From: Tabrizicola sp.
GTDB taxonomy: Bacteria > Pseudomonadota > Alphaproteobacteria > Rhodobacterales > Rhodobacteraceae
Assembly: GCF_022842145.1 (NCBI RefSeq)
Contig: NZ_JALHQD010000003.1
Location: 406,042-470,041 of the forward strand
Direction: 5' to 3'
Length of the DNA stretch: 64,000 bases
Shown here: piece by piece, positions 1-64,000 of the stretch
How the letters are laid out: every line of letters begins with the position of its first letter
Position numbering within the stretch: the first letter of the stretch is position 1
Notes under the pieces: model-generated
Databases searched by the model: none
What the model was told of the DNA's origin: nothing
The model's input: only the letters and a program-made list of their open reading frames with translations
Program-made: the position numbers and the translations under genes

Positions 1-20
1 GGAGGGTGGGCGCCCGATGT
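1..20 (-). ncRNA. CcsR-like sRNA 4 (partial, cut by window edge)
   Basis: Bases 1-6 (GGAGGG) look like the end of another GGGAGGAGG element, followed by one arm of a GC hairpin (GGGCGCCC at 8-15). The other arm would lie outside the window. Spacing from the next copy is about 65 bases, matching the gap seen between the first and second sRNA units, so this is probably a hairpin of a fourth unit. Boundaries are inferred. Confidence 0.5.
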
Positions 21-44
21 CGTTCAGGCCTTTGCGGCCCGGAA

Positions 45-119
45 TGGGGGCGACGATGCCAGGGAGGAGGGTTGGCACCGTCGCTGATCCTGTCGGCCCC
101 GGGAGGAGGGTGGGGCCTT
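45..119 (-). ncRNA. CcsR-like sRNA 3 (two CCUCCUCCC hairpins)
   Basis: Read on the minus strand, two stem-loops each present CCUCCUCCC in the loop. The motif cores are at 101-109 (stem arms 95-100 and 112-117, GGCCCC/GGGGCC) and 62-70 (arms 50-60 and 74-84, GCGACG with an inner TGCC/GGCA). Two motif-bearing hairpins per RNA is the architecture of the CcsR sRNAs of R. sphaeroides, which are cut from the ccaF1 transcript and act in stress and C1/glutathione metabolism. The assignment to that family is by motif, structure and gene context; exact ends are not visible. Confidence 0.75.
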
Positions 120-127
120 GGGATGGT

Positions 128-200
128 CTGTGCGGCGGCACCAGGGAGGAGGTTGGCACCGCCGTAGTACCAGACGCCAGGGAGGAGGAGAGGCGTCCGA
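128..200 (-). ncRNA. CcsR-like sRNA 2 (two CCUCCUCCC hairpins)
   Basis: Motif cores lie at 180-188 and 144-152. The first hairpin has perfect arms GACGCC/GGCGTC (173-178, 192-197) with the motif filling the loop. The second has outer arms CGGCGG/CCGCCG (133-138, 159-164) with a small internal mismatch. The stems differ in sequence between copies while the loop motif is invariant, so the pattern is selected at the RNA level. Ends are inferred. Confidence 0.75.
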
Positions 201-224
201 TCAGGTTGGACCTTTCGGTCCGAA

Positions 225-305
225 GAAGGTGCGGCTTTGCCCAGGGAGGAGGGCGGGCATCGCCGCAGTCGTCACGGGTCCAGGGAGGAGGACGGACCCG
301 GACGA
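225..305 (-). ncRNA. CcsR-like sRNA 1 (two CCUCCUCCC hairpins)
   Basis: This unit begins right behind the ccaF1 stop codon. Motif cores are at 283-291 (perfect arms CGGGTCC/GGACCCG at 275-281 and 294-300) and 244-252 (outer arms GCGGC/GCCGC at 231-235 and 262-266, inner arms TGCCC/GGGCA). CCUCCU is the anti-Shine-Dalgarno sequence, so the loops could pair with ribosome binding sites or other G-rich mRNA targets. The match to R. sphaeroides CcsR is by motif, hairpin pairs and position downstream of a DUF1127 gene. Confidence 0.8.
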
Positions 306-308
306 AAC

Positions 309-524
309 TTATTTGCCGTAGGCCGCCTCGCGGGCGATATCGGCGATCCCGAGGCGCGAAATGCCGAGGTCGGTCAGCTCGCGGTCGGTCAGGGCATTCA
401 GTTCGGCCACAGTCTGGGCGTAGACACGGCGCTGGTTGATCGCGTTCAGGACGACGTCCTTCAGATGTGCCAGGCGGTCAGCGAAACCCTTGCGGGCAAT
501 GGAGTTGGTGTTCACATAAGCCAT
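309..524 (-). CDS. ccaF1: DUF1127 small RNA-binding protein, CcaF1-like
   Basis: A 71-residue basic protein with the DUF1127 pattern in its C-terminal half (LNALTDRELTDLGISR, then a short helix ending REAAYGK). I take ATG at 524: AGAGG lies ten bases upstream, whereas the in-frame TTG at 533 sits right against it. In R. sphaeroides the homologous CcaF1 binds RNA and helps mature the CcsR sRNAs encoded behind it. Here the first CcsR-like hairpin starts about eight bases after the stop codon, so one transcript and the same processing route are likely. That role is transferred from the family and not shown by the sequence alone. Confidence 0.88.
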   Translation of the reverse strand: MAYVNTNSIARKGFADRLAHLKDVVLNAINQRRVYAQTVAELNALTDRELTDLGISRLGIADIAREAAYGK

Positions 525-773
525 GTTACTCAAGCCTCTTCGGTTAGGTCAGCAACGTTCTGTCGCGCTGTTAGGGGTAACATGGACCTCATGCTGCAGA
601 TGCACAATAGCGGGTCTCGGCAATGCTGCCATGCAGCAAATGCATGGCTCAGGTCACGGAAATGTCATGATTTACCAAGGTCTTCGCCGAATTTTTGAGC
701 ATTTGGTCAACGGACCTTGCCCTTGCGGTGAAACGCTACGACCTTAGTGCAAATCTTCAGCGGAGTTGAAACG

Positions 774-1847
774 ATGGCGGTGGATCGGGACCTAGTGATG
801 GGCGTCTTGGCGGGGGTCGGGCACCCCGGCGGGGGCGACCTTGTCGGTCGGGATCTGATTCGGGCCCTGACCGTCGAGGCGGGTGTGGTGCGCTTTGTGA
901 TCGAGGCGCCGACGCCCGACGAGGCGCGGGCGCTGGGGCCGGCCCAGGCCGAGGCGGAGACCAAGCTGAAGGCGTTGCCCGGGGTGACCTCGGTGCAGGT
1001 GGTGATGACGGCACATGGGCCGGCGGCGAAGGCGGCACCTCCTACGTTGAAGATCGGGCAGCACCCGACTCCGCAGCAGGGGGGGCCGCAGAAGATCTCG
1101 GGGATCGACCGGATCATCGCGGTCGGGTCGGGCAAGGGTGGCGTGGGCAAATCGACGGTGGCGTCGAACCTGGCGGTGGCCCTGGCGCGGAGGGGGCGGC
1201 GCGTCGGTTTGCTGGATGCCGACATCTACGGGCCGTCGCAGCCGAAGATGATGGGGGTGTCGAAGCGGCCCTCGTCTCCGGACGGCAAGATCATCGAGCC
1301 GCTGATCGCGCATGGCGTGACGATGATGTCGATCGGCCTGATGCTGAAGGAGGACGAGGCTGTCGTCTGGCGCGGGCCGATGCTGATGGGGGCACTGCAG
1401 CAGCTTCTGGGGCAGGTGGCCTGGGGCAAGCTGGACGTCCTGATCATCGACCTGCCGCCGGGGACGGGGGATGTGCAGCTGACGCTGTGCCAGCGGACCC
1501 AGCTGACCGGGGCCATCGTGGTTTCGACGCCGCAGGACGTGGCGCTGCTGGATGCGCGCAAGGCGCTGGACATGTTTTCCAAGCTGAAGACTCCGGTGCT
1601 GGGACTGGTCGAGAACATGTCCACTTACGTCTGCCCGAACTGCGGGCATGAGAGCCATATCTTCGGCCACGGCGGTGTGGCGGCCGAGGCGCGCAAGCTG
1701 GACCTGCCGTTCCTGGGGGAACTGCCACTGGCGCTGGATGTGCGGGTGGCGGGGGACAGCGGGACGCCGATTGCGGCGACGGATGGTCCGCTGGCCGCGC
1801 CCTACCTGGCGCTGGCCGACCGGCTGATCGCGGGCGGGATGAGCTGA
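774..1847 (+). CDS. mrp: Iron-sulfur cluster carrier ATPase Mrp/ApbC
   Basis: A 357-residue Mrp/NBP35-family P-loop ATPase that carries Fe-S clusters to apoproteins in the cytoplasm. Residues 1-80 form the MIP18/DUF59-like domain. The deviant Walker A GKGGVGKS is at 120-127, followed by the DADIYGPSQP switch motif. The cluster-binding pair C287-P-N-C290 near the C-terminal end bridges a dimer in this family. ATG 774 has GGAG eight bases upstream; a GTG at 747 is less likely. It is divergent from ccaF1 and followed by its own terminator. Confidence 0.95.
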   Translation: MAVDRDLVMGVLAGVGHPGGGDLVGRDLIRALTVEAGVVRFVIEAPTPDEARALGPAQAEAETKLKALPGVTSVQVVMTAHGPAAKAAPPTLKIGQHPTPQQGGPQKISGIDRIIAVGSGKGGVGKSTVASNLAVALARRGRRVGLLDADIYGPSQPKMMGVSKRPSSPDGKIIEPLIAHGVTMMSIGLMLKEDEAVVWRGPMLMGALQQLLGQVAWGKLDVLIIDLPPGTGDVQLTLCQRTQLTGAIVVSTPQDVALLDARKALDMFSKLKTPVLGLVENMSTYVCPNCGHESHIFGHGGVAAEARKLDLPFLGELPLALDVRVAGDSGTPIAATDGPLAAPYLALADRLIAGGMS

Positions 1848-1874
1848 CCTTTTCCACATAGATGGCTGGCCAGA

Positions 1875-1903
1875 AACCCGCCCTCGTGGCGGGTTTTTCT
1901 TTT
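1875..1903 (+). terminator. Intrinsic terminator after mrp
   Basis: Perfect stem AACCCGCC / GGCGGGTT with a CTCGT loop, running into TTTTTCTTTT. It lies 28 bases after the mrp stop and separates mrp from the next promoter. Confidence 0.93.
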
Positions 1904-1918
1904 GCGGACTAATTTTCG

Positions 1919-1947
1919 TTGATTACATACCAACTGGTCGGTATTTT
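1919..1947 (+). promoter_or_regulatory. Promoter with TetR-type operator in the spacer
   Basis: A -35-like TTGATT (1919-1924) and -10-like TATTTT (1942-1947) are separated by exactly 17 bases. The spacer holds the inverted repeat ATACC-N8-GGTAT (1927-1944). A repressor bound here would block RNA polymerase directly. The last gene of the downstream operon (3982-4593) encodes a TetR-family repressor, so autoregulation is the simplest reading. Seen: repeat and hexamers. Inferred: the regulator that binds. Confidence 0.72.
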
Positions 1948-2003
1948 TATCCTATCCAAGGTGAGTCGCTTCAAGACGGCTGGTTCCAACGGGAGGAGAC
2001 GAG

Positions 2004-2480
2004 ATGACCCATGACATTCGCACGGTGCTTTGGTTCAACGGCAGGGGCCACGAGGCGGCGGAGTTCTATTGCAGCCTGATCCCGAACAGCCGGGTGGAGA
2101 GCTCGTATTCGAGCAATAACGGCGGACCGGACGGCAATTCCTTCTTCGAGGTGGTGGATTTTCGCCTGAATGGCGTGCCCTACCAGATCCTTGATGCGGG
2201 GCCGATGTTCCCGCTGTCGGAATGCGTCTCGGTTTCGGTTCTGACGCCCGATCAGGCAGAAACCGACCGGCTGTGGGAGGCCCTGGCGGCGGGTGGGGGC
2301 AGCCACGGACCCTGTGGCTGGCTGAAGGACCGCTGTGGCCTGTCCTGGCAGGTGGTGCCGCAGCTTGTGTACGACCTGATGACCGCCCCGGACAAGGACC
2401 GCGCGGGGAAGGCGCTGGCGGCGGTGATGCAGATGGGCAAGATCGACATCGCCACCGTCTATGCCGCAGCCCGCGGATGA
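2004..2480 (+). CDS. VOC-superfamily protein (PhnB / 3-dmu-9_3-mt type)
   Basis: A 158-residue single-domain vicinal-oxygen-chelate protein of the type often mislabelled as 3-demethylubiquinone 3-methyltransferase. It starts LWFNGRGHEAAEFYCSLIPNS, shortened here to the FNGRGHEAAEFY core, and contains the family's C-terminal DRCGLSWQVVP segment. GGGAGGAG precedes the ATG. It is the first gene of the TetR-controlled operon and its stop overlaps the next start (ATGA). Substrate cannot be read from the sequence; detoxification or antibiotic-binding roles are known for related folds. Confidence 0.85.
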   Translation: MTHDIRTVLWFNGRGHEAAEFYCSLIPNSRVESSYSSNNGGPDGNSFFEVVDFRLNGVPYQILDAGPMFPLSECVSVSVLTPDQAETDRLWEALAAGGGSHGPCGWLKDRCGLSWQVVPQLVYDLMTAPDKDRAGKALAAVMQMGKIDIATVYAAARG

Positions 2481-2860
2481 GCGCCGAGGCCGAGATCACG
2501 CACATGCTGGACGCCTGGGCCGCGTCGGTCCGGGCGCATGATCTGGAGGGCGCGGTCAGCGGGCGCAGTGCGGAGATCGTGATGTTCGACGTGCCCGAAC
2601 CGCTGCAAGCCAAGGGCATCGACGCTTACCGCGACACCTGGACGCTGTACTTCGGGGATGCAGGCTCGCGCCGGTTCGAACTTCTGGAGACCCACATCGT
2701 TGCCGGGCCGGATGTGGCCTGGGTCCGGGCTTTGCTGCGCTGCACCACCGATGACGCCCCGGCGGGCCGCCTGACGATGGGTCTGCGGCGCGTCGATGGG
2801 CGGTGGATTGTGGAACACGAGCACCATTCGTTTCCGGTCCCGCTGACGTCGTCCGGATAA
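2477..2860 (+). CDS. SnoaL-like / DUF4440-type NTF2-fold protein
   Basis: A 127-residue single-domain protein of the NTF2-like fold, with the typical layout: an N-terminal helix (LDAWAASVRAHDLEGA), a YRDTW segment, and a closing strand GRWIVEHEHHSFP. Such proteins bind or isomerise small molecules, and no specific substrate is evident. Its ATG overlaps the stop of the VOC gene, so translation is coupled. It belongs to the TetR-controlled operon. Confidence 0.8.
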   Translation: MSAEAEITHMLDAWAASVRAHDLEGAVSGRSAEIVMFDVPEPLQAKGIDAYRDTWTLYFGDAGSRRFELLETHIVAGPDVAWVRALLRCTTDDAPAGRLTMGLRRVDGRWIVEHEHHSFPVPLTSSG

Positions 2861-2894
2861 GCGGCAGGCGGAACCGTTTGGAAAGGAGACTGAC

Positions 2895-3494
2895 ATGCGG
2901 AAGATCAGGATCATCGAGCATATCTCGCTGGACGGTGTCATCCAGGGGCCGGGCGGGCCGGAGGAGGACCGCTCGAACGGGTTCACCCACGGCGGCTGGG
3001 GCTTTCCGGAGCATGACGACGCGGTGGGCGCCGCCATCGTCGGGTCGCAGGGGCAGGGGTTTGACCTGCTATTGGGCCGCAAGACCTATGACATCTTTGC
3101 GGGCTATTGGCCAAAGCAGTCCGGCCCGATGGCTGACAGCCTGAACGGGGCGGCCAAGTTCGTGGCGACCCACCGTCCGGAAAGCCTGGCCTGGGGGCCG
3201 GTCGAAAGCCTGGGGCCGGACATCGCGGCGGGCGTCCGCAGGGTCAAGGCGGCGGGCGGACCGGATCTGATCGTCTGGGGCAGTTCGACGCTGACGCCGC
3301 TTCTGATCGCCGAGCAGTTGGCGGATGAGGTCGTGCTGCTGGTGTTCCCGGTGCTGATCGGTCGGGGCAAGCGGATCTACTCGGATCTGGTCGAGCCGAG
3401 CGGGTTGAAGCTGGTCTCCAGCCGGCCTGCGCCCTCGGGCGTGATCATCTCGACCTACACACCCGCCGGGGCGATGCGCACCGGCAGTTTCTGA
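2895..3494 (+). CDS. RibD C-terminal / dihydrofolate-reductase-like family protein
   Basis: A 199-residue protein of the RibD C-terminal domain group (YyaP/YwjB type). It opens with the family signature HISLDGVIQGPGG, has LLLGRKTYDIFAGYWP mid-protein, and a late glycine segment FPVLIGRGKRIY that fits a NADPH-binding site. AAGGAGAC precedes the ATG. It is a likely NAD(P)H-dependent reductase of unknown substrate. As third gene of the TetR operon it adds redox chemistry to two VOC proteins and an NTF2-fold protein. Confidence 0.85.
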   Translation: MRKIRIIEHISLDGVIQGPGGPEEDRSNGFTHGGWGFPEHDDAVGAAIVGSQGQGFDLLLGRKTYDIFAGYWPKQSGPMADSLNGAAKFVATHRPESLAWGPVESLGPDIAAGVRRVKAAGGPDLIVWGSSTLTPLLIAEQLADEVVLLVFPVLIGRGKRIYSDLVEPSGLKLVSSRPAPSGVIISTYTPAGAMRTGSF

Positions 3495-3506
3495 CAGGAG
3501 GAGAAG

Positions 3507-3965
3507 ATGGACGATATTCCAGCCGACCAACGCTACCGCCCCGACGACCGGGTGATGAAGGGCGTGATCCCCTATTTCGCCCTGCCCGGGAAGGCGGGCG
3601 AGGCTGCGGATTTCTACGGGAGGGCATTCGGAGCAAAGGATATCGGGCGGATGCCCTATCCCGACCGACCCGGCAAGTTCATGCATCTTCAGGTCGAGAT
3701 CAATGGCGGCGCGCTGATGCTGACCGACGAGGGCGGCATGTCCGGGGTAGATGGTGCCGGAAACCCGATGCCGCGGGGCCATCTGCAATTGGTGGTGCCC
3801 GACGGTCAGGTCTGGTGGGACCGGGCCCTCGGCGCGGGGTGCACGGTGGTCGCCCCCTTCGAGCGGCAGTTCTGGGGCGATACCTGGGGCCTGCTTGCTG
3901 ATCCGTACGGACTGAAATGGGCGGTGTTGACACCCGATCCCGCTCTTTGGGACAAGGGGTCATGA
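3507..3965 (+). CDS. VOC-superfamily protein, glyoxalase/PhnB-like
   Basis: A 152-residue VOC protein. About 15 N-terminal residues precede the domain start VIPYFALPGKAGEAADFY; the late segment WGDTWGLLADPYGLKW is typical of PhnB-like members. AGGAGGAG lies just before the ATG, so initiation is strong. It is the second VOC protein of this operon, clearly divergent from the first (2004-2480), which suggests different ligands and not a recent duplication. Confidence 0.85.
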   Translation: MDDIPADQRYRPDDRVMKGVIPYFALPGKAGEAADFYGRAFGAKDIGRMPYPDRPGKFMHLQVEINGGALMLTDEGGMSGVDGAGNPMPRGHLQLVVPDGQVWWDRALGAGCTVVAPFERQFWGDTWGLLADPYGLKWAVLTPDPALWDKGS

Positions 3966-3981
3966 GTGTGGTGGTGACAGA

Positions 3982-4593
3982 TTGTCGACTTTGACCCGCG
4001 TGCCCCGCGGCGAAGCACGGGCGCGGCTGATCGATGCCGCGCGGAGCCTGATCCGTCAGCGGGGCTTTGCGGCCACGTCGGTCGATGACCTTTGCGCGGC
4101 TGCGGGGGTGACGAAGGGCGCGTTCTTTCACCACTTTGCCTCGAAGGAGGCCTTGGGCGTCGCACTGGTCGAGGATTGGACGGTGATGACCGGCGCGATG
4201 TTCGCAGCCCACCCCTACAACACGCTGCCCGATCCCCTGGACCGGGTCTTCGGCTATATCGATCTGCGGCGCGAGCTTCTGGGCCAGCCGCTGCTTGATT
4301 TCTCCTGCGTGGCGGGGACCACGGTGCAGGAGACGTACGAAAGCTCGCCTCCGATCCGCGAGGCGGCCGAACGGAGCATCCGTTCGGGCTTTGCGCATGT
4401 GCAGCCGCATCTGGAGGCGGCGCTGGCGGCGCATCCGGTGCCAGGGGTGACGGCCGAAAGCCTTGCGCAACAGTTCCAGATCGCCACGCAAGGCGGGATC
4501 ATCCTGGCCAAGGCGTTGAACGATGCCGCCCCCGCGCGTGCGGCGTTCGACCATCTGGAACGCTACCTGCGGCTTTTGTTCGGTCGCGCCTGA
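3982..4593 (+). CDS. TetR/AcrR-family transcriptional repressor
   Basis: About 203 residues. The N-terminal HTH is clear (ARLIDAARSLIRQRGF, then TSVDDLCAAAGVTKGAFFHHF), followed by a helical ligand domain with a TetR_C-like region. Start is uncertain: TTG 3982, TTG 3991 and GTG 4000 are all in frame and none has a good Shine-Dalgarno, so translation may depend on coupling to the VOC gene ending 16 bases upstream. As last gene of the operon it probably represses the promoter at 1919-1947. Confidence 0.88.
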   Translation: MSTLTRVPRGEARARLIDAARSLIRQRGFAATSVDDLCAAAGVTKGAFFHHFASKEALGVALVEDWTVMTGAMFAAHPYNTLPDPLDRVFGYIDLRRELLGQPLLDFSCVAGTTVQETYESSPPIREAAERSIRSGFAHVQPHLEAALAAHPVPGVTAESLAQQFQIATQGGIILAKALNDAAPARAAFDHLERYLRLLFGRA

Positions 4594-4925
4594 GAGGGCG
4601 GGCTGACCGGGTAGCTTGATCCGCATCAGAAGCGGGTGCGCTTTTCGAATCACAGGGCACGGGAAATCGTGGGAAAGGGCGGTTCATAGCTGTTTCGATG
4701 GCATGGATTCGGGCAGATTCCGTGGGATCGCGGCGTGATTTCTTTGCAGACATGGTCCGACACGCGGGGACTTGGGAGATCACGGGACTGTCATCCCTTG
4801 TGACGCAGACACAAGATGTAGCGGAGTCTGGGGCGGTTTCTGTCTAGAGGTTGAAGTCAGCCACCTGCCACGGGCACAAGATGCTGGGTTTCGGACCCCT
4901 CTGGCACAAGATCATGCCCCTCAGA
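4594..4925. other. Intergenic region upstream of the dcw leader
   Basis: No gene is visible between the TetR gene and the MraZ operator. Two shorter pairs resembling MraZ boxes occur in plus orientation with a 10-base period: CGGGA/TGGGA at 4660-4674 and TGGGA/CGGGA at 4775-4789. Three CACAAGATG or CACAAGATC words (around 4810, 4875 and 4906) are spaced irregularly and I cannot interpret them. Confidence 0.5.
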
Positions 4926-4960
4926 ACCCAACATTTCCCTTGCTTTCCCATGAAATCCCA
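4926..4960 (-). promoter_or_regulatory. MraZ operator: four direct repeats with 10-base period
   Basis: On the minus strand TGGGA (4960-4956), TGGGA (4950-4946), AGGGA (4940-4936) and TGGGT (4930-4926) are spaced by exactly five bases each. MraZ of E. coli binds TGGGN direct repeats separated by five bases in front of its own gene. Here the array lies about 270 bases upstream of mraZ and just ahead of the UpsM-like leader, so it probably autoregulates the whole dcw transcript. The boxes read opposite to the direction of transcription. Confidence 0.82.
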
Positions 4961-4974
4961 TGCAAGTTCAGCTC

Positions 4975-5186
4975 ACGACGATGAGATGGGCAAGACAAAG
5001 TCAGGGGCGGACTAAAGACCCCGAACAAGGCGTAAGGCAGCTTCATACAGGCAGCCCCTTTCATCGGCGTACAGAGATCCGGCGCGCATGCGAGCAGCAT
5101 CTCCCCCAGGTGGCAAGCGTAGCTGGACGCCCAGCGATGGGACAGCGGCGGATCGGGTAGTGGCAGCAACCCGGTCCGCCTTTTTC
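4975..5186 (+). ncRNA. upsM: UpsM-like leader sRNA of the dcw operon
   Basis: The roughly 210-base leader between the MraZ operator and mraZ ends in a strong intrinsic terminator (5148-5185). In R. sphaeroides the abundant sRNA UpsM (about 206 nt) arises from exactly this position, by partial termination in the 5' UTR of the dcw cluster. Location, size and terminator agree; the 5' end is my estimate from that length, and no convincing -10 element could be fixed. The assignment is by synteny. Confidence 0.68.
5148..5185 (+). terminator. Intrinsic (partial) terminator in the dcw leader
   Basis: An 11-base stem, GCGGATCGGGT (5148-5158) with ACCCGGTCCGC (5169-5179), contains one G-U pair and is followed by CTTTTTC. 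It sits 44 bases before mraZ, so it must be leaky or regulated for the cell-division operon to be expressed from the upstream promoter. Confidence 0.88.
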
Positions 5187-5229
5187 ATTTCATCGCATGG
5201 GTTTGACTTGGATTTGAAAAGGCCAGGCG

Positions 5230-5736
5230 ATGGCAGAGGCGTTCAGAGGCGAGTTCTACCAGAAGGTAGACGGGAAGGCGCGGGTCTCGATCCCGGCGGC
5301 CTTTCGCGCCATTCTGCTGGCCGATGATCCGCTGGCCTCGAACAGCCAGCGTCCCCGGCTTTACATGATCTACGGCGGCAAATCCCGGAACTTCGTGGAG
5401 TGCTACTCCAAGCTTGGTGCCGACCGGCTGGCCGAGGATATCGAGACGATGGAGCTTGGCTCGAAAGAGCGGACCCGCGCCGAGCGTGACCTGATCAGCC
5501 GGTCGGTGATGGTCGAGGTCGATGGCGAGGGACGCATCGTCCTGCCGCCGCAGGTGCGGGAAAAGATGGGATTTCAGGCGGATGATCTGGCAAGCGGCGG
5601 CGAGGTCGCCTTTGCCGGTTTCACCAACCGCTTCCGGCTGTATCGCCGCGAGGTCTATGAGGCCGAGCTTGCCGAGGACGACGAGGACGACATCGACCCG
5701 CTGACGCTTGTCGGGCGGCACAAGCGGGCAGGGTAG
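5230..5736 (+). CDS. mraZ: Transcriptional regulator MraZ
   Basis: A 168-residue protein of two SpoVT-AbrB-like swapped-hairpin repeats: KVDGKARVSIPAAFR near residue 12 and VDGEGRIVLPPQVREK near residue 96. It forms ring oligomers that bind TGGGN repeats and controls the dcw operon; four such repeats lie at 4926-4960. It is slightly longer than E. coli MraZ because of an acidic C-terminal tail (EDDEDDID). First gene of the division and cell-wall cluster; rsmH begins three bases after its stop. Confidence 0.97.
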   Translation: MAEAFRGEFYQKVDGKARVSIPAAFRAILLADDPLASNSQRPRLYMIYGGKSRNFVECYSKLGADRLAEDIETMELGSKERTRAERDLISRSVMVEVDGEGRIVLPPQVREKMGFQADDLASGGEVAFAGFTNRFRLYRREVYEAELAEDDEDDIDPLTLVGRHKRAG

Positions 5737-5739
5737 CAG

Positions 5740-6759
5740 ATGAAGGGTCCGCTGCCAGGCCGCCCAATGCCAAGTCCGACGTCCGATGATCCCCATATCC
5801 CGGTCCTGATCGAGACGATCCTGCGTGAGTGTGCCCCGGTTCGGGGCCTTTGGCTTGACGGCACTCTGGGCGCGGGGGGCTACACGCGGGCGCTGCTTGC
5901 GGCGGGGGCCGACCGGGTGATCGGTGTGGACCGCGATCCACTGGCGTTGCAGATGGCTGCGGACTGGGCTGCACCCTATGGCGATCGGCTGCGGCTGGTG
6001 GCGGGGACGTTCTCGGACCTGGATGGTCTGGCCGGTGAGCCGCTGGACGGGGTGGTGCTGGACCTTGGCGTGAGCTCGATGCAGCTGGACCAGGCGGAAC
6101 GCGGATTTTCCTTCATGCGGGACGGCCCGCTGGATATGCGGATGAGCCAGTCCGGGCCGTCCGCCGCGGATCTGGTGAACACCTCGGACGAGGGCGTGCT
6201 GGCCGATATCCTGTACCACTATGGCGAGGAACGGGCGTCCCGGCGCATCGCCCATGCCATCGTGCTGGCGCGGACGGTGGAACCGATCCAGACCACGGCG
6301 AAGCTGGCCGAGATCGTGTCGAAATGCCTGCCGCGTCCGAAGCCGGGGCAAAGCCATCCCGCGACCCGCAGCTTCCAGGCGATCCGCATCGCGGTGAACA
6401 CCGAATTCCAGGAACTCGCCGATGGACTGAACGCGGCCGAACGGGCGCTGAAGCCGGGGGGCCTGCTGGCGGTGGTGACGTTCCACAGCCTTGAGGACCG
6501 GATCGTGAAGCGGTTCTTCCAGCTGGCCTCGGGGCAGGAGTCCAACGCCAACCGCTATGCCCCGGCCAAGGTCGACACCACGGCGCGGTTCGAGATGGTC
6601 ACCCGCAAGGCTGTGGCCCCGGACGATGTCGAAGTGGCACGCAATCCCCGTGCGCGGTCGGCCAAGCTGCGGGTCGGGCGGCGCACCGATGCCCCGGCAC
6701 TGACGCTTGCACCGGCAGAGCTTGGCCTGCCGGAAATCCAGAAGAAAGGACGCCGCTAG
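5740..6759 (+). CDS. rsmH: 16S rRNA (cytosine-1402-N4)-methyltransferase RsmH (MraW)
   Basis: A 339-residue SAM-dependent enzyme that N4-methylates C1402 in the decoding centre of 16S rRNA. The SAM site [14 protein letters not shown], the [14 protein letters not shown] motif and the late [16 protein letters not shown] motif are all present. ATG 5740 has AGGG at good spacing; an internal ATG at 5767 is possible. The stop codon is directly followed by the ftsL start. Confidence 0.97.
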
Positions 6760-7116
6760 ATGCGCCCCGTATTGTATGTGATGTCCTTTCTGGCGCTGAT
6801 TGCCCTGGGTTTCTGGGCCTACCGCGAGAACTATGCGACGCAGGGCGCGTTGAAAGAGGTCGAGGCGCTGCAGCGCCAGATCGTCGGACTGCACGAGGCG
6901 CTGACGGTGCAACGCGCGGAATGGGCCTATCTGAACCGCCCCGACCGGCTGCGCGACCTTGCGACGGCGAACTTCGACCGGCTGGGTCTGTTGCCGATGG
7001 AGCCAAGCCAGTTCGGTGCGGCGGCTCAGGTGGCCTATCCGCGCGCGAAATTGCCCGACGTCAGCTTTACCGAGGACGTCCAGGGCACGATCACCACAGA
7101 CGCGGAGGGATTGTGA
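6760..7116 (+). CDS. ftsL: Cell division protein FtsL
   Basis: A 118-residue bitopic membrane protein. A single N-terminal membrane segment (about residues 3-20, VLYVMSFLALIALGFWAY) is followed by a short periplasmic heptad region (LKEVEALQRQIVGLHEAL) that would pair with FtsB/DivIC-type partners in the FtsQLB complex. Sequence identity in this family is low; the size, topology and position between rsmH and ftsI make the call. It starts directly after the rsmH stop and its TGA overlaps the ftsI ATG by one base. Confidence 0.9.
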   Translation: MRPVLYVMSFLALIALGFWAYRENYATQGALKEVEALQRQIVGLHEALTVQRAEWAYLNRPDRLRDLATANFDRLGLLPMEPSQFGAAAQVAYPRAKLPDVSFTEDVQGTITTDAEGL

Positions 7117-8906
7117 TGCGGACCCCGCTTCGCCCGCTGGCCCGGATCCTGCACGCCCGGCAGGAAGGGTTGAACCCCGACACCATCGAGAAGGAAAACC
7201 TGAAGCTCCGCCACGAGGCGATCCGGGAACGGGCGCGGGGTCGGGCGCAGTTTCGCCTTCTGATTCTGTGCGCCAGCTTCGTGATCGCCTTCGGGGCGAT
7301 TGGGGCCCGCATGGGGCTGATGGCGGCGACCGAGCCGATGGAGCCGCGCGCCAGTGCCCCCGGTGCCGAGATCATCGCTCAACGCGCCGACATCACCGAC
7401 CGCAACGGCCGGGTCCTGGCCACCAACATCACGACGCACGCGCTTTACGCGCATCCCAAGGTTATGGTCGACCCCAAGGGAACCGCGGTGAAGCTGGCGG
7501 AAATCTTCCCTGAACTGGACCCGGCGGCCCTGCAGCGGCGCTTTACCGACGGGCGCAGCTTCGTCTGGATCCGAAAGGTCCTGTCGCCAGAGCAGATGCA
7601 GAAGGTGCACGAGATCGGCGATCCGGGCCTCCTGTTCGGCCCGCGCGAGATGCGGCTTTACCCGAACGGGATGCTGGCCGCCCATATCCTTGGCGGCAGC
7701 TCTTTTGGTGCGGAAGGCGTCCATTCCGCCGAGGTGATCGGTGTGGCGGGGATCGAAAAGGCGATGGATGCGCGGCTGCGCGATCCGGCGCAGGGCGGCA
7801 AGCCCCTGACGCTGTCGATCGACCTGACGCTGCAATCCACCATCGAGGAAGTGCTTTACGCCGGCATGAGCATGCTGAACGCCAAGGGCGCGGCGGCGAT
7901 CCTGATGGATGCGCGCACGGGCGAGATCCTGGCGCTGGCCTCGCTGCCGACCTTCGATCCGAATGACAGGCCGACGCCCATCGTCGACAAGACTGCCGAG
8001 CCGGGCGACAGCCCCCTGTTCAACCGCGCCGTGCAGGGGGTCTACGAGCTTGGCTCGACCTTCAAGATCTTTGCCACCGCGCAGGCGATGGAGTTGGGTC
8101 TGGTCGGACCCGAGACAATGGTGGATGCAAATGCCCCGATGCAGTGGGGCCGCCACAAGATCAAGGAATTCGAGGGCAAGAACTACGGTCCCCTCCTGTC
8201 GGTCAGCGACGTGATTGCAAAATCCTCGAACGTCGGCACCGCGCATATCGCGCTGATGATCGGGCCCTTGCGGCAGCAGGCGTTCCTGAAATCGCTCGGC
8301 TTTTTCGAGCCGACGCCGGTCGAGCTGATCGAAGCCCCCGGTGCGCGGCCGCTGATTCCGAAGAAATGGCCCGAGATCGTCACCATCACCACCTCCTACG
8401 GCCACGGCATGTCTGCCTCGCCCTTGCACCTGGCGGCGGCCTATGCGGCGATTGCCAACGGCGGGGTGGCGATCAAGCCGACACTGCTGAAGCGCGAGGG
8501 GCCGACGACCGGCGTCCGCGTGATGAGCGAGAAGACCGCGTTCGACTCGGTCGCGATGCTGCGCCGCGTGGTGACGGAAGGGACGGCGTCCTTGGGCGAT
8601 GTGCCGGGCTATGAGGTCGCGGGCAAGACCGGGACGGCGGACAAGCCGAAGAAGACCGGCGGCTATTATGACGACAAGGTGGTGAACACGTTCGCCTCGG
8701 TTTTCCCGGCCAGCAACCCGCAATACGTGCTGATTGTGACCCTGGACGAACCGCAGGACGACACCCTGTCCGAGACGCGGCGGACGGCGGGCTGGACGGC
8801 GGTGCCGGTCGCCTCCGAGATCATCCGTCGCGTCGCTCCGCTGATGGGGTTGCGACCCAAGCTTGAACCTGTCGCCGTGGATGCGGTAACTGCCGCCAGC
8901 AACTGA
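7116..8906 (+). CDS. ftsI: Peptidoglycan transpeptidase FtsI (PBP3)
   Basis: A 596-residue class B penicillin-binding protein, the septal D,D-transpeptidase. A cytoplasmic N-terminus and one membrane helix (about 45-65) lead into the dimerisation domain and the transpeptidase domain. Active-site motifs are S314-T-F-K317, S370-S-N372 and K504-T-G506, all intact. Start codon overlaps the ftsL stop (TGATG). FtsW, its glycosyltransferase partner, is not encoded further down this cluster. Confidence 0.96.
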   Translation: MRTPLRPLARILHARQEGLNPDTIEKENLKLRHEAIRERARGRAQFRLLILCASFVIAFGAIGARMGLMAATEPMEPRASAPGAEIIAQRADITDRNGRVLATNITTHALYAHPKVMVDPKGTAVKLAEIFPELDPAALQRRFTDGRSFVWIRKVLSPEQMQKVHEIGDPGLLFGPREMRLYPNGMLAAHILGGSSFGAEGVHSAEVIGVAGIEKAMDARLRDPAQGGKPLTLSIDLTLQSTIEEVLYAGMSMLNAKGAAAILMDARTGEILALASLPTFDPNDRPTPIVDKTAEPGDSPLFNRAVQGVYELGSTFKIFATAQAMELGLVGPETMVDANAPMQWGRHKIKEFEGKNYGPLLSVSDVIAKSSNVGTAHIALMIGPLRQQAFLKSLGFFEPTPVELIEAPGARPLIPKKWPEIVTITTSYGHGMSASPLHLAAAYAAIANGGVAIKPTLLKREGPTTGVRVMSEKTAFDSVAMLRRVVTEGTASLGDVPGYEVAGKTGTADKPKKTGGYYDDKVVNTFASVFPASNPQYVLIVTLDEPQDDTLSETRRTAGWTAVPVASEIIRRVAPLMGLRPKLEPVAVDAVTAASN

Positions 8907-8918
8907 CGGGGGTTTCAG

Positions 8919-10400
8919 ATGGCACCGCGTGCGACACGGCTATCCGATCTTGGGCTGACGGCCCGAGCCGGTCGCGACCCTGCGCTGTCGGGGGTGACGG
9001 CGGACAGCCGCGCGGTGCGGGCGGGGATGCTGTTTGCCGCCCTGCCGGGGACGGCGGTGCATGGCGCGCAATTCATCGGGACGGCTTTGGAGCAGGGCGC
9101 CGCGGCGGTGCTGACCGACGCGACGGGCGCGCGGCTGGCCGCGGAGGTGCTGGCTGATACCGACGTGGCCCTGGTCGTGGCCGAGGACCCTCGGGCCGCT
9201 TTGGCCTGTGCCGCTGCGCTGTGGTTCGGCGCCCAGCCCGAGGTGATGGTGGCGGTGACGGGGACCAACGGAAAGACGTCCGTGGCGACCTTCACCCGGC
9301 AGATCTGGGCCGCGCTGGGCCATGAGGCGATCAATATCGGCACCACGGGGATCGAGGGGGCCTGGACCGCTCCCTCTGGCCACACGACGCCGGACCCGGT
9401 GACCTTGCAAAAGCTGCTGGCGGCAGCGGCGCAAGGCGGCGTGACCCATGCGGCGATGGAGGCGTCCAGCCACGGGATCGACCAGCGGCGGCTGGACGGG
9501 GTGCGGCTGCGCGCGGGTGGCTTCACCAACCTGACGCAGGATCACCTCGATTATCACGGCACGATGGAGGCCTATTTCGAGGCCAAGGCGCAGCTGTTCA
9601 CCCGCCTTTTGCCCGAAGACGCGGTGGCGGTGGTCAACCTGGACGGGGCCAAGGGGTCAGAGATGGCGGAGCTGGCGCTGGGCCGCGGCCTGCGGGTGCT
9701 GACCGTGGGCAAGGGGCAGGGGGCGGATCTGCAGATCGCCGCGACGCGCCCCGATCCGACGGGCCAGGAGGTGCGGTATCTGTGGCAGGGGCGCGCGTTC
9801 CAGACCCGGTTGGCGCTGATCGGGGCCTTTCAGGCCGAGAACGTCGCGGTGGCGGCGGGGTTGGCGATTGCGGCCGGGGATGCTCCGGAAGCGGTGCTGG
9901 GCATGCTGCCGCGGCTGACGGGGGTGCGCGGCCGGATGCAGCTGGCGGCGACGCGGAAGAACGGGGCGGCGGTCTATGTGGACTATGCCCATACTCCGGA
10001 TGCGATCGAGACGGCGCTGCGCGCGCTGCGGCCGCATGTGATGGGGCGGATCATCGTCGTCTTTGGCGCAGGCGGTGACCGGGACCGGACCAAGCGGCCC
10101 CTGATGGGTGCTGCGGCGCAGGCTCATGCCGATGTGCTGTATGTGACCGACGACAATCCGCGGACCGAGGATCCAGGCAGCATACGCGCCGCGATCCTTG
10201 CAGCCTGCCCCGAGGCGAACGAGGTCGGCGACCGGGCCGAGGCGATCCTGCGGGCAGTGGATGCGCTGCTGCCGGGTGACGCGCTGCTGATTGCCGGGAA
10301 GGGCCACGAGAGCGGGCAGATCATCGGGACGGACGTCTATCCCTTCGACGACGTGGAACAGGCCAGCGTCGCCGTGGCCGCGCTGGATGGGGTGATCTGA
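8919..10400 (+). CDS. murE: UDP-MurNAc-L-Ala-D-Glu:meso-DAP ligase MurE
   Basis: A 493-residue Mur ligase that adds the third residue of the peptidoglycan stem peptide in the cytoplasm. The ATP loop GTNGKT begins at residue 115. The DNPR motif at 412-415 is the signature of meso-diaminopimelate specificity and rules out a lysine-adding enzyme. Its TGA overlaps the murF ATG by one base, so the two are translationally coupled. Confidence 0.97.
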   Translation: MAPRATRLSDLGLTARAGRDPALSGVTADSRAVRAGMLFAALPGTAVHGAQFIGTALEQGAAAVLTDATGARLAAEVLADTDVALVVAEDPRAALACAAALWFGAQPEVMVAVTGTNGKTSVATFTRQIWAALGHEAINIGTTGIEGAWTAPSGHTTPDPVTLQKLLAAAAQGGVTHAAMEASSHGIDQRRLDGVRLRAGGFTNLTQDHLDYHGTMEAYFEAKAQLFTRLLPEDAVAVVNLDGAKGSEMAELALGRGLRVLTVGKGQGADLQIAATRPDPTGQEVRYLWQGRAFQTRLALIGAFQAENVAVAAGLAIAAGDAPEAVLGMLPRLTGVRGRMQLAATRKNGAAVYVDYAHTPDAIETALRALRPHVMGRIIVVFGAGGDRDRTKRPLMGAAAQAHADVLYVTDDNPRTEDPGSIRAAILAACPEANEVGDRAEAILRAVDALLPGDALLIAGKGHESGQIIGTDVYPFDDVEQASVAVAALDGVI

Positions 10401-11836
10401 TGCTGTGGACCTCCTTGGACGCGGCGCAGGCGACGGGCGGGCAGGTGACGAAGGCCTGGGCCGCCTCGGGTGTCTCGATCGACACGCGGACGCTGCAACC
10501 GGGCGATCTTTTCGTCGCGTTGAAGGACGTGCGCGACGGGCATGAGTTTGTCGCACAGGCGCTGGAAAAGGGGGCGGCGGCGGCACTTGTCAGCCGCATT
10601 CCGGACGGAGTGGCCGCGGACGCGCCGCTGCTGATCGTCCCCGACGTCTTGCAGGCACTGGAGGCATTGGGCGCCTTTGCCCGGGCGCGGACCACTGCGA
10701 AGGTGGTGGGCGTCACCGGGTCGGTCGGCAAGACCTCGACCAAGGAGATGCTGCGGGCCATTCTTTCGGGCCAGGGCAAGACCCATGCGGCCGAGGCCAG
10801 CTACAACAACCACTGGGGCGTGCCGCTGACACTGGCGCGGATGCCGCAGGACGCCGATTTCGCAGTGATCGAGATCGGGATGAACCACCCCGGCGAGATC
10901 GCCCCTCTGGCGCGGCTGGCAAGGCTGGACGTGGCGATGGTCACGACGGTGGCCCCGGCGCATCTGGAGGCCTTCGACAGCGTCGAGGGCATTGCGCATG
11001 AAAAGGCGTCGATCTTCGACGGGCTGACCTCGGGCGGCGTGGCGGTCTTCAACGCGGATATCGCGACGACGCCGATCCTGCAGGCCAAGGCCGGGGCGGT
11101 TGGGGCGCGTCCCGTCGCCTTCGGTGCGACCGAGGGTGCGGACTACCGCCTTCTATCGGCGCAGATCACGGACGAGGCGACGGTCTGCCAGGCCAGCCGC
11201 CGGGGTGAGCCGATGCTTTACAAGGTGTCCTCTCCCGGTCGCCACTTCGCGCTGAACGCGCTGGGTGCGCTGGCGGTGGCCGAGGCGCTGGGGGCCGACC
11301 CGATGATCGCGGCGCATGACCTTGGCCGCTGGATGCCGCCCGCGGGGCGAGGCCAGCGCGAGCGGATCACGCTGGACATCGTCGAGGAGACGTTTTTCGA
11401 CCTGATCGACGACGCCTTCAACGCCAACCCCGCATCGATGGCGGCGGCGCTGGATGTGCTGATCGCCGCAAAGCCCGTGGACGGGATCGGCCGCGTCGGC
11501 GGCGGCCGGAGGATCGCGGTGCTGGGCGACATGCTGGAACTGGGCCCGACCGAGGGCACGTTGCATGCCGCCATCGCGCAGCATCCGGGGCTGGCCGCCA
11601 TCCACGTGATCCATTGCGTCGGGCCGCGGATGAAGGCGCTTCACGCGGCCCTGCCACGCCAACAGCGCGGCGAATGGGTCGAGACGGCACAGGAGCTGGC
11701 GCCGCGGGTGCGCAGCCTGATCGATGCAGGGGACATCCTGCTGGTCAAAGGCTCCAAGGGATCGAAGGTCAGCCTCGTCGTTGACGTTCTGCGGAAAATG
11801 GGGCAGGCCGCGAGCCCGAGAGAAGGGACCGTCTAG
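10400..11836 (+). CDS. murF: UDP-MurNAc-tripeptide:D-Ala-D-Ala ligase MurF
   Basis: A 478-residue Mur ligase catalysing the last cytoplasmic step of UDP-MurNAc-pentapeptide synthesis. The ATP loop reads GSVGKTSTKE (about residue 110), followed by NNHWGVPLTLARM and IEIGMNHPGEI. The C-terminal domain carries DDAFNANPASM and GDMLELG. It lies between murE (one-base overlap) and mraY, which starts directly after the murF stop codon. Confidence 0.97.
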   Translation: MLWTSLDAAQATGGQVTKAWAASGVSIDTRTLQPGDLFVALKDVRDGHEFVAQALEKGAAAALVSRIPDGVAADAPLLIVPDVLQALEALGAFARARTTAKVVGVTGSVGKTSTKEMLRAILSGQGKTHAAEASYNNHWGVPLTLARMPQDADFAVIEIGMNHPGEIAPLARLARLDVAMVTTVAPAHLEAFDSVEGIAHEKASIFDGLTSGGVAVFNADIATTPILQAKAGAVGARPVAFGATEGADYRLLSAQITDEATVCQASRRGEPMLYKVSSPGRHFALNALGALAVAEALGADPMIAAHDLGRWMPPAGRGQRERITLDIVEETFFDLIDDAFNANPASMAAALDVLIAAKPVDGIGRVGGGRRIAVLGDMLELGPTEGTLHAAIAQHPGLAAIHVIHCVGPRMKALHAALPRQQRGEWVETAQELAPRVRSLIDAGDILLVKGSKGSKVSLVVDVLRKMGQAASPREGTV

Positions 11837-12919
11837 ATGTTTTACTGGCTTGCCGAGTTTTCCGATGGCGGCGGGGTTTTCAACCTTTTCCGCTACATCA
11901 CCGTCCGGGCAGGCGGAGCCTTCACCACCGCGCTGATCTTCGGCTTTCTCTTCGGCCGCCCGCTGATCGACCTGCTGCGCCGAAAGCAGGGCAAGGGCCA
12001 GCCGATCCGAGACGACGGTCCGCAGTCGCACCTGTCCAAGGCCGGGACGCCGACAATGGGGGGTCTTCTGATCCTGTCGGCGCTGATGGTCTCGACGATG
12101 CTTTGGGCGCGACTGGACAATCCCTTCGTCTGGATCGTGATCCTGGTGACGCTGGCCTTCGGGCTGATCGGCTTTGCCGATGATTATGCCAAGGTCACCA
12201 AGCAGAACACCAAGGGCGTCTCGGGCAAGGTGCGCATGGGCCTGGGCCTGCTGATCGCGTTGCTGGCGGCCTATGCGGCGGCGCAGTTCCACCCGCCAGA
12301 GCTGACCAACCAGCTGGCGTTTCCGTTCTTCAAGGACACCCTCCTGAACATGGGCGTCTTCTTCGTGCCCTTCGGGATGATCGTGATCGTGGGTGCTGCG
12401 AATGCGGTGAACCTGACCGACGGTCTTGACGGGCTGGCAATCATGCCGGTGATGATCGCGGGCGGCACGCTGGGGATCATCGCCTATGCGGTGGGCCGGG
12501 TCGACTTTACCCAGTACCTGGACGTGCATTACGTTCCCGGCACATCCGAACTTCTGATCTTCGCCGCCGCCCTGTTCGGCGGGGGCCTTGGCTTTCTGTG
12601 GTACAACGCCCCTCCGGCAGCGGTGTTCATGGGCGATACCGGATCGCTGGCCCTGGGCGGCGCGCTGGGCGCCATCGCGGTCTGCACCAAGCACGAGATC
12701 GTTCTGGCCATCGTCGGCGGGTTGTTCGTCGTCGAGGCTTTGTCGGTGATCATCCAGGTGCTTTATTACAAGCGCACCAAAAAGCGGATATTCCTGATGG
12801 CGCCGATCCACCACCACTTCGAGAAGAAGGGCTGGGCCGAGCCGCAGATCGTGATCCGGTTCTGGATCATCAGCCTGATCCTGGCGATGATCGGCCTTGC
12901 CACGCTGAAAGTCCGTTGA
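11837..12919 (+). CDS. mraY: Phospho-MurNAc-pentapeptide transferase MraY
   Basis: A 360-residue polytopic membrane enzyme that makes lipid I from UDP-MurNAc-pentapeptide and undecaprenyl phosphate. Catalytic and Mg2+-binding motifs are intact: [34 protein letters not shown] and the cytoplasmic HHHFEKKGW loop. About ten hydrophobic segments are visible. It ends the first uninterrupted block of the dcw cluster; a large palindrome and an opposing gene follow. Confidence 0.97.
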
Positions 12920-12923
12920 GGGG

Positions 12924-12951
12924 GTAGGGTGGGCGATATCGCCCACCCTAC
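12924..12951. repeat. 28-base perfect palindrome between mraY and the FkbM gene
   Basis: The sequence from GTAGGGTGGGCGAT to its exact complement forms a perfect 14-base inverted repeat with no loop. It lies between two convergent stops (12919 and 12961) and lacks a T-run. A related element with the shared core GGTGGGCG...CGCCCACC occurs at 37587-37605 behind hemP, which suggests a dispersed palindromic repeat that may act as a bidirectional 3'-end element. Confidence 0.8.
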
Positions 12952-12960
12952 GCCTGAACT

Positions 12961-13752
12961 TCAGCCGATTGGCCGAAGCTCTCCCGGCAGGCCCTCGGGC
13001 AGGGTTCGGCCTTGCGGCAGGGCGATCAGCGCGCTTCCTCCGGCCGTTGGGGTAAAGATCTGCGCGCCTTCGCCTTGCGGGTTCGTCGCCCGATAAAAAC
13101 GCGTGTGATGCAGCGTCAGGCTGTAGCCCAAGGGTTTCAGCTGGCCGACGAGCCGCTGGAGCTTCTCGCGGTCGTGGACCTCGATGTAAAGGATCGGGCG
13201 GCAGCGTGTGAGGGTGGCCAGAGCGCCCGCAATCACGCGGTCTTCGAAACCCTCGGTATCCACCTTGATCAGGTCGCAGCGCGGCAGGTCCAGACTGTCC
13301 AGCGTGATCAGGGGCATGCTGTCGGTCTGCGGCCCTGCGTCCCGGGAAACCTCGGTCGCACCGGCATTGTGCCGGGACGTGGGGTCGTGCAGCGGCACGG
13401 CGCAGGTGCCGGGTTCGTCGCCCACGGCGGCACGAAGGCAGTGGACCTGCGGCAGCTGGTTCAGCGTGACGTTGGCACAGAGGAGCTGGAAGCAGTAGCG
13501 CTGCGGCTCGATGGCGGTGACCCGGCCTTGCAGGCCGGCGGTGCGGGCGAGGGCCAGCGTGTGAAAGCCGATGTTGGCACCAAGGTCCAGCACCTGGTCG
13601 CCGGGTCGGGTCAGGGCGAGGATGCTGTCGACCTCATCCCCCGCAAACTCGCCGTAAAGCCGCAGAGACCGGCCGATGACGGTGTCGCCCTGCAGCGTGA
13701 ACATCGGGCCGAAGCGGGTCTCGGCCCGGGGAAAGACAGGCATGGTCTGCAA
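12961..13752 (-). CDS. FkbM-family SAM-dependent methyltransferase
   Basis: About 263 residues. The SAM-binding motif [18 protein letters not shown] is near residue 60 and the FkbM-type [17 protein letters not shown] segment near residue 170. These enzymes O-methylate sugars or other hydroxyls on glycans and secondary metabolites. I choose TTG 13752 because GGAGG lies seven bases upstream; an ATG at 13743 is the alternative. It is inserted in opposite orientation between mraY and murD, interrupting the dcw run. Substrate unknown. Confidence 0.85.
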
Positions 13753-13870
13753 GGCGCGGCCTCCGTGGCGTCCGGGCAGACTAGCAGGTGACGCGGCCAG
13801 CGGAAGCGGCTCCTCTTTCCCTTTGCCGCGCGGTCGCCTATCCCTGTGCCGGAAAACGGAGGGCAGGCGC

Positions 13871-15274
13871 ATGATCCCGGTAAAGGGCTACAACGGGCAG
13901 AAGGTCGCGGTCCTTGGGCTGGGCCGGTCGGGGCTGGCGACGGCGGCGGCCCTGGCTGCCGGGGGGGCGGAGCCGCTTTTGTGGGACGACAGCCCCGAAG
14001 CGCGGGCCAAGGCCGAGGCCGAAGGGTTCGCGCTGACCGACCTGACCCGCCAGATGGCGCTGGAAGGGGTGGCCTGCCTGGTGACTTCGCCCGGCATCCC
14101 GCATCTTTACCCCACGCCGAACCCCGTCATCGCCCGCGCGCTGGAGCTGGGAATTCCGGTCGACAACGACATCGGCCTGTTCTTCCAAAGTGCCGCCAGC
14201 GATGAGTGGACCGAGATGGAGACCCCGCCAAAGATCGTGGCGGTGACCGGCTCGAACGGCAAGTCGACGACGACGGCGCTGATCCACCATATCCTTGAGG
14301 CGGCGGGCAAGCCTGCGCAGATGGCGGGCAACATCGGCAAGGGCGTGCTGTCCATCGACCCGCCCGTCGATGGCGAGGTGGTGGTGCTGGAACTGTCCTC
14401 CTACCAGACCGAACTGGCCCGCGCGTTGACGCCGGACGTGGCGGTCTTCACCAACCTGTCACCCGATCACCTGGACCGGCATGACGGGATGGGCGGTTAC
14501 TTCGCGGCCAAGGCGCGGCTTTTCACGCTGGGCGGGCCGGACCGGGCGGTGATTGGCGTCGATGAGGTCGAGGGGCGCTTCCTGGCCAATGCGCTGGCGC
14601 AGGGGCCGCAGGATGACCGGGTGATCCGGATTTCGTCCGGGCAGAAGCTGGACGATTTTGGCTGGTCGGTCTTTGCCCGCAAGGGGTTCCTGGCGGAATG
14701 GCGGAAGGGGCGGCAGGTGGCCTCGATCGACCTGCGCGAGGTGAAGGGTCTGCCGGGCGCCCACAACCACCAGAACGCCTGCGCGGCCTATGCGGCCTGT
14801 CGGGCGCTGGGTCTGGCCCCGAAGCTGATCGAGGCGGCGCTGCACTCCTTTGCCGGGTTGCCGCACCGCAGCCAGTTGGTCGGGGAGCGGGCCGGGGTGC
14901 GGTTCGTCAACGACTCGAAGGCCACCAATGTGGACTCGGCGGCCAAAGCGCTGCAGGCCTTCCCGAAGATCCGCTGGATCGCCGGGGGACTGGGCAAGGA
15001 CGGCGGCATTGCCGCGCTGAAACCGGTGCTGGGGTCGGTGGTGAAGGCCTACCTCATCGGCCACTCCGCACGCGACTTTGCCCTGCAGCTTGGCGACACC
15101 CCGCACGAGATCTGCGAGACGATGGACCGGGCGGTGGCGCGGGCGTCCGCAGAGGCCGAGGCGGGCGAGGTTGTGCTTCTGGCCCCGGCGGCGGCAAGCT
15201 TCGACCAGTACCCGAACTTCGAGAAGCGGGGCGAGGATTTCACCGCGCGCGTGAAGGCGCTGCTGGCCGGCTAG
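13871..15274 (+). CDS. murD: UDP-MurNAc-L-Ala:D-Glu ligase MurD
   Basis: A 467-residue Mur ligase adding D-glutamate to UDP-MurNAc-L-Ala. The N-terminal Rossmann part reads [17 protein letters not shown], the ATP loop [14 protein letters not shown] lies near residue 120, and the C-terminal domain has [17 protein letters not shown] and [16 protein letters not shown]. It is divergent from the FkbM gene, with 118 bases between the two starts, so it must have its own promoter there or depend on read-through across the inverted gene. Confidence 0.96.
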
Positions 15275-15297
15275 CCAGGATGGGGTGAGGGGCGGGC

Positions 15298-15918
15298 ATG
15301 GTGGCGTTTTTCTTTCCGCTGACCGATTTCAAGACGATTCGGGTCGAGCTTCCGGCGGAGCCCGTCGCGTCCAGTCTGGGCACCGAGGTTACATTGTCTC
15401 TGGCGCTGCTTTTGCTTCTGCTGGGCCTGTTCCTGCTGCCCAAACTCTGGCGTCTGGTCCGCCCTGCGACGCGCCTGGTCGAGGAAGACTGGGTGCTTAT
15501 CGACGGGTCGAACGTGATGCATTGGCAGGACAATGCGCCCCGGCTGGAGGCCGTTCGGAAGGTGGTCGATCTGGTGCGGGCGCGCGGCTACGTGCCAGGG
15601 GTGGTGTTCGATGCCAACGCCGGGTGGAAGCTGGCCGGGCGGTATCTGCACGACGGAGATTTCGCACAGCTTCTGGGGCTGGAAGCGCGGCAGGTGTTGG
15701 TGGTAGCGAAGGGAACGCAGGCTGACCCGTACCTTTTGCAGACCGCCCGGGAGTTCGGGGCGCGCATCGTGAGCAACGACCGCTTCCGCGACTGGGTGGC
15801 GGATCACCCCGAGATTCAGACGCCGGGCTTTTTGATCCGGGGCCGGGATGTTGGCGGTGAAATCGCGTTGGAGGGCCTGTCAGCAAAGCCCGGCGCTGTG
15901 CCAGTAAACAAGCGTTGA
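15298..15918 (+). CDS. Membrane-anchored NYN/Zc3h12a-type ribonuclease domain protein
   Basis: A 206-residue protein with one membrane segment (about residues 32-48) followed by a cytoplasmic PIN-like nuclease domain. Acidic residues in the expected positions are D69 (VLIDGSNVMHW), D105 (VVFDANAGW), D143 and D161 (VSNDRFRDW), consistent with the metal site of the NYN/RNase Zc3h12a group. It starts 24 bases after murD and is probably co-transcribed with it. Nuclease activity and RNA targets are inferred from the fold only. Confidence 0.8.
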   Translation: MVAFFFPLTDFKTIRVELPAEPVASSLGTEVTLSLALLLLLLGLFLLPKLWRLVRPATRLVEEDWVLIDGSNVMHWQDNAPRLEAVRKVVDLVRARGYVPGVVFDANAGWKLAGRYLHDGDFAQLLGLEARQVLVVAKGTQADPYLLQTAREFGARIVSNDRFRDWVADHPEIQTPGFLIRGRDVGGEIALEGLSAKPGAVPVNKR

Positions 15919-15960
15919 AACTGGGTTCCGGGGCAGGATCTGGTCCCGCCCCGGCCGTTG

Positions 15961-17016
15961 TCAGACCACCAGAAGCCTGCCGTCCTGATCGGCCGAGTCC
16001 ACGGCCTTGTCCAAAAGCCGCTGCAGGGCTGCCCCACGTGCGAAGTCGGGGTCGGCGGGACCTTCGCCCCGGATCGCGGCGACGAAGCGCTGGTAGATCG
16101 TGGGGACGGGCGGGCAGTCGACGTCCTGCCAGGTGCCAGTCTGGATGTCGTCGCCGAGGCAGGCGCGGAGGTGGCTGACGGCTTTCTCGAAGGTGACTTC
16201 CAGGCCGCCGGTCTGGCCGTAAAGCCGCAGGCGGAGGTCGTTGAGGTGACCGGTGGCAAACCTGGTCGCGGCCACGGTGCCAAGTGCGCCATTGGCCAGC
16301 CGAACCTGCATCGTCGCGCTGTCGTTGGCGTCCAGAACGTACTCGCCGATCTGCCCGCCGGGTGCCTTGTCGAAGGTCTGGAGAAGGCAGGAAACCTGCG
16401 TCGCATCCATTCCGGCGATGAAGGTGGCGAAATCGAGGATGTGGATGCCGACGTCGCCCAGCACTCCCTTGGAGCCGTGCTTGGTCGAGAGGCGCCAGAG
16501 CCATTGCGGCTCCTTGTCCCAATGGCCCCAGGCGGGCTGGGTGAGCCAGCTTTGCAGGTAGGACGCCTCGAAATGCCGGATCGTGCCGATGGCCCCGTCC
16601 CGCACCATCTGCGCGGCATGTTGCAGCGCCGGGACGTTGCGGTAGCTGAGGTTGACCATGTTCACCACGCCCGCCGTGGCGGCGGCGGCGGCCATCTCCT
16701 CGGCATGGGCGGCGTTGGTCGCCAGCGGCTTTTCGCAAAGGACATGCTTTCCGGCCGCGAGGAAGGGCAGGGTCGTCGCGTAATGGGCCGCGTCGGGGGT
16801 GACGTTGGTCACGGCGTCGAACTCACCCCAGGCGATGGCCTCTTGCACCGAAGCAAAGCCGTTGGGGATGTTGTGCGCCTTTTGAAAGGCGGCAAGCTGT
16901 TCGGCGCGGGTGTCGATCCCGGCGACAAGGGTGACGCCGGGGATTGCCGCGAAGGCTTCGGCATGGTTTCGCGCCATGCCGCCGGTGCCCAGAATCAGGA
17001 TGCGGACGGGTTGCAT
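15961..17016 (-). CDS. thuB: Gfo/Idh/MocA-family oxidoreductase, ThuB-like
   Basis: A 351-residue NAD(P)-dependent dehydrogenase. The N-terminal Rossmann motif ILGTGGMARNHAEAF and the family motif EKPLATNAAHAEEM (K is catalytic) are present, with a substrate domain behind. It is the last gene of an operon whose order (binding protein, two permeases, ATPase, ThuA, oxidoreductase) is that of thuEFGKAB in Sinorhizobium meliloti, where ThuA and ThuB make and process 3-keto derivatives of trehalose and related disaccharides. ATG overlaps the thuA stop. Substrate identity is inferred from synteny. Confidence 0.82.
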   Translation of the reverse strand: MQPVRILILGTGGMARNHAEAFAAIPGVTLVAGIDTRAEQLAAFQKAHNIPNGFASVQEAIAWGEFDAVTNVTPDAAHYATTLPFLAAGKHVLCEKPLATNAAHAEEMAAAAATAGVVNMVNLSYRNVPALQHAAQMVRDGAIGTIRHFEASYLQSWLTQPAWGHWDKEPQWLWRLSTKHGSKGVLGDVGIHILDFATFIAGMDATQVSCLLQTFDKAPGGQIGEYVLDANDSATMQVRLANGALGTVAATRFATGHLNDLRLRLYGQTGGLEVTFEKAVSHLRACLGDDIQTGTWQDVDCPPVPTIYQRFVAAIRGEGPADPDFARGAALQRLLDKAVDSADQDGRLLVV

Positions 17017-17801
17017 CAGCGGTATCCAGCCTCGCCGTCATGGTGGAGGCGCGGTCCGCGTTCTTCCAGCGGTTCCAGCGATTTGGCCACCGGGGTGTTC
17101 GGGGCGTCGGTGGGTCCGGCCAGCCGCGCCTCGGGGTTGAAGGCCCAGCGGACGCCGTTGCAGATCACCTTCTGCACCAGCGGCTGGTGGTAGGTCGGAT
17201 AGGTCTCGTGCCCCGGGCGGAAGTAGAAGATGTTGCCCGCGCCGCGGCGGTAGGTCAGGCCGGAGCGGAACACCTCGCCGCCCTGGAACCAGCTGACGAA
17301 GACGGTTTCCAGCGGTTCGGGGACGCCGAACGGCTCGCCATACATCTCTTCGTATTCGATCTCGAAATGGTCCGGGATGCCGCGTGCGATGGGGTGCTGG
17401 CGCGAGGTGACCCAAAGGCGTTCACGCTCTCCGGCCTCGCGCCAGGAGAGGTTGCAGGGTGCGCCCATCAGGCGTTTGAAGGGCTTCGAGAAGTGGGCGG
17501 AGTGCAGGAAGATCACCCCCATGCCGGACCAGACGGCCTCGGCGACACGCTCGACGATCTCGTCCTTCACGTCGCCGTGGGCGGCATGGCCCCACCAGAT
17601 CAGGACGTCGGTTTCGGCCAGCTTTGCCGCGGTCATCCCGTGTTCCGGGTCCTGCAGGGTGACGGCGGAGGCGGTGATGCCGTCCTCCTTGTTCAGGAAT
17701 TCGGCGATCGTGCCGTGCATGGTCTTCGGGTAGACCTCGGCCACCACCTTGTTCTTCTGCTCGTGGACGTTCTCGCCCCAAACGGTGACTCGGATGGTCA
17801 T
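17016..17801 (-). CDS. thuA: ThuA-domain protein
   Basis: A 261-residue protein of the ThuA family (class I glutamine-amidotransferase-like fold). Recognisable segments are [11 protein letters not shown] at the N-terminus, [27 protein letters not shown] and a late [26 protein letters not shown] precedes the ATG. ThuA works with ThuB in keto-sugar formation from disaccharides in rhizobia. The gene sits between the transporter ATPase and the ThuB-like dehydrogenase, overlapping the latter by one base. Confidence 0.9.
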
Positions 17802-17864
17802 GGGTAGTCTCCTTCAATTGCTTGCGCGCGCCCCGGGCCTGCCCCAAGGCGCGCGGGTCTTGGC

Positions 17865-18866
17865 TTACTGGATCGGCCTGCCGTCCGCGTCGAAGCGGTA
17901 GAGATGGCCGGGTTGTGGGGCGAGCGACACTTGCGCGCCGACCGCGATATTGGCCTTGCCGGGGCGGCGGACGATGACGGGCTCGTCACTGCCGATCTCG
18001 ACGAAGAGATAGTGGTCGGACCCCAGGTCCTCGACGTGCAGGACTTCGCCCGACCAGGGGCCGTTGTCCACCACTTCGATATGTTCCGACCGCGCGCCCA
18101 GCGTGGTGCAGCGTTCGGCTTCGGCGAATTTCCCGGTCAGGAAGTTCATCTTCGGGCTGCCGATGAAACCTGCAACGAACAACGAGTTCGGGTGTTCGTA
18201 CAGTTCCGCCGGGGTGCCCGCCTGTTCCAGCTTGCCGTCGCGCAGGACGGCGATCCGGTCGGCGAGGGTCATCGCCTCTACCTGGTCGTGGGTCACGTAG
18301 ATCATCGTGACATTGGACATGGAGTGGTGGAGTTTTGCGATTTCCAGCCGGGTCTGGACGCGCAGGGCGGCGTCGAGGTTGGACAGGGGTTCATCGAAAA
18401 GGAACACGCGCGGGTCGCGGACGATGGCGCGGCCGATGGCGACGCGCTGGCGCTGGCCGCCGGACAACTGTTTTGGCAGGCGGTCGAGGAGGTGGTCGAT
18501 CTGCAGAAGCTTGGCTGCGGATTCGACGCGTTTCCTGATCTCTTCGGGGCTGGTTTTGTCCAGCTTCATCCCGAAGGCCATGTTGTCGTAGACCTTCATG
18601 TGCGGATAGAGCGCGTAAGACTGGAACACCATCGCGATGCCCCGCTTGGACGGGATCAGGTTGTTCACCCGTTCCCCGTCGAAGGTCATGTCGCCGGTGG
18701 TGATTTCCTCCAGACCCGAGATCAGGCGGAGGAGGGTGGACTTGCCGCAGCCCGAAGGCCCGACGAAGACCATGAACTCGCCCTTCTCGATGGTCAGGTC
18801 GATGCCCTTGATCACCTGCACGGCACCGTAGGACTTGGTAACGTTCTTCAGTTCTATCTTTGCCAT
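17865..18866 (-). CDS. thuK: Sugar ABC transporter ATP-binding protein (UgpC/MalK type), ThuK-like
   Basis: A 333-residue ATPase that powers the MalFG-type permease pair encoded just upstream. Walker [10 protein letters not shown], signature LSGGQRQRVAIGRA, Walker B VFLFDEPLSNLD and switch histidine VTHDQVEAM are intact. A C-terminal TOBE domain (RSEHIEVVDNG onward) follows, as usual for sugar importers. Position between thuG and thuA fits ThuK. Confidence 0.93.
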   Translation of the reverse strand: MAKIELKNVTKSYGAVQVIKGIDLTIEKGEFMVFVGPSGCGKSTLLRLISGLEEITTGDMTFDGERVNNLIPSKRGIAMVFQSYALYPHMKVYDNMAFGMKLDKTSPEEIRKRVESAAKLLQIDHLLDRLPKQLSGGQRQRVAIGRAIVRDPRVFLFDEPLSNLDAALRVQTRLEIAKLHHSMSNVTMIYVTHDQVEAMTLADRIAVLRDGKLEQAGTPAELYEHPNSLFVAGFIGSPKMNFLTGKFAEAERCTTLGARSEHIEVVDNGPWSGEVLHVEDLGSDHYLFVEIGSDEPVIVRRPGKANIAVGAQVSLAPQPGHLYRFDADGRPIQ

Positions 18867-18870
18867 GATG

Positions 18871-19704
18871 TCAGCCCTTCACGCCGCCCGCGGTCAAACC
18901 CGCGACGATCTTGCGTTGGAAAATGAGGACGAGGATGATCAGCGGGACCGTCACGATGACCGATGCCGCCATGATCGGACCCCAGGGGATTTCCTGCTGG
19001 CTTGCGCCGGACAGAAGGCCGATTGCCACAGGAACCGTCCGGGTCGTCTCGGAACTGGTGAAGGTCAGGGCAAAGAGGAACTCGTTCCAGGCGCCGATGA
19101 AGGCCAGAAGGCCGGTCGTCACCAGAGCGGGCCACAAGAGCGGCAGGAACACCTTGGTGATGATGATCCAGGGGGTGGCGCCGTCGACGATGGCGGCCTC
19201 CTCGATCTCGACCGGCAGGTCGCGCATGAAGGTCGTAAGGACCCAGACCGTGAAGGGCAGGGTGAAGATCACGTAGGACATGATCATCGCGTAGGGCGTG
19301 TTGAAGATGCCAAGGAAGCGGACAAGCTCGAAGAGGCCCGCCAGCACGGCGATCTGCGGAAACATCGACACGGCCAGGATCATCATCAGGAGGAGGCCCC
19401 GCCCCCGGAACCGCACCCGCGCGAGGGCGTAGGATGCGGTGACGGCGAGGAAGAGGGCGAAGACGACCGTGGTCGTGGCGATGAAGACCGAGTTCCAGAT
19501 CGACCGCACGAAGTTGCGGCCGCCCAGCACGGACTCGTAGTTGCCCCAGTCGAAGGACTTGGGCCAGTAGTTGATCCGGAAAAGATCGGTCCCGGTCGCG
19601 AACGACGTGACGATCGCGTAGTAGAAGGGGAAGACCGAGAAGACGACGATCACCACGACAAGCGCGTAGAAGGCGATGTTGGAAAAGAGTTTCTGCGCGG
19701 TCAT
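18871..19704 (-). CDS. thuG: Sugar ABC transporter permease, MalG/ThuG-like
   Basis: A 277-residue inner-membrane permease with about six membrane helices. The cytoplasmic EAA loop that contacts the ATPase reads EEAAIVDGATPWIIITKVFLPL (about residues 175-195, shown in part). Start overlaps the thuF stop (ATGA) and thuK follows four bases later, so the transporter is one translational unit. Confidence 0.92.
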   Translation of the reverse strand: MTAQKLFSNIAFYALVVVIVVFSVFPFYYAIVTSFATGTDLFRINYWPKSFDWGNYESVLGGRNFVRSIWNSVFIATTTVVFALFLAVTASYALARVRFRGRGLLLMMILAVSMFPQIAVLAGLFELVRFLGIFNTPYAMIMSYVIFTLPFTVWVLTTFMRDLPVEIEEAAIVDGATPWIIITKVFLPLLWPALVTTGLLAFIGAWNEFLFALTFTSSETTRTVPVAIGLLSGASQQEIPWGPIMAASVIVTVPLIILVLIFQRKIVAGLTAGGVKG

Positions 19705-20651
19705 TTCTGGCCCTCCCCGGAAAGGTCGACCTTGCCTAGCCAGATATACAGGCTGACGAAGACGGCGATGATCGCGAAGAGGAGTGTCGACTGCGCGGCC
19801 CCGTAAGCGAACTTGTCGAAGTCGATCATGTTCTCGCGGCTGATCACGGACATGGTCTTGGTGGCGGCTGAATTGGGCGTCAGCACGTAGACCAGGTCGA
19901 AGATCCGCAGCGCGTCCAGCATCCGGAAGATGATGGCGACGGCCAGGGCGGGGCGGATCAGGGGCAGGGTGATCTTGAAGAACACCTTGACCGGGTTGAC
20001 CCCGTCCAGCTTCGCGGCCTCGTAGATGTCGCGGGGGACCATCTGCAGGCCCGCGAGGATCAGAAGCGCCATGAAGGGTGTGGTCTTCCAGATGTCGACC
20101 ATCAGGACGGCATACATCGCGGTGTCAACGGATGCGGTCCAGGCGATCTTCTGGTCGATCAGGCCAAGGTTCAAAAGGATGTCGTTGATGATCCCGAACT
20201 GGTCATTCAGCATCCAGGCCCACATCTTCGCGCTGACGATGGTGGGGATGGCCCAGGGGATCAGGATGGCCGCGCGCACGAAGCCGCGGCCCTTGAATTC
20301 GGCGTTCAGGACAAGGGCGACGATCAGTCCCAGGATCGTCTCGAACAGGACCGAGACGAAGGCGAAGCGCACCGTGTTCCAGACCGCGTTCCACCAGGCC
20401 GGATCGACCAGCGTGCCGCGCCAGATCCAGCGTCCGCTTTCCAGCACGCGGAGCGACAGGTAATTGTCAAAGCCGATGAACTCGCCGCCGTAAAGGTCGG
20501 ACAAGAGCGTGTCGGTCAGCGAGAAGTAGATGGTGCGCAGAAGCGGCCAGGCGGCCACGAAGAACAGTGCCGCCAGCATCGGCGCAAGGAACCAGAAGGC
20601 CGCGCGTTGGCGTTGTTGGGCGAGGCTGAGCCCACCGGAATTCGTTGTCAT
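19701..20651 (-). CDS. thuF: Sugar ABC transporter permease, MalF/ThuF-like
   Basis: A 316-residue permease with six or so membrane segments and the EAA motif EAAKLDGVNPVKVFFKITLP around residue 215. GGGAGGGACAAG precedes the ATG. It follows the binding-protein gene after a stable hairpin (20702-20736), a common way to keep binding-protein mRNA more abundant than permease mRNA. Confidence 0.92.
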   Translation of the reverse strand: MTTNSGGLSLAQQRQRAAFWFLAPMLAALFFVAAWPLLRTIYFSLTDTLLSDLYGGEFIGFDNYLSLRVLESGRWIWRGTLVDPAWWNAVWNTVRFAFVSVLFETILGLIVALVLNAEFKGRGFVRAAILIPWAIPTIVSAKMWAWMLNDQFGIINDILLNLGLIDQKIAWTASVDTAMYAVLMVDIWKTTPFMALLILAGLQMVPRDIYEAAKLDGVNPVKVFFKITLPLIRPALAVAIIFRMLDALRIFDLVYVLTPNSAATKTMSVISRENMIDFDKFAYGAAQSTLLFAIIAVFVSLYIWLGKVDLSGEGQK

Positions 20652-20701
20652 CTTGTCCCTCCCCGTGACCGGGTCCCCCTCCGAGACCCGGTAGTGTAGA
20701 A

Positions 20702-20736
20702 GCGGGCGGCCCCCGCGAGTATCAGAAGCCGCCCGC
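20702..20736 (-). terminator. Intercistronic hairpin after thuE
   Basis: Perfect 9-base stem GCGGGCGGC/GCCGCCCGC with a 17-base loop between thuE and thuF, without a T-run. It probably acts as an attenuator or as an mRNA 3'-end stabiliser that favours binding-protein expression. Confidence 0.6.
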
Positions 20737-20763
20737 CTTGGGGTCAGTCAGGTCCGGGAGGAC

Positions 20764-22041
20764 TTACCAGCCCGACCCCTTGATGTCGGTCAGTTCGACC
20801 TCAAGCAGTTCCAGGTTCTCCGCGGCCGAGCCATTGCCCGACAGCGTGTTGTGGACGGCCGACCAGAACTTGGCCGAAACCTCGTTGTACTTGCCCAGCG
20901 TGGGCGCCGAGGGGCGCGGCACGGCGTTCAGGAACACGTCCTTCCACTGCGGGATGATCGGCTGCGCGGCGGCGATGTCGGCGTCATCGTAGAGCGACAT
21001 GATGGTCGGCAGGTTCGATGCGACGATGGCACGCTCTTTCTGCGCTTCCGGACCCGCGAGGTACAGCGCGAGGCTGATCGCGGCTTCCTGCTTGGTCGAG
21101 TACTTGGAGACGGCAACGTTCCAGCCGCCCAGCGTCGCAGCCGAAGTGTCGCCTTCCTTGCCGACGGGCAGGGTGGTCACGGCAAAGAGGCCCTTGACCG
21201 CCGAGTCGTCGCCGTTGCCGAGGCCGTAGGCATAGGGCCAGTTGCGCATGAAGACGGCATTGCCGGTCTGCCAGACGCCGCGGGCTTCTTCTTCCTGGTA
21301 GGCCAGGACGCCATCCGGGCTGATCGTGCCGACCCAGGACTTCGCAGCCTCGATCGCGGCGGCGGCGTTCTCGTTGTTGATGCTGATCGTGCCATCCGGC
21401 TCGACGATCTGGCCGCCGCCGAAGGACTTGACCCACTCCAGCGCGTTGCAGGTCAGGCCCTCATAGGCATTGCCCTGCCAGACGAAGCCCCACAGGTCGG
21501 CCTTGCCCTCGGCACGCTCGGCGTCCTGGATGAACTTCGCGGTTTCGGCCAGTTCGGCCCAGGTCTTCGGCGGCGTCTTGCCGTGCTTGTCCAGCAGGTC
21601 CTTGCGATAGTACAAAGCCGGCGCGTCGGTGAAGATCGGCAGGGCGACCAGTTTGCCGTTCACGGTCTGCGATTCGATGATCGCGGGGAAATGGGTCGGC
21701 GCAAGATCCTTGGCCGCCTCGGTCAGGTCGATGAAGTGGTCGGCGAGCTGCGGTGCCCAGATCACGTCGGTCTGATAAAGGTCGATGTCGGCTGCCCCGG
21801 CGGCCAGCCACAGACGGTATTGACCGAACTGGTCGGTGGTCGAGGCAGGCATCGGCACCATCGTCACGGTGTTGCCGGTGGCTTCTTCCCACGGCTTGAC
21901 GATCTTCTTGAAGTCTTCGACCGCATTGCCGACAGCGCCCGAGACATAGAACAGCTCTTCGGCAGCGACCGGGGCGCCGAAGACGGCGAGCATGGCTGCA
22001 GTTGCGGTCGCGCGAAGTGCGCGGCCTTTCATGATGATCAT
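20764..22041 (-). CDS. thuE: Sugar ABC transporter substrate-binding protein, ThuE-like
   Basis: A 425-residue periplasmic binding protein (MalE-type, family 1) with a Sec signal peptide ending AVFGAPVAA-EE near residue 30. Internal segments such as STTDQFGQYRLWLAAG and YQTDVIWAPQLADHF match what I know of trehalose/maltose-binding ThuE proteins. GGGAGGAAACCAA before ATG 22041 sets the start. First gene of the operon, 66-103 bases downstream of two LacI-type operators. Confidence 0.87.
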   Translation of the reverse strand: MIIMKGRALRATATAAMLAVFGAPVAAEELFYVSGAVGNAVEDFKKIVKPWEEATGNTVTMVPMPASTTDQFGQYRLWLAAGAADIDLYQTDVIWAPQLADHFIDLTEAAKDLAPTHFPAIIESQTVNGKLVALPIFTDAPALYYRKDLLDKHGKTPPKTWAELAETAKFIQDAERAEGKADLWGFVWQGNAYEGLTCNALEWVKSFGGGQIVEPDGTISINNENAAAAIEAAKSWVGTISPDGVLAYQEEEARGVWQTGNAVFMRNWPYAYGLGNGDDSAVKGLFAVTTLPVGKEGDTSAATLGGWNVAVSKYSTKQEAAISLALYLAGPEAQKERAIVASNLPTIMSLYDDADIAAAQPIIPQWKDVFLNAVPRPSAPTLGKYNEVSAKFWSAVHNTLSGNGSAAENLELLEVELTDIKGSGW

Positions 22042-22106
22042 TTGGTTTCCTCCCAAAGGCCGCCGGTGTGGCGTGCCGTCTCACAATGCAAAAACGCCCG
22101 GTCCTC

Positions 22107-22144
22107 CCGAAACGTTTCGGAAAACATAGTATCCAAAGCGCTTT
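22107..22144. promoter_or_regulatory. Two LacI-family operators upstream of thuE
   Basis: Perfect palindrome CCGAAACGTTTCGG (22107-22120) and a second, AAAGCGCTTT (22135-22144), both centred on CG or GC as LacI-family operators are. The LacI-type regulator gene ends at 22175, immediately upstream. The first operator shares its CCGAAA...TTTCGG arms with the sites in front of the regulator gene. Confidence 0.78.
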
Positions 22145-22174
22145 CGGTCAACGATTCGAATGTGTGGGAGTTGC

Positions 22175-23197
22175 TCAGAGGCGGGCAACCGAATTGCGCT
22201 CGATGAAGTTGTAGCTGCCCAGCCGTTGGAGCGTTCCAAGCGGCTTGCCCTCGATTGCACCGGCCAGGCAGTCGGCCAAGGGTTCCCAACTGTCGCGCAA
22301 CGGGGATTTGGTGACAGTCAGTGAGGGGAAAAAGGCCGAGGCGCGCAGGGCCGGCAGTTCGTCGTCATGCGCCACGACCGACACATCGCCGGGCACCGAC
22401 AGCCCCAGCGCCTCCAGTCCCTGGTAGACTCCACGCGCCAGCCGGACGTTGCCGCAGACGATGGCGGTGGGACGCGGCGCCTCGCCGGAAAAGAGCCGGA
22501 TCGTGTCGGTCAGGCCGTGCGCCTCGTCCATTTCGCCGTTCAGGTGCAGGTGCGGCAGTGCTTCGCCGCCGCCGTCGCGCAACGCCCGGATGTAGCCCTG
22601 TTCGCGCACGGTCACGTACGACCGGTCGGCGCGCCCGTTCAGAAAAGCGATCCGCCGATGGCCCCGTTGGGTCAGGTGGGCGGTGAGGTCATAGGCAAGC
22701 TGTTCATTTGCAATGTCAAAGTACGGATAGTCGATGGTCTTTCCGCTGCGGCCATGCACCACGAAAGAGACTCCTGCCTTGCGCAGGAAGTCGATCCTGG
22801 GGTCGTGCTCCATCGGGTCGATCAGCACGAAGCCGTCCAGCATCGCGGTGCCGATCAACTTCTGGTAGACCGGCAATGCGGGTTCGTGTTCGGCCATCAT
22901 GTGCAGCACGAACTGCATTCCCCGGCCCGAGAACTGGGTCGAGAGCCCGGCCACCACTTCCATGAAGATGCGGTCCTGCCCGATGTTGCGGTAGTTCGGG
23001 ACCACCAGTCCAACCATCCCCGACCGCCCCGAAACCAGCTTCCGGGCCGAGGCGTTGGGGTGATAGTTCATCGCCCGTGCCGTGGCCTTCACCCGCAGGC
23101 GCGTAGCCTCGTTCACGTCGGAGTGGTCGTTCAGCGCCCGGCTGACCTGGGTGATCGACAGGTCAAGCGCGCGGGCAATGTCCTTCAGCGTCGCCAT
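22175..23197 (-). CDS. LacI-family regulator of the thu operon (ThuR-like)
   Basis: A 340-residue repressor. The N-terminal HTH reads TLKDIARALDLSITQVSRAL with hinge NYHPNASARKLVSG, followed by a periplasmic-binding-fold effector domain. It is transcribed in the same direction as the thu genes and ends about 30 bases upstream of their operators. Two further palindromes upstream of its own start suggest autoregulation. The effector is probably the transported sugar or a derivative. Confidence 0.92.
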   Translation of the reverse strand: MATLKDIARALDLSITQVSRALNDHSDVNEATRLRVKATARAMNYHPNASARKLVSGRSGMVGLVVPNYRNIGQDRIFMEVVAGLSTQFSGRGMQFVLHMMAEHEPALPVYQKLIGTAMLDGFVLIDPMEHDPRIDFLRKAGVSFVVHGRSGKTIDYPYFDIANEQLAYDLTAHLTQRGHRRIAFLNGRADRSYVTVREQGYIRALRDGGGEALPHLHLNGEMDEAHGLTDTIRLFSGEAPRPTAIVCGNVRLARGVYQGLEALGLSVPGDVSVVAHDDELPALRASAFFPSLTVTKSPLRDSWEPLADCLAGAIEGKPLGTLQRLGSYNFIERNSVARL

Positions 23198-23219
23198 GAC
23201 TCAAACCCCTTTGGTGGGT

Positions 23220-23262
23220 ATCCGAAACATTTCGGATGAAGAAATCAACCGAATTCTTTCGG
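23220..23262. promoter_or_regulatory. LacI-type operators between the regulator and modE-like genes
   Basis: ATCCGAAACATTTCGGAT (23220-23237, perfect arms around CA) and CCGAATTCTTTCGG (23249-23262, imperfect) repeat the CCGAAA/TTTCGG arms of the thuE operator. They lie 23-65 bases upstream of the lacI start and 31-73 bases upstream of the divergent modE-like start, so binding would affect both directions. Confidence 0.75.
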
Positions 23263-23292
23263 ATTGGCTTGTCAGGAGCCGCCCGCCTCGCG

Positions 23293-23664
23293 ATGCTGCG
23301 ACGCATGTCCGACCCCGTCACCCTGCGTCTGCGGCTTCTGTTCGGTGACCGGCTGGTCTTCGGGCCGGGGAAGGGCGAACTCCTTGCACGGATTGAAGAG
23401 TCCGGCTCCATCGCCGCCGCGGGCCGGGCGCTGGGGATGAGTTACAAGCGCGCCTGGGCCCTGGTTGAGGAGATGAACGCGGCGTTTCGCGCGCCGCTTG
23501 TCATCTCGGCCCGGGGTGGGGCAGGTGGGGGCGGGGCCACGCTGACTGCCGAAGGGCAAGAGGTGCTGGCCGCCTACCGCGCGATGCTGGCCGCCGTCGA
23601 GGCTGCGGCCGCACCTCAGGTCGCGCGGATGGCGGCGCTTCTCGATATGTCGGACCGGAAATAA
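23293..23664 (+). CDS. ModE-type winged-helix regulator (DNA-binding domain only)
   Basis: About 123 residues holding only the N-terminal LysR-like HTH domain of ModE: LLARIEESGSIAAAGRALGMSYKRAWALVEEMN, shown in part by SIAAAGRALGMSYKRAW. The molybdate-binding Mop repeats of full-length ModE are absent, so molybdate sensing, if any, must differ. Start is uncertain (ATG 23293 or 23305; AGGAG is 14 bases before the first). It precedes modABC, with a candidate Mo box between. Confidence 0.82.
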   Translation: MLRRMSDPVTLRLRLLFGDRLVFGPGKGELLARIEESGSIAAAGRALGMSYKRAWALVEEMNAAFRAPLVISARGGAGGGGATLTAEGQEVLAAYRAMLAAVEAAAAPQVARMAALLDMSDRK

Positions 23665-23690
23665 CGCTTGCCCGGTCGTGGCGGGCAGCC

Positions 23691-23710
23691 ATATGTTCCG
23701 GCGGACATAT
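23691..23710. promoter_or_regulatory. Candidate Mo box (ModE-type operator) upstream of modA
   Basis: Inverted repeat ATATGT-N8-ACATAT ends ten bases before the modA ATG. Known ModE sites are AT-rich inverted repeats with TATAT-like arms and an 6-8 base centre, so form and position fit. It is close enough to the start codon to block translation initiation or transcription. Confidence 0.6.
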
Positions 23711-23720
23711 CGGAGACCCC

Positions 23721-24467
23721 ATGCGCCGCCTTGCCCGTTCCGCCCTTGCGCTGATCCTGTTGGCCCAGACGGCGGCGGCCGAGGTCACGGTCTTTGCCGC
23801 AGCCAGCCTGAAGACGGCGCTGGACCAGATCGCGGCGGGCTGGACAGGCCAGACCGGCACCCAGGTGACGCTGTCCTATGGCGGCACGCCCGCGCTGGCG
23901 AAACAGATCGCCGAGGGTGCGCCGGCCGATATCTTCCTGTCGGCGTCGAAGGACTGGATGGACGAGTTGCAGAACATGGGGCTGATCCGAACAGACACCC
24001 GCCGCGACATTCTGGGCAACCAGCTTATCCTGGTGGCGCATGGGCAAGCGAAGCCGGTGAAAATTGACGGCAACATCGACCTCTCTGGACTTCTGGAAGG
24101 TGGCAGGCTGTCGATGGCGCTGGTGGATGCGGTCCCCGCCGGGCAGTACGGCAAGGAGGCGCTGACCAGCTTGGGTCTTTGGCCCGCCGTGGAGCCCAGC
24201 GTCGTACAGACCGAAAACGTCCGCGCCGCCTTGCACCTTGTCGCCCTGGGAGAGGCGCCGCTAGGGATCGTCTATGCCTCGGATGCGGTGGCCGAGACAG
24301 GGGTCTCGGTGATCGGCACCTTCCCGACCGAGAGCCATCAGCCCATCGTCTATCCCGCTGCGCTGACGAAGGATGCGGGGCCCGAGGCCAAGGCCTTTCT
24401 GGACCACCTGTCCACCCCTGTGGCGCAGGCGGTCTTCCGGGCCAACGGCTTCCTGACCTTGCCGTGA
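23721..24467 (+). CDS. modA: Molybdate-binding periplasmic protein ModA
   Basis: A 248-residue binding protein with a signal peptide ending near residue 19 (LLAQTAAA-EV). The ligand-binding start VFAAASLKTALDQIA, the segment APADIFLSASKDWMD and the late NVRAALHLVALGEAPLGIVY are typical of ModA. GGAGACCCC precedes the ATG. First gene of modABC. Confidence 0.95.
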   Translation: MRRLARSALALILLAQTAAAEVTVFAAASLKTALDQIAAGWTGQTGTQVTLSYGGTPALAKQIAEGAPADIFLSASKDWMDELQNMGLIRTDTRRDILGNQLILVAHGQAKPVKIDGNIDLSGLLEGGRLSMALVDAVPAGQYGKEALTSLGLWPAVEPSVVQTENVRAALHLVALGEAPLGIVYASDAVAETGVSVIGTFPTESHQPIVYPAALTKDAGPEAKAFLDHLSTPVAQAVFRANGFLTLP

Positions 24468-24494
24468 CGCCACCCCGCATGGCAGCGTCCCGGC

Positions 24495-25190
24495 ATGACT
24501 GACTGGCTCCCTCCCGAAGCCGCGACCGCGCTGGCTCTGTCCTTGCGCGTGTCGCTGGTGGCAACGCTGGTCAGCCTGCCACTGGGGGTGTTCGTCGCCT
24601 ATGCGCTGGCGCGCTGGCGCTTTCCGGGGCATGGGCTTCTGAACGGGCTCGTCCACCTGCCGCTGATCCTGCCGCCGGTCGTGACCGGCTATATTCTGTT
24701 GCTGACCTTCGGCCGACAGGGCTGGATCGGGGCGACCTTGTGGGACTGGTTCGGTTTCACCTTCGCCTTCCGCTGGACCGGGGCCGCGCTGGCTGCCGGG
24801 GTCATGGCCTTTCCCCTTCTGGTCCGGGCGATCCGGCTGGCGATCGAGGCGGTTGATCCCAAGCTGGAGGAAGCGGCTTCGACGCTTGGCGCCTCGCGCC
24901 CGAAGGTCTTTGCCACGGTCACACTGCCCCTGATCCTGCCCGGTGTCATCGCGGGCGCGGTCCTAGCCTTCGCCAAGGCGATGGGAGAGTTCGGTGCGAC
25001 GATCACCTTTGTCGCCAACATCCCTGGCCAGACCCAGACCCTGCCCACGGCGATCTACAGTTTTCTGCAGGTGCCGGGGGGCGACCGCGCGGCGCTGGTG
25101 CTGGTCCTGATCTCGGTCGCCGTTGCGATGCTGGCGCTGGCGCTGTCCGAATGGCTGTCGCGTCGCGTGGCGCGAAGGATCGCCGGCTGA
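24495..25190 (+). CDS. modB: Molybdate ABC transporter permease ModB
   Basis: A 231-residue permease with about five membrane segments. The ModB EAA loop reads EEAASTLGASRPKVFATVTLPL around residue 130. It carries FAKAMGEFGATITFVANIPG, a well conserved ModB segment. The stop overlaps the modC start by one base. Confidence 0.95.
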   Translation: MTDWLPPEAATALALSLRVSLVATLVSLPLGVFVAYALARWRFPGHGLLNGLVHLPLILPPVVTGYILLLTFGRQGWIGATLWDWFGFTFAFRWTGAALAAGVMAFPLLVRAIRLAIEAVDPKLEEAASTLGASRPKVFATVTLPLILPGVIAGAVLAFAKAMGEFGATITFVANIPGQTQTLPTAIYSFLQVPGGDRAALVLVLISVAVAMLALALSEWLSRRVARRIAG

Positions 25191-26260
25191 TGACGCTGGA
25201 GATTCGCATCGCGCACCGGTTTGCCGACTTCCGGCTGGAGGTTGACCTGGCCTTGCCGGGCGGGCTGACCTGTCTTTTCGGGCGGTCGGGGTCGGGCAAG
25301 ACCAGCATCGTAAACGCGGTGGCGGGCCTCTTGCGGCCCGATGCGGCGCGGATCGTGCTGGACGGAGTGGCGCTGCACGATCTGCCGCCGCACAAGCGCG
25401 AGATCGGCTATGTTTTCCAGGACGCACGGCTGTTCCCCCATCTCACGGTGGCGCGGAACCTGACCTATGCCGCCCGCATCCGCGGTCAGCGGCCAGACGG
25501 GCTGGACCGGATCGTCGAGCTTCTTGGCATCGGCGGGCTTCTGGACCGACGGCCCGGCACGCTGTCCGGGGGCGAAAGGCAGCGGGTCGCCATCGGCCGG
25601 GCGCTGCTGGCGAAACCCCGGCTTTTGCTGATGGACGAGCCGCTTGCCGCGCTGGACGATGCCCGCAAGGCCGAGATCCTGCCCTATATCGAGACGCTGC
25701 GGGACGAGACCGGGCTGCCGATACTTTATGTCAGCCACTCGGTGTCCGAAGTCGCGCGGCTGGCCACCACCATCGTCCTGATTGAGGCGGGGCAGGTGGC
25801 GGCGTTCGGCCCTGCGGCCCAGATCCTGTCGGACCCCGGCACTGCAGCGCTGATGGGCCTGCGCGATGCCGGGGCGGTGTTGACCGCGCGGATCGTGGCG
25901 CAGGAGGGCGATGGGTTGACCCGGCTGGAGACGGCGGCGGGACCGCTCTGGCTGCCGCATGTCGCGGGTGAAATCGGCCGCGCGCTGCGGGTGCGGATCG
26001 CCGCGCAGGACGTGATCCTGTCGCGGGGCCGACCCGAGGGGCTGTCGGCGCTGAACATCCTGCCCGCAACCGTCGCCACCCTGCATGACGGGCAGGGGCC
26101 CGGGGTGCTGGTGCGGCTGGACCTTGGTGGCGAGTTCCTTCTGGCCCGCGTCACCCGGCGCTCGGCGCAGGCGCTGGACCTTGCGCCGGGGCTTGCGGTC
26201 CACGCGGTGCTGAAGTCGGTGGCGGTGGCCCAGGCGGACGTCGGGGCCGGGACGACCTAG
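25190..26260 (+). CDS. modC: Molybdate ABC transporter ATPase ModC
   Basis: A 356-residue ATPase. Walker A FGRSGSGKTSIVNAV, signature LSGGERQRVAIGRALL and Walker B LLLMDEPLAALDD are present. The C-terminal region (from about residue 290, GLSALNILPATV) is a Mop domain, which binds molybdate and regulates transport in this family. ATG 25190 overlaps the modB stop (TGATG). Confidence 0.95.
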   Translation: MTLEIRIAHRFADFRLEVDLALPGGLTCLFGRSGSGKTSIVNAVAGLLRPDAARIVLDGVALHDLPPHKREIGYVFQDARLFPHLTVARNLTYAARIRGQRPDGLDRIVELLGIGGLLDRRPGTLSGGERQRVAIGRALLAKPRLLLMDEPLAALDDARKAEILPYIETLRDETGLPILYVSHSVSEVARLATTIVLIEAGQVAAFGPAAQILSDPGTAALMGLRDAGAVLTARIVAQEGDGLTRLETAAGPLWLPHVAGEIGRALRVRIAAQDVILSRGRPEGLSALNILPATVATLHDGQGPGVLVRLDLGGEFLLARVTRRSAQALDLAPGLAVHAVLKSVAVAQADVGAGTT

Positions 26261-26366
26261 CCCCTGATTCGGGCACCAAGCCCGGCTGCCAAAGCCGTTT
26301 TCTGTCCAGTTTTCGGTTGCGCCTGCAGAGCGCACTCACCTTCGGTTGTATGCGCGCATTGCGCCG

Positions 26367-26395
26367 TTGACATGCCTACCGGAAGGCAGAGTAAG
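26367..26395 (+). promoter_or_regulatory. Possible promoter of the Tat-exported binding protein
   Basis: TTGACA (26367-26372) lies 17 bases before AGTAAG (26390-26395), giving a leader of roughly 130 bases before the gene at 26536. The -35 is consensus, the -10 is poor, so this is a suggestion. Nothing else stands out in the 275-base gap after modC. Confidence 0.35.
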
Positions 26396-26535
26396 GTTCC
26401 GCGCCGGGGGTGCTTCTTCCAGTCTGACAAGGTCCTGTTACACCGGGGCTGCTATCAGGATGGCAGTGCGCGTCCGCAAACAACCAGAACACTCGGGGAC
26501 AGCCCGCACCTCTGCCATCAACCAGGGAGACTAAC

Positions 26536-27663
26536 TTGAAACAAACGACTTCCGCTTTCAGCCGCCGCCGGTTCCTGCAAGGATCCGCCGCAGGCGCGGG
26601 GCTTCTCGCCGCTCCGGCGATCATCTCGTCCAAGGCGCTTGCCTCGTCGGGCGAGATCAACTTCACCGGCTGGGCCGGCTATCCGGCGCTGGCCGAGAAG
26701 GTCTTCCCGGCCTTCACCGCCGCCACCGGAATCACCGTCAACTTCAAGGAACTGCCCGACCAGGACACCATGTTCGCCGAGGGCAAGGTTGCGCTGGACG
26801 CCGGCGGGATCGACGTGATCGAGCCGACCATCGACCGCGTCGGTGCCTGGGATACCAACGGCCTTCTGGGTGCCTGGGACGAATCGAAGCTGGCGATGGA
26901 CAACTACCTGCCGGGTCTCGCCGATGGTGCGGCTGGCGAACGCTCGCGTCCCGGTGGCGCGCTCAAGTACGTCCCGTCGAACTGGGGCACGGAATCGCTG
27001 GTGGTCAACACCGCGAGCGCCAAGCTGTCGACCCCGCCGTCGCTGGGCGACCTCTTCAACCCCGAGAACCCCTCGGTCGTGCGCCCGCACTCGGCACTTG
27101 CCGCGATGGGCCGCTGGCTGGACGCGACCGGCAAGCTGCCGCGTCCGTGGATGGACGGCTACTCTGACATGGCCGCGATGACCGAACTGTGGGACATCGC
27201 GCTGGCCGAGGCGATCAAGGCCAAGGGCAGCGTCGTGCAGTGGTGGTCGGGCGAGAACGAGGCCAATGCCGGCTTCACCGCGAACGGCGCGACCGTGGGC
27301 CTGTGCTGGGATTCGACCGGCTTCAACCTGCGCAACGACGGTTATGCCTATGTCGCTCCGGTCGAGGGCGCCTTCGCCTGGCACCAGGGCTTCGTGCTGA
27401 TGAAGAACGCCGCGAACGTCGAGCAGGCGCATGAGTTCGTCAAGTACGTCTCCACCCCCGAGGGTGCTGCGGGCTGGGCCTCGGCCTTCTCGTCCAACCC
27501 GGTGGGCAAGGGCGCGTCGGACCTGATGAACCCGGACGTCGCGACCTACTACAACGGCACCTTCAACGACGAAGCGCTGTCCAAGCTGTGGTGGTGGCCC
27601 GACCAGTCGGCCGAGTTCCTCGCCAAGCGCGCGGAGTATGCCGACAAGTACAAGGCGGCCTGA
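26536..27663 (+). CDS. Tat-exported ABC transporter substrate-binding protein (polyamine type)
   Basis: A 375-residue extracellular solute-binding protein. The twin-arginine signal SRRRFLQGSAAGAG is followed by a hydrophobic stretch and a cleavage region near residue 37 (SKALA-SSG). The mature part has the spermidine/putrescine-binding layout (NFTGWAGYPALAEKVFPAF at the start, a C-terminal WWWPDQSAEFLAKRAEY). Start is TTG, fixed by AGGGAGA seven bases upstream. It leads the operon with an ATPase and two permeases but is separated from them by an intrinsic terminator. The ligand cannot be read. Confidence 0.85.
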   Translation: MKQTTSAFSRRRFLQGSAAGAGLLAAPAIISSKALASSGEINFTGWAGYPALAEKVFPAFTAATGITVNFKELPDQDTMFAEGKVALDAGGIDVIEPTIDRVGAWDTNGLLGAWDESKLAMDNYLPGLADGAAGERSRPGGALKYVPSNWGTESLVVNTASAKLSTPPSLGDLFNPENPSVVRPHSALAAMGRWLDATGKLPRPWMDGYSDMAAMTELWDIALAEAIKAKGSVVQWWSGENEANAGFTANGATVGLCWDSTGFNLRNDGYAYVAPVEGAFAWHQGFVLMKNAANVEQAHEFVKYVSTPEGAAGWASAFSSNPVGKGASDLMNPDVATYYNGTFNDEALSKLWWWPDQSAEFLAKRAEYADKYKAA

Positions 27664-27694
27664 TCTGGCTGCCTGAGTGCGGACCTAAAGTGAC

Positions 27695-27729
27695 CACGCC
27701 GGGCCCGAAATGGCCCGGCGTGCGTTTTT
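27695..27729 (+). terminator. Intrinsic terminator between binding protein and ATPase genes
   Basis: Perfect 11-base stem CACGCCGGGCC/GGCCCGGCGTG with loop CGAAAT, followed by CGTTTTT. It lies 32 bases after the binding-protein stop and probably keeps that gene more highly expressed than the membrane components. Confidence 0.9.
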
Positions 27730-27849
27730 CAGGCAGCGGCACGTCGGTTTGGACCCATTGTCCGGCGCAAACTGGCGATACCCATTGCAGGGGACGGGCG
27801 GCCTGTTAGCCTGCAACAAAAAGAATGACTGTCAGGGGGACCACGCGAC

Positions 27850-28932
27850 ATGAGCGCGGGAATTGATCTGGATAACGTCTGCTGCGACTTCGGCACCTTC
27901 CGGGCCGTCGACAATGCCAACGTCTCGATAAAGCCGGGCGAGTTCTTCTCGTTCCTCGGGCCGTCCGGTTGCGGCAAGACCACGATCTTGCGGATGGTTT
28001 CGGGCTTCATCGAACCGACGCAGGGTGCGATCCGCATTGGCGGCAAGGACATGAGGGGCCAGCGCCCGAACCAGCGACCGACGGCGCTGATCTTCCAGAA
28101 CCTGGCACTTTTCCCGCTGATGCCGATCTGGGAGAACATCTCGTTCGGCCTGGAAGTGCGCGGCGTCGACAAGGCCACGCGCCGGAAGAAGGCCGAGGAA
28201 CTGCTGGCGCTTGTCGACCTGCCGGGGGCGGCGGACAAGATGATCAGCCAACTGTCCGGCGGCCAGAAGCAGCGCGTCGCGATTGCCCGCGCCCTTGCGG
28301 TCGAACCGCAGGTGATGCTGCTGGACGAACCCTTGTCGGCGCTGGACCTGAAGCTGCGCCAGCACATGCGGGCGGAACTGCGCGCCATCCAGAAGCGGAC
28401 CGGCGTGACCTTCATCTACATCACCCATGACCAGGGCGAGGCCTTGGCAATGTCCGACCGCGTCGGCGTCATGAGCCAGGGCCGCATCCAGCAGATCGCC
28501 GAGCCGCGCGACATCTACGACAACCCGGTCAATGGCTTCGTCGCCAGCTTCGTGGGCGAGAACAACATCTTCGAGGGCAGCCTTGGCCCGGTCGCCGATG
28601 GCATGGCGGCACTGACCGGCCCGCATGGCAGCTTCCGCGCCCGCATCCGCCCCGAGGCGGAGGGCAAGCCGCTCAAGCTTTACGTCCGGCCCGAACACAC
28701 GAAGTTGGCCCCGACCAAGGGCTCCGAGAACTCGGTCGAGGTCGAGGTGACGGAAGTGGCTTTCGAGGGAGCCTTCATCTCGGTCCACGGCCATGCGGCC
28801 GGGGGCAAGGCCATCTCGGCCGAAGTGCGCAACGACGGGGTGACGCCGGTGCCGGCGCTTGGTGACAAGGTCTATGCGACCTTCGACGCCGCGCGGGCCC
28901 TGTTGCTGCCTGACGCGAACGTCCGGGGGTAG
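27850..28932 (+). CDS. ABC transporter ATP-binding protein, PotA type
   Basis: A 360-residue ATPase with Walker A GPSGCGKTT, signature LSGGQKQRVAIARAL, Walker B VMLLDEPLSALD and a C-terminal TOBE-2 region. Reading of NLALFPLMPIWENISFGLEVRG is typical of polyamine-type ATPases. The binding-protein gene lies upstream beyond a terminator and two permeases follow with minimal gaps. Confidence 0.92.
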   Translation: MSAGIDLDNVCCDFGTFRAVDNANVSIKPGEFFSFLGPSGCGKTTILRMVSGFIEPTQGAIRIGGKDMRGQRPNQRPTALIFQNLALFPLMPIWENISFGLEVRGVDKATRRKKAEELLALVDLPGAADKMISQLSGGQKQRVAIARALAVEPQVMLLDEPLSALDLKLRQHMRAELRAIQKRTGVTFIYITHDQGEALAMSDRVGVMSQGRIQQIAEPRDIYDNPVNGFVASFVGENNIFEGSLGPVADGMAALTGPHGSFRARIRPEAEGKPLKLYVRPEHTKLAPTKGSENSVEVEVTEVAFEGAFISVHGHAAGGKAISAEVRNDGVTPVPALGDKVYATFDAARALLLPDANVRG

Positions 28933-28936
28933 TGCC

Positions 28937-29872
28937 ATGCAGGACCTTCTTCGCCGCTACGGGACCGGGCTGACTTCGGTCTTCTGTCTTCTGGTCGCCT
29001 TCTGGATCCTTGTGCTCATCGTTCTGCCGAACTTCGCCATGTTCGAGCAAAGCTTCCGCCCCTATCTGCCGGTGGTCGAGGTGGGCGGACCGAAGGACGT
29101 CTATTCCTTCGCGAACTACAGCAAGATCCTGGACAACGGATTTGAATCCACGATCTTCGGCATCCCGGTCACGCTGCCGATCCATGTCCTGACCTTCCTC
29201 GATACCGTGTTCTTCTCGGCGCTGGTGACGTTCTTCACGCTCGTTTTCGCCTATCCGCTGGCCTACTACCTGGCCAAGATCGCCAGCCCGCGGTCGATCC
29301 CGACGCTGCTGTTGCTGCTCTTCATCCCGATGTGGGTGTCCGAGGCGCTGCGGGCCTTCGCGTGGTACGTGATCCTGACCTTCAACGGCCCGCTGAACGC
29401 GGCACTGAAGGGGCTTGGGATCATCGAGGAAAGCATCCGCTGGCAGAACGGCATCTTCACCTCCTACGATGCCATCGTGATCGTGCTGACCTATTGCTAC
29501 GTGCTGTTCATGCTGTTCCCGATCTACACGGCGATCACCTCGCTGGACACCAACCAGATCGAGGCGGCCGAAGACCTTGGCAGTCCGTGGTGGCGCACGC
29601 ATTGGCGGGTGGTGATCCCGCACGCCAAACCCGGCATCGCCTCGGGCTGCGTGATGGTGTTCATGCTGTCGGCGGGCTCGCTGCTGGTGCCGACGGTCGT
29701 CGGCTCGACCAAGGCGAACTGGTTCCCGCAGACGATCTACACCTGGTTCAACGATGCGCTCGACTGGAACACGGGTGCCGCCTATTCGATGATCTTCCTG
29801 CTGGCCTGCATCGTCTTCGTGATCCTGATGATGCGCCTCTTCCGGGTCAAACTGTCGGATATCGCCAAATGA
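28937..29872 (+). CDS. ABC transporter permease, PotB type
   Basis: A 311-residue permease with six membrane helices and a large N-terminal periplasmic loop (residues about 40-85), as in PotB/PotH. The EAA motif is EAAEDLGSPWWRTHWRVVIP near residue 210. It starts four bases after the ATPase stop and overlaps the next permease by four bases. Confidence 0.92.
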   Translation: MQDLLRRYGTGLTSVFCLLVAFWILVLIVLPNFAMFEQSFRPYLPVVEVGGPKDVYSFANYSKILDNGFESTIFGIPVTLPIHVLTFLDTVFFSALVTFFTLVFAYPLAYYLAKIASPRSIPTLLLLLFIPMWVSEALRAFAWYVILTFNGPLNAALKGLGIIEESIRWQNGIFTSYDAIVIVLTYCYVLFMLFPIYTAITSLDTNQIEAAEDLGSPWWRTHWRVVIPHAKPGIASGCVMVFMLSAGSLLVPTVVGSTKANWFPQTIYTWFNDALDWNTGAAYSMIFLLACIVFVILMMRLFRVKLSDIAK

Positions 29873-30735
29873 GCCGGAACCGCGCCATCCTTGGTCACCT
29901 CTACTTCGCGCTTTTCGTGCTGTATCTGCTGGTGCCGCTGGCCGTCATGGCCGGGGCCGCCTTCAACGACAGCAAGCTGCCCACAATTGCCCCCTGGAAG
30001 GGCTTCACCTGGGCCTGGTTCGGCGATCTCTGGGCCGACCAGACCCTGTGGGGGGCTTTCCTGAACTCGATCCTCGTCGCACTGGCGGTGGTCGCGCTGG
30101 CGGTCCCGATCGGGACGGCGGCGGCGATCGTGCTGAACTCGATCTCGGGGAAGTACCGCGCCACGCTGTACGGCTTCATGGTCGCGCCGGTGCTGGCGCC
30201 GGGCTTGGTCATCGGCATTTCGACGGTGCTGTTCTGGAACCAGCTGGGCCGGTCCACCGGGGCGGATGACTTCTTCCTTTTCGGGCGCGGCCTGCATCTG
30301 GCGATACTGGGTCAGGTCAGCTACATCGCGGCCTATGTGATGCTTCTGGTCCTTGCGCGGCTGCAAAGCTTCGATCCGGGGCTGGAGGAAGCCGCGCTGG
30401 ACCTTGGTGCGAACCACGGCCAGGTCCTGCGGCGCATCCTGCTGCCGCATCTCTATCCGGCGATCCTGGCCTCGGCGGCCATCGCCTTCTTCCAGTCGAT
30501 CGAGAACTTCAACGTCACGCTTTTCACTAAGGCGAACGAGACGACGCTGACGGTCTATGTCTTCAGTCAGGTCCGTTCCGGTATCACGCCGAAGATCAAC
30601 GCGCTGGCCTTCCTTCTGATCGTGCTGACCCTGGCCCTTGCGCTGATCTACGAGATGAAGCGGCGTCGGCGCGCCCGGATCGAGGCCGAGCGTGAGGCCG
30701 AGGCGCGGCGTGCGGAAGAGGCGATGCTGATCTGA
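29869..30735 (+). CDS. ABC transporter permease, PotC type
   Basis: A 288-residue permease with six membrane helices and EAA motif EEAALDLGANHGQVLRRILLP near residue 175, ending in a charged Arg/Glu-rich tail (EMKRRRRARIEAEREAEARR). ATGA overlap with the PotB-type gene. Last gene of the transporter operon, followed by a long hairpin. Confidence 0.92.
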   Translation: MSRNRAILGHLYFALFVLYLLVPLAVMAGAAFNDSKLPTIAPWKGFTWAWFGDLWADQTLWGAFLNSILVALAVVALAVPIGTAAAIVLNSISGKYRATLYGFMVAPVLAPGLVIGISTVLFWNQLGRSTGADDFFLFGRGLHLAILGQVSYIAAYVMLLVLARLQSFDPGLEEAALDLGANHGQVLRRILLPHLYPAILASAAIAFFQSIENFNVTLFTKANETTLTVYVFSQVRSGITPKINALAFLLIVLTLALALIYEMKRRRRARIEAEREAEARRAEEAMLI

Positions 30736-30741
30736 CCGACT

Positions 30742-30808
30742 GCTCCTCGTGCGACTTCGTCTTCTCCTCGCGGGGGTGCAGCGAGGAGGGACGAAGTCCA
30801 CGACGAGC
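30742..30808 (+). terminator. Long imperfect inverted repeat after the Pot-type operon
   Basis: Left arm 30742-30771 and right arm 30781-30808 pair over almost their whole length (blocks GACTTCGTC/GACGAAGTC and TCCTCGC/GCGAGGA) around a short G-rich loop. There is no T-run. It starts seven bases after the permease stop and may act as a 3'-end or factor-dependent terminator. Confidence 0.6.
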
Positions 30809-30901
30809 GTCATCGGAACCCTTTAACAAATCCCTAACGCCCACGGCCAAGCCCTTGGATCGTCAGGGAAATCCGAAAATGTCCACCGCGGGCAGACCCG
30901 G

Positions 30902-31705
30902 CTAGAGCCCGTCCAGCAGCACCCTGCACAGGGCAGAACCCGGGTCGGCCAGCCCGTCGATCACGCTGAAATGGTGGTGCCCCGGATCGGCCGTCCAGGG
31001 GCAGCCCCATTCCTCGGCCAGAAGGCGGGCCTGCATCAGGAAGACCGGCCGCTCCTCTGCTCCGACCCAGATATGGGCGCTGACCCCGTCCCGCAGCGGG
31101 TGCCGCGCCGGACTTTCCGCCGCCGCCTCGCCCGCGTCGATCTTCAGCGTCGCGTTCATCTCGGTCGCCATCAGCGGCCCCAGTTCCGCCAAGGGAGAGA
31201 TCGGCACCACCCGCGCCACCGGGACCGGAATGTCGGCGCAACCCATCCGGGCCGAAAGATGCCCCCCGGCCGAATGGCCCGTCACCACCATCGGCCCCTG
31301 AACCCGGGTCCCGACGAACCAGCAGGCCCGCGCGATCTCGGCCGTCATCTCGGCGATCCGGGCAGCCGGGGCGAGGGTATAGCTTGGCATCGCCACCGCA
31401 TACCCCCGCGCCAGCGGGCCAGCCGCCAGATGCGACCAGTGCGCCTTTGAAAACAGGTGCCAATACCCGCCGTGAACGAAGATCACCGCGCCTTTCGGCG
31501 CGCCTTCGGGCAGAAAGAGGTCCAGTTTCTGCCGTGGCGACGACCCGTAAGCAAGGTCCAGGTCGGCCCGCTTTCCCAGCGCCTGCCGGAACCCTGCCGC
31601 CACCTCGGTCCAGCGCGGCGGATACCCCGCGGCGCCGGGAATGAAGGCTCCGTTGGCATAGTCGCGGTCGGGGTCGGGCCAGCGATAGGGCGGGCGTTCG
31701 GTCAA
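30902..31705 (-). CDS. Alpha/beta hydrolase (esterase / arylformamidase-like)
   Basis: About 267 residues. The oxyanion motif HGGYW and nucleophile elbow GHSAGG are clear, with a late HHHFSVIDGLADP supplying the catalytic histidine, the arrangement of kynurenine-formamidase-like esterases. I choose TTG 31705 because GGAGG lies seven bases upstream; a GTG at 31783 would add 26 residues without a Shine-Dalgarno. It is divergent from the Pho-controlled operon, and no tryptophan pathway genes are nearby, so the substrate is open. Confidence 0.85.
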   Translation of the reverse strand: MTERPPYRWPDPDRDYANGAFIPGAAGYPPRWTEVAAGFRQALGKRADLDLAYGSSPRQKLDLFLPEGAPKGAVIFVHGGYWHLFSKAHWSHLAAGPLARGYAVAMPSYTLAPAARIAEMTAEIARACWFVGTRVQGPMVVTGHSAGGHLSARMGCADIPVPVARVVPISPLAELGPLMATEMNATLKIDAGEAAAESPARHPLRDGVSAHIWVGAEERPVFLMQARLLAEEWGCPWTADPGHHHFSVIDGLADPGSALCRVLLDGL

Positions 31706-31804
31706 GGTCGGGCCTCCGGGCAGGTTGGCTGCAGACTGCGACGTGGCCCGTCGCGCCGCAAGAGCGGGCGTGATCACCGGCACGTGACGCCCAGCCGGGG
31801 CCGA

Positions 31805-31838
31805 CTGTCATTGGACTGTTACAGAACCGTCGCATAGG
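31805..31838 (+). promoter_or_regulatory. Pho box and -10 element upstream of pstB
   Basis: CTGTCAT (31805-31811), four bases, CTGTTAC (31816-31822): almost exactly the PhoB consensus of two 7-base direct repeats 11 bases apart. CATAGG at 31833-31838 can serve as -10 at the usual distance. The site is 65 bases before the pstB Shine-Dalgarno, so phoB, the third gene, is probably autoregulated by its own product. Confidence 0.85.
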
Positions 31839-31902
31839 CTTCACCGGGCCGACTTACAGCGGCAGAAGCGGGCTGCCTGATGCGGCGGACATGGAGCGGG
31901 CG

Positions 31903-32700
31903 ATGGACGACATGCGCGGAACGACCGGAAACCTTGCGGCCACCACGACGAAGATAACGGCGTCCGGAGTGCAGGTTCACTACGGACAGAGCCATGCGCT
32001 GAAGGATGTCTCGGTCGACATTCTGGACCGGGCGGTGACGGCGTTCATCGGCCCGTCGGGCTGTGGCAAGTCCACCTTCCTGCGCTGCCTGAACCGGATG
32101 AACGACACGATCCCCTCGGCCAGGGTGACGGGCAAGATCCTGCTGGACGGCGAGGACATCTACGATCCGCGCGTCGACCCCGTTCAACTGCGTGCCAAGG
32201 TCGGCATGGTGTTCCAGAAGCCGAACCCCTTCCCCAAGTCGATCTATGACAACGTGGCCTATGGCCCGAAGATCCACGGATTGACCCGCAACAAGGCCGA
32301 GCTGGACGAGATCGTCGAAGCCTCGTTGCGGAAGGCCGCGCTATGGAACGAGGTCAAGGACCGGCTCGACGCGCCCGGCACCGGGCTTTCGGGCGGCCAG
32401 CAGCAGCGGCTTTGCATCGCGCGGGCGGTGGCAACGGGGCCGGAGGTCCTGTTGATGGACGAACCCTGCTCGGCGCTGGACCCGATTGCGACGGCACAGG
32501 TCGAGGAGCTGATCGACGACCTGCGCAGCCAGTTCTCGGTGGTGATCGTCACCCATTCGATGCAGCAGGCCGCGCGGGTCAGCCAGAAGACGGCGTTCTT
32601 CCATCTGGGGAACCTGGTGGAATATGCCGATACTCCGCAGATATTCACCAACCCGAAGGACCCCCGCACCGAAGCCTATATCACCGGCCGGATCGGCTAA
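31903..32700 (+). CDS. pstB: Phosphate ABC transporter ATPase PstB
   Basis: A 265-residue ATPase for high-affinity phosphate import. Walker [10 protein letters not shown], the PstB-specific [21 protein letters not shown] (partly quoted), signature [14 protein letters not shown] and Walker [14 protein letters not shown] are all present. ATG 31903 has GGAG six bases upstream; ATG 31891 is less well placed. PstB normally works with PstS, PstC and PstA, none of which is encoded beside it here. Confidence 0.96.
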
Positions 32701-32710
32701 GGAGACCGCC

Positions 32711-33412
32711 ATGAACACCGCTCATATCCTGACCGCCTTCGACCGTGACCTCGAGGCCGCTCAGGCCCTGGTCGTGCGGATGGGCGGGCTTGTTGAAGCC
32801 GCTCTTCTGGACGCGGCCGAGGCGCTGGACACCCGGGACGAGGATCTTGCGGCCCGGGTCCGTGCCGGGGACAAGGCGATCGACGCGCTGGAGGACGAGA
32901 TCAACACCCGCTGCGCGCTTCTGTTGGCGCTGCGCGGTCCCACGGCGGGCGACCTGCGCACGGTGCTGACCGTGATGAAGATCGCCGCGGCGCTGGAACG
33001 GGCAGGGGATTACGCGAAGAACCTGGCCAAGCGGACGGCCGCTCTGGCGCAGATGGCGCCGGTGCCGGGGGCCTCGGCCTCGATCCGGCGGCTGGCCAAG
33101 GCGGTGGTGCAGATGCTGACTGACGCGCTGGACGCCTATATCCGCCGCGATCTGAAGCTGGCGGAGGATGTGCGGGCGCGGGACCGCGAGGTCGACCAGA
33201 TGTACAACTCGATCTTCCGCGAGTTCCTGACGCACATGATGGAGGACCCGCGCACCATCGGGCCCTGCATGCACCTGCATTTCATCGCCAAGAACATCGA
33301 GCGGGTGGGCGATCACGCGACGGCGGTGGCCGAGCAGGTGATCTACCTGGTCACGGGTTCCTTGCCCGAGGACGAACGGCCCAAGGTCGACAGCACCGGA
33401 TCGGGAGCCTGA
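32711..33412 (+). CDS. phoU: Phosphate signalling regulator PhoU
   Basis: A 233-residue helical protein of two PhoU repeats; the metal-binding type motifs ALERAGDYAKNLAKR and IERVGDHATAVAEQ mark each half. PhoU links the Pst transporter to the PhoR kinase and dampens PhoB activation. AAGGAGACCGCC precedes the ATG. It sits between pstB (10-base gap) and phoB (2-base gap). Confidence 0.96.
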   Translation: MNTAHILTAFDRDLEAAQALVVRMGGLVEAALLDAAEALDTRDEDLAARVRAGDKAIDALEDEINTRCALLLALRGPTAGDLRTVLTVMKIAAALERAGDYAKNLAKRTAALAQMAPVPGASASIRRLAKAVVQMLTDALDAYIRRDLKLAEDVRARDREVDQMYNSIFREFLTHMMEDPRTIGPCMHLHFIAKNIERVGDHATAVAEQVIYLVTGSLPEDERPKVDSTGSGA

Positions 33413-33414
33413 CG

Positions 33415-34107
33415 ATGGCCAAGGGTGGGCAACCGAGGGTTCTGCTGGTCGAGGACGAACCGGCGCAGCGGACAGTCCTGGCCTACAACCTGGAAGCCGA
33501 GGGCTTTGCAGTGACCCAGGCCGACAATGGCGAGGATGCGATGGTCCTCGTCGACGAGGAGGAGCCCGACATCATCATCCTGGACTGGATGATGCCGAAG
33601 GTCAGCGGGATCGAGGTCTGCCGCCGCCTGAAGATGCGGCCTGAGACGCGGGGCATCCCGATCATCATGCTGTCGGCGCGCGCCGAGGAGGTTGACCGGA
33701 TCCGGGGGCTGGAAACGGGCGCGGACGACTATGTGATCAAGCCCTATTCGGTGCTGGAACTGATGGCGCGGGCCCGGGCGCAGTTGCGGCGGGTGCGGCC
33801 CTCGACGGCGGGGGTGGTGCTGGAGCACGAGGATATCCGGCTGGATCCCGAAAGCCACCGGGTCTACCGGGGCGAGAAGGTGCTGAAGCTGGGACCGACG
33901 GAGTTCAAGCTGCTGGTCACGCTGATGGAGCGGCCGGGGCGGGTGTTTTCCCGAGAGCAGCTGCTGGACCTGGTCTGGGGCCGTGACATCTATGTCGATA
34001 CCCGGACGGTGGACGTCCATGTCGGGCGGCTGCGGAAGAGCCTGATGCTGCATGGTGGGGCCGACCCTGTGCGCACGGTGCGGGGCGCGGGATATTCCCT
34101 GGGCTGA
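33415..34107 (+). CDS. phoB: Phosphate regulon response regulator PhoB
   Basis: A 230-residue OmpR-type response regulator. Receiver residues are the acidic pair in VEDE (about 13-15), phospho-acceptor D57 (ILDWMMPK) and the lysine in VIKPYS. The C-terminal winged helix includes GPTEFKLLVTLMERPGRVFS and the recognition region DTRTVDVHVGRLRK. Its target, a Pho box, lies at 31805-31822. The partner kinase PhoR is not in this window. Confidence 0.96.
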   Translation: MAKGGQPRVLLVEDEPAQRTVLAYNLEAEGFAVTQADNGEDAMVLVDEEEPDIIILDWMMPKVSGIEVCRRLKMRPETRGIPIIMLSARAEEVDRIRGLETGADDYVIKPYSVLELMARARAQLRRVRPSTAGVVLEHEDIRLDPESHRVYRGEKVLKLGPTEFKLLVTLMERPGRVFSREQLLDLVWGRDIYVDTRTVDVHVGRLRKSLMLHGGADPVRTVRGAGYSLG

Positions 34108-34217
34108 TCTGTCCACGGCGCACAGTTTCCGATGTCCGTCTTTCCGTAAGGACTTGCCTGTAGGCGGTCGGAATCTCTTGACCTGTTGATCCTGCCGACG
34201 ACGGGCACTTTTCGCAT

Positions 34218-34359
34218 GGAGCGCTGACGCGCAGGTCTTTTGTCTCGTCGTCGGGGCTTGCGCCCTCCTCCTCGGCGGACGGGGGCGCCCGCGTGCATCC
34301 CCGGGTCAGGTTGACCCGGTCTGGGCCTCCGGCGGGGATATTTGGGCAAAGATGAAAGG
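34218..34359 (+). repeat. Dispersed intergenic repeat, copy A (type I)
   Basis: Left block GGAGCGCTGACGCG...CTTTTGTCTCGTCG, middle GCGCCCTCCTCCTCGG, right block CCTCCGGCGGGGATATTTG...GATGAAAGG. A small hairpin (CCGGGTCA/TGACCCGG, 34301-34319) lies between the blocks. It fills most of the 308-base gap between phoB and the next gene, which otherwise shows nothing. Confidence 0.8.
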
Positions 34360-34415
34360 CTTTGCGGCTGGTTTGGGTCGGTGCATTCTGACCCATGGTC
34401 ACAAGGGAGGGACGG

Positions 34416-34823
34416 ATGGCCTGTGGTGCGGAGCATGATGCGGTGCGGGCGGTGGTCGTGGACTACCTGGAGGGGATGTGCTGGGGAGACGAGGCGAAGC
34501 TGCGGCGGGCCTTTCACCCGGACGCCCTGCAGGTCGGGCATTTCGCCGATGTCTACGAATTCTTCCCGCTAAAGGAGTTCATCGCCTGGATAAAGGATGA
34601 GGAGACCGCGCCGTCAGGCTCGCCCATCATCGCGGAGCTTCTGTCGATCGAGGTGACGGGGACGGTGGCGGTGGCGAAGCTGACCGACACCTGTTTCGGG
34701 ACCGATTTCACCGATTATCTGGTCATGGTGAAGGACCGCCCCGATGCCACGGGCCGCTGGCAGATCGTCACCAAGGCCTATCACGTCCACGCCGGACGGG
34801 GGTTGCCCGTGCCTAGAGCATAG
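34416..34823 (+). CDS. NTF2-fold protein, putative lumazine-binding family
   Basis: A 135-residue single-domain protein. The pattern (VDYLEGMCWGDEAKLRRAFHP at the start, FIAWIKDEE in the middle, WQIVTKAYHVH at the end) is that of the Lumazine_bd_2 group of NTF2-like proteins. GGGAGGG seven bases before ATG 34416 decides the start over an ATG at 34395. It converges with the downstream aminotransferase gene, overlapping it by 11 bases at the 3' ends. Function unknown. Confidence 0.78.
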   Translation: MACGAEHDAVRAVVVDYLEGMCWGDEAKLRRAFHPDALQVGHFADVYEFFPLKEFIAWIKDEETAPSGSPIIAELLSIEVTGTVAVAKLTDTCFGTDFTDYLVMVKDRPDATGRWQIVTKAYHVHAGRGLPVPRA

Positions 34824-36126
34824 GCAGCAGGCGGTCGAGGGTCGTCAGGACCTGGTCCACGTGGGCGCCGCTGAAGGGAAGCGGCGGGCGGATCTTGAGG
34901 CTGTCGCCCTTCGGACCGGTCGAACTGATCAGGATGCGGTTTTCGCGCAAGCTGTTCACCAGTCGGGCCGTGCGGGCCGGGTCGGGCTGGCCGTCGGTCA
35001 GGATAGTCTGCCCGATGAAAAGGCCGCCGGCCCGGGTTTCGCCCAAAGCGTCGTGGCGTTGGGCGAGGTCGCGGAGACCAGCGGCGAAGGCGGCTCCGAC
35101 CGTGACTGCGTTCTGCTGCAGCGCCTCGTCATTGATGACATCCAGGACGGCGAGGCCCACAGCGGCGGCGACGGCATTGCCGCCGAAGGTGTTGAAATAA
35201 CGCGCCTTCGCGCCGAACTCGGCGATGGTTGCGGGTTTGAGGACGAGGCCTGCCATCGGGTAGCCGTTGCCCATCGGCTTGCCCATCGAGACCATGTCGG
35301 GGATCACGCCGTGGCGCTGGAAGCCCCAGAAGTGGCTGCCGGTGCGACCAAAGCCGGGTTGGACCTCGTCGGCGAGAAAGAGCCCGCCCCGGGCGCGGAT
35401 CGCGGTGGCGGCGGGGGCGAGGAAGCCCTCGGGGTCGGGGTAGACGCCATCGGAAGAGAAGATGGTGTCGACGATCAGGAGCGCGGGTTTCAGGCCCTGC
35501 GCCTCCATCCTGTCGCAGGCGTCCGAAACCGCGGCGGCGAAGCCTGCGGCGATGCCTTGCGGGTAGTTTTGCGCCGATGGGGCGAGGATCGGGAACACCG
35601 TGGGGCCGGGGGCGACGGCGGGGCCGATCGACATCGACATCTCGGCGGTGGCGAGCGTGACGCCGTGATAGGCGTTGTCGGTGACGATGACCCCCGTGCC
35701 ACCGGTGGCCGCGCGGGCGATGCGGAGGGCGAGGTCGTTCGCCTCGGACCCGGTGCAGGTGAACATCACGTGGCTGAGGTCGGGCGGGAAGAGGGCGAGG
35801 AGACGCTCGGCATAGGCAAGGATGCCGTCGTGCAGGTAGCGGGTGTGGGTGGCGAGGGTGGCAGCCTGCTGCGCCAGGGCTTCCACCACCCGGGGGTGGC
35901 AATGGCCGACGGAGGCGACGTTGTTGTAGCAGTCGAGGTAGGCGTTGCCGTCTGGGTCGTAGAGGTGGACGCCCTGGCCGCGGACCAGATGCACCGGCGT
36001 CTCGTAGAACAGGCGATAGGCCGGGCCTAGCGCGCCAGTGCGTCGGTGGGCCAGGGCTTCATCCTGCGGGGAAAGATGCCCGCGGCCGGGGGTATAGGCG
36101 TTCAGCATCGTGGTCTGGCGGGTCAT
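34813..36126 (-). CDS. Class III PLP-dependent aminotransferase / phospho-lyase
   Basis: A 437-residue enzyme of the class III aminotransferase fold. VMFTCTGSEANDLALRIAR binds the cofactor phosphate, DEVQPGFGRTG supplies the PLP-contacting aspartate and SMGKPMGNGYPM holds the Schiff-base lysine. It is directly coupled (ATGA overlap) to a sugar-kinase-like phosphotransferase. This pairing is known from ethanolamine-phosphate and phosphohydroxylysine phospho-lyases, where a kinase phosphorylates the amine alcohol and the PLP enzyme eliminates phosphate. That makes a phospho-lyase as likely as a transaminase. Confidence 0.85.
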   Translation of the reverse strand: MTRQTTMLNAYTPGRGHLSPQDEALAHRRTGALGPAYRLFYETPVHLVRGQGVHLYDPDGNAYLDCYNNVASVGHCHPRVVEALAQQAATLATHTRYLHDGILAYAERLLALFPPDLSHVMFTCTGSEANDLALRIARAATGGTGVIVTDNAYHGVTLATAEMSMSIGPAVAPGPTVFPILAPSAQNYPQGIAAGFAAAVSDACDRMEAQGLKPALLIVDTIFSSDGVYPDPEGFLAPAATAIRARGGLFLADEVQPGFGRTGSHFWGFQRHGVIPDMVSMGKPMGNGYPMAGLVLKPATIAEFGAKARYFNTFGGNAVAAAVGLAVLDVINDEALQQNAVTVGAAFAAGLRDLAQRHDALGETRAGGLFIGQTILTDGQPDPARTARLVNSLRENRILISSTGPKGDSLKIRPPLPFSGAHVDQVLTTLDRLLPML

Positions 36127-37148
36127 GGGTTCTGGCTTTCGCAGGCGCGGAGAAGCGTGGCGGCAAGGGTTCGCGGATCGGTCAGGGCATCCAGACCGGC
36201 GCGGGAAGTCGGGGCGTTGCGCAGGATGTAGGATGCATTCCCGGGATAGCGGGCGGCGCGCCAGGCGGAGATCGTCAGGGTGGTCACCAGCCGGGCGGTG
36301 ATGAGGTCGGGCAGAAGCGCGATCTCGTCCGCGCTCAGCGGGTTGGCCTGGTGGTAAGCCTGGGTGAGCGGAACCAGCAGCGCTGCCGGATCTGTGGGGT
36401 CAATCAGGTAGGAGGCGGCGACGGCGAGGTCGCAGACGCGGTGGGACAGGGTCATGTCGCCGAAGTCGAGAATGCCAGTGAGGCGGGTCGGATCGGCGGG
36501 GTCGGCAAGGAGGTTGTGCGGGTTGAAGTCGCCGTGGATCACCTGGCGCGGCAGCCGCGCCAGGGCGGGGGCGGTCGTGGTGCTGAAGTGGGCGAGGAAG
36601 CTGGTGATGCGGGGCTTCAGGTCGTCCGGGAGCGATGGGGTCAGCGGGGCGAGGTCGCAGGCGTTGCGGATGTCCCACAGGAGGTGGTGGTCTGCGGCTG
36701 GGTGGTCAAAGCCGACGAGGGTGGCGTCAAGTCTGCCGAGGGCGCTGCCGATTGCTGCGGCAAGCGCAGGGGTTCGCGGAAGGTGGGCGAGGGGCGTGCC
36801 GGGCCGCCAGGTGAGAAGACGGAGGGCTCCGTCCCCAGTCGGGATGATCGTGCGGCCATCGGTTGCAGGGATCACCCGGGGGATGGGCAGGTCGGGGGCG
36901 TGCGCTGCGGCGTGGCGGAGGGCTTCGGTCTGGAATGCGGTCAGCGCGGCGGGCTCGGCGGGATTGGCGAGTTTCAGGGTGAACTGACCCGCGGGGGTGT
37001 CGAGGCGGTGGTTCTGGTCACGCTCGGAGGTGAGGGGGTGGAGGGTGCCGGTCAGGCCCCAATGGGTTTCGACCAGCGCCGCAAGGACCGTGGCGGGCAC
37101 TTGCGGCGGGGGAAGGGAGAGGAGACTGCCGGCTTGGTCTTGGGTCAT
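36123..37148 (-). CDS. APH-family phosphotransferase (hydroxylysine/homoserine kinase-like)
   Basis: A 341-residue kinase of the aminoglycoside/choline-kinase fold. Brenner motif HGDFNPHNLLAD and the metal-binding LDFGDMTLSHRVCDLA are intact, and an N-terminal lobe (LTSERDQNHRLDT) starts the fold. It is first in a two-gene operon with the class III PLP enzyme. I place the start at ATG 37148; upstream in-frame codons (to 37226) have no better ribosome site. Confidence 0.85.
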   Translation of the reverse strand: MTQDQAGSLLSLPPPQVPATVLAALVETHWGLTGTLHPLTSERDQNHRLDTPAGQFTLKLANPAEPAALTAFQTEALRHAAAHAPDLPIPRVIPATDGRTIIPTGDGALRLLTWRPGTPLAHLPRTPALAAAIGSALGRLDATLVGFDHPAADHHLLWDIRNACDLAPLTPSLPDDLKPRITSFLAHFSTTTAPALARLPRQVIHGDFNPHNLLADPADPTRLTGILDFGDMTLSHRVCDLAVAASYLIDPTDPAALLVPLTQAYHQANPLSADEIALLPDLITARLVTTLTISAWRAARYPGNASYILRNAPTSRAGLDALTDPRTLAATLLRACESQNP

Positions 37149-37219
37149 GATCGGTTCCGGGTGGCAGGATAGCGGTTCGCGGAGGCGGGGCCAGTGGAAT
37201 GTGGGCCGGTGGAATGGGA

Positions 37220-37248
37220 TTGACATGGTTGAGCGTTTTAGTAAGGAT
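37220..37248 (+). promoter_or_regulatory. Candidate promoter of the small-ORF/hemP unit
   Basis: TTGACA (37220-37225) followed after 16-17 bases by TAAGGAT in an unusually AT-rich stretch. It lies about 65 bases before the 38-codon ORF and is also inside the divergent region with the kinase gene. I could not identify a convincing Irr, Fur or RirA site. Confidence 0.45.
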
Positions 37249-37310
37249 ATCGGAATTACCTAGCCAGCCCGGTTCGGGTCCGCCCGGTGGATCGGTCATC
37301 TGGAGTCATC

Positions 37311-37427
37311 ATGCCGGAACGTCACGCCCTGCGGGGCGATATCTTGGAAGCGTTGCTGTCGGCCGCGGGGCTTTTCCCCGGGGCGATGCTGGAAGCCCTG
37401 ATCGCGCGGATGGAGGGCGGGAAATGA
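37311..37427 (+). CDS. Small ORF (38 aa) coupled to hemP
   Basis: Encodes MPERHALRGDILEALLSA followed by a second amphipathic part ending ARMEGGK. Its TGA overlaps the hemP ATG (ATGA), so ribosomes finishing it would reinitiate on hemP. GGAGTCATC precedes its ATG. No family is recognised. It may be a real microprotein or a translated leader that controls hemP. Confidence 0.55.
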   Translation: MPERHALRGDILEALLSAAGLFPGAMLEALIARMEGGK

Positions 37428-37582
37428 ACGCTTATGTTGACCCCTGGCTGACGGTGGATGCGAGTCCGGTCCATGATGCGCGGGCGCTGACCGAGGGCGG
37501 CAGTTTGGCGCGGATCGTGCTGGACGGACAGGTCTACAGCCTGCGGATCACGCGGGCGGGCAAGCTGATCTTGACGAAGTAG
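37424..37582 (+). CDS. hemP: Hemin uptake protein HemP
   Basis: A 52-residue protein with the HemP core ARIVLDGQVYSLRITRAGKLILTK at its C-terminus (partly quoted: YSLRITRAGKLILTK). HemP acts in haem uptake and its regulation in several proteobacteria. No haem transporter gene lies next to it, so it is an isolated copy here. Translation is coupled to the small ORF at 37311. Confidence 0.9.
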   Translation: MNAYVDPWLTVDASPVHDARALTEGGSLARIVLDGQVYSLRITRAGKLILTK

Positions 37583-38191
37583 GGAAGGTGGGCGCGTCGC
37601 CCACCCTGCGCAGGGATCAGGCTGTGGCTGGAGATGGATGCCGGTCCGGCCGGCGGCCTTGATCCGGGCGGCGAAAGTACCGGAGATGTGGCGGTCCCGG
37701 GTGATCCTGCCCGTGCAAGGTGTGGTGGCGGGCGATCCAAATGCCCAGCTTGCGGGGTTTGTTGCAATTGCGTTCGGTGCGGCCAATCGCGGGCGGTGGG
37801 AGGTATCCAGCCGGTTGCGGATGTTGAGAAGCCATCGGCAAGTTTCAACGGCCGGATCTTCTTCCCTTGGCTTCCAGCAATGTCCATCCTCGAGCTGCCC
37901 GGATCTGGCTTTTGACGGAGACCGTTATCGGGAAGCAGCGCTGGACGCCGAGTTTCAGCATCTCGAGGATGTCCTGAAGCGATGGCGAACCGGAAGCGCG
38001 CCGCCGTAGAAGCCTCGACGTGGAGGGTCGGGCTTGGCTTCGCGCCCAAGACCCTGCGCAGGAGGCGGGTAGGCATATGGGCGCGGGTTCGGCAGTCCAC
38101 ACGGTGGGTCTGCTGGCCGCCAGCAATGGGGTAGACAATCTTGCGCCCGTTTCCCCGGCACGGTGGCGCGGATCTTGCAGGCCGGGAAGCG
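37583..38191. other. 609-base stretch without a recognisable gene
   Basis: Between hemP and moaA, reading frames on both strands (for instance plus 37638-38009 and minus 37534-38100) give Arg/Pro/Ser-rich translations with no recognised domain, no good ribosome site and a codon pattern unlike the neighbours. The composition suggests decayed coding sequence or a mobile-element remnant. A palindromic repeat sits at its left end. Confidence 0.5.
37587..37605. repeat. Palindromic repeat behind hemP
   Basis: GGTGGGCG-CGT-CGCCCACC, five bases after the hemP stop. The arms are shared with the 28-base palindrome behind mraY (12924-12951), so both belong to one short dispersed family. Confidence 0.7.
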
Positions 38192-39193
38192 TCAGCCGCC
38201 GGTGTGGCTCATGTGTCGGGTCATTTGCCCCGCGACCTTCTGGCGGCTGTAGTCAAAGTCGTGGCCCTTGGGCTTGCGGGCGATTGCGGCGCGGATCGAC
38301 TGTTCCAGGATCGCATCGTCGGGGCTGGCGCGGAGGGGCGCGCGGAGGTCGGCCATGTCTTCCTGGCCGAGGCACATGTAGAGCTCGCCCGTGCAGGTCA
38401 GTCGCACGCGGTTGCAGCTTTCGCAGAAATTGTGGGTCAACGGCGTGATGAAGCCGACCTTCTGGCCGGTCTCCTCGATCCGCACGTAACGGGCGGGGCC
38501 GCCGCTGCGTTCGGTGAGGTCGGTGAGGGTCAGCCGTTCGGCCAGGCGGGCGCGGAGGTCCTTCAGGGGCCAGTACTGGTCGAGGCGGTTGGCGGTCATG
38601 TCCTCGCCCATCGGCATCACCTCGATGAAGGTGAGATCGTGGCCTTCGCGGGCGCACCAGTCGAGGAGGGAGAAAAGCTCGTCCTCGTTGAAGCCCTTGA
38701 GGGCGACGGCGTTGATCTTGACCTTCAGGCCCGCGGCCTTGGCTGCCTCGATCCCGTCCAGGACCTGAGGCAGGCGGCCCCAGCGGGTGATCTGCTGGAA
38801 TTTCGCCGGATCAAGGGTGTCGAGTGAGACGTTGACGCGTCGGACGCCAAGGTCGGCGAGCGGCTGGGCGAATTTGGCAAGCTGGCTGCCGTTGGTGGTC
38901 AGCGTCAGTTCCTTGAGCGCACCGGTTTCAAGGTGGCGCGACATTGCCTCGAAGAACGTAAGGATTCCCTTGCGGACCAGAGGCTCGCCCCCGGTGATCC
39001 GCAGCTTCTCGACTCCCAAGCGCACGAAGGTGGAGCAGAGACGGTCAAGTTCTTCCAGCGAAAGGAGGTCGGCCTTCGGCAGGAAGGTCATGTGTTCCGA
39101 CATGCAATAGGTGCAACGAAAGTCGCAGCGGTCGGTGACCGAGACGCGCAGGTAGCTGATCGCGCGGGCGAAGGGATCAATGAGCGGGGTCAT
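38192..39193 (-). CDS. moaA: GTP 3',8-cyclase MoaA
   Basis: A 333-residue radical SAM enzyme catalysing the first step of molybdenum-cofactor synthesis. The N-terminal [4Fe-4S] cysteines are in CDFRCTYC, and the C-terminal cluster cysteines in [20 protein letters not shown] (part of that stretch). [12 protein letters not shown] is the conserved GGEP-type motif. ATG 39193 aligns with the domain start; a GTG at 39226 would add 11 residues. It is the only cofactor gene here; molybdate uptake genes lie at 23.7-26.3 kb. Confidence 0.95.
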
Positions 39194-39278
39194 GCAAGGA
39201 AGGTAGGCCTGCGCGGAGGGGTGCACAAGTGCGAGAGCGGCAATTGCGGGGTCGGGAGCGGCGGGTTAGGCTACGACC

Positions 39279-39755
39279 ATGAGACAGATTGCCCTTCTTC
39301 TTCCTTTCGCGCTGGCCCTGTCGGGCTGTGCCCTTTTCCAGCAGGATGCCCCGGCGGGAGGCGTCACCGGTCCGGCCAAGCCGCAACCGGCGACGGAGTT
39401 CGCCCCAGCGGTGTCCACGAGCGTTCTGGGTGCGACCCGGGCGGCAAGTGCGGAGGCGCTGGACAAGACCACGGCCGAGGAAAAGGCCGCAGCACTAGCG
39501 GCCCCGGCTTCGGGCGGGGAGCGGGAGCTGGGCCGTGTCGTCGTGGCACTGGGTCCGCCTGCGGAACAGGGGATCTGGCTGTCGTCTGCGCTGGTGAAGA
39601 CCAAGGCCCAGGGCCGGATCGTCACGGCGGCGGGCAAGTCGCTGGCGGTCGAGTTGCGGCCGGACACGGGCGCAGCACTTCTGTCGCTTGCTGCGTTCCA
39701 GGCACTGGGACTGTCGCTGACCGAACTGCCGCAGGTGACGGTCTACGGGCCGTAA
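39279..39755 (+). CDS. Rhodobacteraceae lipoprotein of unknown function
   Basis: A 158-residue protein with a lipoprotein signal and lipobox LSGC at about residues 15-18. An Ala/Pro-rich linker follows, then a compact domain starting near residue 85 (ELGRVVVALGPPAEQGIWL) and ending PQVTVYGP. I recall similar proteins carrying the label D-galactarate dehydratase, which nothing here supports. It is divergent from moaA, with 85 bases between the starts. Confidence 0.75.
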   Translation: MRQIALLLPFALALSGCALFQQDAPAGGVTGPAKPQPATEFAPAVSTSVLGATRAASAEALDKTTAEEKAAALAAPASGGERELGRVVVALGPPAEQGIWLSSALVKTKAQGRIVTAAGKSLAVELRPDTGAALLSLAAFQALGLSLTELPQVTVYGP

Positions 39756-39784
39756 CGCCCTCGTTTCAGGACGGCTACCGAATC

Positions 39785-39910
39785 GAGCGCTGAGACTTTT
39801 GTCTCGTCGTTGGGCTTGTGCCCTCCTCCTCGGGGTGGGGAGGTCCAGGGGCTGTGGTGTTCGCGGTTGGCGGAGGAGCCTCCGGCGGGGATATTTGCAC
39901 AAAGATGAAG
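39785..39910 (+). repeat. Dispersed intergenic repeat, copy B (type I)
   Basis: GAGCGCTGAGAC...TTTTGTCTCGTCGTTGGGCTTG, TGCCCTCCTCCTCGG, and CCTCCGGCGGGGATATTTGCACAAAGATGAAG. It ends one base before the stop codon of nagA on the opposite strand, filling the gap between convergent genes. Confidence 0.8.
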
Positions 39911-39911
39911 C

Positions 39912-41066
39912 TCAGGCCGGTTGGATGGCGAGGTGGTCGGCCAGAGTGGCGCTGACCTGCCAGTCGGCGTCGAGGAGGAGGAGGTCGGCGAGGTCGCGGC
40001 CCTCGGGCGTGGCGAGATCGGGGCGGTTCAGCAGCCGGGCCGGCGCCGCGCTGGCCATGTCGAGGGCGGTTTCCGGGGGAACGCCAACCACGGTGATCAG
40101 GCGGCGGAGGGCTTCGGCCATCGTGACATGTGCGCCTGCGAGCGAGCCTTCGGCATTCACCAGGCGGCCGTCCTTCAGCCAGACGTCCTGGCCGTAAAGG
40201 CGCAGGTGGTCGGAGCCGCCCACTGTGCTCATCGCATCCGAGACGAGGAACATCCGGCCCGGAACGGGGCGTGCGCGGATCGCCAGGCCGACCATCTCGT
40301 CTGCGACGTGGATGCCGTCGCAGATGATGCCTGCGTAGGCGGTGGAGTTGATGCAGGCACCGGTAACGCCGGGGGCACGGTTCAGCATCGGCGACATGGC
40401 GTTGAAGAGATGGGTGAAGCAGGTGGCGCCAGCGTCGAGCAGGGCGCGGGTGTCGTCGGCGGTGGCGTCTGAGTGGCCAATGGAGACGATTGCGCCGGTT
40501 CCAGCGATCCGGGCCACGTCCTGCGGGGTGGCGCTTTCCGGGGCGAGGGTGATCTTGACGAAGAGGCCTGCGGCGCGAAGGCGCTGGATATGGGCGAAGG
40601 TGGTGTCGTCGAAGGGACGCACCCATTCGGCGGCATGGGTGCCGCGGCGGGGGATCGAGAGATGCGGGCCTTCGATATGAAGGCCGAGGAGGCTGCGGTT
40701 CGGCTGCGGCTCACCTTGCGCGGCCAGCACAGCCTCGACCGCGCGGGCCAGGACCTCGGGGGCGTCGGTGATGACGGTGGGCAGGATGCCGACAGTGCCA
40801 AAGCGGCGATGGGCGGCGGCCATCCGGTGCAAGGCCTCCGGCGACTGGTCGTTGTTCAGGAGCGCGTCGCCGCCGCCGTTGACCTGCAGGTCGAGAAAGC
40901 CCGGGGTGAGAGTGCCCTTGATGCGGCGGACGGGCGCGCCGGGCGGGGGCGTTTCGGCAAGATGCAGGCTGCGGCCCTCGGCCACGGCAAGCGCGGCACC
41001 GGGGCGGAGGCGGGTGCCGTCGAAGATCGCGTCGGGGATCAGCCAAAGGTCGGGTTTGGCACTCAT
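39912..41066 (-). CDS. nagA: N-acetyl amino-sugar-6-phosphate deacetylase (NagA/AgaA)
   Basis: A 384-residue amidohydrolase that removes acetate from GlcNAc-6-P or GalNAc-6-P. GFLDLQVNGGGG-type start (here FLDLQVNGGGDALL), metal ligand HIEGPHLS, then FTHLFNAMSPM, GIICDGIHV and LVSDAMSTVGG with the catalytic aspartate. Last gene of a minus-strand operon, overlapping the GatZ-like gene by four bases. With an AgaS-like gene in the operon, GalNAc-6-P is a possible substrate besides GlcNAc-6-P. Confidence 0.92.
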   Translation of the reverse strand: MSAKPDLWLIPDAIFDGTRLRPGAALAVAEGRSLHLAETPPPGAPVRRIKGTLTPGFLDLQVNGGGDALLNNDQSPEALHRMAAAHRRFGTVGILPTVITDAPEVLARAVEAVLAAQGEPQPNRSLLGLHIEGPHLSIPRRGTHAAEWVRPFDDTTFAHIQRLRAAGLFVKITLAPESATPQDVARIAGTGAIVSIGHSDATADDTRALLDAGATCFTHLFNAMSPMLNRAPGVTGACINSTAYAGIICDGIHVADEMVGLAIRARPVPGRMFLVSDAMSTVGGSDHLRLYGQDVWLKDGRLVNAEGSLAGAHVTMAEALRRLITVVGVPPETALDMASAAPARLLNRPDLATPEGRDLADLLLLDADWQVSATLADHLAIQPA

Positions 41067-42328
41067 GACCGGGGTCCCGTGAAGAAGTAGGGGCGGAGGG
41101 CGGTTTGCACCCGGGCCAGGGCCAGCGCGCGGGGCAGGGGATAGTGGCTGGCGCGGGCGGTGGCAATCTCGTCCGCGCCGAAATGTGACAGGAGCATCGG
41201 GTCGGGAAGGCGCTTGTCGGCAAGATCGCCGAGGAGAGCGTCCACCGCTGCCTGCGCCTGGGAGGATGGCCAGTAGTAGCGGATGCGGTCGGCAAGGCCG
41301 AAGTGGCGTTCGGTTCTGGGATCGGCGGTGGTGCCGTGGATGTGGCCCTGCCAGTAGGCGGGGTTTGCCAGCATCACCGCTTCCATCGTGTCGGGCAGCG
41401 AGGGGCCGGTTGCCCAGCCGTTCTGGGCGCGGATCGTGTCCAGGGCGTAAAGCGCCTCGCGCCAGGCGTAGGTCAGGGCGGGGCCGACCTTCTGGAAGGC
41501 GAAGCCAAGTTCCGCAAGGCGCGGATAGGCCCGGGGGTGCTGGTAGTCGGTCGAATGGGCTTCGAGGCAGAGGCGCGGCCAATCTTCAAGCGCGGAGAGG
41601 AGGCCGGGATCGCGGTCGAGGGGAAGGTGGTGGACTTCCATTGGCGAAAACTCGACGCCGGGCTGGACGACGAGGCCGCCGATCTGGTCGAGGGGAATTC
41701 CTGCCGCGGCAAAGGCGTCGCGGTGAGCAGCGAGCGTGGCCCTGGCCGCCTCGGGCGTGGTGGGGGGGATGTCGCCGTGGTCGTCGGTACGGGCGCCGCC
41801 GGGGGGCGGGACCTCGGTGCCGATCACGAAGAGGAGCTTTGCGGGGTCTGGGGCGTGCTTGCGGGCGGTGACGGCGAGGGCGGCGGAGCGGGTGGCGGTG
41901 ATGGCGTCGGCAAGCTGGGCGGATTCGCCGGCGCAGCCCTCGGAGCAGTCGAGGTGGATCTTGGTGAACCCCGCGGCAGCGTAGTCGGCGACCATCTGGT
42001 GCGCCTTCTGCATGGCGGCATCGGCGGGCAGCTTGCGCCAGGCCTGCGGGCCGAGGTGGTCGCCGCCGAAGAGGATGCGGGATTGCGAGACCTTGGCGCG
42101 CGTGGCGATGTCGGTGACGAAGCGGATGAAGTCGGCGGGTTTCAGGCCGGTATATCCGCCGTCCTGGTTGACCTGGTTCGAGGTGGCCTCGACCACGATG
42201 GGCTGGTCGAGGGTTTCGGCAAGGGCAAGGCAGGCTTCGAGAACATCGGGATGGGCGGTGCAGACCGACGGGATGGCGACGGTTGCGCCTGCGCGGTTCA
42301 GGGCGATGATCCGGGCAAGGTCAGGCAT
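41063..42328 (-). CDS. GatZ/KbaZ-family protein (tagatose-1,6-bisphosphate aldolase partner)
   Basis: A 421-residue class II aldolase-like protein: VAIPSVCTAHPDVLEACL at the start, ILFGGDHLGPQAWRKLP, and HSTDYQHPRAY. GatZ/KbaZ/AgaZ proteins accompany the catalytic aldolase subunit GatY/KbaY in galactitol and GalNAc catabolism; a tagatose-6-phosphate kinase role has also been discussed for the family. No GatY/KbaY or PfkB-type kinase is encoded in this window. It is coupled to the ROK gene (8-base overlap) and to nagA. Confidence 0.88.
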   Translation of the reverse strand: MPDLARIIALNRAGATVAIPSVCTAHPDVLEACLALAETLDQPIVVEATSNQVNQDGGYTGLKPADFIRFVTDIATRAKVSQSRILFGGDHLGPQAWRKLPADAAMQKAHQMVADYAAAGFTKIHLDCSEGCAGESAQLADAITATRSAALAVTARKHAPDPAKLLFVIGTEVPPPGGARTDDHGDIPPTTPEAARATLAAHRDAFAAAGIPLDQIGGLVVQPGVEFSPMEVHHLPLDRDPGLLSALEDWPRLCLEAHSTDYQHPRAYPRLAELGFAFQKVGPALTYAWREALYALDTIRAQNGWATGPSLPDTMEAVMLANPAYWQGHIHGTTADPRTERHFGLADRIRYYWPSSQAQAAVDALLGDLADKRLPDPMLLSHFGADEIATARASHYPLPRALALARVQTALRPYFFTGPRS

Positions 42329-43226
42329 GTAGGGCCTCGTTCAAGGCGTGGAGGGCGGCCCCGCGAGCACCGCTGGCGTCACCCCCTTCCGCCAGGCGGA
42401 TCGCCGGGATCGGAAAACCACCGAGGGAGGCTTTGGCGAGGTGGCGGGTGAGGTCCTCGGTCAGGCCCGGGACGCGGGAGAGGCCGCCGCCGATCACGAT
42501 CACCTCGGGGTCGATGGTGAGACAGAGGTTGATCAGGAATTCGGTGGCAAGGTCGAGCCAGATGTCCCAGGCCTTGGCGAAGGCGGCTGTGGTGGCGCGA
42601 TCCGCAACGATGGTTTCGGGGGTGTGCTGTGCGCCGCTCACGTGGGCGGCGATGCGGGCGAGGCCGGGGGCGGAGAGGTAGGTCTCGACGCACCCCAGGC
42701 GGCCGCAACCGCAGGTCAGGATGGGCAGGCCGTGGGCGGCGATGGGCGGGGCGGCGAGGGCGAAGTGGCCGAACTCGCCCCCCGTCTGGGCTGGGGATGG
42801 CAGAAGGCGGCCCCCGGTGACGACGCCCCCCGCGACTCCGGTGCCGAGGATCAGGCCGACGGCCGGGTCGGCGCCCCGCGCGGCACCAAGGGTGGCTTCG
42901 GAAAGCGTCAGGGCACGGCAGTCGTTGATCCAGGCGATTGGACGGCCTGCTGCCTGTGCGATGTCCTGCGGGAAGGGTTTCCCGGTGGCGGAGAGGTTCG
43001 AGGTGAGGGCGAGGCCGGTTCTGGGGTTGATAAGGCCCGCGGCGGAGATGCCGATTGGGGCGGTCCCGTGAGTCTCAACCCAGCGGATGGCCGTTGCCAT
43101 TGCCGCGACGAGGGCGGGGTAGTCCTTCGGCGTGGGCCAGCGCTGACGCGTGGAAAGCGACCAGTCCGCGGCGAAGACCTGCGCCTCGATCTTGGTGCCG
43201 CCAAGGTCAATTCCGGCAGCGATCAT
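42321..43226 (-). CDS. ROK-family amino-sugar kinase
   Basis: A 301-residue sugar kinase. ATP site GIDLGGTKIEAQVF, catalytic region WINDCRALTLSE, phosphate loop LILGTGVAGGVV and the ROK zinc motif CGCGRLGCVETYLS are present. It probably phosphorylates imported GlcNAc or GalNAc before NagA acts. ATGA overlap with the AgaS-like gene upstream and 8-base overlap with the GatZ-like gene. Confidence 0.9.
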   Translation of the reverse strand: MIAAGIDLGGTKIEAQVFAADWSLSTRQRWPTPKDYPALVAAMATAIRWVETHGTAPIGISAAGLINPRTGLALTSNLSATGKPFPQDIAQAAGRPIAWINDCRALTLSEATLGAARGADPAVGLILGTGVAGGVVTGGRLLPSPAQTGGEFGHFALAAPPIAAHGLPILTCGCGRLGCVETYLSAPGLARIAAHVSGAQHTPETIVADRATTAAFAKAWDIWLDLATEFLINLCLTIDPEVIVIGGGLSRVPGLTEDLTRHLAKASLGGFPIPAIRLAEGGDASGARGAALHALNEALHA

Positions 43227-44281
43227 GGTTTCACCGGGTGGAGTTTTACCCCCGAGACGACGCGGGTGAGAGTGCCCTGGCCGGCGAAGGGGTCGTCGAC
43301 ATTGAGCCCAAGCGCGTCGGACCAGGTGACGGCGAGGATCTGCGCGAGGGCGACGTAAAGGGGGGCGGCCCAGAGATCTCCGTAGTGCTGCGGGATCTCG
43401 GGGGCGGCGATGGTGCTGTGCGGGAATTGGGTGCGAAGCTCGGCCAGGAGGTCGTCGTCATAGGCGCGGGTGTGGGGATCATGGGAGCGAAAGAGCCAGA
43501 AGTCGGTTTCTCCCACGGTGAAGCTTTTCGGGCCGTGGCGGAAGCCCAGGGTCGAGTCCCAGAGGGCGGGAATCTGCCCTGCGGCAAGCTCCATGACCTT
43601 TAGGGCAGCCTCGCGAGCGGCGAACGCGAGGGGACCGGAGCCAACGAAAACGGCGCGGGCGGGGTGGCGGGTGGTTGCGGCCTGGGCGGTGAAGTGGGGC
43701 AGGAGAGTCCGCAGGGCATCGGCGAGGGCGGCGAAGCGCCGGGCGGTCTGATATGCCGGGAGGGTGGTGTCGAAGATGGCGGCGGCGGTCAGGAGCATGG
43801 TGGAGAAGCTGGAAGTCATCGCGAAGCCCTGGTCGTGAGTGGCTTCGGGCAGGGTGATGACATTCGCGCCGGGACGGGTGGCGAGAGTGGACTGGCTGTT
43901 GCAGGTGATGTTCAGGCGGGGCCAGGTCGGGGCCAGCGCATCGAGCGCGTCGAGGAGGCCGATGGATTCGGTGGAGTTGCCGGACCGCCCGAAGCTGACG
44001 ACGAGTTTTGGCGCGCCGGTCAGGTAGGCGCGCGGGCGGGCGACGATGTCGGTGGTGGGGACCGAGCGGAAGCGGGGGCCGGGCTGGCCTTCCAGCCCCG
44101 CGGCAAGAATGTCGCCGATGTAGGCGGAGGTGCCGGCGCCGCAGAACCAGACTTCGGTTGTGCCGGTGCTGGCCACCCATTGCCGCAAGTCGGCGACAGC
44201 AAGCGTCGCACCCCAGTCGCGCCATATGTCGGGCTGGGCGAGTATTTCTCGGAAGGTGGCGTGGCGGGTGAGATCGGTCAT
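43223..44281 (-). CDS. agaS: SIS-domain protein, AgaS-like (galactosamine-6-phosphate deaminase/isomerase)
   Basis: A 352-residue protein of two SIS domains: VWFCGAGTSAYIGDIL and VVSFGRSGNSTESIGLLD in the first, VFVGSGPLAFAAREAALKVMELAAG in the second (quoted in part), with LGFRHGPKSF near the active site. AgaS deaminates and isomerises galactosamine-6-P to tagatose-6-P. Its presence with a GatZ/KbaZ-type gene points to GalNAc as one substrate of the locus. Confidence 0.83.
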   Translation of the reverse strand: MTDLTRHATFREILAQPDIWRDWGATLAVADLRQWVASTGTTEVWFCGAGTSAYIGDILAAGLEGQPGPRFRSVPTTDIVARPRAYLTGAPKLVVSFGRSGNSTESIGLLDALDALAPTWPRLNITCNSQSTLATRPGANVITLPEATHDQGFAMTSSFSTMLLTAAAIFDTTLPAYQTARRFAALADALRTLLPHFTAQAATTRHPARAVFVGSGPLAFAAREAALKVMELAAGQIPALWDSTLGFRHGPKSFTVGETDFWLFRSHDPHTRAYDDDLLAELRTQFPHSTIAAPEIPQHYGDLWAAPLYVALAQILAVTWSDALGLNVDDPFAGQGTLTRVVSGVKLHPVKP

Positions 44282-44310
44282 CTTGGGTCTTCTGCGTAGG
44301 CAAGGGAAAT

Positions 44311-44412
44311 GAGCGCGTTCCGCGCGTGCCTTTTGTCTCGCCTCTGCGCGCGAAGGGCGCGCAACCGGCTCGGCGATGCCGCCGGCGGGGATATTTGGAG
44401 CCAGGTGAAAGG
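44311..44412 (+). repeat. Dispersed intergenic repeat, copy C (type II)
   Basis: GAGCGCGTTCCGCGCG...CTTTTGTCTCGCCTCTGCGCG, CAACCGGCTCGG, and GCCGGCGGGGATATTTGGAGCCAGGTGAAAGG. It lies between two SIS genes of the same operon, opposite to their transcription, 12 bases beyond the NagB-II-like stop codon. Confidence 0.8.
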
Positions 44413-44423
44413 ACGGGGGCGGT

Positions 44424-45431
44424 TCATGTCGTCTGCGTCACCTTGGAAAGGGTGGCGGGGCGATCTGGGTCGTGGCCGAGGGCGAGCGCGGTTTGCAGGG
44501 CAAGGGGGTAGGTCAGGCAGAGGAGTGCCGCGGCGGCGGCGGCGGGCGTGAGGTCCGTGGCACCTGCCTCGGACGGGCGCAGACGGAAGACGCTGCCCCC
44601 CGCCGCGCGGAAGCGCTGCTCGGCGGTGTCGAGACTGGGCTGCACGTCGGCCTGTTCGGTGTCGAGGATCAGGATCAGGAGGGGGTTCGTAACCAGTTGC
44701 AGGGGGCCGTGGAGGACCTCGCTGCTGGAATAGGCCTCGGCATGAAGCGCGCAGCATTCCTTGAGTTTCAGTGCCAGTTCCTGGGCAGCGCCGAAGCCGG
44801 TATCGCGGCCGATGACAAAGACGTGGGAGGCGCGGAGGAGGGCGGCGAGGAGGGCTTTGGTCTGGGGGAGTTCTTTGCCCCGAAGCGCGGCGATGCCCTG
44901 GGCGGAGGCCTGCGCGCGGGGCGCGTAGGCGGGGACGAGGGCCGAGAGGAGGGCCATCCCGGCGGCGATGGCACCGACGACGGATTTGGTGGCGGGGACG
45001 GCAAGCTCGGGTCCGGCGCCGATGGTCAGGGTCGCATGCGCTTCGGCCTCGACCGGGCTGGCGGGGGCGTTGGTCAGGGCGAGGACGGTGGCGCCACTGG
45101 CCCTGGCACCGCGGGCAGAGCGGACAAGGTCGTCGGAGGCGCCGGATTGGCTGACGACGAGAACGGCGGCATCGGTCAGGCGGACGCCTTGGCCCACGGA
45201 GAAGATCGAGGGAGGGAGGGAGGTCACTGGAAGCCTGGTCTCGCGCATCAGTTCATAGGAGAGGATGTTGGCGGCGGCGTCGGAGGAGCCGCGGGCGACA
45301 GTGTAGATCGCGCGGAGGTGGCTGAGGTCGGGGAGCGAGACGGGTTGCGCGACGGAGGCTGCGAAGACGGACGGGGCCTCGGCGATCTCGCGCGCCATGT
45401 GCTGGCCTGCGTCGGGGGGAAGGGCGGTCAT
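44424..45431 (-). CDS. SIS-domain glucosamine-6-phosphate deaminase, NagB-II type
   Basis: About 335 residues with two SIS domains equivalent to the isomerase half of GlmS but without the glutaminase domain. TVARGSSDAAANILSYELM and VVSQSGASDDLVRSARGAR lie in the first half, VIGRDTGFGAAQELALKLKE and EVLHGPLQLV in the second. NagB-II enzymes deaminate GlcN-6-P to fructose-6-P. ATG 45431 is the best start although its Shine-Dalgarno is distant. Compare the complete GlmS at 55709-57526. Confidence 0.86.
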   Translation of the reverse strand: MTALPPDAGQHMAREIAEAPSVFAASVAQPVSLPDLSHLRAIYTVARGSSDAAANILSYELMRETRLPVTSLPPSIFSVGQGVRLTDAAVLVVSQSGASDDLVRSARGARASGATVLALTNAPASPVEAEAHATLTIGAGPELAVPATKSVVGAIAAGMALLSALVPAYAPRAQASAQGIAALRGKELPQTKALLAALLRASHVFVIGRDTGFGAAQELALKLKECCALHAEAYSSSEVLHGPLQLVTNPLLILILDTEQADVQPSLDTAEQRFRAAGGSVFRLRPSEAGATDLTPAAAAAALLCLTYPLALQTALALGHDPDRPATLSKVTQTT

Positions 45432-45530
45432 CGGGCGGCTCGCGCGGTCGCCCTCCCACACCTTTCGATGGGGAGGGTCTTCGGGGAGAGGGGGCGCGGT
45501 TGGCTTGCGGGAGCGCCAGCGGTGCGTTCG

Positions 45531-45567
45531 GAGCCTCCCGCGGGGATATTTGGGCAAAGATGAAAGG
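45531..45567 (+). repeat. Dispersed intergenic repeat, copy D (right half only)
   Basis: Only the right block is recognisable: GCCTCCCGCGGGGATATTTG followed by GGCAAAGATGAAAGG. The TTTTGTCTCG block is missing. It lies in the 238-base gap between the NagB-II-like and dehydrogenase genes, which otherwise contains no feature I can name. Confidence 0.7.
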
Positions 45568-45669
45568 TTGGGGGAGTGCGGATTGGAAGCGAGGTCAGAG
45601 CGCGCTGTGCGACCACGCGCGAGCCTTCGGCGGGGAGGTCCGGGCCGGTGCGAAAGGTCGTGGGCTGGA

Positions 45670-46812
45670 TCATTGGCGGAGCCTGTGGGCGTCAAGCTGG
45701 GACCATGTGTCGGTAAGGTCGACGACTTGGCCGGTGGTGCGGGCCTGGTCGAGCGCGATGGCGGCGATGCCGGCTTCCATCGCGTCGAGGATCGAGACGG
45801 GGAGGCTTTCGGCTTCGCCGCGCAGGTAGGCGGTGATGTCGCGGCACATCAGCTGGTCGGCGCCGTAATGCGCGCCCTTCATCGCGGTGCCTTGGGTGTA
45901 GTCGTGGTCGGCGAGACGGCGGCCGTCGCGGGCGGTGATCTTCAGGAAACCGCGGACGAAGTCGCCTTCGGCCATGCCGTGGGTGCCCATGACGCAGAAG
46001 CGGCGGTGTTCGTCCGGGACGTTGAGGTTGGTGTGGAAGGCGAGGCTGGCACCGGTTTCGTACTGCAGGATTGCGGTCTGGTAGTCGATGATGTCGCCGT
46101 CCGACAGGAAGGGATCGTCGGTGGATTCCCAGACGGATTTCTTGACGTGGAAGATTTCGGCCTCGGCGTTGGACTTGGGCGCGTTGGCCGGAACGAAGGA
46201 TTTGCGCCCCCCGAAGCTCGCGACGCGGGAGGGGCGGGAGCCGGTGACCATGTTGTAGATGTCGAGGTCGTGGCAGCATTTCTCCAGCATGAAGCCGCCC
46301 GCAAGGTCGGTGCGGCGGCGCCAGTCGCGCATGAAGAAAGCGCCGTGGTAGGGGCCGATGTGTTCGTTGGCCTCCAGGGACGTGACGTCGCCCAGCCAGC
46401 CTTGCGCCATGGCCGCGCGGAGGTCGACCATGTGCTGCGAATATCTCAGGACAAGTCCAACCATCGCGCGGTTGACCCCGCCGTGTTGCGCCAGGAGGCG
46501 GGCGAGTTCCAGTGTTTCCTCGATCGAGACCACGACGGGCTTTTCGGTGAAGACCTGGACGCCCGCCTCCAGCCCCAGGCGGATCTGATCAAGGTGAAAG
46601 ACGTTCGGCGAGAAGACGCAGTAGAGGTCAGGCTTGGCGTCCGAGAGCATCGCCTCGACCGACGGATAGCGCGGCGTGTCGGTGCCGATCATCTCCAGAT
46701 GCGTGGGCTGGGGGTCATAGTAGCCGACGATCTCGGCTTCCGGCATTTCCTCTTTCAGCGTGGTCAAGACATGACCTGCCCGCAGGCCGATGCCTGAGGT
46801 GACAATCCGCAT
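45670..46812 (-). CDS. Gfo/Idh/MocA-family oxidoreductase
   Basis: A 380-residue dehydrogenase. The N-terminal Rossmann region starts IVTSGIGLRAGHVLTTL and the family motif TEKPVVVSIEETLEL carries the catalytic lysine. AGGAGACC precedes the ATG. It stands between the ABC transporter and the amino-sugar-phosphate enzymes. It may oxidise a sugar released from, or linked to, the amino sugar; the substrate is not visible. Confidence 0.88.
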   Translation of the reverse strand: MRIVTSGIGLRAGHVLTTLKEEMPEAEIVGYYDPQPTHLEMIGTDTPRYPSVEAMLSDAKPDLYCVFSPNVFHLDQIRLGLEAGVQVFTEKPVVVSIEETLELARLLAQHGGVNRAMVGLVLRYSQHMVDLRAAMAQGWLGDVTSLEANEHIGPYHGAFFMRDWRRRTDLAGGFMLEKCCHDLDIYNMVTGSRPSRVASFGGRKSFVPANAPKSNAEAEIFHVKKSVWESTDDPFLSDGDIIDYQTAILQYETGASLAFHTNLNVPDEHRRFCVMGTHGMAEGDFVRGFLKITARDGRRLADHDYTQGTAMKGAHYGADQLMCRDITAYLRGEAESLPVSILDAMEAGIAAIALDQARTTGQVVDLTDTWSQLDAHRLRQ

Positions 46813-46843
46813 TCTGGTCTCCTTTCAGACGGCGAGCCGTCCC

Positions 46844-47941
46844 TTAAGCTGCAAGGGCTGGGGCTTGCCGCCGCCGCATCACGCGGCCGTTGGCGTCAAA
46901 GACATGGGCATCGGCGGGGGCGAAGGTCAGGCCCACGTCCTCGCCTTCGTGGACGGTGGTGTCGCCCGATAACGCGGCGCAGACCTTCAGCCCGTCTGGC
47001 ATCTGGCCATAGGCGATGGCGGTGCCGCCAAGACGTTCGAGAACCCGAAGGCGCATGGTGACCCCGCTGCCGAGTTGCAGGCTTTCGGGGCGGACGCCGA
47101 CCTCAACCTTGTCGCCGCTGCGGGCGGTTTCGGTGTCAACGGGCAAGGTCATGCGGGTTCCACCGTGAAGCTCGACCGTCAGGCCTTCGGGTGCGGTGCC
47201 GATGACGGTGGCGGGCAAAAGGTTCATGTTGGGCTGGCCGATGAAGGTGGCCACGAAGCGGGTGGCGGGGTGGTGGTAGAGCTCCATCGGGGTACCGAAC
47301 TGTTCGATCCGTCCCTTGTTCAGCACAACGATGCGGTGGGCCATCGTCATCGCCTCGATCTGGTCGTGGGTGACGTAGACCATCGTGGCATCAAGGTCGC
47401 GCTGGAGGGCGCTGAGTTCGACGCGCATCTCGCCGCGGAGGGCGGCGTCGAGGTTCGACAGCGGCTCGTCGAAGAGGAAAACCTTGGGGTTGCGCACGAT
47501 GGAGCGCCCGATGGCGACGCGCTGGCGCTGGCCGCCGGAGAGCTGGCCGGGTTTGAGACCAAGCTTCTCGGTCAGCTGCAGGATTTCGGCGGCGCGGCCG
47601 ACCTTCTGTTTCACCTCCGCCTCCGGCAGACTGGCGACGCGGAGGGGGAAGGCGATGTTCTCGAAGACCGACAGGTGGGGGTAAAGCGCATAGCTCTGGA
47701 AGACCATTGCGATGCCGCGGTCCACGGGGGCGGCGGCAGAAACATCGACCCCATCGATCAGGATGCGCCCGGAGCTTGAGGCTTCAAGGCCCGCGATGAT
47801 GCGCAGAAGCGTGGACTTGCCGCAGCCGGAGGGGCCGACGAAGACCACGAACTCACGATCGCGGATGGCAAGGTCGATCCCCGACAGGACCTGTGCGGTG
47901 CCGAAGGATTTCATGATGCTTTGCAGGTCAAGCGTGGCCAT
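46844..47941 (-). CDS. Sugar ABC transporter ATP-binding protein (UgpC/MsmK type)
   Basis: A 365-residue ATPase with Walker [10 protein letters not shown], signature LSGGQRQRVAIGRSI, Walker B VFLFDEPLSNLD and a TOBE domain from about residue 285 (GVRPESLQLGS). Second such ATPase in the window; it serves the permeases at 49250-51019. Confidence 0.93.
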   Translation of the reverse strand: MATLDLQSIMKSFGTAQVLSGIDLAIRDREFVVFVGPSGCGKSTLLRIIAGLEASSSGRILIDGVDVSAAAPVDRGIAMVFQSYALYPHLSVFENIAFPLRVASLPEAEVKQKVGRAAEILQLTEKLGLKPGQLSGGQRQRVAIGRSIVRNPKVFLFDEPLSNLDAALRGEMRVELSALQRDLDATMVYVTHDQIEAMTMAHRIVVLNKGRIEQFGTPMELYHHPATRFVATFIGQPNMNLLPATVIGTAPEGLTVELHGGTRMTLPVDTETARSGDKVEVGVRPESLQLGSGVTMRLRVLERLGGTAIAYGQMPDGLKVCAALSGDTTVHEGEDVGLTFAPADAHVFDANGRVMRRRQAPALAA

Positions 47942-47967
47942 GCGGGCAGTCCTTTGCGGGGAAGGGA

Positions 47968-47992
47968 GGGGCGCGAGGAAGACCCGCGCCCC
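47968..47992 (-). terminator. Intercistronic hairpin after the binding-protein gene
   Basis: Stem GGGGCGCG/CGCGCCCC with a 9-base loop and no T-run, between the binding-protein gene and the ATPase gene. Same position logic as the hairpin behind thuE. Confidence 0.5.
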
Positions 47993-48002
47993 CGGTTCTT
48001 GA

Positions 48003-49211
48003 TCAGCGGACGGCGACCAGCTCGACGCCGGCTTGCGTCACCAGCTCGTCGACGGTGCCTTCTTCCAGCATGATCCCCTGGATCATGTTGGTGAATACGG
48101 CTTGCAGCGCCTTGAAGTCTTCGACCATCGGCTCGGGGCCACCGGTCGAGATGCCCGCCACGAAGATCGGCCAGTTGCCTTTCTTGTAGTACACGTCGGT
48201 CTTGCCCAGCTTTTCGTAATCGAGAATCGGGGTCAGGCCCCAGGTCGAGTCGAGGTCATACTGCGCATCGCCCGAGGTCAGCGCCTTGGCCAGCTTGATC
48301 GCCATTTCCTCATTGCCGGTGCCCTTGAAGACGGCCAGCGAGTCGGTGATCAGGATGGTGCCCGAGGGACCCGACGGACCGGCCGGGATGGGTGCTACCA
48401 GCTGGGTCGGCACCTTTTCCGCGTGCTGGCCTTCGCCCCAGGGACCCGAGACATACATCGCGATCTGGCCGTCGTTGAAGAGGTCGCGCATCTGGTCACG
48501 CTCCCATTCGGTCGGGCCAGACTGCATGTAGGGCAAGAGGTCAGCATAAAGCTGCAGGGTTTCGCGGGTCTGCTGGCTGTCCAGCGCCGGGGTGCCGTCG
48601 TCGTTGTAGACCTTGCCGCCGTTCGAATAGAGGAAGTCGAGGAACATGTGCATCGTGTTGTCGAAATCCTTGCCGGCAATGCCGATGCCTGCGGCGTCGG
48701 TATTGTCGGTCACGGCCTTCGCCAGAGTCACAAGCTCGGCCCAGGTGGCGGGGGCCTTGCACTCGGCCCCGGCAGCGTCGACCACCGCGCAGTTGATATA
48801 CAGCGCCTTGGTCGAGAAGGCGTGCGGGATGCCCCAGTACTGGCCGCCGTTGGTCACGGTCTTGAGGACGCCGGGCTGGTAGGCGGCTTCTTCTTCGGGG
48901 GTGAAGGTCACGGGGACGATCAGGTCGTTGTTGGCCAGCTGGCGCAGGGTCCGGCTACCCATATAGGCCACGTCGGGCGGATCACCGGCGGCGGCAAGCT
49001 GCATCGACTTGTCCTGGCAGGTGCCCCATTCCACCGCTTCCATCTTCACGGTGACGCCGGCGTTGTCGGCCTGGAACTTGTCAATCACGACCTGGTCGGC
49101 CGGGCGCACTTCGCCGCCGCACATGATGAAGTGCAGCTCTTGCGCCTGGGCCGAAAGGGCCGTGCCGGCCATCAGGCCCGCGGCGACCGTAAGGGTCTTG
49201 AAGTGGGTCAT
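48003..49211 (-). CDS. Sugar ABC transporter substrate-binding protein
   Basis: A 402-residue family 1 binding protein with a Sec signal peptide ending ALSAQAQ near residue 23. The mature part begins ELHFIMCGGEVRPADQVV. GGGAGACTACGC before ATG 49211 sets the start. It follows two permease genes in the operon and is the likely amino-sugar (or hexosamine oligosaccharide) binding protein of the GntR-linked locus. Confidence 0.9.
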   Translation of the reverse strand: MTHFKTLTVAAGLMAGTALSAQAQELHFIMCGGEVRPADQVVIDKFQADNAGVTVKMEAVEWGTCQDKSMQLAAAGDPPDVAYMGSRTLRQLANNDLIVPVTFTPEEEAAYQPGVLKTVTNGGQYWGIPHAFSTKALYINCAVVDAAGAECKAPATWAELVTLAKAVTDNTDAAGIGIAGKDFDNTMHMFLDFLYSNGGKVYNDDGTPALDSQQTRETLQLYADLLPYMQSGPTEWERDQMRDLFNDGQIAMYVSGPWGEGQHAEKVPTQLVAPIPAGPSGPSGTILITDSLAVFKGTGNEEMAIKLAKALTSGDAQYDLDSTWGLTPILDYEKLGKTDVYYKKGNWPIFVAGISTGGPEPMVEDFKALQAVFTNMIQGIMLEEGTVDELVTQAGVELVAVR

Positions 49212-49249
49212 GCGTAGTCTCCCTTGGTTGGACGTCTGTTGGTGGTTGG

Positions 49250-50092
49250 TCATTCTTTCACCGCGCCTGCGGTCAGGCCCGCGACGAGGTATTTCTGCAG
49301 GAAGAGGAACACGATCATCACCGGGGTGATGCCGGTCAGAGCGGCGGCCATCATCTCGTTCCAGGTGACGTCCTGGTAGCCGATGAATTCGTAAAGACCT
49401 GCCGGTAGCGGCTGGATTTCGCGGACGTTGTTGAAGGTGATGGCAAAGAGGAACTGCTGGGCATAGGCGCCGATGAAGACCGCGGTGCCGACGACGATCA
49501 GGCCGGGGGCCGCCAGGGGCAGGACCACGCGGCGCAGGGTGTAAAGGCGGGATGCCCCGTCGACATAGGCGGCTTCCTCCAGATCACGCGGGATCTTTTC
49601 CAGGTAGGAGCGAAGGAGCCAGATGCCGGTGGGGATCAGGAAAGCGACGCCCGGGATGATCATCGCCCAGTAGGTGTTCAGCATCGAAAGCGTCCGCAGG
49701 ACCCGGTAGAGCGGGATGAGGAGGACCGCGCCGGTGAACATGTTCACCGCCAGAAAGCCGCCCAGCGACAGGGACTTGAAGGGGAACTCAAGCCGCGCAT
49801 AGGCGTAGGCGGCGGGGATCACCACGATCATGGTAATTAGCGTCACCGAGGAGGCCACGAAGATCGAGTTGAAGATGTAGCGGCCCAGAAGCGGCACGGT
49901 GACCCACATGTCGCGGTAGGCCTGCAGGCTGAAATCCTCGGACCACCAGGTGAAGTCGGCGGTCATCAGATGGCTCATGGGGCGCAGGCTGACGCGGATC
50001 ATCTCGATGAAGGGCATCAGGATGAAGAGAAGGAAGAAGAAGGTGGCGATGTAGACGCCGATCTTCTGCAGAAGGGTGAGGCGGTCGATCAT
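49250..50092 (-). CDS. Sugar ABC transporter permease, MalG type
   Basis: A 280-residue permease with six membrane helices and EAA motif EEAAYVDGASRLYTLRRVVLP near residue 175. Start codon follows the MalF-type stop directly. Confidence 0.92.
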   Translation of the reverse strand: MIDRLTLLQKIGVYIATFFFLLFILMPFIEMIRVSLRPMSHLMTADFTWWSEDFSLQAYRDMWVTVPLLGRYIFNSIFVASSVTLITMIVVIPAAYAYARLEFPFKSLSLGGFLAVNMFTGAVLLIPLYRVLRTLSMLNTYWAMIIPGVAFLIPTGIWLLRSYLEKIPRDLEEAAYVDGASRLYTLRRVVLPLAAPGLIVVGTAVFIGAYAQQFLFAITFNNVREIQPLPAGLYEFIGYQDVTWNEMMAAALTGITPVMIVFLFLQKYLVAGLTAGAVKE

Positions 50093-51019
50093 CTATTTGG
50101 CCCCGTAGTGGCGGTTCACGCGGTTCAGGAACCACAGGTAGAAGAGCGAGAAGGCCGCCAGCAGCACCACGATCACGACGGCCCGCGCCGCACCCTCGCC
50201 AAAACGCTGGGAGGAGATGGCGACCTTGTAGGTGTCGATGATAAGGGTCGTGGTGGCTCCGCGCGGGCCGCCTTCGGTCAGGATCCAGATGATCTCGAAG
50301 CTGTTGAAGGTCCAGATCGCGGAGAGGAGCGCCATCGAGACAATCACCGGCATGATCTGGGGAATGGTGATGCGGCGGAAACGATACCAGCGGCTGGCGC
50401 CATCGACCCAGGCGGCCTCGTAGAGGTCCTTTGACACCCCCTGCATGGCGGCCAGGAAGAACAGCGTCACCATCGGCGTGCCGACCCAGACGTCGGTGAC
50501 GATGGCCGAATAGAAGGCCGAGGTCTTGGTGGCGAGCAAGGCCACGCGGTCCTCGACCAGCCCGAATTCCTGCAACAGTCCCGAGATCAGGCCGAAATAG
50601 CCGTTGTACATCCACTTCCAGCCGATGACCCCGATGGCGACCGGGATCACCCAAGGCGGCATGACAAGGACACGGAACAGCGCCTTGCCGGGGATCGCGG
50701 CGTTCAGAAGCGAGGCGCCGATCAGGCCGACGATCAGCTTCAGGCTGACGGCCAGCGCCATCCAGTAGAAGGTCCGCCCCACGGTCTGCCAGAACTTCGG
50801 ATCGGCAAACAGCGCGGCGTAGTTGGCGATGCCGACGAAGTTCTCCCCGCCCAGTGTGGCGTCGGTGAAGGAAAGCCGGATCGTCTCGGCCAGGGGCCAG
50901 ACGACGATGACCAGGATGAACAGCAGGGCGGGCGAGATGAGGAGCCAGGCAAAGGCGCGTTCGGACAGCTCGCGACGCTGCATCCGTTCTGGTGCTGTCC
51001 CCTCGGCGACAAGCGTCAT
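50093..51019 (-). CDS. Sugar ABC transporter permease, MalF type
   Basis: A 308-residue permease with six membrane helices and EAA motif YEAAWVDGASRWYRFRRITIP near residue 205. GGGGGAACCGC precedes ATG 51019. It is the first gene of the ten-gene minus-strand amino-sugar operon, divergent from the GntR gene across a 231-base AT-richer regulatory region. Confidence 0.92.
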   Translation of the reverse strand: MTLVAEGTAPERMQRRELSERAFAWLLISPALLFILVIVVWPLAETIRLSFTDATLGGENFVGIANYAALFADPKFWQTVGRTFYWMALAVSLKLIVGLIGASLLNAAIPGKALFRVLVMPPWVIPVAIGVIGWKWMYNGYFGLISGLLQEFGLVEDRVALLATKTSAFYSAIVTDVWVGTPMVTLFFLAAMQGVSKDLYEAAWVDGASRWYRFRRITIPQIMPVIVSMALLSAIWTFNSFEIIWILTEGGPRGATTTLIIDTYKVAISSQRFGEGAARAVVIVVLLAAFSLFYLWFLNRVNRHYGAK

Positions 51020-51091
51020 GCGGTTCCCCCTGTTCAGCCTTGGGCCACGAGGCAGCGTGGCGCGGGTCGAATCATGTCGTTGCTGTGACGA

Positions 51092-51238
51092 TACCAAAAA
51101 ACCGAAGCAACGCTACCATCATAATACCAAAAACGCGAAAGAGGCGAACGACTAACGGATTTCGCTTGTTTTTACCGTGGTTCGTGGTCCATCCTGCCGC
51201 CAGCCGATGGGATTGGTCCCATTGATATAATACCAATT
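51092..51238. promoter_or_regulatory. Candidate GntR (NagR/HutC-type) operator region
   Basis: ATACCAA occurs three times (51092-51098, 51125-51131, 51230-51236). The last one forms an inverted repeat with ATTGGT at 51213-51218 (ATTGGT-N14-ACCAAT). The region separates the transporter operon from the GntR gene; TTGATATAAT-like sequence at 51222-51231 could be part of a promoter. Binding by the GntR protein is inferred. Confidence 0.55.
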
Positions 51239-51250
51239 CGGGGGCTTCCG

Positions 51251-52012
51251 ATGGAAGACGATCAGGCGCTGTTCCGCCCCGAGGCCTGGTTCCGCCCCGC
51301 GCGCGGCCCAAGGTACGAACAGCTTTACCGCCACCTTTCCGCGGCCATCGCGGCGGGGGAACTGCCGCCCGAAGCGAAACTTCCGCCCGAACGCGAACTG
51401 GCGCTGATCGCCGATGTCAGCCGCGTGACGGTGCGCAAGGCGGTCAGCCAGCTGGTCGAGGATGGGGTCCTGGAACAGCGGCGCGGAGCGGGGACCTTCG
51501 TCAAGCCGCCAAAGTCGAAGATGGAGCATTCGCTTTCGGCGCTCCTCTCCTTCACCGAATACATGCGCCAGCGCGGCAAGACCTCGTCCAGCCGCATCCA
51601 GCGCCGGGGGCTGTTCCTACCGACGCCGGACGAGACGATGGCGCTGGGCCTTTCCGCGGGGGAAAGGGTGGCGCGGGTGGAACGACTGCGCTTTGCCGAC
51701 GATACGCCCTTGGCTTTGGAGTGGTCTTCGCTGCCCACCGACGTTTTGCCCGACCCCGAGGCGGTGGAGACCTCGCTTTACGACGTGCTGCGGGCGACCG
51801 GGAAGGCCCCGACCCGGGCGGTGCAGCGGATCACGGCGGTCAACCTGACGGCGGTCGACGCGAAGCTCTTGCTGCTGCCGGAAGGGGCTGCGGTCCTGCG
51901 GATCGACCGGACGGCCTATCTGCCTTCGGGCCGCCCGATCGAGTTCACCCGCGGGCTTTACCGCAGCGACATCTACGATTTCATCGCCGAACTGAGGCTG
52001 GACGCACCATGA
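51251..52012 (+). CDS. GntR-family (HutC/NagR subfamily) regulator
   Basis: A 253-residue regulator. The winged helix is clear (YEQLYRHLSAAIAAGELPP, then RVTVRKAVSQLVEDGVLEQRRGAGTFV), followed by a UTRA effector domain from about residue 95. Related NagR/YvoA and DasR proteins sense GlcN-6-P or GlcNAc-6-P, which fits the surrounding genes. Its stop overlaps the hexosaminidase start (ATGA). Confidence 0.92.
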   Translation: MEDDQALFRPEAWFRPARGPRYEQLYRHLSAAIAAGELPPEAKLPPERELALIADVSRVTVRKAVSQLVEDGVLEQRRGAGTFVKPPKSKMEHSLSALLSFTEYMRQRGKTSSSRIQRRGLFLPTPDETMALGLSAGERVARVERLRFADDTPLALEWSSLPTDVLPDPEAVETSLYDVLRATGKAPTRAVQRITAVNLTAVDAKLLLLPEGAAVLRIDRTAYLPSGRPIEFTRGLYRSDIYDFIAELRLDAP

Positions 52013-53844
52013 CCCTGACCTTCTCCTCCCGCATCGAAGGGAACCAGATCCGCTGCCTGATCGGCACGGACCGCCCCTTGGCAGCGCCAGTCTTCTGCTT
52101 TTCGCTGATGGCCGCGCCGAAGGTGATCTCGGGCGGAACCTTGGGCCGCCGGGTGGCGGGTTATGCCGAGGTGGCGCTGCCGGACCTTGCTGCGGGGGCG
52201 CTGCACGAGGTGGTGCTGGAGCATGCGGTGAAGGAGTTTGGCCCCAGAAACCGGGCATGGCTGCCGCTTGGGGCCTATCTGCGGGTGGGCAAGGAATGCC
52301 TGCCTTTGCCAGCGGGGAATGACATCGGCCTTCGGGATGTGGACGGGCCAGACGCGCCGACACTGGCCCCTGGCCGCCTGCCGCTGGTCCCGCAGCCGAC
52401 CGACTGGGCTCCATCGGCCGGGGTTCTGCCGTTTCAGGCCGTCGCCCCCGATGCCGGATTGGACGCTTTGCAGGACTTGGCCGAGCGGCTTGGCCTTGCC
52501 CCCATTATCGCCGCTGGCGGTCTCGCCCTTCCCGTGACCGAGGAGGCAGGTCTTGGGCCGGAGGGCTACCGGCTGACCATCGCTTCCACGGCGCTTTCGG
52601 TCGCGGTCGGGGGCGCTGCGGGACTGCATTACGCGGGCGTGACCCTCCTGACCCTGCGCGAAACCTGCGGCGGCGCGTTGCCCTGCGGGGTAATCACCGA
52701 CACGCCCCGCTTCGGCTGGCGCGGACAACATCTTGATTGCGCACGGCATTTCTTCGGGATCGACTTCATCCTGCGCCTCCTGGACCTGATGGCGCTTCTG
52801 AAGCTGAACCGTTTTCACTGGCATTTCGCCGATGACGAGGCGTTTCGGCTGGAGGTCGACACGCAGCCGCTTCTCTGGCAGCGCACGGCCTTCCGGGGCG
52901 AGGGGGAACCGGTGCCGGGCGTCTTTGGCGGCGGTATCCGCGCGGGGGGCAGCTATTCAAAGGCTGATGTCGCGCAGGTGGTGGCGCGGGCCAAAGCCCT
53001 GCAGATCGAGGTGCTGCCCGAGATCGAGGTTCCGGCCCACAGCCACGCGATGATCAAGGCCGCCCCCGGCCTGCGCGACCCCGGTGACAACGGCGAGGAG
53101 GTTTCGATCCAGGGCTACCTCGACAACATCGTCAACCCGGCCATCCCTGCAACCTGGGACCTGCTCTTGCCCTTGGCGAAAGAGGTGGCGGGGTTGTTCC
53201 CGCTGCGGATGCTGCACCTTGGCGCGGACGAGGCCCCGCCGGGAGCCTGGGGCGGCTCGCCCGCCGTGGCGGCCCTGAAGGCGCGCGAGGGGCTGGAGAC
53301 ATCGGACGACGTGCAGGGCTGGATGCTGGCGAAACTGGGTGCGGAACTGGCTGCGTCGGGCGTGCGGGTCGCGGCCTGGGAAGAGGCAGCGAAGGGCTGC
53401 CAGGGCGGGATCGGCAACGGCGCGCTTCTGTTCAGCTGGACCGGGCAGGGGCCGGGGGTCGAAGCCGCGCGGCGCGGGCACGATGTGGTGATGTGCCCCG
53501 CGCAGAACGCCTATTTTGATCTTGCCCACAGCCACGACCCCGACGATTGGGGGGCCGCCTGGGCGGGGTACGTCCCGCTGGAAAAGACCGTGGCCTGGGA
53601 CCCCGTGCCCAAGGGGGCCGAGGACATCACGCCGCGCATCGCCGGGGTCGAAGCATGTTTCTGGGGGGAGTTCACCACCGAAGACGCCCAGGCCGAAGGC
53701 ATGATCGCACCCCGCATCCTTGGGATCGCGACCAAGGGCTGGGAGCCTGCCGGACGAACGGATGGAACCGCCTTGCGAGCACTTGCAGGGGTGTATGGCG
53801 TGCTGTTCGACAGAATCGGGTGGCGACGAAATCGCGGGGCCTGA
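52009..53844 (+). CDS. Beta-N-acetylhexosaminidase, GH20
   Basis: A 611-residue protein. An N-terminal non-catalytic region precedes the GH20 barrel, which begins near residue 240 (DTPRFGWRGQHLDCARHF). Catalytic pair is D407-E408 in HLGADEAPP; FHWHFADDEAFRLEV and VAAWEEA are further family segments. No signal peptide is apparent, so it probably acts in the cytoplasm on imported chito- or GalNAc-containing oligosaccharides. Translationally coupled to the GntR regulator. Confidence 0.92.
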   Translation: MTLTFSSRIEGNQIRCLIGTDRPLAAPVFCFSLMAAPKVISGGTLGRRVAGYAEVALPDLAAGALHEVVLEHAVKEFGPRNRAWLPLGAYLRVGKECLPLPAGNDIGLRDVDGPDAPTLAPGRLPLVPQPTDWAPSAGVLPFQAVAPDAGLDALQDLAERLGLAPIIAAGGLALPVTEEAGLGPEGYRLTIASTALSVAVGGAAGLHYAGVTLLTLRETCGGALPCGVITDTPRFGWRGQHLDCARHFFGIDFILRLLDLMALLKLNRFHWHFADDEAFRLEVDTQPLLWQRTAFRGEGEPVPGVFGGGIRAGGSYSKADVAQVVARAKALQIEVLPEIEVPAHSHAMIKAAPGLRDPGDNGEEVSIQGYLDNIVNPAIPATWDLLLPLAKEVAGLFPLRMLHLGADEAPPGAWGGSPAVAALKAREGLETSDDVQGWMLAKLGAELAASGVRVAAWEEAAKGCQGGIGNGALLFSWTGQGPGVEAARRGHDVVMCPAQNAYFDLAHSHDPDDWGAAWAGYVPLEKTVAWDPVPKGAEDITPRIAGVEACFWGEFTTEDAQAEGMIAPRILGIATKGWEPAGRTDGTALRALAGVYGVLFDRIGWRRNRGA

Positions 53845-54027
53845 AGCGCCTCTGCAACTCAGGGAAAAAGCATGTCACGAATTGGACATCAATTGGGCGA
53901 GCAGATGGCCAACTGTTTACGAATAATTAACAATCAACCATAGAATGCAAAATCAACGTTAATTCTGGGTTAATCCAGACTGTGTAATCTTTCCTCACCC
54001 AACAATTAGGGAAGGGATGAAGTGAAA

Positions 54028-54285
54028 ATGAAAAATTTGATGGCTGCTTGTTCGGTATTCGTGATGGGGGTGGGTCTTGCAACGACCACCTTCGCGGAGG
54101 GCACGATCACACCGCCCACCGAAACCTGCTTTGACTGCCCGGAGGAACCGCAACCCAAGGGCAACAACGGCTGGGGAAATGGCGTCGACGGTGCCAATCC
54201 GGGTACGCCGAAGGGCGGCACTGCGGACACCAAGAAGAATGAAGTCGTCTGGGACAAGTTCGAGGGCAAGTTCGACGGGCGCTAG
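54028..54285 (+). CDS. Small secreted Gly/Asn-rich protein
   Basis: About 85 residues. A Sec signal peptide ends TTTFA-EG near residue 24. The mature part is short and polar, with a Cys pair in CFDCPEEP and the motif GNNGWGNGVDGANPG, a pattern I know from many small alphaproteobacterial surface or secreted proteins of unknown function. ATG 54028 has GGGA ten bases upstream; GTG 54022 is the alternative. Flanked by an AT-rich upstream region and its own terminator, so monocistronic. Confidence 0.75.
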   Translation: MKNLMAACSVFVMGVGLATTTFAEGTITPPTETCFDCPEEPQPKGNNGWGNGVDGANPGTPKGGTADTKKNEVVWDKFEGKFDGR

Positions 54286-54316
54286 GCCGTGTTTCGCAGC
54301 GAATGCGCAATGTTTG

Positions 54317-54347
54317 AAATGGCGGCCGGATTTCGGCCGCCATTTTT
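54317..54347 (+). terminator. Intrinsic terminator after the small secreted protein gene
   Basis: Perfect 12-base stem AAATGGCGGCCG/CGGCCGCCATTT around GATTT, ending in TTTTT. It reads usefully in both directions and also faces the stop of the convergent AlkD-like gene at 54347. Confidence 0.92.
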
Positions 54348-55021
54348 CATGGCTTCGTCATGTGCCGTGCAGCTTCCTTCCGAGCGAAGGGTTTCAGCGT
54401 TTCGCCATGTGCCGCAAGAAACTCCCGCGCCGCCTCTGCATCATGCTTTGACAGATCCCTGACCCACCAGGCCACGGCCTTCTGAATGAACCAGTCCCGA
54501 TCCGTTGCCAGCGTCGCGCACCAGCCCAGCACTCGGGCGCGGATGGCAAGGTCCTGTTCCTTCGGGAAATTCTGCTTCGTCCAGGGCAGTGTCATCACCA
54601 GCGCCGCGCGGCGGGTCCACATGTGGGGGCTTGTGACCCAGGTCTCGACCGCATCAAGCCGCGAGGGGTCCGCCACCAGCCGCTTCTGTCCGGCGATGGA
54701 GGCATGGTCGGCCAGCGCCCAGCCGTCGAAATCGGGCACCCAGGAGGTGATCAGCTCCCAGGCCGCCTCGTCCGGGCGGATGCGCGCCTGGGTCAGCAGT
54801 TTGGCCGCGGCCAGCCGGGCTTCGTGGATGTTCGTCTCCCAAAGGTCCGCCGCCAGTGCAATCCGGTCGTCCAGCGTCAGTTCGGCCCGCCAGCGGTCAG
54901 TCAGGTCCTCGATCTGCGGAACGGTCGCGCCAAGATACACGCGCGGGACCTTGTGGTAGGCCTGCATCTCGGCGGCTTTCGTGGGGTCGGCAAGCGCCTG
55001 AAGTTCGTCCAGCGGGGTCAT
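54347..55021 (-). CDS. AlkD-like DNA alkylation repair protein
   Basis: A 224-residue all-helical HEAT-like repeat protein of the AlkD glycosylase group (VPQIEDLTDRWRAEL, LITSWVPDFDGWALADH, TSPHMWTRRAALVMTLPW, DWFIQKAVAWWVRDLSKHD). Such enzymes remove alkylated bases. AGGAGGCCCGG precedes the ATG. Whether the catalytic Trp/Asp set is complete cannot be judged without alignment. Confidence 0.85.
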   Translation of the reverse strand: MTPLDELQALADPTKAAEMQAYHKVPRVYLGATVPQIEDLTDRWRAELTLDDRIALAADLWETNIHEARLAAAKLLTQARIRPDEAAWELITSWVPDFDGWALADHASIAGQKRLVADPSRLDAVETWVTSPHMWTRRAALVMTLPWTKQNFPKEQDLAIRARVLGWCATLATDRDWFIQKAVAWWVRDLSKHDAEAAREFLAAHGETLKPFARKEAARHMTKP

Positions 55022-55074
55022 CCGGGCCTCCTAAACCATGGCCCTACCTGCCAGCCATGCGGCCCAAGGGCAAG

Positions 55075-55608
55075 TCAGCGCCGGATCAGGAAGCGCACCG
55101 AGGCGACCGCAATGCCGGCGCGGGTGACGACGGCATCATTCACGATGGTGCCGTCGGGGCGGGCATAAAGGATATCTTCGAAGCCAAGACGATTGACGCC
55201 CGAGGGCGATTTGAAGTCGGCCAGATAGGTCAGGCGGATCTGGCCGTCTTCCTCGACGACCGTGGCCTCGCCGACTGTATCTTCGCGCTTGCCCGTCCAG
55301 CGGCCCGCGCCCTGTTCCCGGAAGACCCAGGTCAGGCGGTCCTGCTGGCCATCATCGTACAGGAAGTCCTCCACCACCGTCAGCGTCCGTGCGCCTTCCG
55401 CACCGGTGACCGTGCCGTTCAGCCGGGCGGTGAAGCGGCGTTCGTCGCCGGTGAGCCAGACGCGGAAGTGGCCCTGGCCGGTCGTGCGGCCCTGGAAGGC
55501 TGAGACAAGGGTGATCGGAGGACCCGGCTCGACTGGCGGAGCGGGCGTCGCGGCACAGCCGGCAAGCGGAATGGCGGCGAGGCCGAGAAGTAGGGTTCTG
55601 CGCTGCAT
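55075..55608 (-). CDS. DUF3833-family lipoprotein
   Basis: A 177-residue protein with a lipoprotein signal (LLLGLAAIPLAGC, lipobox cysteine about residue 18). The rest follows DUF3833: FQGRTTGQGHFRVW at the start, LVVVEDFLYDDG-type centre (here LTVVEDFLYDDGQQDR) and a GVNRLGFEDILYARPDGTI end. GGAGGCCACTG decides ATG 55608. No function is established for the family. Confidence 0.85.
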   Translation of the reverse strand: MQRRTLLLGLAAIPLAGCAATPAPPVEPGPPITLVSAFQGRTTGQGHFRVWLTGDERRFTARLNGTVTGAEGARTLTVVEDFLYDDGQQDRLTWVFREQGAGRWTGKREDTVGEATVVEEDGQIRLTYLADFKSPSGVNRLGFEDILYARPDGTIVNDAVVTRAGIAVASVRFLIRR

Positions 55609-55659
55609 CAGTGGCCTCCATTTCAGAATGGATACGCAGGCGGCGCGCTGATGGATCAA

Positions 55660-55690
55660 GGGGTGCGGAGTTTTGGCCACTCCGCACCCC
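55660..55690 (-). terminator. Terminator-like hairpin after glmS
   Basis: Perfect 11-base stem GGGGTGCGGAG/CTCCGCACCCC 19 bases behind the glmS stop codon on the minus strand. The T-run is poor (TTGATC). Confidence 0.65.
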
Positions 55691-55708
55691 GGATGCTTCT
55701 TGGTAGGG

Positions 55709-57526
55709 TTACTCCACCGTCACCGATTTGGCGAGGTTGCGCGGCTGGTCAACGTCGGTGCCCTTGGCAATGGCCGTGTGATAGGCCAGCAACTGAGCCG
55801 GCACGGCATAAAGGATCGGCGCCCACAGCGGATCGACGGCGGGAAGGGTCAGCGTCTTCCAGGTGCCCTGGCCCGCGGCCTCCACTCCGGCCGCGTCCGA
55901 CAGCAGCAGCACCTTCCCGCTGCGTGCCATGACCTCTTGCATGTTCGACACGGTCTTGTCGAAAAGCGCATCCTTGGGCGCCAGGACGATCACCGGGACC
56001 GCCGCGTCGATCAAGGCGATGGGGCCGTGCTTCAGTTCACCTGACGCATAACCTTCGGCGTGGATGTAACTGATTTCCTTTAGCTTCAGCGCGCCTTCCA
56101 GGGCAAGCGGGAACATCGAACCGCGGCCGAGGAAGAGGATATCCTGCGCCGTGCCCAGTTCCTCGGCCAGCTTGGCTATGGGGTCCGACAGCCCCAGTGC
56201 GGCGTTCATCAGGCCCGGCACGAGGCGCAGGGTCTCCAGCCGGTCGCGCAGGGTGGCGGCATCGATCCGGCCCCTGTCCTGCGCGGCCTTCAGGGCCATC
56301 AGGGCCAGCACGGTCAGCTGGCAGGTGAAGGCCTTGGTCGAGGCGACACCAACCTCCACCCCGGCAAGGATCGGCAGGGCCAGATCGGACTCGCGCGCGA
56401 TCGAGGAGGTGGGCACGTTGATCACCGACACGACCGTGGCGACCTTCTCCTTGACGTGGCGCAGCGCGGCGAGTGTATCCGCCGTCTCGCCCGACTGGCT
56501 GACGAAGATCGCCATGCTGGTGGGCGACAGGACCGGGTCGCGGTAGCGGAACTCGGATGCGATATCGATGTCGGCAGGCAGTCCGGCAATCTGCTCGAAC
56601 CAGTATTTCGCCACGTGGCAGGCGTAGGAGGCGGTGCCGCAGGCAACCAGGGTGACTCGGTCCACGCCCGTGAAATCAAGGGCTTCCGGAAGCTGCAGCG
56701 TGCCTTGCGGCGAGGTGTAATGCTTCAGCGCATCGGCGATGACCACCGGCTGCTCGGCGATTTCCTTCGCCATGAAGTGCTTGTAACCGGCCTTCTCGAT
56801 GCGTGTCGCATCCAGCTGGATGCGGGTTTCGGCCCGGTTCGCACGGGCATTGCGGGCGTCATAGATCTCGGCCCCCTGGCGGGTGATGATCGCCCAGTCG
56901 CCCTCTTCCAGATAGGTGACCCGATCGGTCATTGGTGCCAGCGCAATGGCGTCCGAACCCACGAACATCTCGCCGTCGCCCCACCCGATGGCAAGCGGAG
57001 AGCCCTTGCGGGCGGCGATCATCAGGTCGTCGTGGCCGTCGAACAGGAAGCACAGCGCAAAGGCGCCATGCAGGCGGGCAAGCGTGTCCTTTGCGGCCTC
57101 GACCGGGGCTGCACCACGGTCCATCGCGCGGTTGACGAGAAGGACGATGGTTTCGGTATCCGTCTCGGATTCTTGGGTGTAGCCGTCGGCAGCAAGTTCG
57201 GCGCGCAACTCGCGGAAGTTCTCGATGATGCCGTTGTGGACGACCGCCACGCCGCCCGCGCGGTGCGGGTGCGCGTTCGTCACCGTTGCGGCTCCGTGGG
57301 TAGCCCAGCGGGTATGACCGATTCCGGCTTTTCCGGCCAAGGGGCTATGCACCAGAAGGTCCGACAGGTTCACCAGCTTGCCCACCGCGCGGCGGCGGTC
57401 CAGCTTGCCCGCGTTTACCGTGGCGATCCCCGCGCTGTCATAGCCACGATACTCCAACCGCTTGAGCGCCTCGACCAACAGCGGGGCAGCCTCATGGTTA
57501 CCCAGCACCCCTACAATACCGCACAT
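55709..57526 (-). CDS. glmS: Glutamine:fructose-6-phosphate aminotransferase GlmS
   Basis: A 605-residue enzyme making glucosamine-6-phosphate for peptidoglycan and lipopolysaccharide. The N-terminal glutaminase domain begins MCGIVGVLG with catalytic Cys2, followed by two SIS domains (VACGTASYACHVAKYWFE, VSQSGETADTLAALR, LGRGSMFPLALEGALKLKE) and the terminal AKSVTVE. It follows glmU by two bases, so both come from one transcript. Confidence 0.97.
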   Translation of the reverse strand: MCGIVGVLGNHEAAPLLVEALKRLEYRGYDSAGIATVNAGKLDRRRAVGKLVNLSDLLVHSPLAGKAGIGHTRWATHGAATVTNAHPHRAGGVAVVHNGIIENFRELRAELAADGYTQESETDTETIVLLVNRAMDRGAAPVEAAKDTLARLHGAFALCFLFDGHDDLMIAARKGSPLAIGWGDGEMFVGSDAIALAPMTDRVTYLEEGDWAIITRQGAEIYDARNARANRAETRIQLDATRIEKAGYKHFMAKEIAEQPVVIADALKHYTSPQGTLQLPEALDFTGVDRVTLVACGTASYACHVAKYWFEQIAGLPADIDIASEFRYRDPVLSPTSMAIFVSQSGETADTLAALRHVKEKVATVVSVINVPTSSIARESDLALPILAGVEVGVASTKAFTCQLTVLALMALKAAQDRGRIDAATLRDRLETLRLVPGLMNAALGLSDPIAKLAEELGTAQDILFLGRGSMFPLALEGALKLKEISYIHAEGYASGELKHGPIALIDAAVPVIVLAPKDALFDKTVSNMQEVMARSGKVLLLSDAAGVEAAGQGTWKTLTLPAVDPLWAPILYAVPAQLLAYHTAIAKGTDVDQPRNLAKSVTVE

Positions 57527-57528
57527 TT

Positions 57529-58881
57529 TTAAATCCCTTTCGCCTTCACAGCTTTAATAGCTTTCAACCTTTCGAACATCCGGGTCGCAAGTCCGGCCTT
57601 GGTGACCTGCCGCGCGCGCCCGATGGCGATGGCTTCGGCCGGAACATCCTCGGTGATGACCGACCCCGAGGCCGTCAGCGCGCCGTCGCCCACAGTAACC
57701 GGGGCCACCAGCATGGTGTCCGACCCGATGAAGGCCCGTTTGCCGATGGTGGTGCGGTGCTTCATTACGCCGTCATAGTTGCAGGTGACGGTTCCCGCGC
57801 CGATGTTGGTGAACTCACCGACATGGGCGTCGCCGAGGTAGGTCAGGTGTCCGACCTTCACGCCCTCGTCCAGGATGGCGTTCTTGATCTCGACGAAGTT
57901 GCCGACATGCACGTCCTCGGCCAGTTCCGCGCCGGGGCGGAGGCGGGCAAAGGGGCCGACCGTGGCACCGCGGCTGATGTGGCAGCCTTCGAGATGGCAG
58001 AAGCCCTTGATCTCGGCCCCGGATTCCACTGTTACGCCGGGGCCGAAGAGGACATTCGGCCCGATGATCGCGTCACGCCCCACATAGGTATCCAGCCCGA
58101 AGAAGACGGTTTCGGGCGCGGTGAGGGTAACGCCATTGTCCAGCGCCTCTGCGCGGGCGCGGGCCTGGAAGGCGGCCTCGGCCTCGGCCAGCTGGGCGCG
58201 GGTGTTCACGCCAAGGGTTTCCGCCTCGTCGCAGAGGACGACCCCGGCGGAAAGACCGCGCTTGCGAGCCAGTTCCACGATGTCGGTAAGATAGTATTCC
58301 TGCGCCGCATTGTCGTTCTTCACCTCGGCGATGAGGGAGAAAAGCAGCTTCGCCTCGGCGCAGACCACTCCGGAGTTGCACAGGGTGATGGCGCGTTCTT
58401 CCGGCGTGGCGTCCTTGAATTCGCGGATCGCCAGAAGCTGATCGCCGTCGGTCAGCAAACGGCCATATCGGCCGGGGTCGCGGGCGTGGAAGCCCAGGAT
58501 GACGACGGCGTGTTTCGCCCGCGCCTCCAGCATCCCGCGGAGGGTTTCCTCGCGGATGAGGGGGGTGTCTGCATAAAGGACGATCGCCTCGCCCGGTGCG
58601 TCGGACAGGAGGGGCGCGGCCTGGGCGACGGCGTGGGCAGTGCCGGCTTGCGGGTCCTGGACAACGGTTTCCACGGCCTCGTTGAAGGCGGTGGCAGAGG
58701 CCGCGACAGCCTCGCCCCCGTGGCCGATGACCGTGACGATGCGCGAGGGTTCGAGAGCCTGGGCGACGCTGAGGGCGTGGTGAAGAAGCGGGGCGGCGGC
58801 GACGTGGTGGAGGACCTTCGGCAGGTCGGAGTTCATCCGTGTTCCCTGACCGGCGGCCAAAACGATGACTGAAACCTGCAT
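57529..58881 (-). CDS. glmU: Bifunctional GlmU (GlcN-1-P acetyltransferase / GlcNAc-1-P uridylyltransferase)
   Basis: A 450-residue enzyme making UDP-GlcNAc. The N-terminal uridylyltransferase has VIVLAAGQGTRMNSDLPKVLH (quoted in part: AAGQGTRM). The C-terminal half is a left-handed beta-helix of hexapeptide repeats (from about residue 250) with YLGDAHVGEFTNIGAGTVTCNYDG as the acetyltransferase site (partly quoted). First gene of glmU-glmS, divergent from gph. Confidence 0.96.
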   Translation of the reverse strand: MQVSVIVLAAGQGTRMNSDLPKVLHHVAAAPLLHHALSVAQALEPSRIVTVIGHGGEAVAASATAFNEAVETVVQDPQAGTAHAVAQAAPLLSDAPGEAIVLYADTPLIREETLRGMLEARAKHAVVILGFHARDPGRYGRLLTDGDQLLAIREFKDATPEERAITLCNSGVVCAEAKLLFSLIAEVKNDNAAQEYYLTDIVELARKRGLSAGVVLCDEAETLGVNTRAQLAEAEAAFQARARAEALDNGVTLTAPETVFFGLDTYVGRDAIIGPNVLFGPGVTVESGAEIKGFCHLEGCHISRGATVGPFARLRPGAELAEDVHVGNFVEIKNAILDEGVKVGHLTYLGDAHVGEFTNIGAGTVTCNYDGVMKHRTTIGKRAFIGSDTMLVAPVTVGDGALTASGSVITEDVPAEAIAIGRARQVTKAGLATRMFERLKAIKAVKAKGI

Positions 58882-58974
58882 TCTGCCCCTTCCAATGTAT
58901 CGGCGCCCGTTTTACCCCCGTGGCAGTGGGTGGCAAGGGGCCGTCCGCTCACGACAGGTTACAGGACTGCCGAC

Positions 58975-59625
58975 ATGCGCTGTGTAGTGTTCGATCTGGA
59001 CGGAACTTTGGCAGACACCTCGGCGGATCTGCTGGCGGCGGCAAATGCGTCGCTGCCGCAGGCCTGTCTGGGACCGCAGGATGCGCTGACGGCGTTTCAT
59101 GGCGGGCGGGCGATGCTGCGGCTGGGGTTCCAGCGGCTGGGAATGGAGTGGTCGGAGGCGGACGTGGATGCGGGCTACCCGGTGCTTTTGGAGGCCTACC
59201 GGGGTGGGATCGCGACCCATACCCGGCTGTATCCCGGCGCGATGGAGGCGGTCGAGGCGCTGAAGGCGGCGGGGATTGCGGTCTCGATCTGCACGAACAA
59301 GCCGGAGGGGCTGGCGGAGCTGCTCTTGGCCGAGTTGGGGGTGCGGGGGGCCTTCGGGGCGCTTGTCGGCGCGGATACGCTACCGGTGAGAAAGCCGGAC
59401 GCGGCGCCCTACCGGGCGGCGGTGGAGCGGGCGGGGGGGCTTGTCGGGCGGTCGATGCTGGTCGGGGATACCGAGACGGACGCGAAGACGGGGGTGGCGG
59501 CGGGGGTGCCGGTCGCGCTTGTGACCTTCGGGCCGGAGGGGCGCGGGGTGGAGCGGTTCCAGCCGGCGGCGCTTCTGGACCGGTACGAGGACCTGCCCGG
59601 GCTGGCGGGGCGGCTTCTGGCGTGA
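58975..59625 (+). CDS. gph: HAD-family phosphatase, phosphoglycolate phosphatase-like
   Basis: A 216-residue HAD hydrolase. Motif I is VVFDLDGTLADTSADL (nucleophile Asp8), motif II ICTNKPEG, the conserved lysine lies in VRKPDAAPY and motif III is LVGDTETDAKTG. The four-helix cap follows motif I. Size and motifs suit Gph, which clears 2-phosphoglycolate, although other sugar phosphates are possible. Divergent from glmU across 93 bases. Confidence 0.85.
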   Translation: MRCVVFDLDGTLADTSADLLAAANASLPQACLGPQDALTAFHGGRAMLRLGFQRLGMEWSEADVDAGYPVLLEAYRGGIATHTRLYPGAMEAVEALKAAGIAVSICTNKPEGLAELLLAELGVRGAFGALVGADTLPVRKPDAAPYRAAVERAGGLVGRSMLVGDTETDAKTGVAAGVPVALVTFGPEGRGVERFQPAALLDRYEDLPGLAGRLLA

Positions 59626-59806
59626 GGTGCGCCGCGCGTGGGCATCTTTCCGGTTCAGTCTTTTCAATGGTTTAACTGCGGTCCTTCAGGAGTTCTTAAG
59701 CTTGTTGCGGCGGGTCTTGCCGGACGCCCGCATCCAGTCACGACGGAATGGGGAGGTGAGGTGCTTTTCTGCAGATGGCCGCGCGGGTGACCGGCGGGTT
59801 TGAAAA
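59626..59806. other. Intergenic stretch before repeat copy E
   Basis: Part of the 359-base gap between gph and the MFS gene. An AT-richer segment around 59650-59700 is the only compositional change; I see no gene, terminator or clear promoter in it. Confidence 0.4.
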
Positions 59807-59902
59807 GGAGCGCTGCGCGCAAGCCTTTTGTCTCGCCTCTGGCGCAGCGCCAACCGGCTCGCGAAGGGCCTCCGGCGGGGATATTTGCAGCCAGGTGAAA
59901 GG
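59807..59902 (+). repeat. Dispersed intergenic repeat, copy E (type II)
   Basis: GGAGCGCTGCGCGC...CCTTTTGTCTCGCCTCTGGCGC, CAACCGGCTCGCGAAGG, and CCTCCGGCGGGGATATTTG with CAGCCAGGTGAAAGG. It matches copy C closely across all blocks and lies 83 bases upstream of the MFS gene. Confidence 0.82.
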
Positions 59903-59984
59903 TCTTTGTGCCGCTTCTGTGTGGACCACCGCGGGTAGCCCGGAGGTTTGACAGTTCCCGCCCCGATCCATAGGGTCCCGCCCC

Positions 59985-61220
59985 ATGAGCCAAGCGCCAG
60001 ATGCCCCCCGGACGGTCAGCCGCCATGCGGTGACATTTGTGCTGATCACCGTCTTTCTGGACATGGTGGGCTTCGGGTTGATCATGCCGGTCCTGCCGAA
60101 GCTGATCGAGGACGTGGGGCAGGTCGACATTGCCCAGGCGGCCGTCATCGGCGGCTGGATGTTTGCGGCCTTTTCCCTGGCACAGTTCGTCTTTGCGCCG
60201 CTGATGGGCAACCTTGCCGACCGTTTCGGGCGCAGACCCCTTCTTCTGCTGGCGATCTTCGGGCTGGGGATGGATTTCATCCTGATGGCCTTGGCGCCCA
60301 CGCTGGCGTGGCTCTTCGTCGGGCGGATCATCGCCGGGGTCTGTGGCGCAAGCTGGATCATCGCCAGCGCCTATATCGCGGACGTCACCGCTCCGGATGA
60401 CCGGGCCAAGGCGTTCGGCTACATGGGCGCGGCTTTTGGCGTGGGCTTCGTGATCGGCCCCGCGATCGGCGGGCTTCTGGGAGAGTTGGGGCCGCGGGTC
60501 CCGTTCTGGGTCGCGGCATTCATTTCCCTGCTCAACTTCATCTACGGCTGGTTCGTCTTGCCCGAGTCGCTTGCGCCCGAGAACCGCCGCAAGTTCGAGT
60601 GGTGGCGGGCGAACCCGTTCGGGGCCTTCCGGGTCTTTGCCAGCTATCCTGGCGTGTTGCCTATGGTGCTGGTCATGGGCCTTTTCTTCTTTTCGACCTC
60701 GGTCTACCCCGCGATCTGGAGCTTCTGGGGCATCGCCAAGTTCGGCTGGTCCGAAGCGATGGTGGGTGCAACGCTGGCCGTCTTCGGCCTGGTCGCCGGG
60801 GGCTTTCAAGGCTTTCTGACCGGCCCGGCAACCAAGCGCTTTGGCGAGTGGCAGGTGGCGCTGTTCGGGCTGGTCTGTTCGGCGCTGGTCCTGCTGGGCT
60901 ACGGGTTCGTCGGCGCGCTTTGGGGCGTGATCGCGCTGATGATCCTGCACGGGCCGGAGGGTTTCGTGCATCCCCTGCTGACCTCGATGCTGACCAAGCG
61001 GGTGCCGGAGGATGCGCAGGGCGAGTTGCAGGGCGGGATTTCCGCGGTGACCAACGTGGCGATGCTGTTCGGGACGGTGTTCTTCGCCTTCCTCTTCGGG
61101 CATTTCTGGGCCGAGGATCGCGCATGGCGGTCGACCGATGTCGCCTACTGGGTGGCCGCGGGGTTCCTCGCGCTTACAACCATGCTGTTCCTGATGTTGA
61201 AGAGGCGTGAGAAGGCATGA
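59985..61220 (+). CDS. MFS transporter, TetA/TCR-like drug:proton antiporter family
   Basis: A 411-residue membrane protein with 12 predicted helices. The family's loop 2-3 motif appears as [15 protein letters not shown] and the helix-1 region as [16 protein letters not shown], both typical of TetA-like exporters. Substrate is not predictable. It is first in a four-gene operon with four-base overlap to the DegT-type gene. Confidence 0.9.
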
Positions 61221-62464
61221 GCGAGCGTTTCGTGGGCGAAAGATTCTCGGGCAGCTTCACCCAGCAGGAGCCGATCCCCGAGGCGGGGATCGAGGCTGCG
61301 ATGGCCGTGCTGCGGCATGGGCGGCTGCACCGCTACAACACGGTGGCGGGCGAGATCGCCGAGACGGCCCTGCTGGAGGAGGAGTTCGCGGCCTATGTGG
61401 GCGCGAAGTATTGCCTGGCGCTCGCTTCGGGCGGGGCGGCGATGGCTTGCGCGCTGCGGGCCTTGCAGGTCAAGCCGGGCGAGCCGGTCTTGTCCAACGC
61501 CTTCACGCTGGCCCCGGTGCCGGGGGCGATCGCCTCCATCGGCGCGAAGCCGGTTTTCGTCGACGTGGCCGAGGATCTGACCATCGACCTTGCGCATCTG
61601 GAAGCGCAAGCCAAGGCCACAGGATCGACGGTGCTTTTGCTGTCCCACATGCGGGGGCATGTCTGCGACATGGACGCGCTGATGGCGATCTGTGACCGCC
61701 TTGGGGTGCGGGTGGTCGAGGATTGCGCGCATACGATGGGCGCGAAGTGGAAGGGTGTGCCTTCGGGCCGGCATGGGGTGATCGGCTGCTATTCGACGCA
61801 GACCTACAAGCACCTGAACAGCGGCGAGGGCGGGTTTCTGGTCACCGACGATGCCGAGCTTGCGGCGCGGGCGGTGCTTCTGTCCGGGTCCTACATGCTT
61901 TACGCGCGGCACCGGGCGGCTCCGGCTCTGGAGGTCTTCGAGGCGCTGAAGCTGGAGGTCCCGAATGTGTCCAGCCGGATGGACAACCTGCGGGCGGCGA
62001 TCCTGCGGCCCCAAATCGGGATGCTAGACGACCGGCGGGCGCGGTGGCGGGCCTTGTATCAGGGGATGGAGCGGGGGTTGGCCGGTGCGCCGGGCTTGAA
62101 GCTGATCCCACGGCCGCAGCACGAGGATTACATGGGGTCCAGTTTCCAGTTCCTGTTGCCCGGGTGGGAGCCTGCACGGGTGGCCGCTTTCGTGGCGGCG
62201 GCGGCGGCGCGGGGGGTGGAACTGAAGTGGTTCGGCGCGGCGGAGCCTGCGGGCTTCACCAGCCGCTACGCGCATTGGCAATATGCCCGGCCCGAGGCGC
62301 TGCCGCAGACCGACCGGGTGCTGGCGGGGCTGATCGACATGCGGCTGCCGCTGACCTTCCTGCCCGAGGACGTGAACCAGATCGCCCGCATCCTGAGCGA
62401 AGAATCGGCCCTTGCGGCCAAGGCAGCGGCGCTTGGGCCGGTTGCGGCCGTGTCGGCGGATTGA
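61217..62464 (+). CDS. DegT/DnrJ/EryC1/StrS-family PLP aminotransferase
   Basis: A 415-residue sugar aminotransferase-type PLP enzyme. LALASGGAAMACALRAL binds the cofactor phosphate region, VVEDCAHTMGAKWKG holds the PLP-stacking residues and CYSTQTYKHLNSGEGGFL contains the Schiff-base lysine. Such enzymes make amino sugars for surface polysaccharides or antibiotics. No glycan operon surrounds it, so the substrate is open. Overlaps its neighbours at both ends. Confidence 0.9.
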   Translation: MSERFVGERFSGSFTQQEPIPEAGIEAAMAVLRHGRLHRYNTVAGEIAETALLEEEFAAYVGAKYCLALASGGAAMACALRALQVKPGEPVLSNAFTLAPVPGAIASIGAKPVFVDVAEDLTIDLAHLEAQAKATGSTVLLLSHMRGHVCDMDALMAICDRLGVRVVEDCAHTMGAKWKGVPSGRHGVIGCYSTQTYKHLNSGEGGFLVTDDAELAARAVLLSGSYMLYARHRAAPALEVFEALKLEVPNVSSRMDNLRAAILRPQIGMLDDRRARWRALYQGMERGLAGAPGLKLIPRPQHEDYMGSSFQFLLPGWEPARVAAFVAAAAARGVELKWFGAAEPAGFTSRYAHWQYARPEALPQTDRVLAGLIDMRLPLTFLPEDVNQIARILSEESALAAKAAALGPVAAVSAD

Positions 62465-62982
62465 TGGGCTGGCTCTTTCGCCCCGCACGGCCTGCGGGGC
62501 CGATGGTGCGCGGGTTGCGGCGTCTGGCAAGCCCGCGCTTCTACCTTCGCGGCGTGATCGTTGTGGCGCTGGGCGGGCTGGTTCTGGTGCCGACCATCGC
62601 CGATCTGGTGAATGCCGGCATGAAGACGGTGGCGAGCGACCAGGGCGATTGCCGGATCATCCGGGTGGTCGACGGCGATACCGTCTCGTTGATCTGCCCC
62701 GAGGATGGAATGGTCAGCGCGCGCATTCTGGGCTTCGACACGCCGGAGAAATACGCGCCGCGCTGCCTGGGCGAGTTCGTGGCGGCGGAACAGGCCAGTT
62801 GGGCCTTGCGGACGATGATCCAGAAGGCGGACCGGATCAGCCTGGCTCAGGAGGGCACGGACCAGTATGGCCGCTCGCTGGTGAAGCTGGAGATCGACGG
62901 AGTGGACGTAGGCCGGCTGATGATCCGGGCGGGCCATGCGCGGCAATATGGTGGCGGGTTGCGGGGGAGTTGGTGCGGATGA
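62464..62982 (+). CDS. Membrane-anchored thermonuclease-like (SNase) protein
   Basis: A 172-residue protein with one N-terminal membrane segment (about residues 28-47) and a staphylococcal-nuclease domain. The domain starts CRIIRVVDGDTVSLIC; the active-site Arg/Asp region is ARILGFDTPEKYAPRC and the second conserved block TDQYGRSLVKLEIDG. The orientation would place the nuclease in the periplasm. One-base overlap with the DegT-type gene and four-base overlap with the next. Confidence 0.88.
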   Translation: MGWLFRPARPAGPMVRGLRRLASPRFYLRGVIVVALGGLVLVPTIADLVNAGMKTVASDQGDCRIIRVVDGDTVSLICPEDGMVSARILGFDTPEKYAPRCLGEFVAAEQASWALRTMIQKADRISLAQEGTDQYGRSLVKLEIDGVDVGRLMIRAGHARQYGGGLRGSWCG

Positions 62983-63776
62983 GGGTGGTGCGGGAGACGG
63001 CGCTGTCGCTGAAGGTCGAAGTGTCGGACCTGACGGTGACGATGTTGCTGGACGGCGAGACGATGATGCCGGCGGACTGTCTGCGGGGATCGGACAGGGC
63101 GGGTCTGACCGACTATGCGCCGGGCGATCTGGTGGCGGGCAAGCTGCCATTGCCGGTGCGCGCCTTTCTGGTGCGAGGGCCCTCGGGGTGCCTGCTGATC
63201 GACGCAGGGGCGGCGCGGGCCTGGCACAAGGGGCTGGGGCGTCTGGGCGCGGCGCTGGCCGAGGCGGGGTCGGGGCCGCAGGAAGTGGACGTGGTGGCGC
63301 TGACGCATACCCATATCGATCATCTCTCCGGGCTGGTGGACGAGGACGGCGGGTTGGCATTCCCGAACGCCGAGCGGGTGTTCGTGGCGACCGAAGAGCT
63401 GATGGCCTTCCGGGCAGAGCCTCGGATGATCCCTGTCCTGCCACGCCTGATGCCGCTGGAGCAGGGGGATGGGCCTTTGGTGGGGGTGGTGGCGGTCAAT
63501 GCTCCGGGCCATTCGCCGGGGCATATGGCGTTCCTGGTCGAGGGAAGGTTGTTGATCTGGGGCGATCTGGTGCACCACCCGCTGCAGTTCGCTCGGCCCG
63601 AGGTGACCTGGAAGTTCGATGAGGATGCCGACCAGGCGCGGCAGACTCGGGCCGGGCTGTTCGAAAGGGTGCTGTCAGAGGGCTGGCTGGTCGCTGGCGC
63701 GCATTTGCCGCACCCCGGCATCGGGAGGCTGGAGCGGGACGGGTCGGCTTACAGCTTCCACCCCGTCACACGCTGA
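62979..63776 (+). CDS. Metallo-beta-lactamase-fold hydrolase
   Basis: A 265-residue MBL-fold protein. The metal motif THTHIDHLSG, a second histidine in APGHSPGHMAF, the bridging aspartate in IWGDLVHHPLQF and a final histidine in AGAHLPHPGIG complete a two-metal site. The pattern is that of AHL-lactonase-like and related general MBL hydrolases; substrate unknown. Last gene of the overlapping four-gene operon. Confidence 0.9.
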   Translation: MRVVRETALSLKVEVSDLTVTMLLDGETMMPADCLRGSDRAGLTDYAPGDLVAGKLPLPVRAFLVRGPSGCLLIDAGAARAWHKGLGRLGAALAEAGSGPQEVDVVALTHTHIDHLSGLVDEDGGLAFPNAERVFVATEELMAFRAEPRMIPVLPRLMPLEQGDGPLVGVVAVNAPGHSPGHMAFLVEGRLLIWGDLVHHPLQFARPEVTWKFDEDADQARQTRAGLFERVLSEGWLVAGAHLPHPGIGRLERDGSAYSFHPVTR

Positions 63777-63796
63777 GGCGGACCGAAGCGTAGCCG

Positions 63797-63892
63797 TCTG
63801 CAGATATCCCGGAGGTTTGAGGGCAACGCCCCCGTCGCCGAGGAGGAGGGCGTCAGCCCGACGAGGAGACTAGCGTCTCACGCGTCAGCGCC
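63797..63892 (-). repeat. Dispersed intergenic repeat, copy F (type I, inverted)
   Basis: On the minus strand: GGCGCTGACGCGTGAGACGC, TCTCCTCGTCGGGCTGACGC, CCTCCTCCTCGGCG, and a shortened end CCTCCGGGATATCTGCAGAC. It matches copies A and B in order and content but is more diverged at the GGGGATATTTG end. It lies between two convergent stop codons. Confidence 0.72.
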
Positions 63893-63911
63893 GGGTTTGA
63901 CAAACCACTTG

Positions 63912-64000
63912 TCACTGCGGGTAGGGCGAGGTGCCGCCGAGGCTGGCGTTGGTGTGCTGGGTCAGGGCGTCGCAGAGGCAGGCCTCGTCGGTGCAGGCGT
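63912..64000 (-). CDS. C-terminal end of a protein cut by the window edge
   Basis: A minus-strand reading frame runs in from the right edge and stops at 63914-63912. The last 28 residues are Cys-containing (CTDEACLCDALTQH, then a GGTSPYPQ end). Codon use agrees with its neighbours and the frame is open to the edge. The family cannot be recognised from this fragment; the cysteine spacing suggests an exported protein. Confidence 0.6.
   Translation of the reverse strand, partial: ACTDEACLCDALTQHTNASLGGTSPYPQ

Follow-up and report, generated by a model that had tools for sequence, protein, structure and literature searches.

An expanded ccaF1-CcsR-type hairpin array in Tabrizicola sp. with a putative VtlR/LsrB-like operator in its promoter

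The 64,000-nucleotide stretch of Tabrizicola sp. DNA analysed here (the window; G000:C3:406042-470041) has at its start the distal side of a long minus-strand array of hairpins, adjoining a gene for a DUF1127 protein. This ccaF1-like ORF, at 309..524 on the minus strand, encodes 71 aa from an ATG and matches Pfam PF06568 with 44.9 bits (cut-off 23.3). The initial annotation had placed hairpins directly behind a DUF1127 gene, and both the gene and this arrangement stand, whereas the end that it gave to the locus, 533, belongs to an upstream TTG (ORF 309-533) and not to the ATG frame. A candidate second DUF1127-type ORF, so classed by the look of its sequence and equipped with an AAGGAGG ribosome site, was observed on another contig (L202, G000:C4 near 79793). 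Six complete CCUCCUCCC motifs (283, 244, 180, 144, 101 and 62) lie on the minus strand of 1-305, with a seventh truncated at base 1, just as had been read from the letters. Exact GGGAGGAGG occurs at these same six positions (62, 101, 144, 180, 244 and 283) and nowhere else in the window; shuffling all 64 kb by dinucleotides yields a mean of 1.82 copies and at most 6, and the real six all fall inside 230 bases.

The intervals between motifs alternate between 36-44 nt and 64-66 nt. A covariance search with the CcsR family, as the initial annotation had proposed, returned eight minus-strand matches to the two-hairpin Rfam model CcsR1 (RF02791), with 26.6-50.2 bits and E-values of 5.4e-11 to 5.1e-4; they tile the array and so bear out the grouping of the hairpins in pairs, and all eight, including the best at 50.2 bits, lie under the gathering score of 65.3. 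Within the window, all on the minus strand, these matches define module 1 at 226..308 (motifs 283-291 and 244-252; L009 5268-5350, 50.2 bits, E 5.4e-11), module 2 at 127..205 (motifs 180-188 and 144-152; L009 5169-5247, 35.4 bits) and module 3 at 45..124 (motifs 101-109 and 62-70; L009 5087-5166, 47.8 bits). The start of a fourth module occupies 1..24 on the same strand, its motif being cut by an assembly gap. The model for ar14 (RF02344), an RNA that we take to be NfeR1, also matches the array (best E 3.8e-7) below its gathering score, and neither the window nor the five array loci scanned gave any gathering-level Rfam match; curated Rfam cut-offs overlook arrays of this sort. Matches to the Prion_pknot and 6C models were treated as chance.

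Many of the long intervals contain a small hairpin of their own, whose arms differ between copies, as in GGACC-GAAA-GGUCC and GGGGU-GAAA-ACCCC; some intervals fold otherwise. The first of these examples lies at 208..221 (minus strand) in a 64-nt interval and was recognised from its fold and from comparison with other intervals of 59-75 nt, while a second spacer hairpin of the window, with a GCAAA loop, occupies 25..43 (minus strand) and is identical to a folded interval in L009. No Rho-independent terminator was found in a scan of the array limited to loops of up to 8 nt. After the last hairpin comes CTTTCCCCCTT, which is pyrimidine-rich and without a clear T-run; T-runs of at least 5 occur at 5 of 28 array ends inspected, the present array not being among them.

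The arms of the hairpins change from copy to copy in a manner that preserves pairing. In 168 distinct hairpins, drawn from the present array and from 18 related loci, uninterrupted stems average 8.76 bp; with right arms exchanged between hairpins the mean falls to 4.60 bp, and the largest of 200 trials reaches 4.98 bp. Since the hairpins were chosen by their exact loop, loop constancy is here a matter of construction, and the control bears on the other part of the earlier reading, namely that the arms vary on maintained stems, which it upholds.

The array was suspected to run off the window, and it does so. A 10-N assembly gap (L009 5033-5042) immediately precedes window base 1 and lies inside a tandem repeat; beyond it, in the 8 kb examined around the window start, ten more complete motifs continue at L009 4581-5022, and after the last of these comes an ORF that by its appearance is putatively transporter-like. 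The array thus comprises 16 complete motifs and one cut, at least 17 in all, or about nine CcsR modules. The guess that the copy number might differ from four was therefore right, at about nine modules or more, and counting the hairpins in the adjacent sequence, as had been recommended, reveals that the first reading undercounted them. Two repeat copies 185 bases apart are identical over 138 bases with zero mismatches. On the other side of the gap lies a third copy, which has 119 bases in common with them, so that a 119-base stretch is present three times without a mismatch. Across the gap the repeat spacing is 129 instead of the 185 found elsewhere, for which reason the ten N probably conceal at least one further motif and the true count may be larger; with a scaffold gap inside a tandem repeat, the copy number in the assembly is to be read as a minimum.

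Upstream of the gene, a candidate minus-strand promoter at 580..607, proposed from the sequence and from an alignment of 20 upstream regions, consists of TTG (605-607), a 19-nt spacer and CCATGT (580-585). We take TTG-N19-CCATGT to be compatible with an RpoH-type promoter consensus; a search of the promoter region for a sigma-70-like site found none. This element lies downstream of a strongly conserved block in the same alignment that contains CAATGCTGCCATGCA, the core box (621-635 on the plus strand) of a putative VtlR/LsrB-like composite operator at 617..649 on the minus strand, the operator's second half-site being at 641-649. The box agrees in 14 of 15 letters with the VtlR-binding motif published as CAATGCAGCCATGCA in a paper that also describes VtlR as controlling, in Brucella, AbcR2 along with three DUF1127 proteins (PMC12595884). 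With zero mismatches, CAATGCNGCCATGCA has the ccaF1 promoter box as its sole site in the genome.

We searched for the box 100-560 bases before the first motif at 60 array-type loci, which are not independent, as some repeat one genome or are close relatives. With up to two mismatches it is present in 48 of the 52 loci having at least three motifs (25 exact, 15 with one mismatch, 8 with two) and in 4 of the 8 having fewer, against a background of one match elsewhere in the same loci over 389,286 positions times strands. The four loci lacking it among the 52 are L022, L025, L032 and L079; L022 is cut too short for the box, which the same array does have in L069. A 33-column operator matrix built from 52 ccaF1 promoters, this site among them, scores 53.8 at 617-649 and 11.2 at the next best site of the window. 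A one-mismatch copy of the box, CGATGCCGCCATGCA, was observed at 42009-42023 of the window; its matrix score is 11.2 and it is probably a chance occurrence. Genome-wide there are 6 near matches with one mismatch and 67 with two (3 for the backward pattern), and among the 30 of 74 box matches that were scored with the matrix the best, apart from the ccaF1 site, reaches 18.5. The excess of near matches probably stems from their GCCATG start-codon-like core, and we therefore do not count them as regulon members.

Regulators of the VtlR/LsrB type have so far been described mainly from root-nodule bacteria and their kin. LsrB in particular has been called unique to Rhizobiales (PMC11975290). With LsrB of Rhizobium halophytocola as the query, a protein encoded beside trxB with an ar15 (AbcR) RNA behind it, we found one clear best relative in every one of 29 family genomes, 15 of them array-bearing and 14 array-free; these best relatives are 39-46% identical to the query and score 230-276 bits, and no second match exceeds 139 bits. 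In Tabrizicola sp. it is G000:C8:9923-10792 (L150), at 253.4 bits, the runner-up in the genome scoring 134.6; it combines the LysR HTH and substrate domains (PF00126 and PF03466), and is identical to LsrB in 50 of the first 66 residues and in 70 of the remaining 226. The presence of such relatives argues that the restriction of LsrB to Rhizobiales is too narrow, though strict orthology may not hold, and 39-46% identity is no proof of an equal DNA preference. The trxB neighbourhood failed as a route to the regulator: trxB lies at G000:C12 95844-96749, with no LysR ORF near it, and on account of this separation we call the regulator LsrB/VtlR-like and not VtlR.

When run on both strands of the 3.9-kb regulator loci, the matrix derived from ccaF1 promoters has, in 23 of 28, its best match close behind the regulator (starting -10 to +190 from the regulator stop, a range fixed after the matches had been seen), with L155, L157 and L161 low-scoring among these successes. 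It failed in L141, L142, L146, L166 and L167, and L159 could not be evaluated. In the R. halophytocola LsrB locus there is no box with up to two mismatches, and there are two with three. The operator-like site sits between the LsrB-like gene and a SorX/SorY-like sRNA: a match to SorX and/or SorY lies within 300 nt behind the regulator, on the same strand, in all nine loci scanned (of thirty), the SorX model being above its cut-off in three of the nine and SorY in none. The corresponding sRNA of Tabrizicola sp. was observed at L150 1285-1361 (minus strand, G000:C8), where the suhB model, of the clan of ar15/AbcR, also matches weakly.

This arrangement resembles the VtlR/LsrB-AbcR regulon of Brucella, Agrobacterium and Sinorhizobium in having a LysR regulator, a 15-bp box, DUF1127 and anti-Shine-Dalgarno sRNA targets (here predicted), and an sRNA gene directly behind the regulator. 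In Agrobacterium the gene order is given as trxB, vtlR, abcR1, abcR2, and VtlR is described as binding the abcR1 promoter (PMC7486931). The present case differs in belonging to the Rhodobacteraceae, in the position of the regulator away from trxB, and in a neighbouring sRNA that matches the SorX/SorY models, with suhB matching only weakly. Our literature search found no paper linking a VtlR/LsrB-type regulator to Rhodobacter, DUF1127, SorY or CcsR; the main papers on CcsR, CcaF1 and cuckoo RNAs fell outside it, so that such a link could already be in print.

We favour control of the operon by a LysR protein through the box, with moderate confidence. The box might instead be the operator of another LysR-type or an unrelated regulator, or merely the mark of an RpoH promoter, its VtlR likeness being coincidental; this would accord with the absence of the LsrB-like gene from its Rhizobiales position beside trxB and with the description of R. 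sphaeroides CcsR as driven by RpoHI/RpoHII (PMC10253847). It appears doubtful in the face of the agreement in 14 of 15 letters with the published box, the one zero-mismatch site per genome, the sites that the ccaF1 matrix finds just behind the LsrB-like gene at 23 of 28 loci, and a DNA-binding end of the regulator sharing 50 of 66 residues with LsrB.

Arrays of this kind recur across the family. At least one motif pair at array spacing occurs in 295 of 394 family genomes, 15 of which have ten or more, the largest 25, and in 23 of 387 genomes of a class-wide sample, where the pairs outside the family are mostly single and look like chance. One genome of another family (G754) has nine motif pairs over several contigs and may represent a dispersed, Rhizobiales-type form. 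A DUF1127 gene lies just upstream in all 12 of the large arrays checked (the present locus and 11 of the 13 genomes whose arrays are large or belong to the same genus), and at least five motifs, up to 14, stand behind the DUF1127 gene in 16 of the 29 loci found in named genomes. The largest array observed, with 26 motifs and a repeating three-hairpin unit, likewise follows a DUF1127 gene (L069, G165:C1:333500-337800). Arrays with near-identical two- or three-hairpin repeats were also seen in L074 (G366), L075 (G358) and L073 (G272), and their sequences suggest repeated, independent tandem amplification. The array described here is thus a long member of a variable series and not unique: a known kind, expanded.

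Such amplification raises the possibility of a selfish or neutral minisatellite, with one or two functional modules and a remainder of tandem duplications without effect. The 119-base stretch repeated three times without a mismatch, the 138 bases shared by two copies and the widely differing motif counts of relatives are all in keeping with it, but older copies with quite different arms retain long stems, and arrays of at least five motifs follow the DUF1127 gene at 16 of 29 loci; we consider this explanation unlikely.

AbcR1/2, with the loop CUCCUCCC, and NfeR1 are described as repressing transporter mRNAs at the ribosome site through anti-Shine-Dalgarno loops (PMC8844928); if CcsR acts in the same way, genomes with arrays should retain complementary sites. 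We compared array-positive genomes (at least 5 pairs) with array-negative ones (zero pairs and at least 97% completeness), using 40 of 53 in each set, leaving out genomes with 1-4 pairs and subtracting, for the Tabrizicola genome alone, one site inside the array. The pattern GGGAGGAG-N4-10-ATG has a median of 5.62 sites per Mb in the 40 array-bearing genomes versus 2.47 in the 40 array-lacking ones (Mann-Whitney p 4e-7), a comparison uncorrected for kinship and for general Shine-Dalgarno preference. Among genomes of 3.5-4.9 Mb the values are 5.80 and 2.50 (32 and 21 genomes, p 5e-6), and the backward pattern, as a control, gives 0.58 against 0.65 per Mb (p 0.67).

Of the 25 matches of the GGGAGGAG type in Tabrizicola sp., one lies inside the array and one is a duplicate, which leaves 23 distinct sites elsewhere. 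ORFs of at least 100 aa begin at thirteen of these; all thirteen were scanned with Pfam, and at least one (L087) starts within its own domain, so that its assigned start may be wrong. Five of the thirteen are transporter substrate-binding proteins by Pfam, and the other ORFs include an ABC ATPase, RbsD/FucU, D-lyxose isomerase and acetyl-CoA synthetase. In a control set of 40 of the 75 AAGGAGG sites, 23 begin ORFs of at least 100 aa (15 scanned with Pfam, 8 judged by eye) and 2 of these are substrate-binding proteins; the enrichment, 5/13 against 2/23 (Fisher p 0.07), is weak and suggestive only. Within the window, the candidate target site GGGAGGAGACGAGATG, at 1991..2006 on the plus strand, covers the ribosome site and start codon of ORF 2004-2480, which matches Pfam PF06983 with 110.3 bits.

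That the hairpin row mainly titrates CcaF1, as CsrB does CsrA, the array thereby limiting the protein encoded beside it, seems improbable: the operon-like layout of an RNA-binding-type protein gene with repeated hairpins in 12 of 12 large arrays, and the report that CcaF1 of R. sphaeroides is an RNA-binding protein with an effect on CcsR maturation (PMC10253847), are compatible with it, but it leaves unexplained the twofold loop-complementary ribosome sites in array-bearing genomes, and CcaF1 is reported to act on many other RNAs (PMC10253847) and, in Agrobacterium, to stand in for a DUF1127 protein that works by protein contact (PMC12501420).

The closest known counterpart is the CcaF1-CcsR1-4 locus (cuckoo RNAs, CIN1 locus) of R. 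sphaeroides, described as encoding the 71-aa DUF1127 protein CcaF1 and four CcsR RNAs (PMC10253847); in both loci a gene for a 71-aa DUF1127 protein precedes, on its own strand, a tandem series of two-hairpin modules with CCUCCUCCC in their loops. The differences are the at least 17 motifs in about nine modules, the spacer hairpins, the recent tandem duplication, the sub-gathering Rfam scores and, possibly, the VtlR-like box. Hairpins with CCUCCUCCC loops and variable stems are likewise known from the Rhizobiales RNAs SmelA075 and SmelA099 and from ar14 (PMC3927594), which have three or four hairpins per RNA in dispersed copies, unlike the single, long, operon-linked array seen here. The DUF1127 ORF, the CcsR1 matches, the swapped-arm control and the same layout in relatives support the original reading of a CcaF1-CcsR type of locus, and we are highly confident that it is a CcsR-type anti-Shine-Dalgarno array. 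New here, and missed in the initial annotation, are the length of the array with its gap, the spacer hairpins and the promoter's VtlR-like operator; new too are the operator's putative regulator and the excess of ribosome sites that match the loops.

The explanation that we hold with fairly good confidence as a whole is an expanded ccaF1-CcsR locus furnishing anti-Shine-Dalgarno sRNAs under the control of stress and of a LysR protein, for which we infer transcription, processing, target repression and regulator binding. The VtlR/LsrB-related LysR regulator would switch the operon on by binding its operator at 617-649, and a single minus-strand transcript, starting from the RpoH-like promoter about 50 nt before ccaF1, would carry the DUF1127 frame and at least 17 hairpins, two to each CcsR module, many of the modules being separated by small spacer hairpins that covary. 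If the locus behaves like that of R. sphaeroides, RNase E and CcaF1 would process this transcript into two-hairpin sRNAs, about nine or more in number, with the hairpin copy number setting the sRNA dosage. Through their exposed CCUCCUCCC loops these sRNAs would base-pair with Shine-Dalgarno sequences of the GGGAGGAGG type and reduce translation, mainly of genes for uptake and carbon metabolism, so that the array would limit these genes as AbcR does in Rhizobiales; that the effect falls chiefly on them is an evenly poised matter.

A wider proposal, to which we give about an even chance, is that the Rhodobacteraceae possess a VtlR/LsrB-like circuit of their own, in which a LysR protein drives both an adjoining AbcR/SorY-like sRNA and a distant ccaF1-CcsR operon. 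The DUF1127 and anti-Shine-Dalgarno branches of the Rhizobiales circuit would here be fused in one amplifiable operon, whose hairpin number tunes the repression of nutrient uptake and with which the target sites have co-evolved. If this is true, the VtlR/LsrB regulator, the DUF1127 proteins and the anti-Shine-Dalgarno sRNAs would form one conserved circuit reaching past the Rhizobiales, and the CcsR arrays would gain a testable regulator, a predicted list of targets and a natural copy-number series, from 2 to 26 hairpins, for sRNA dosage.
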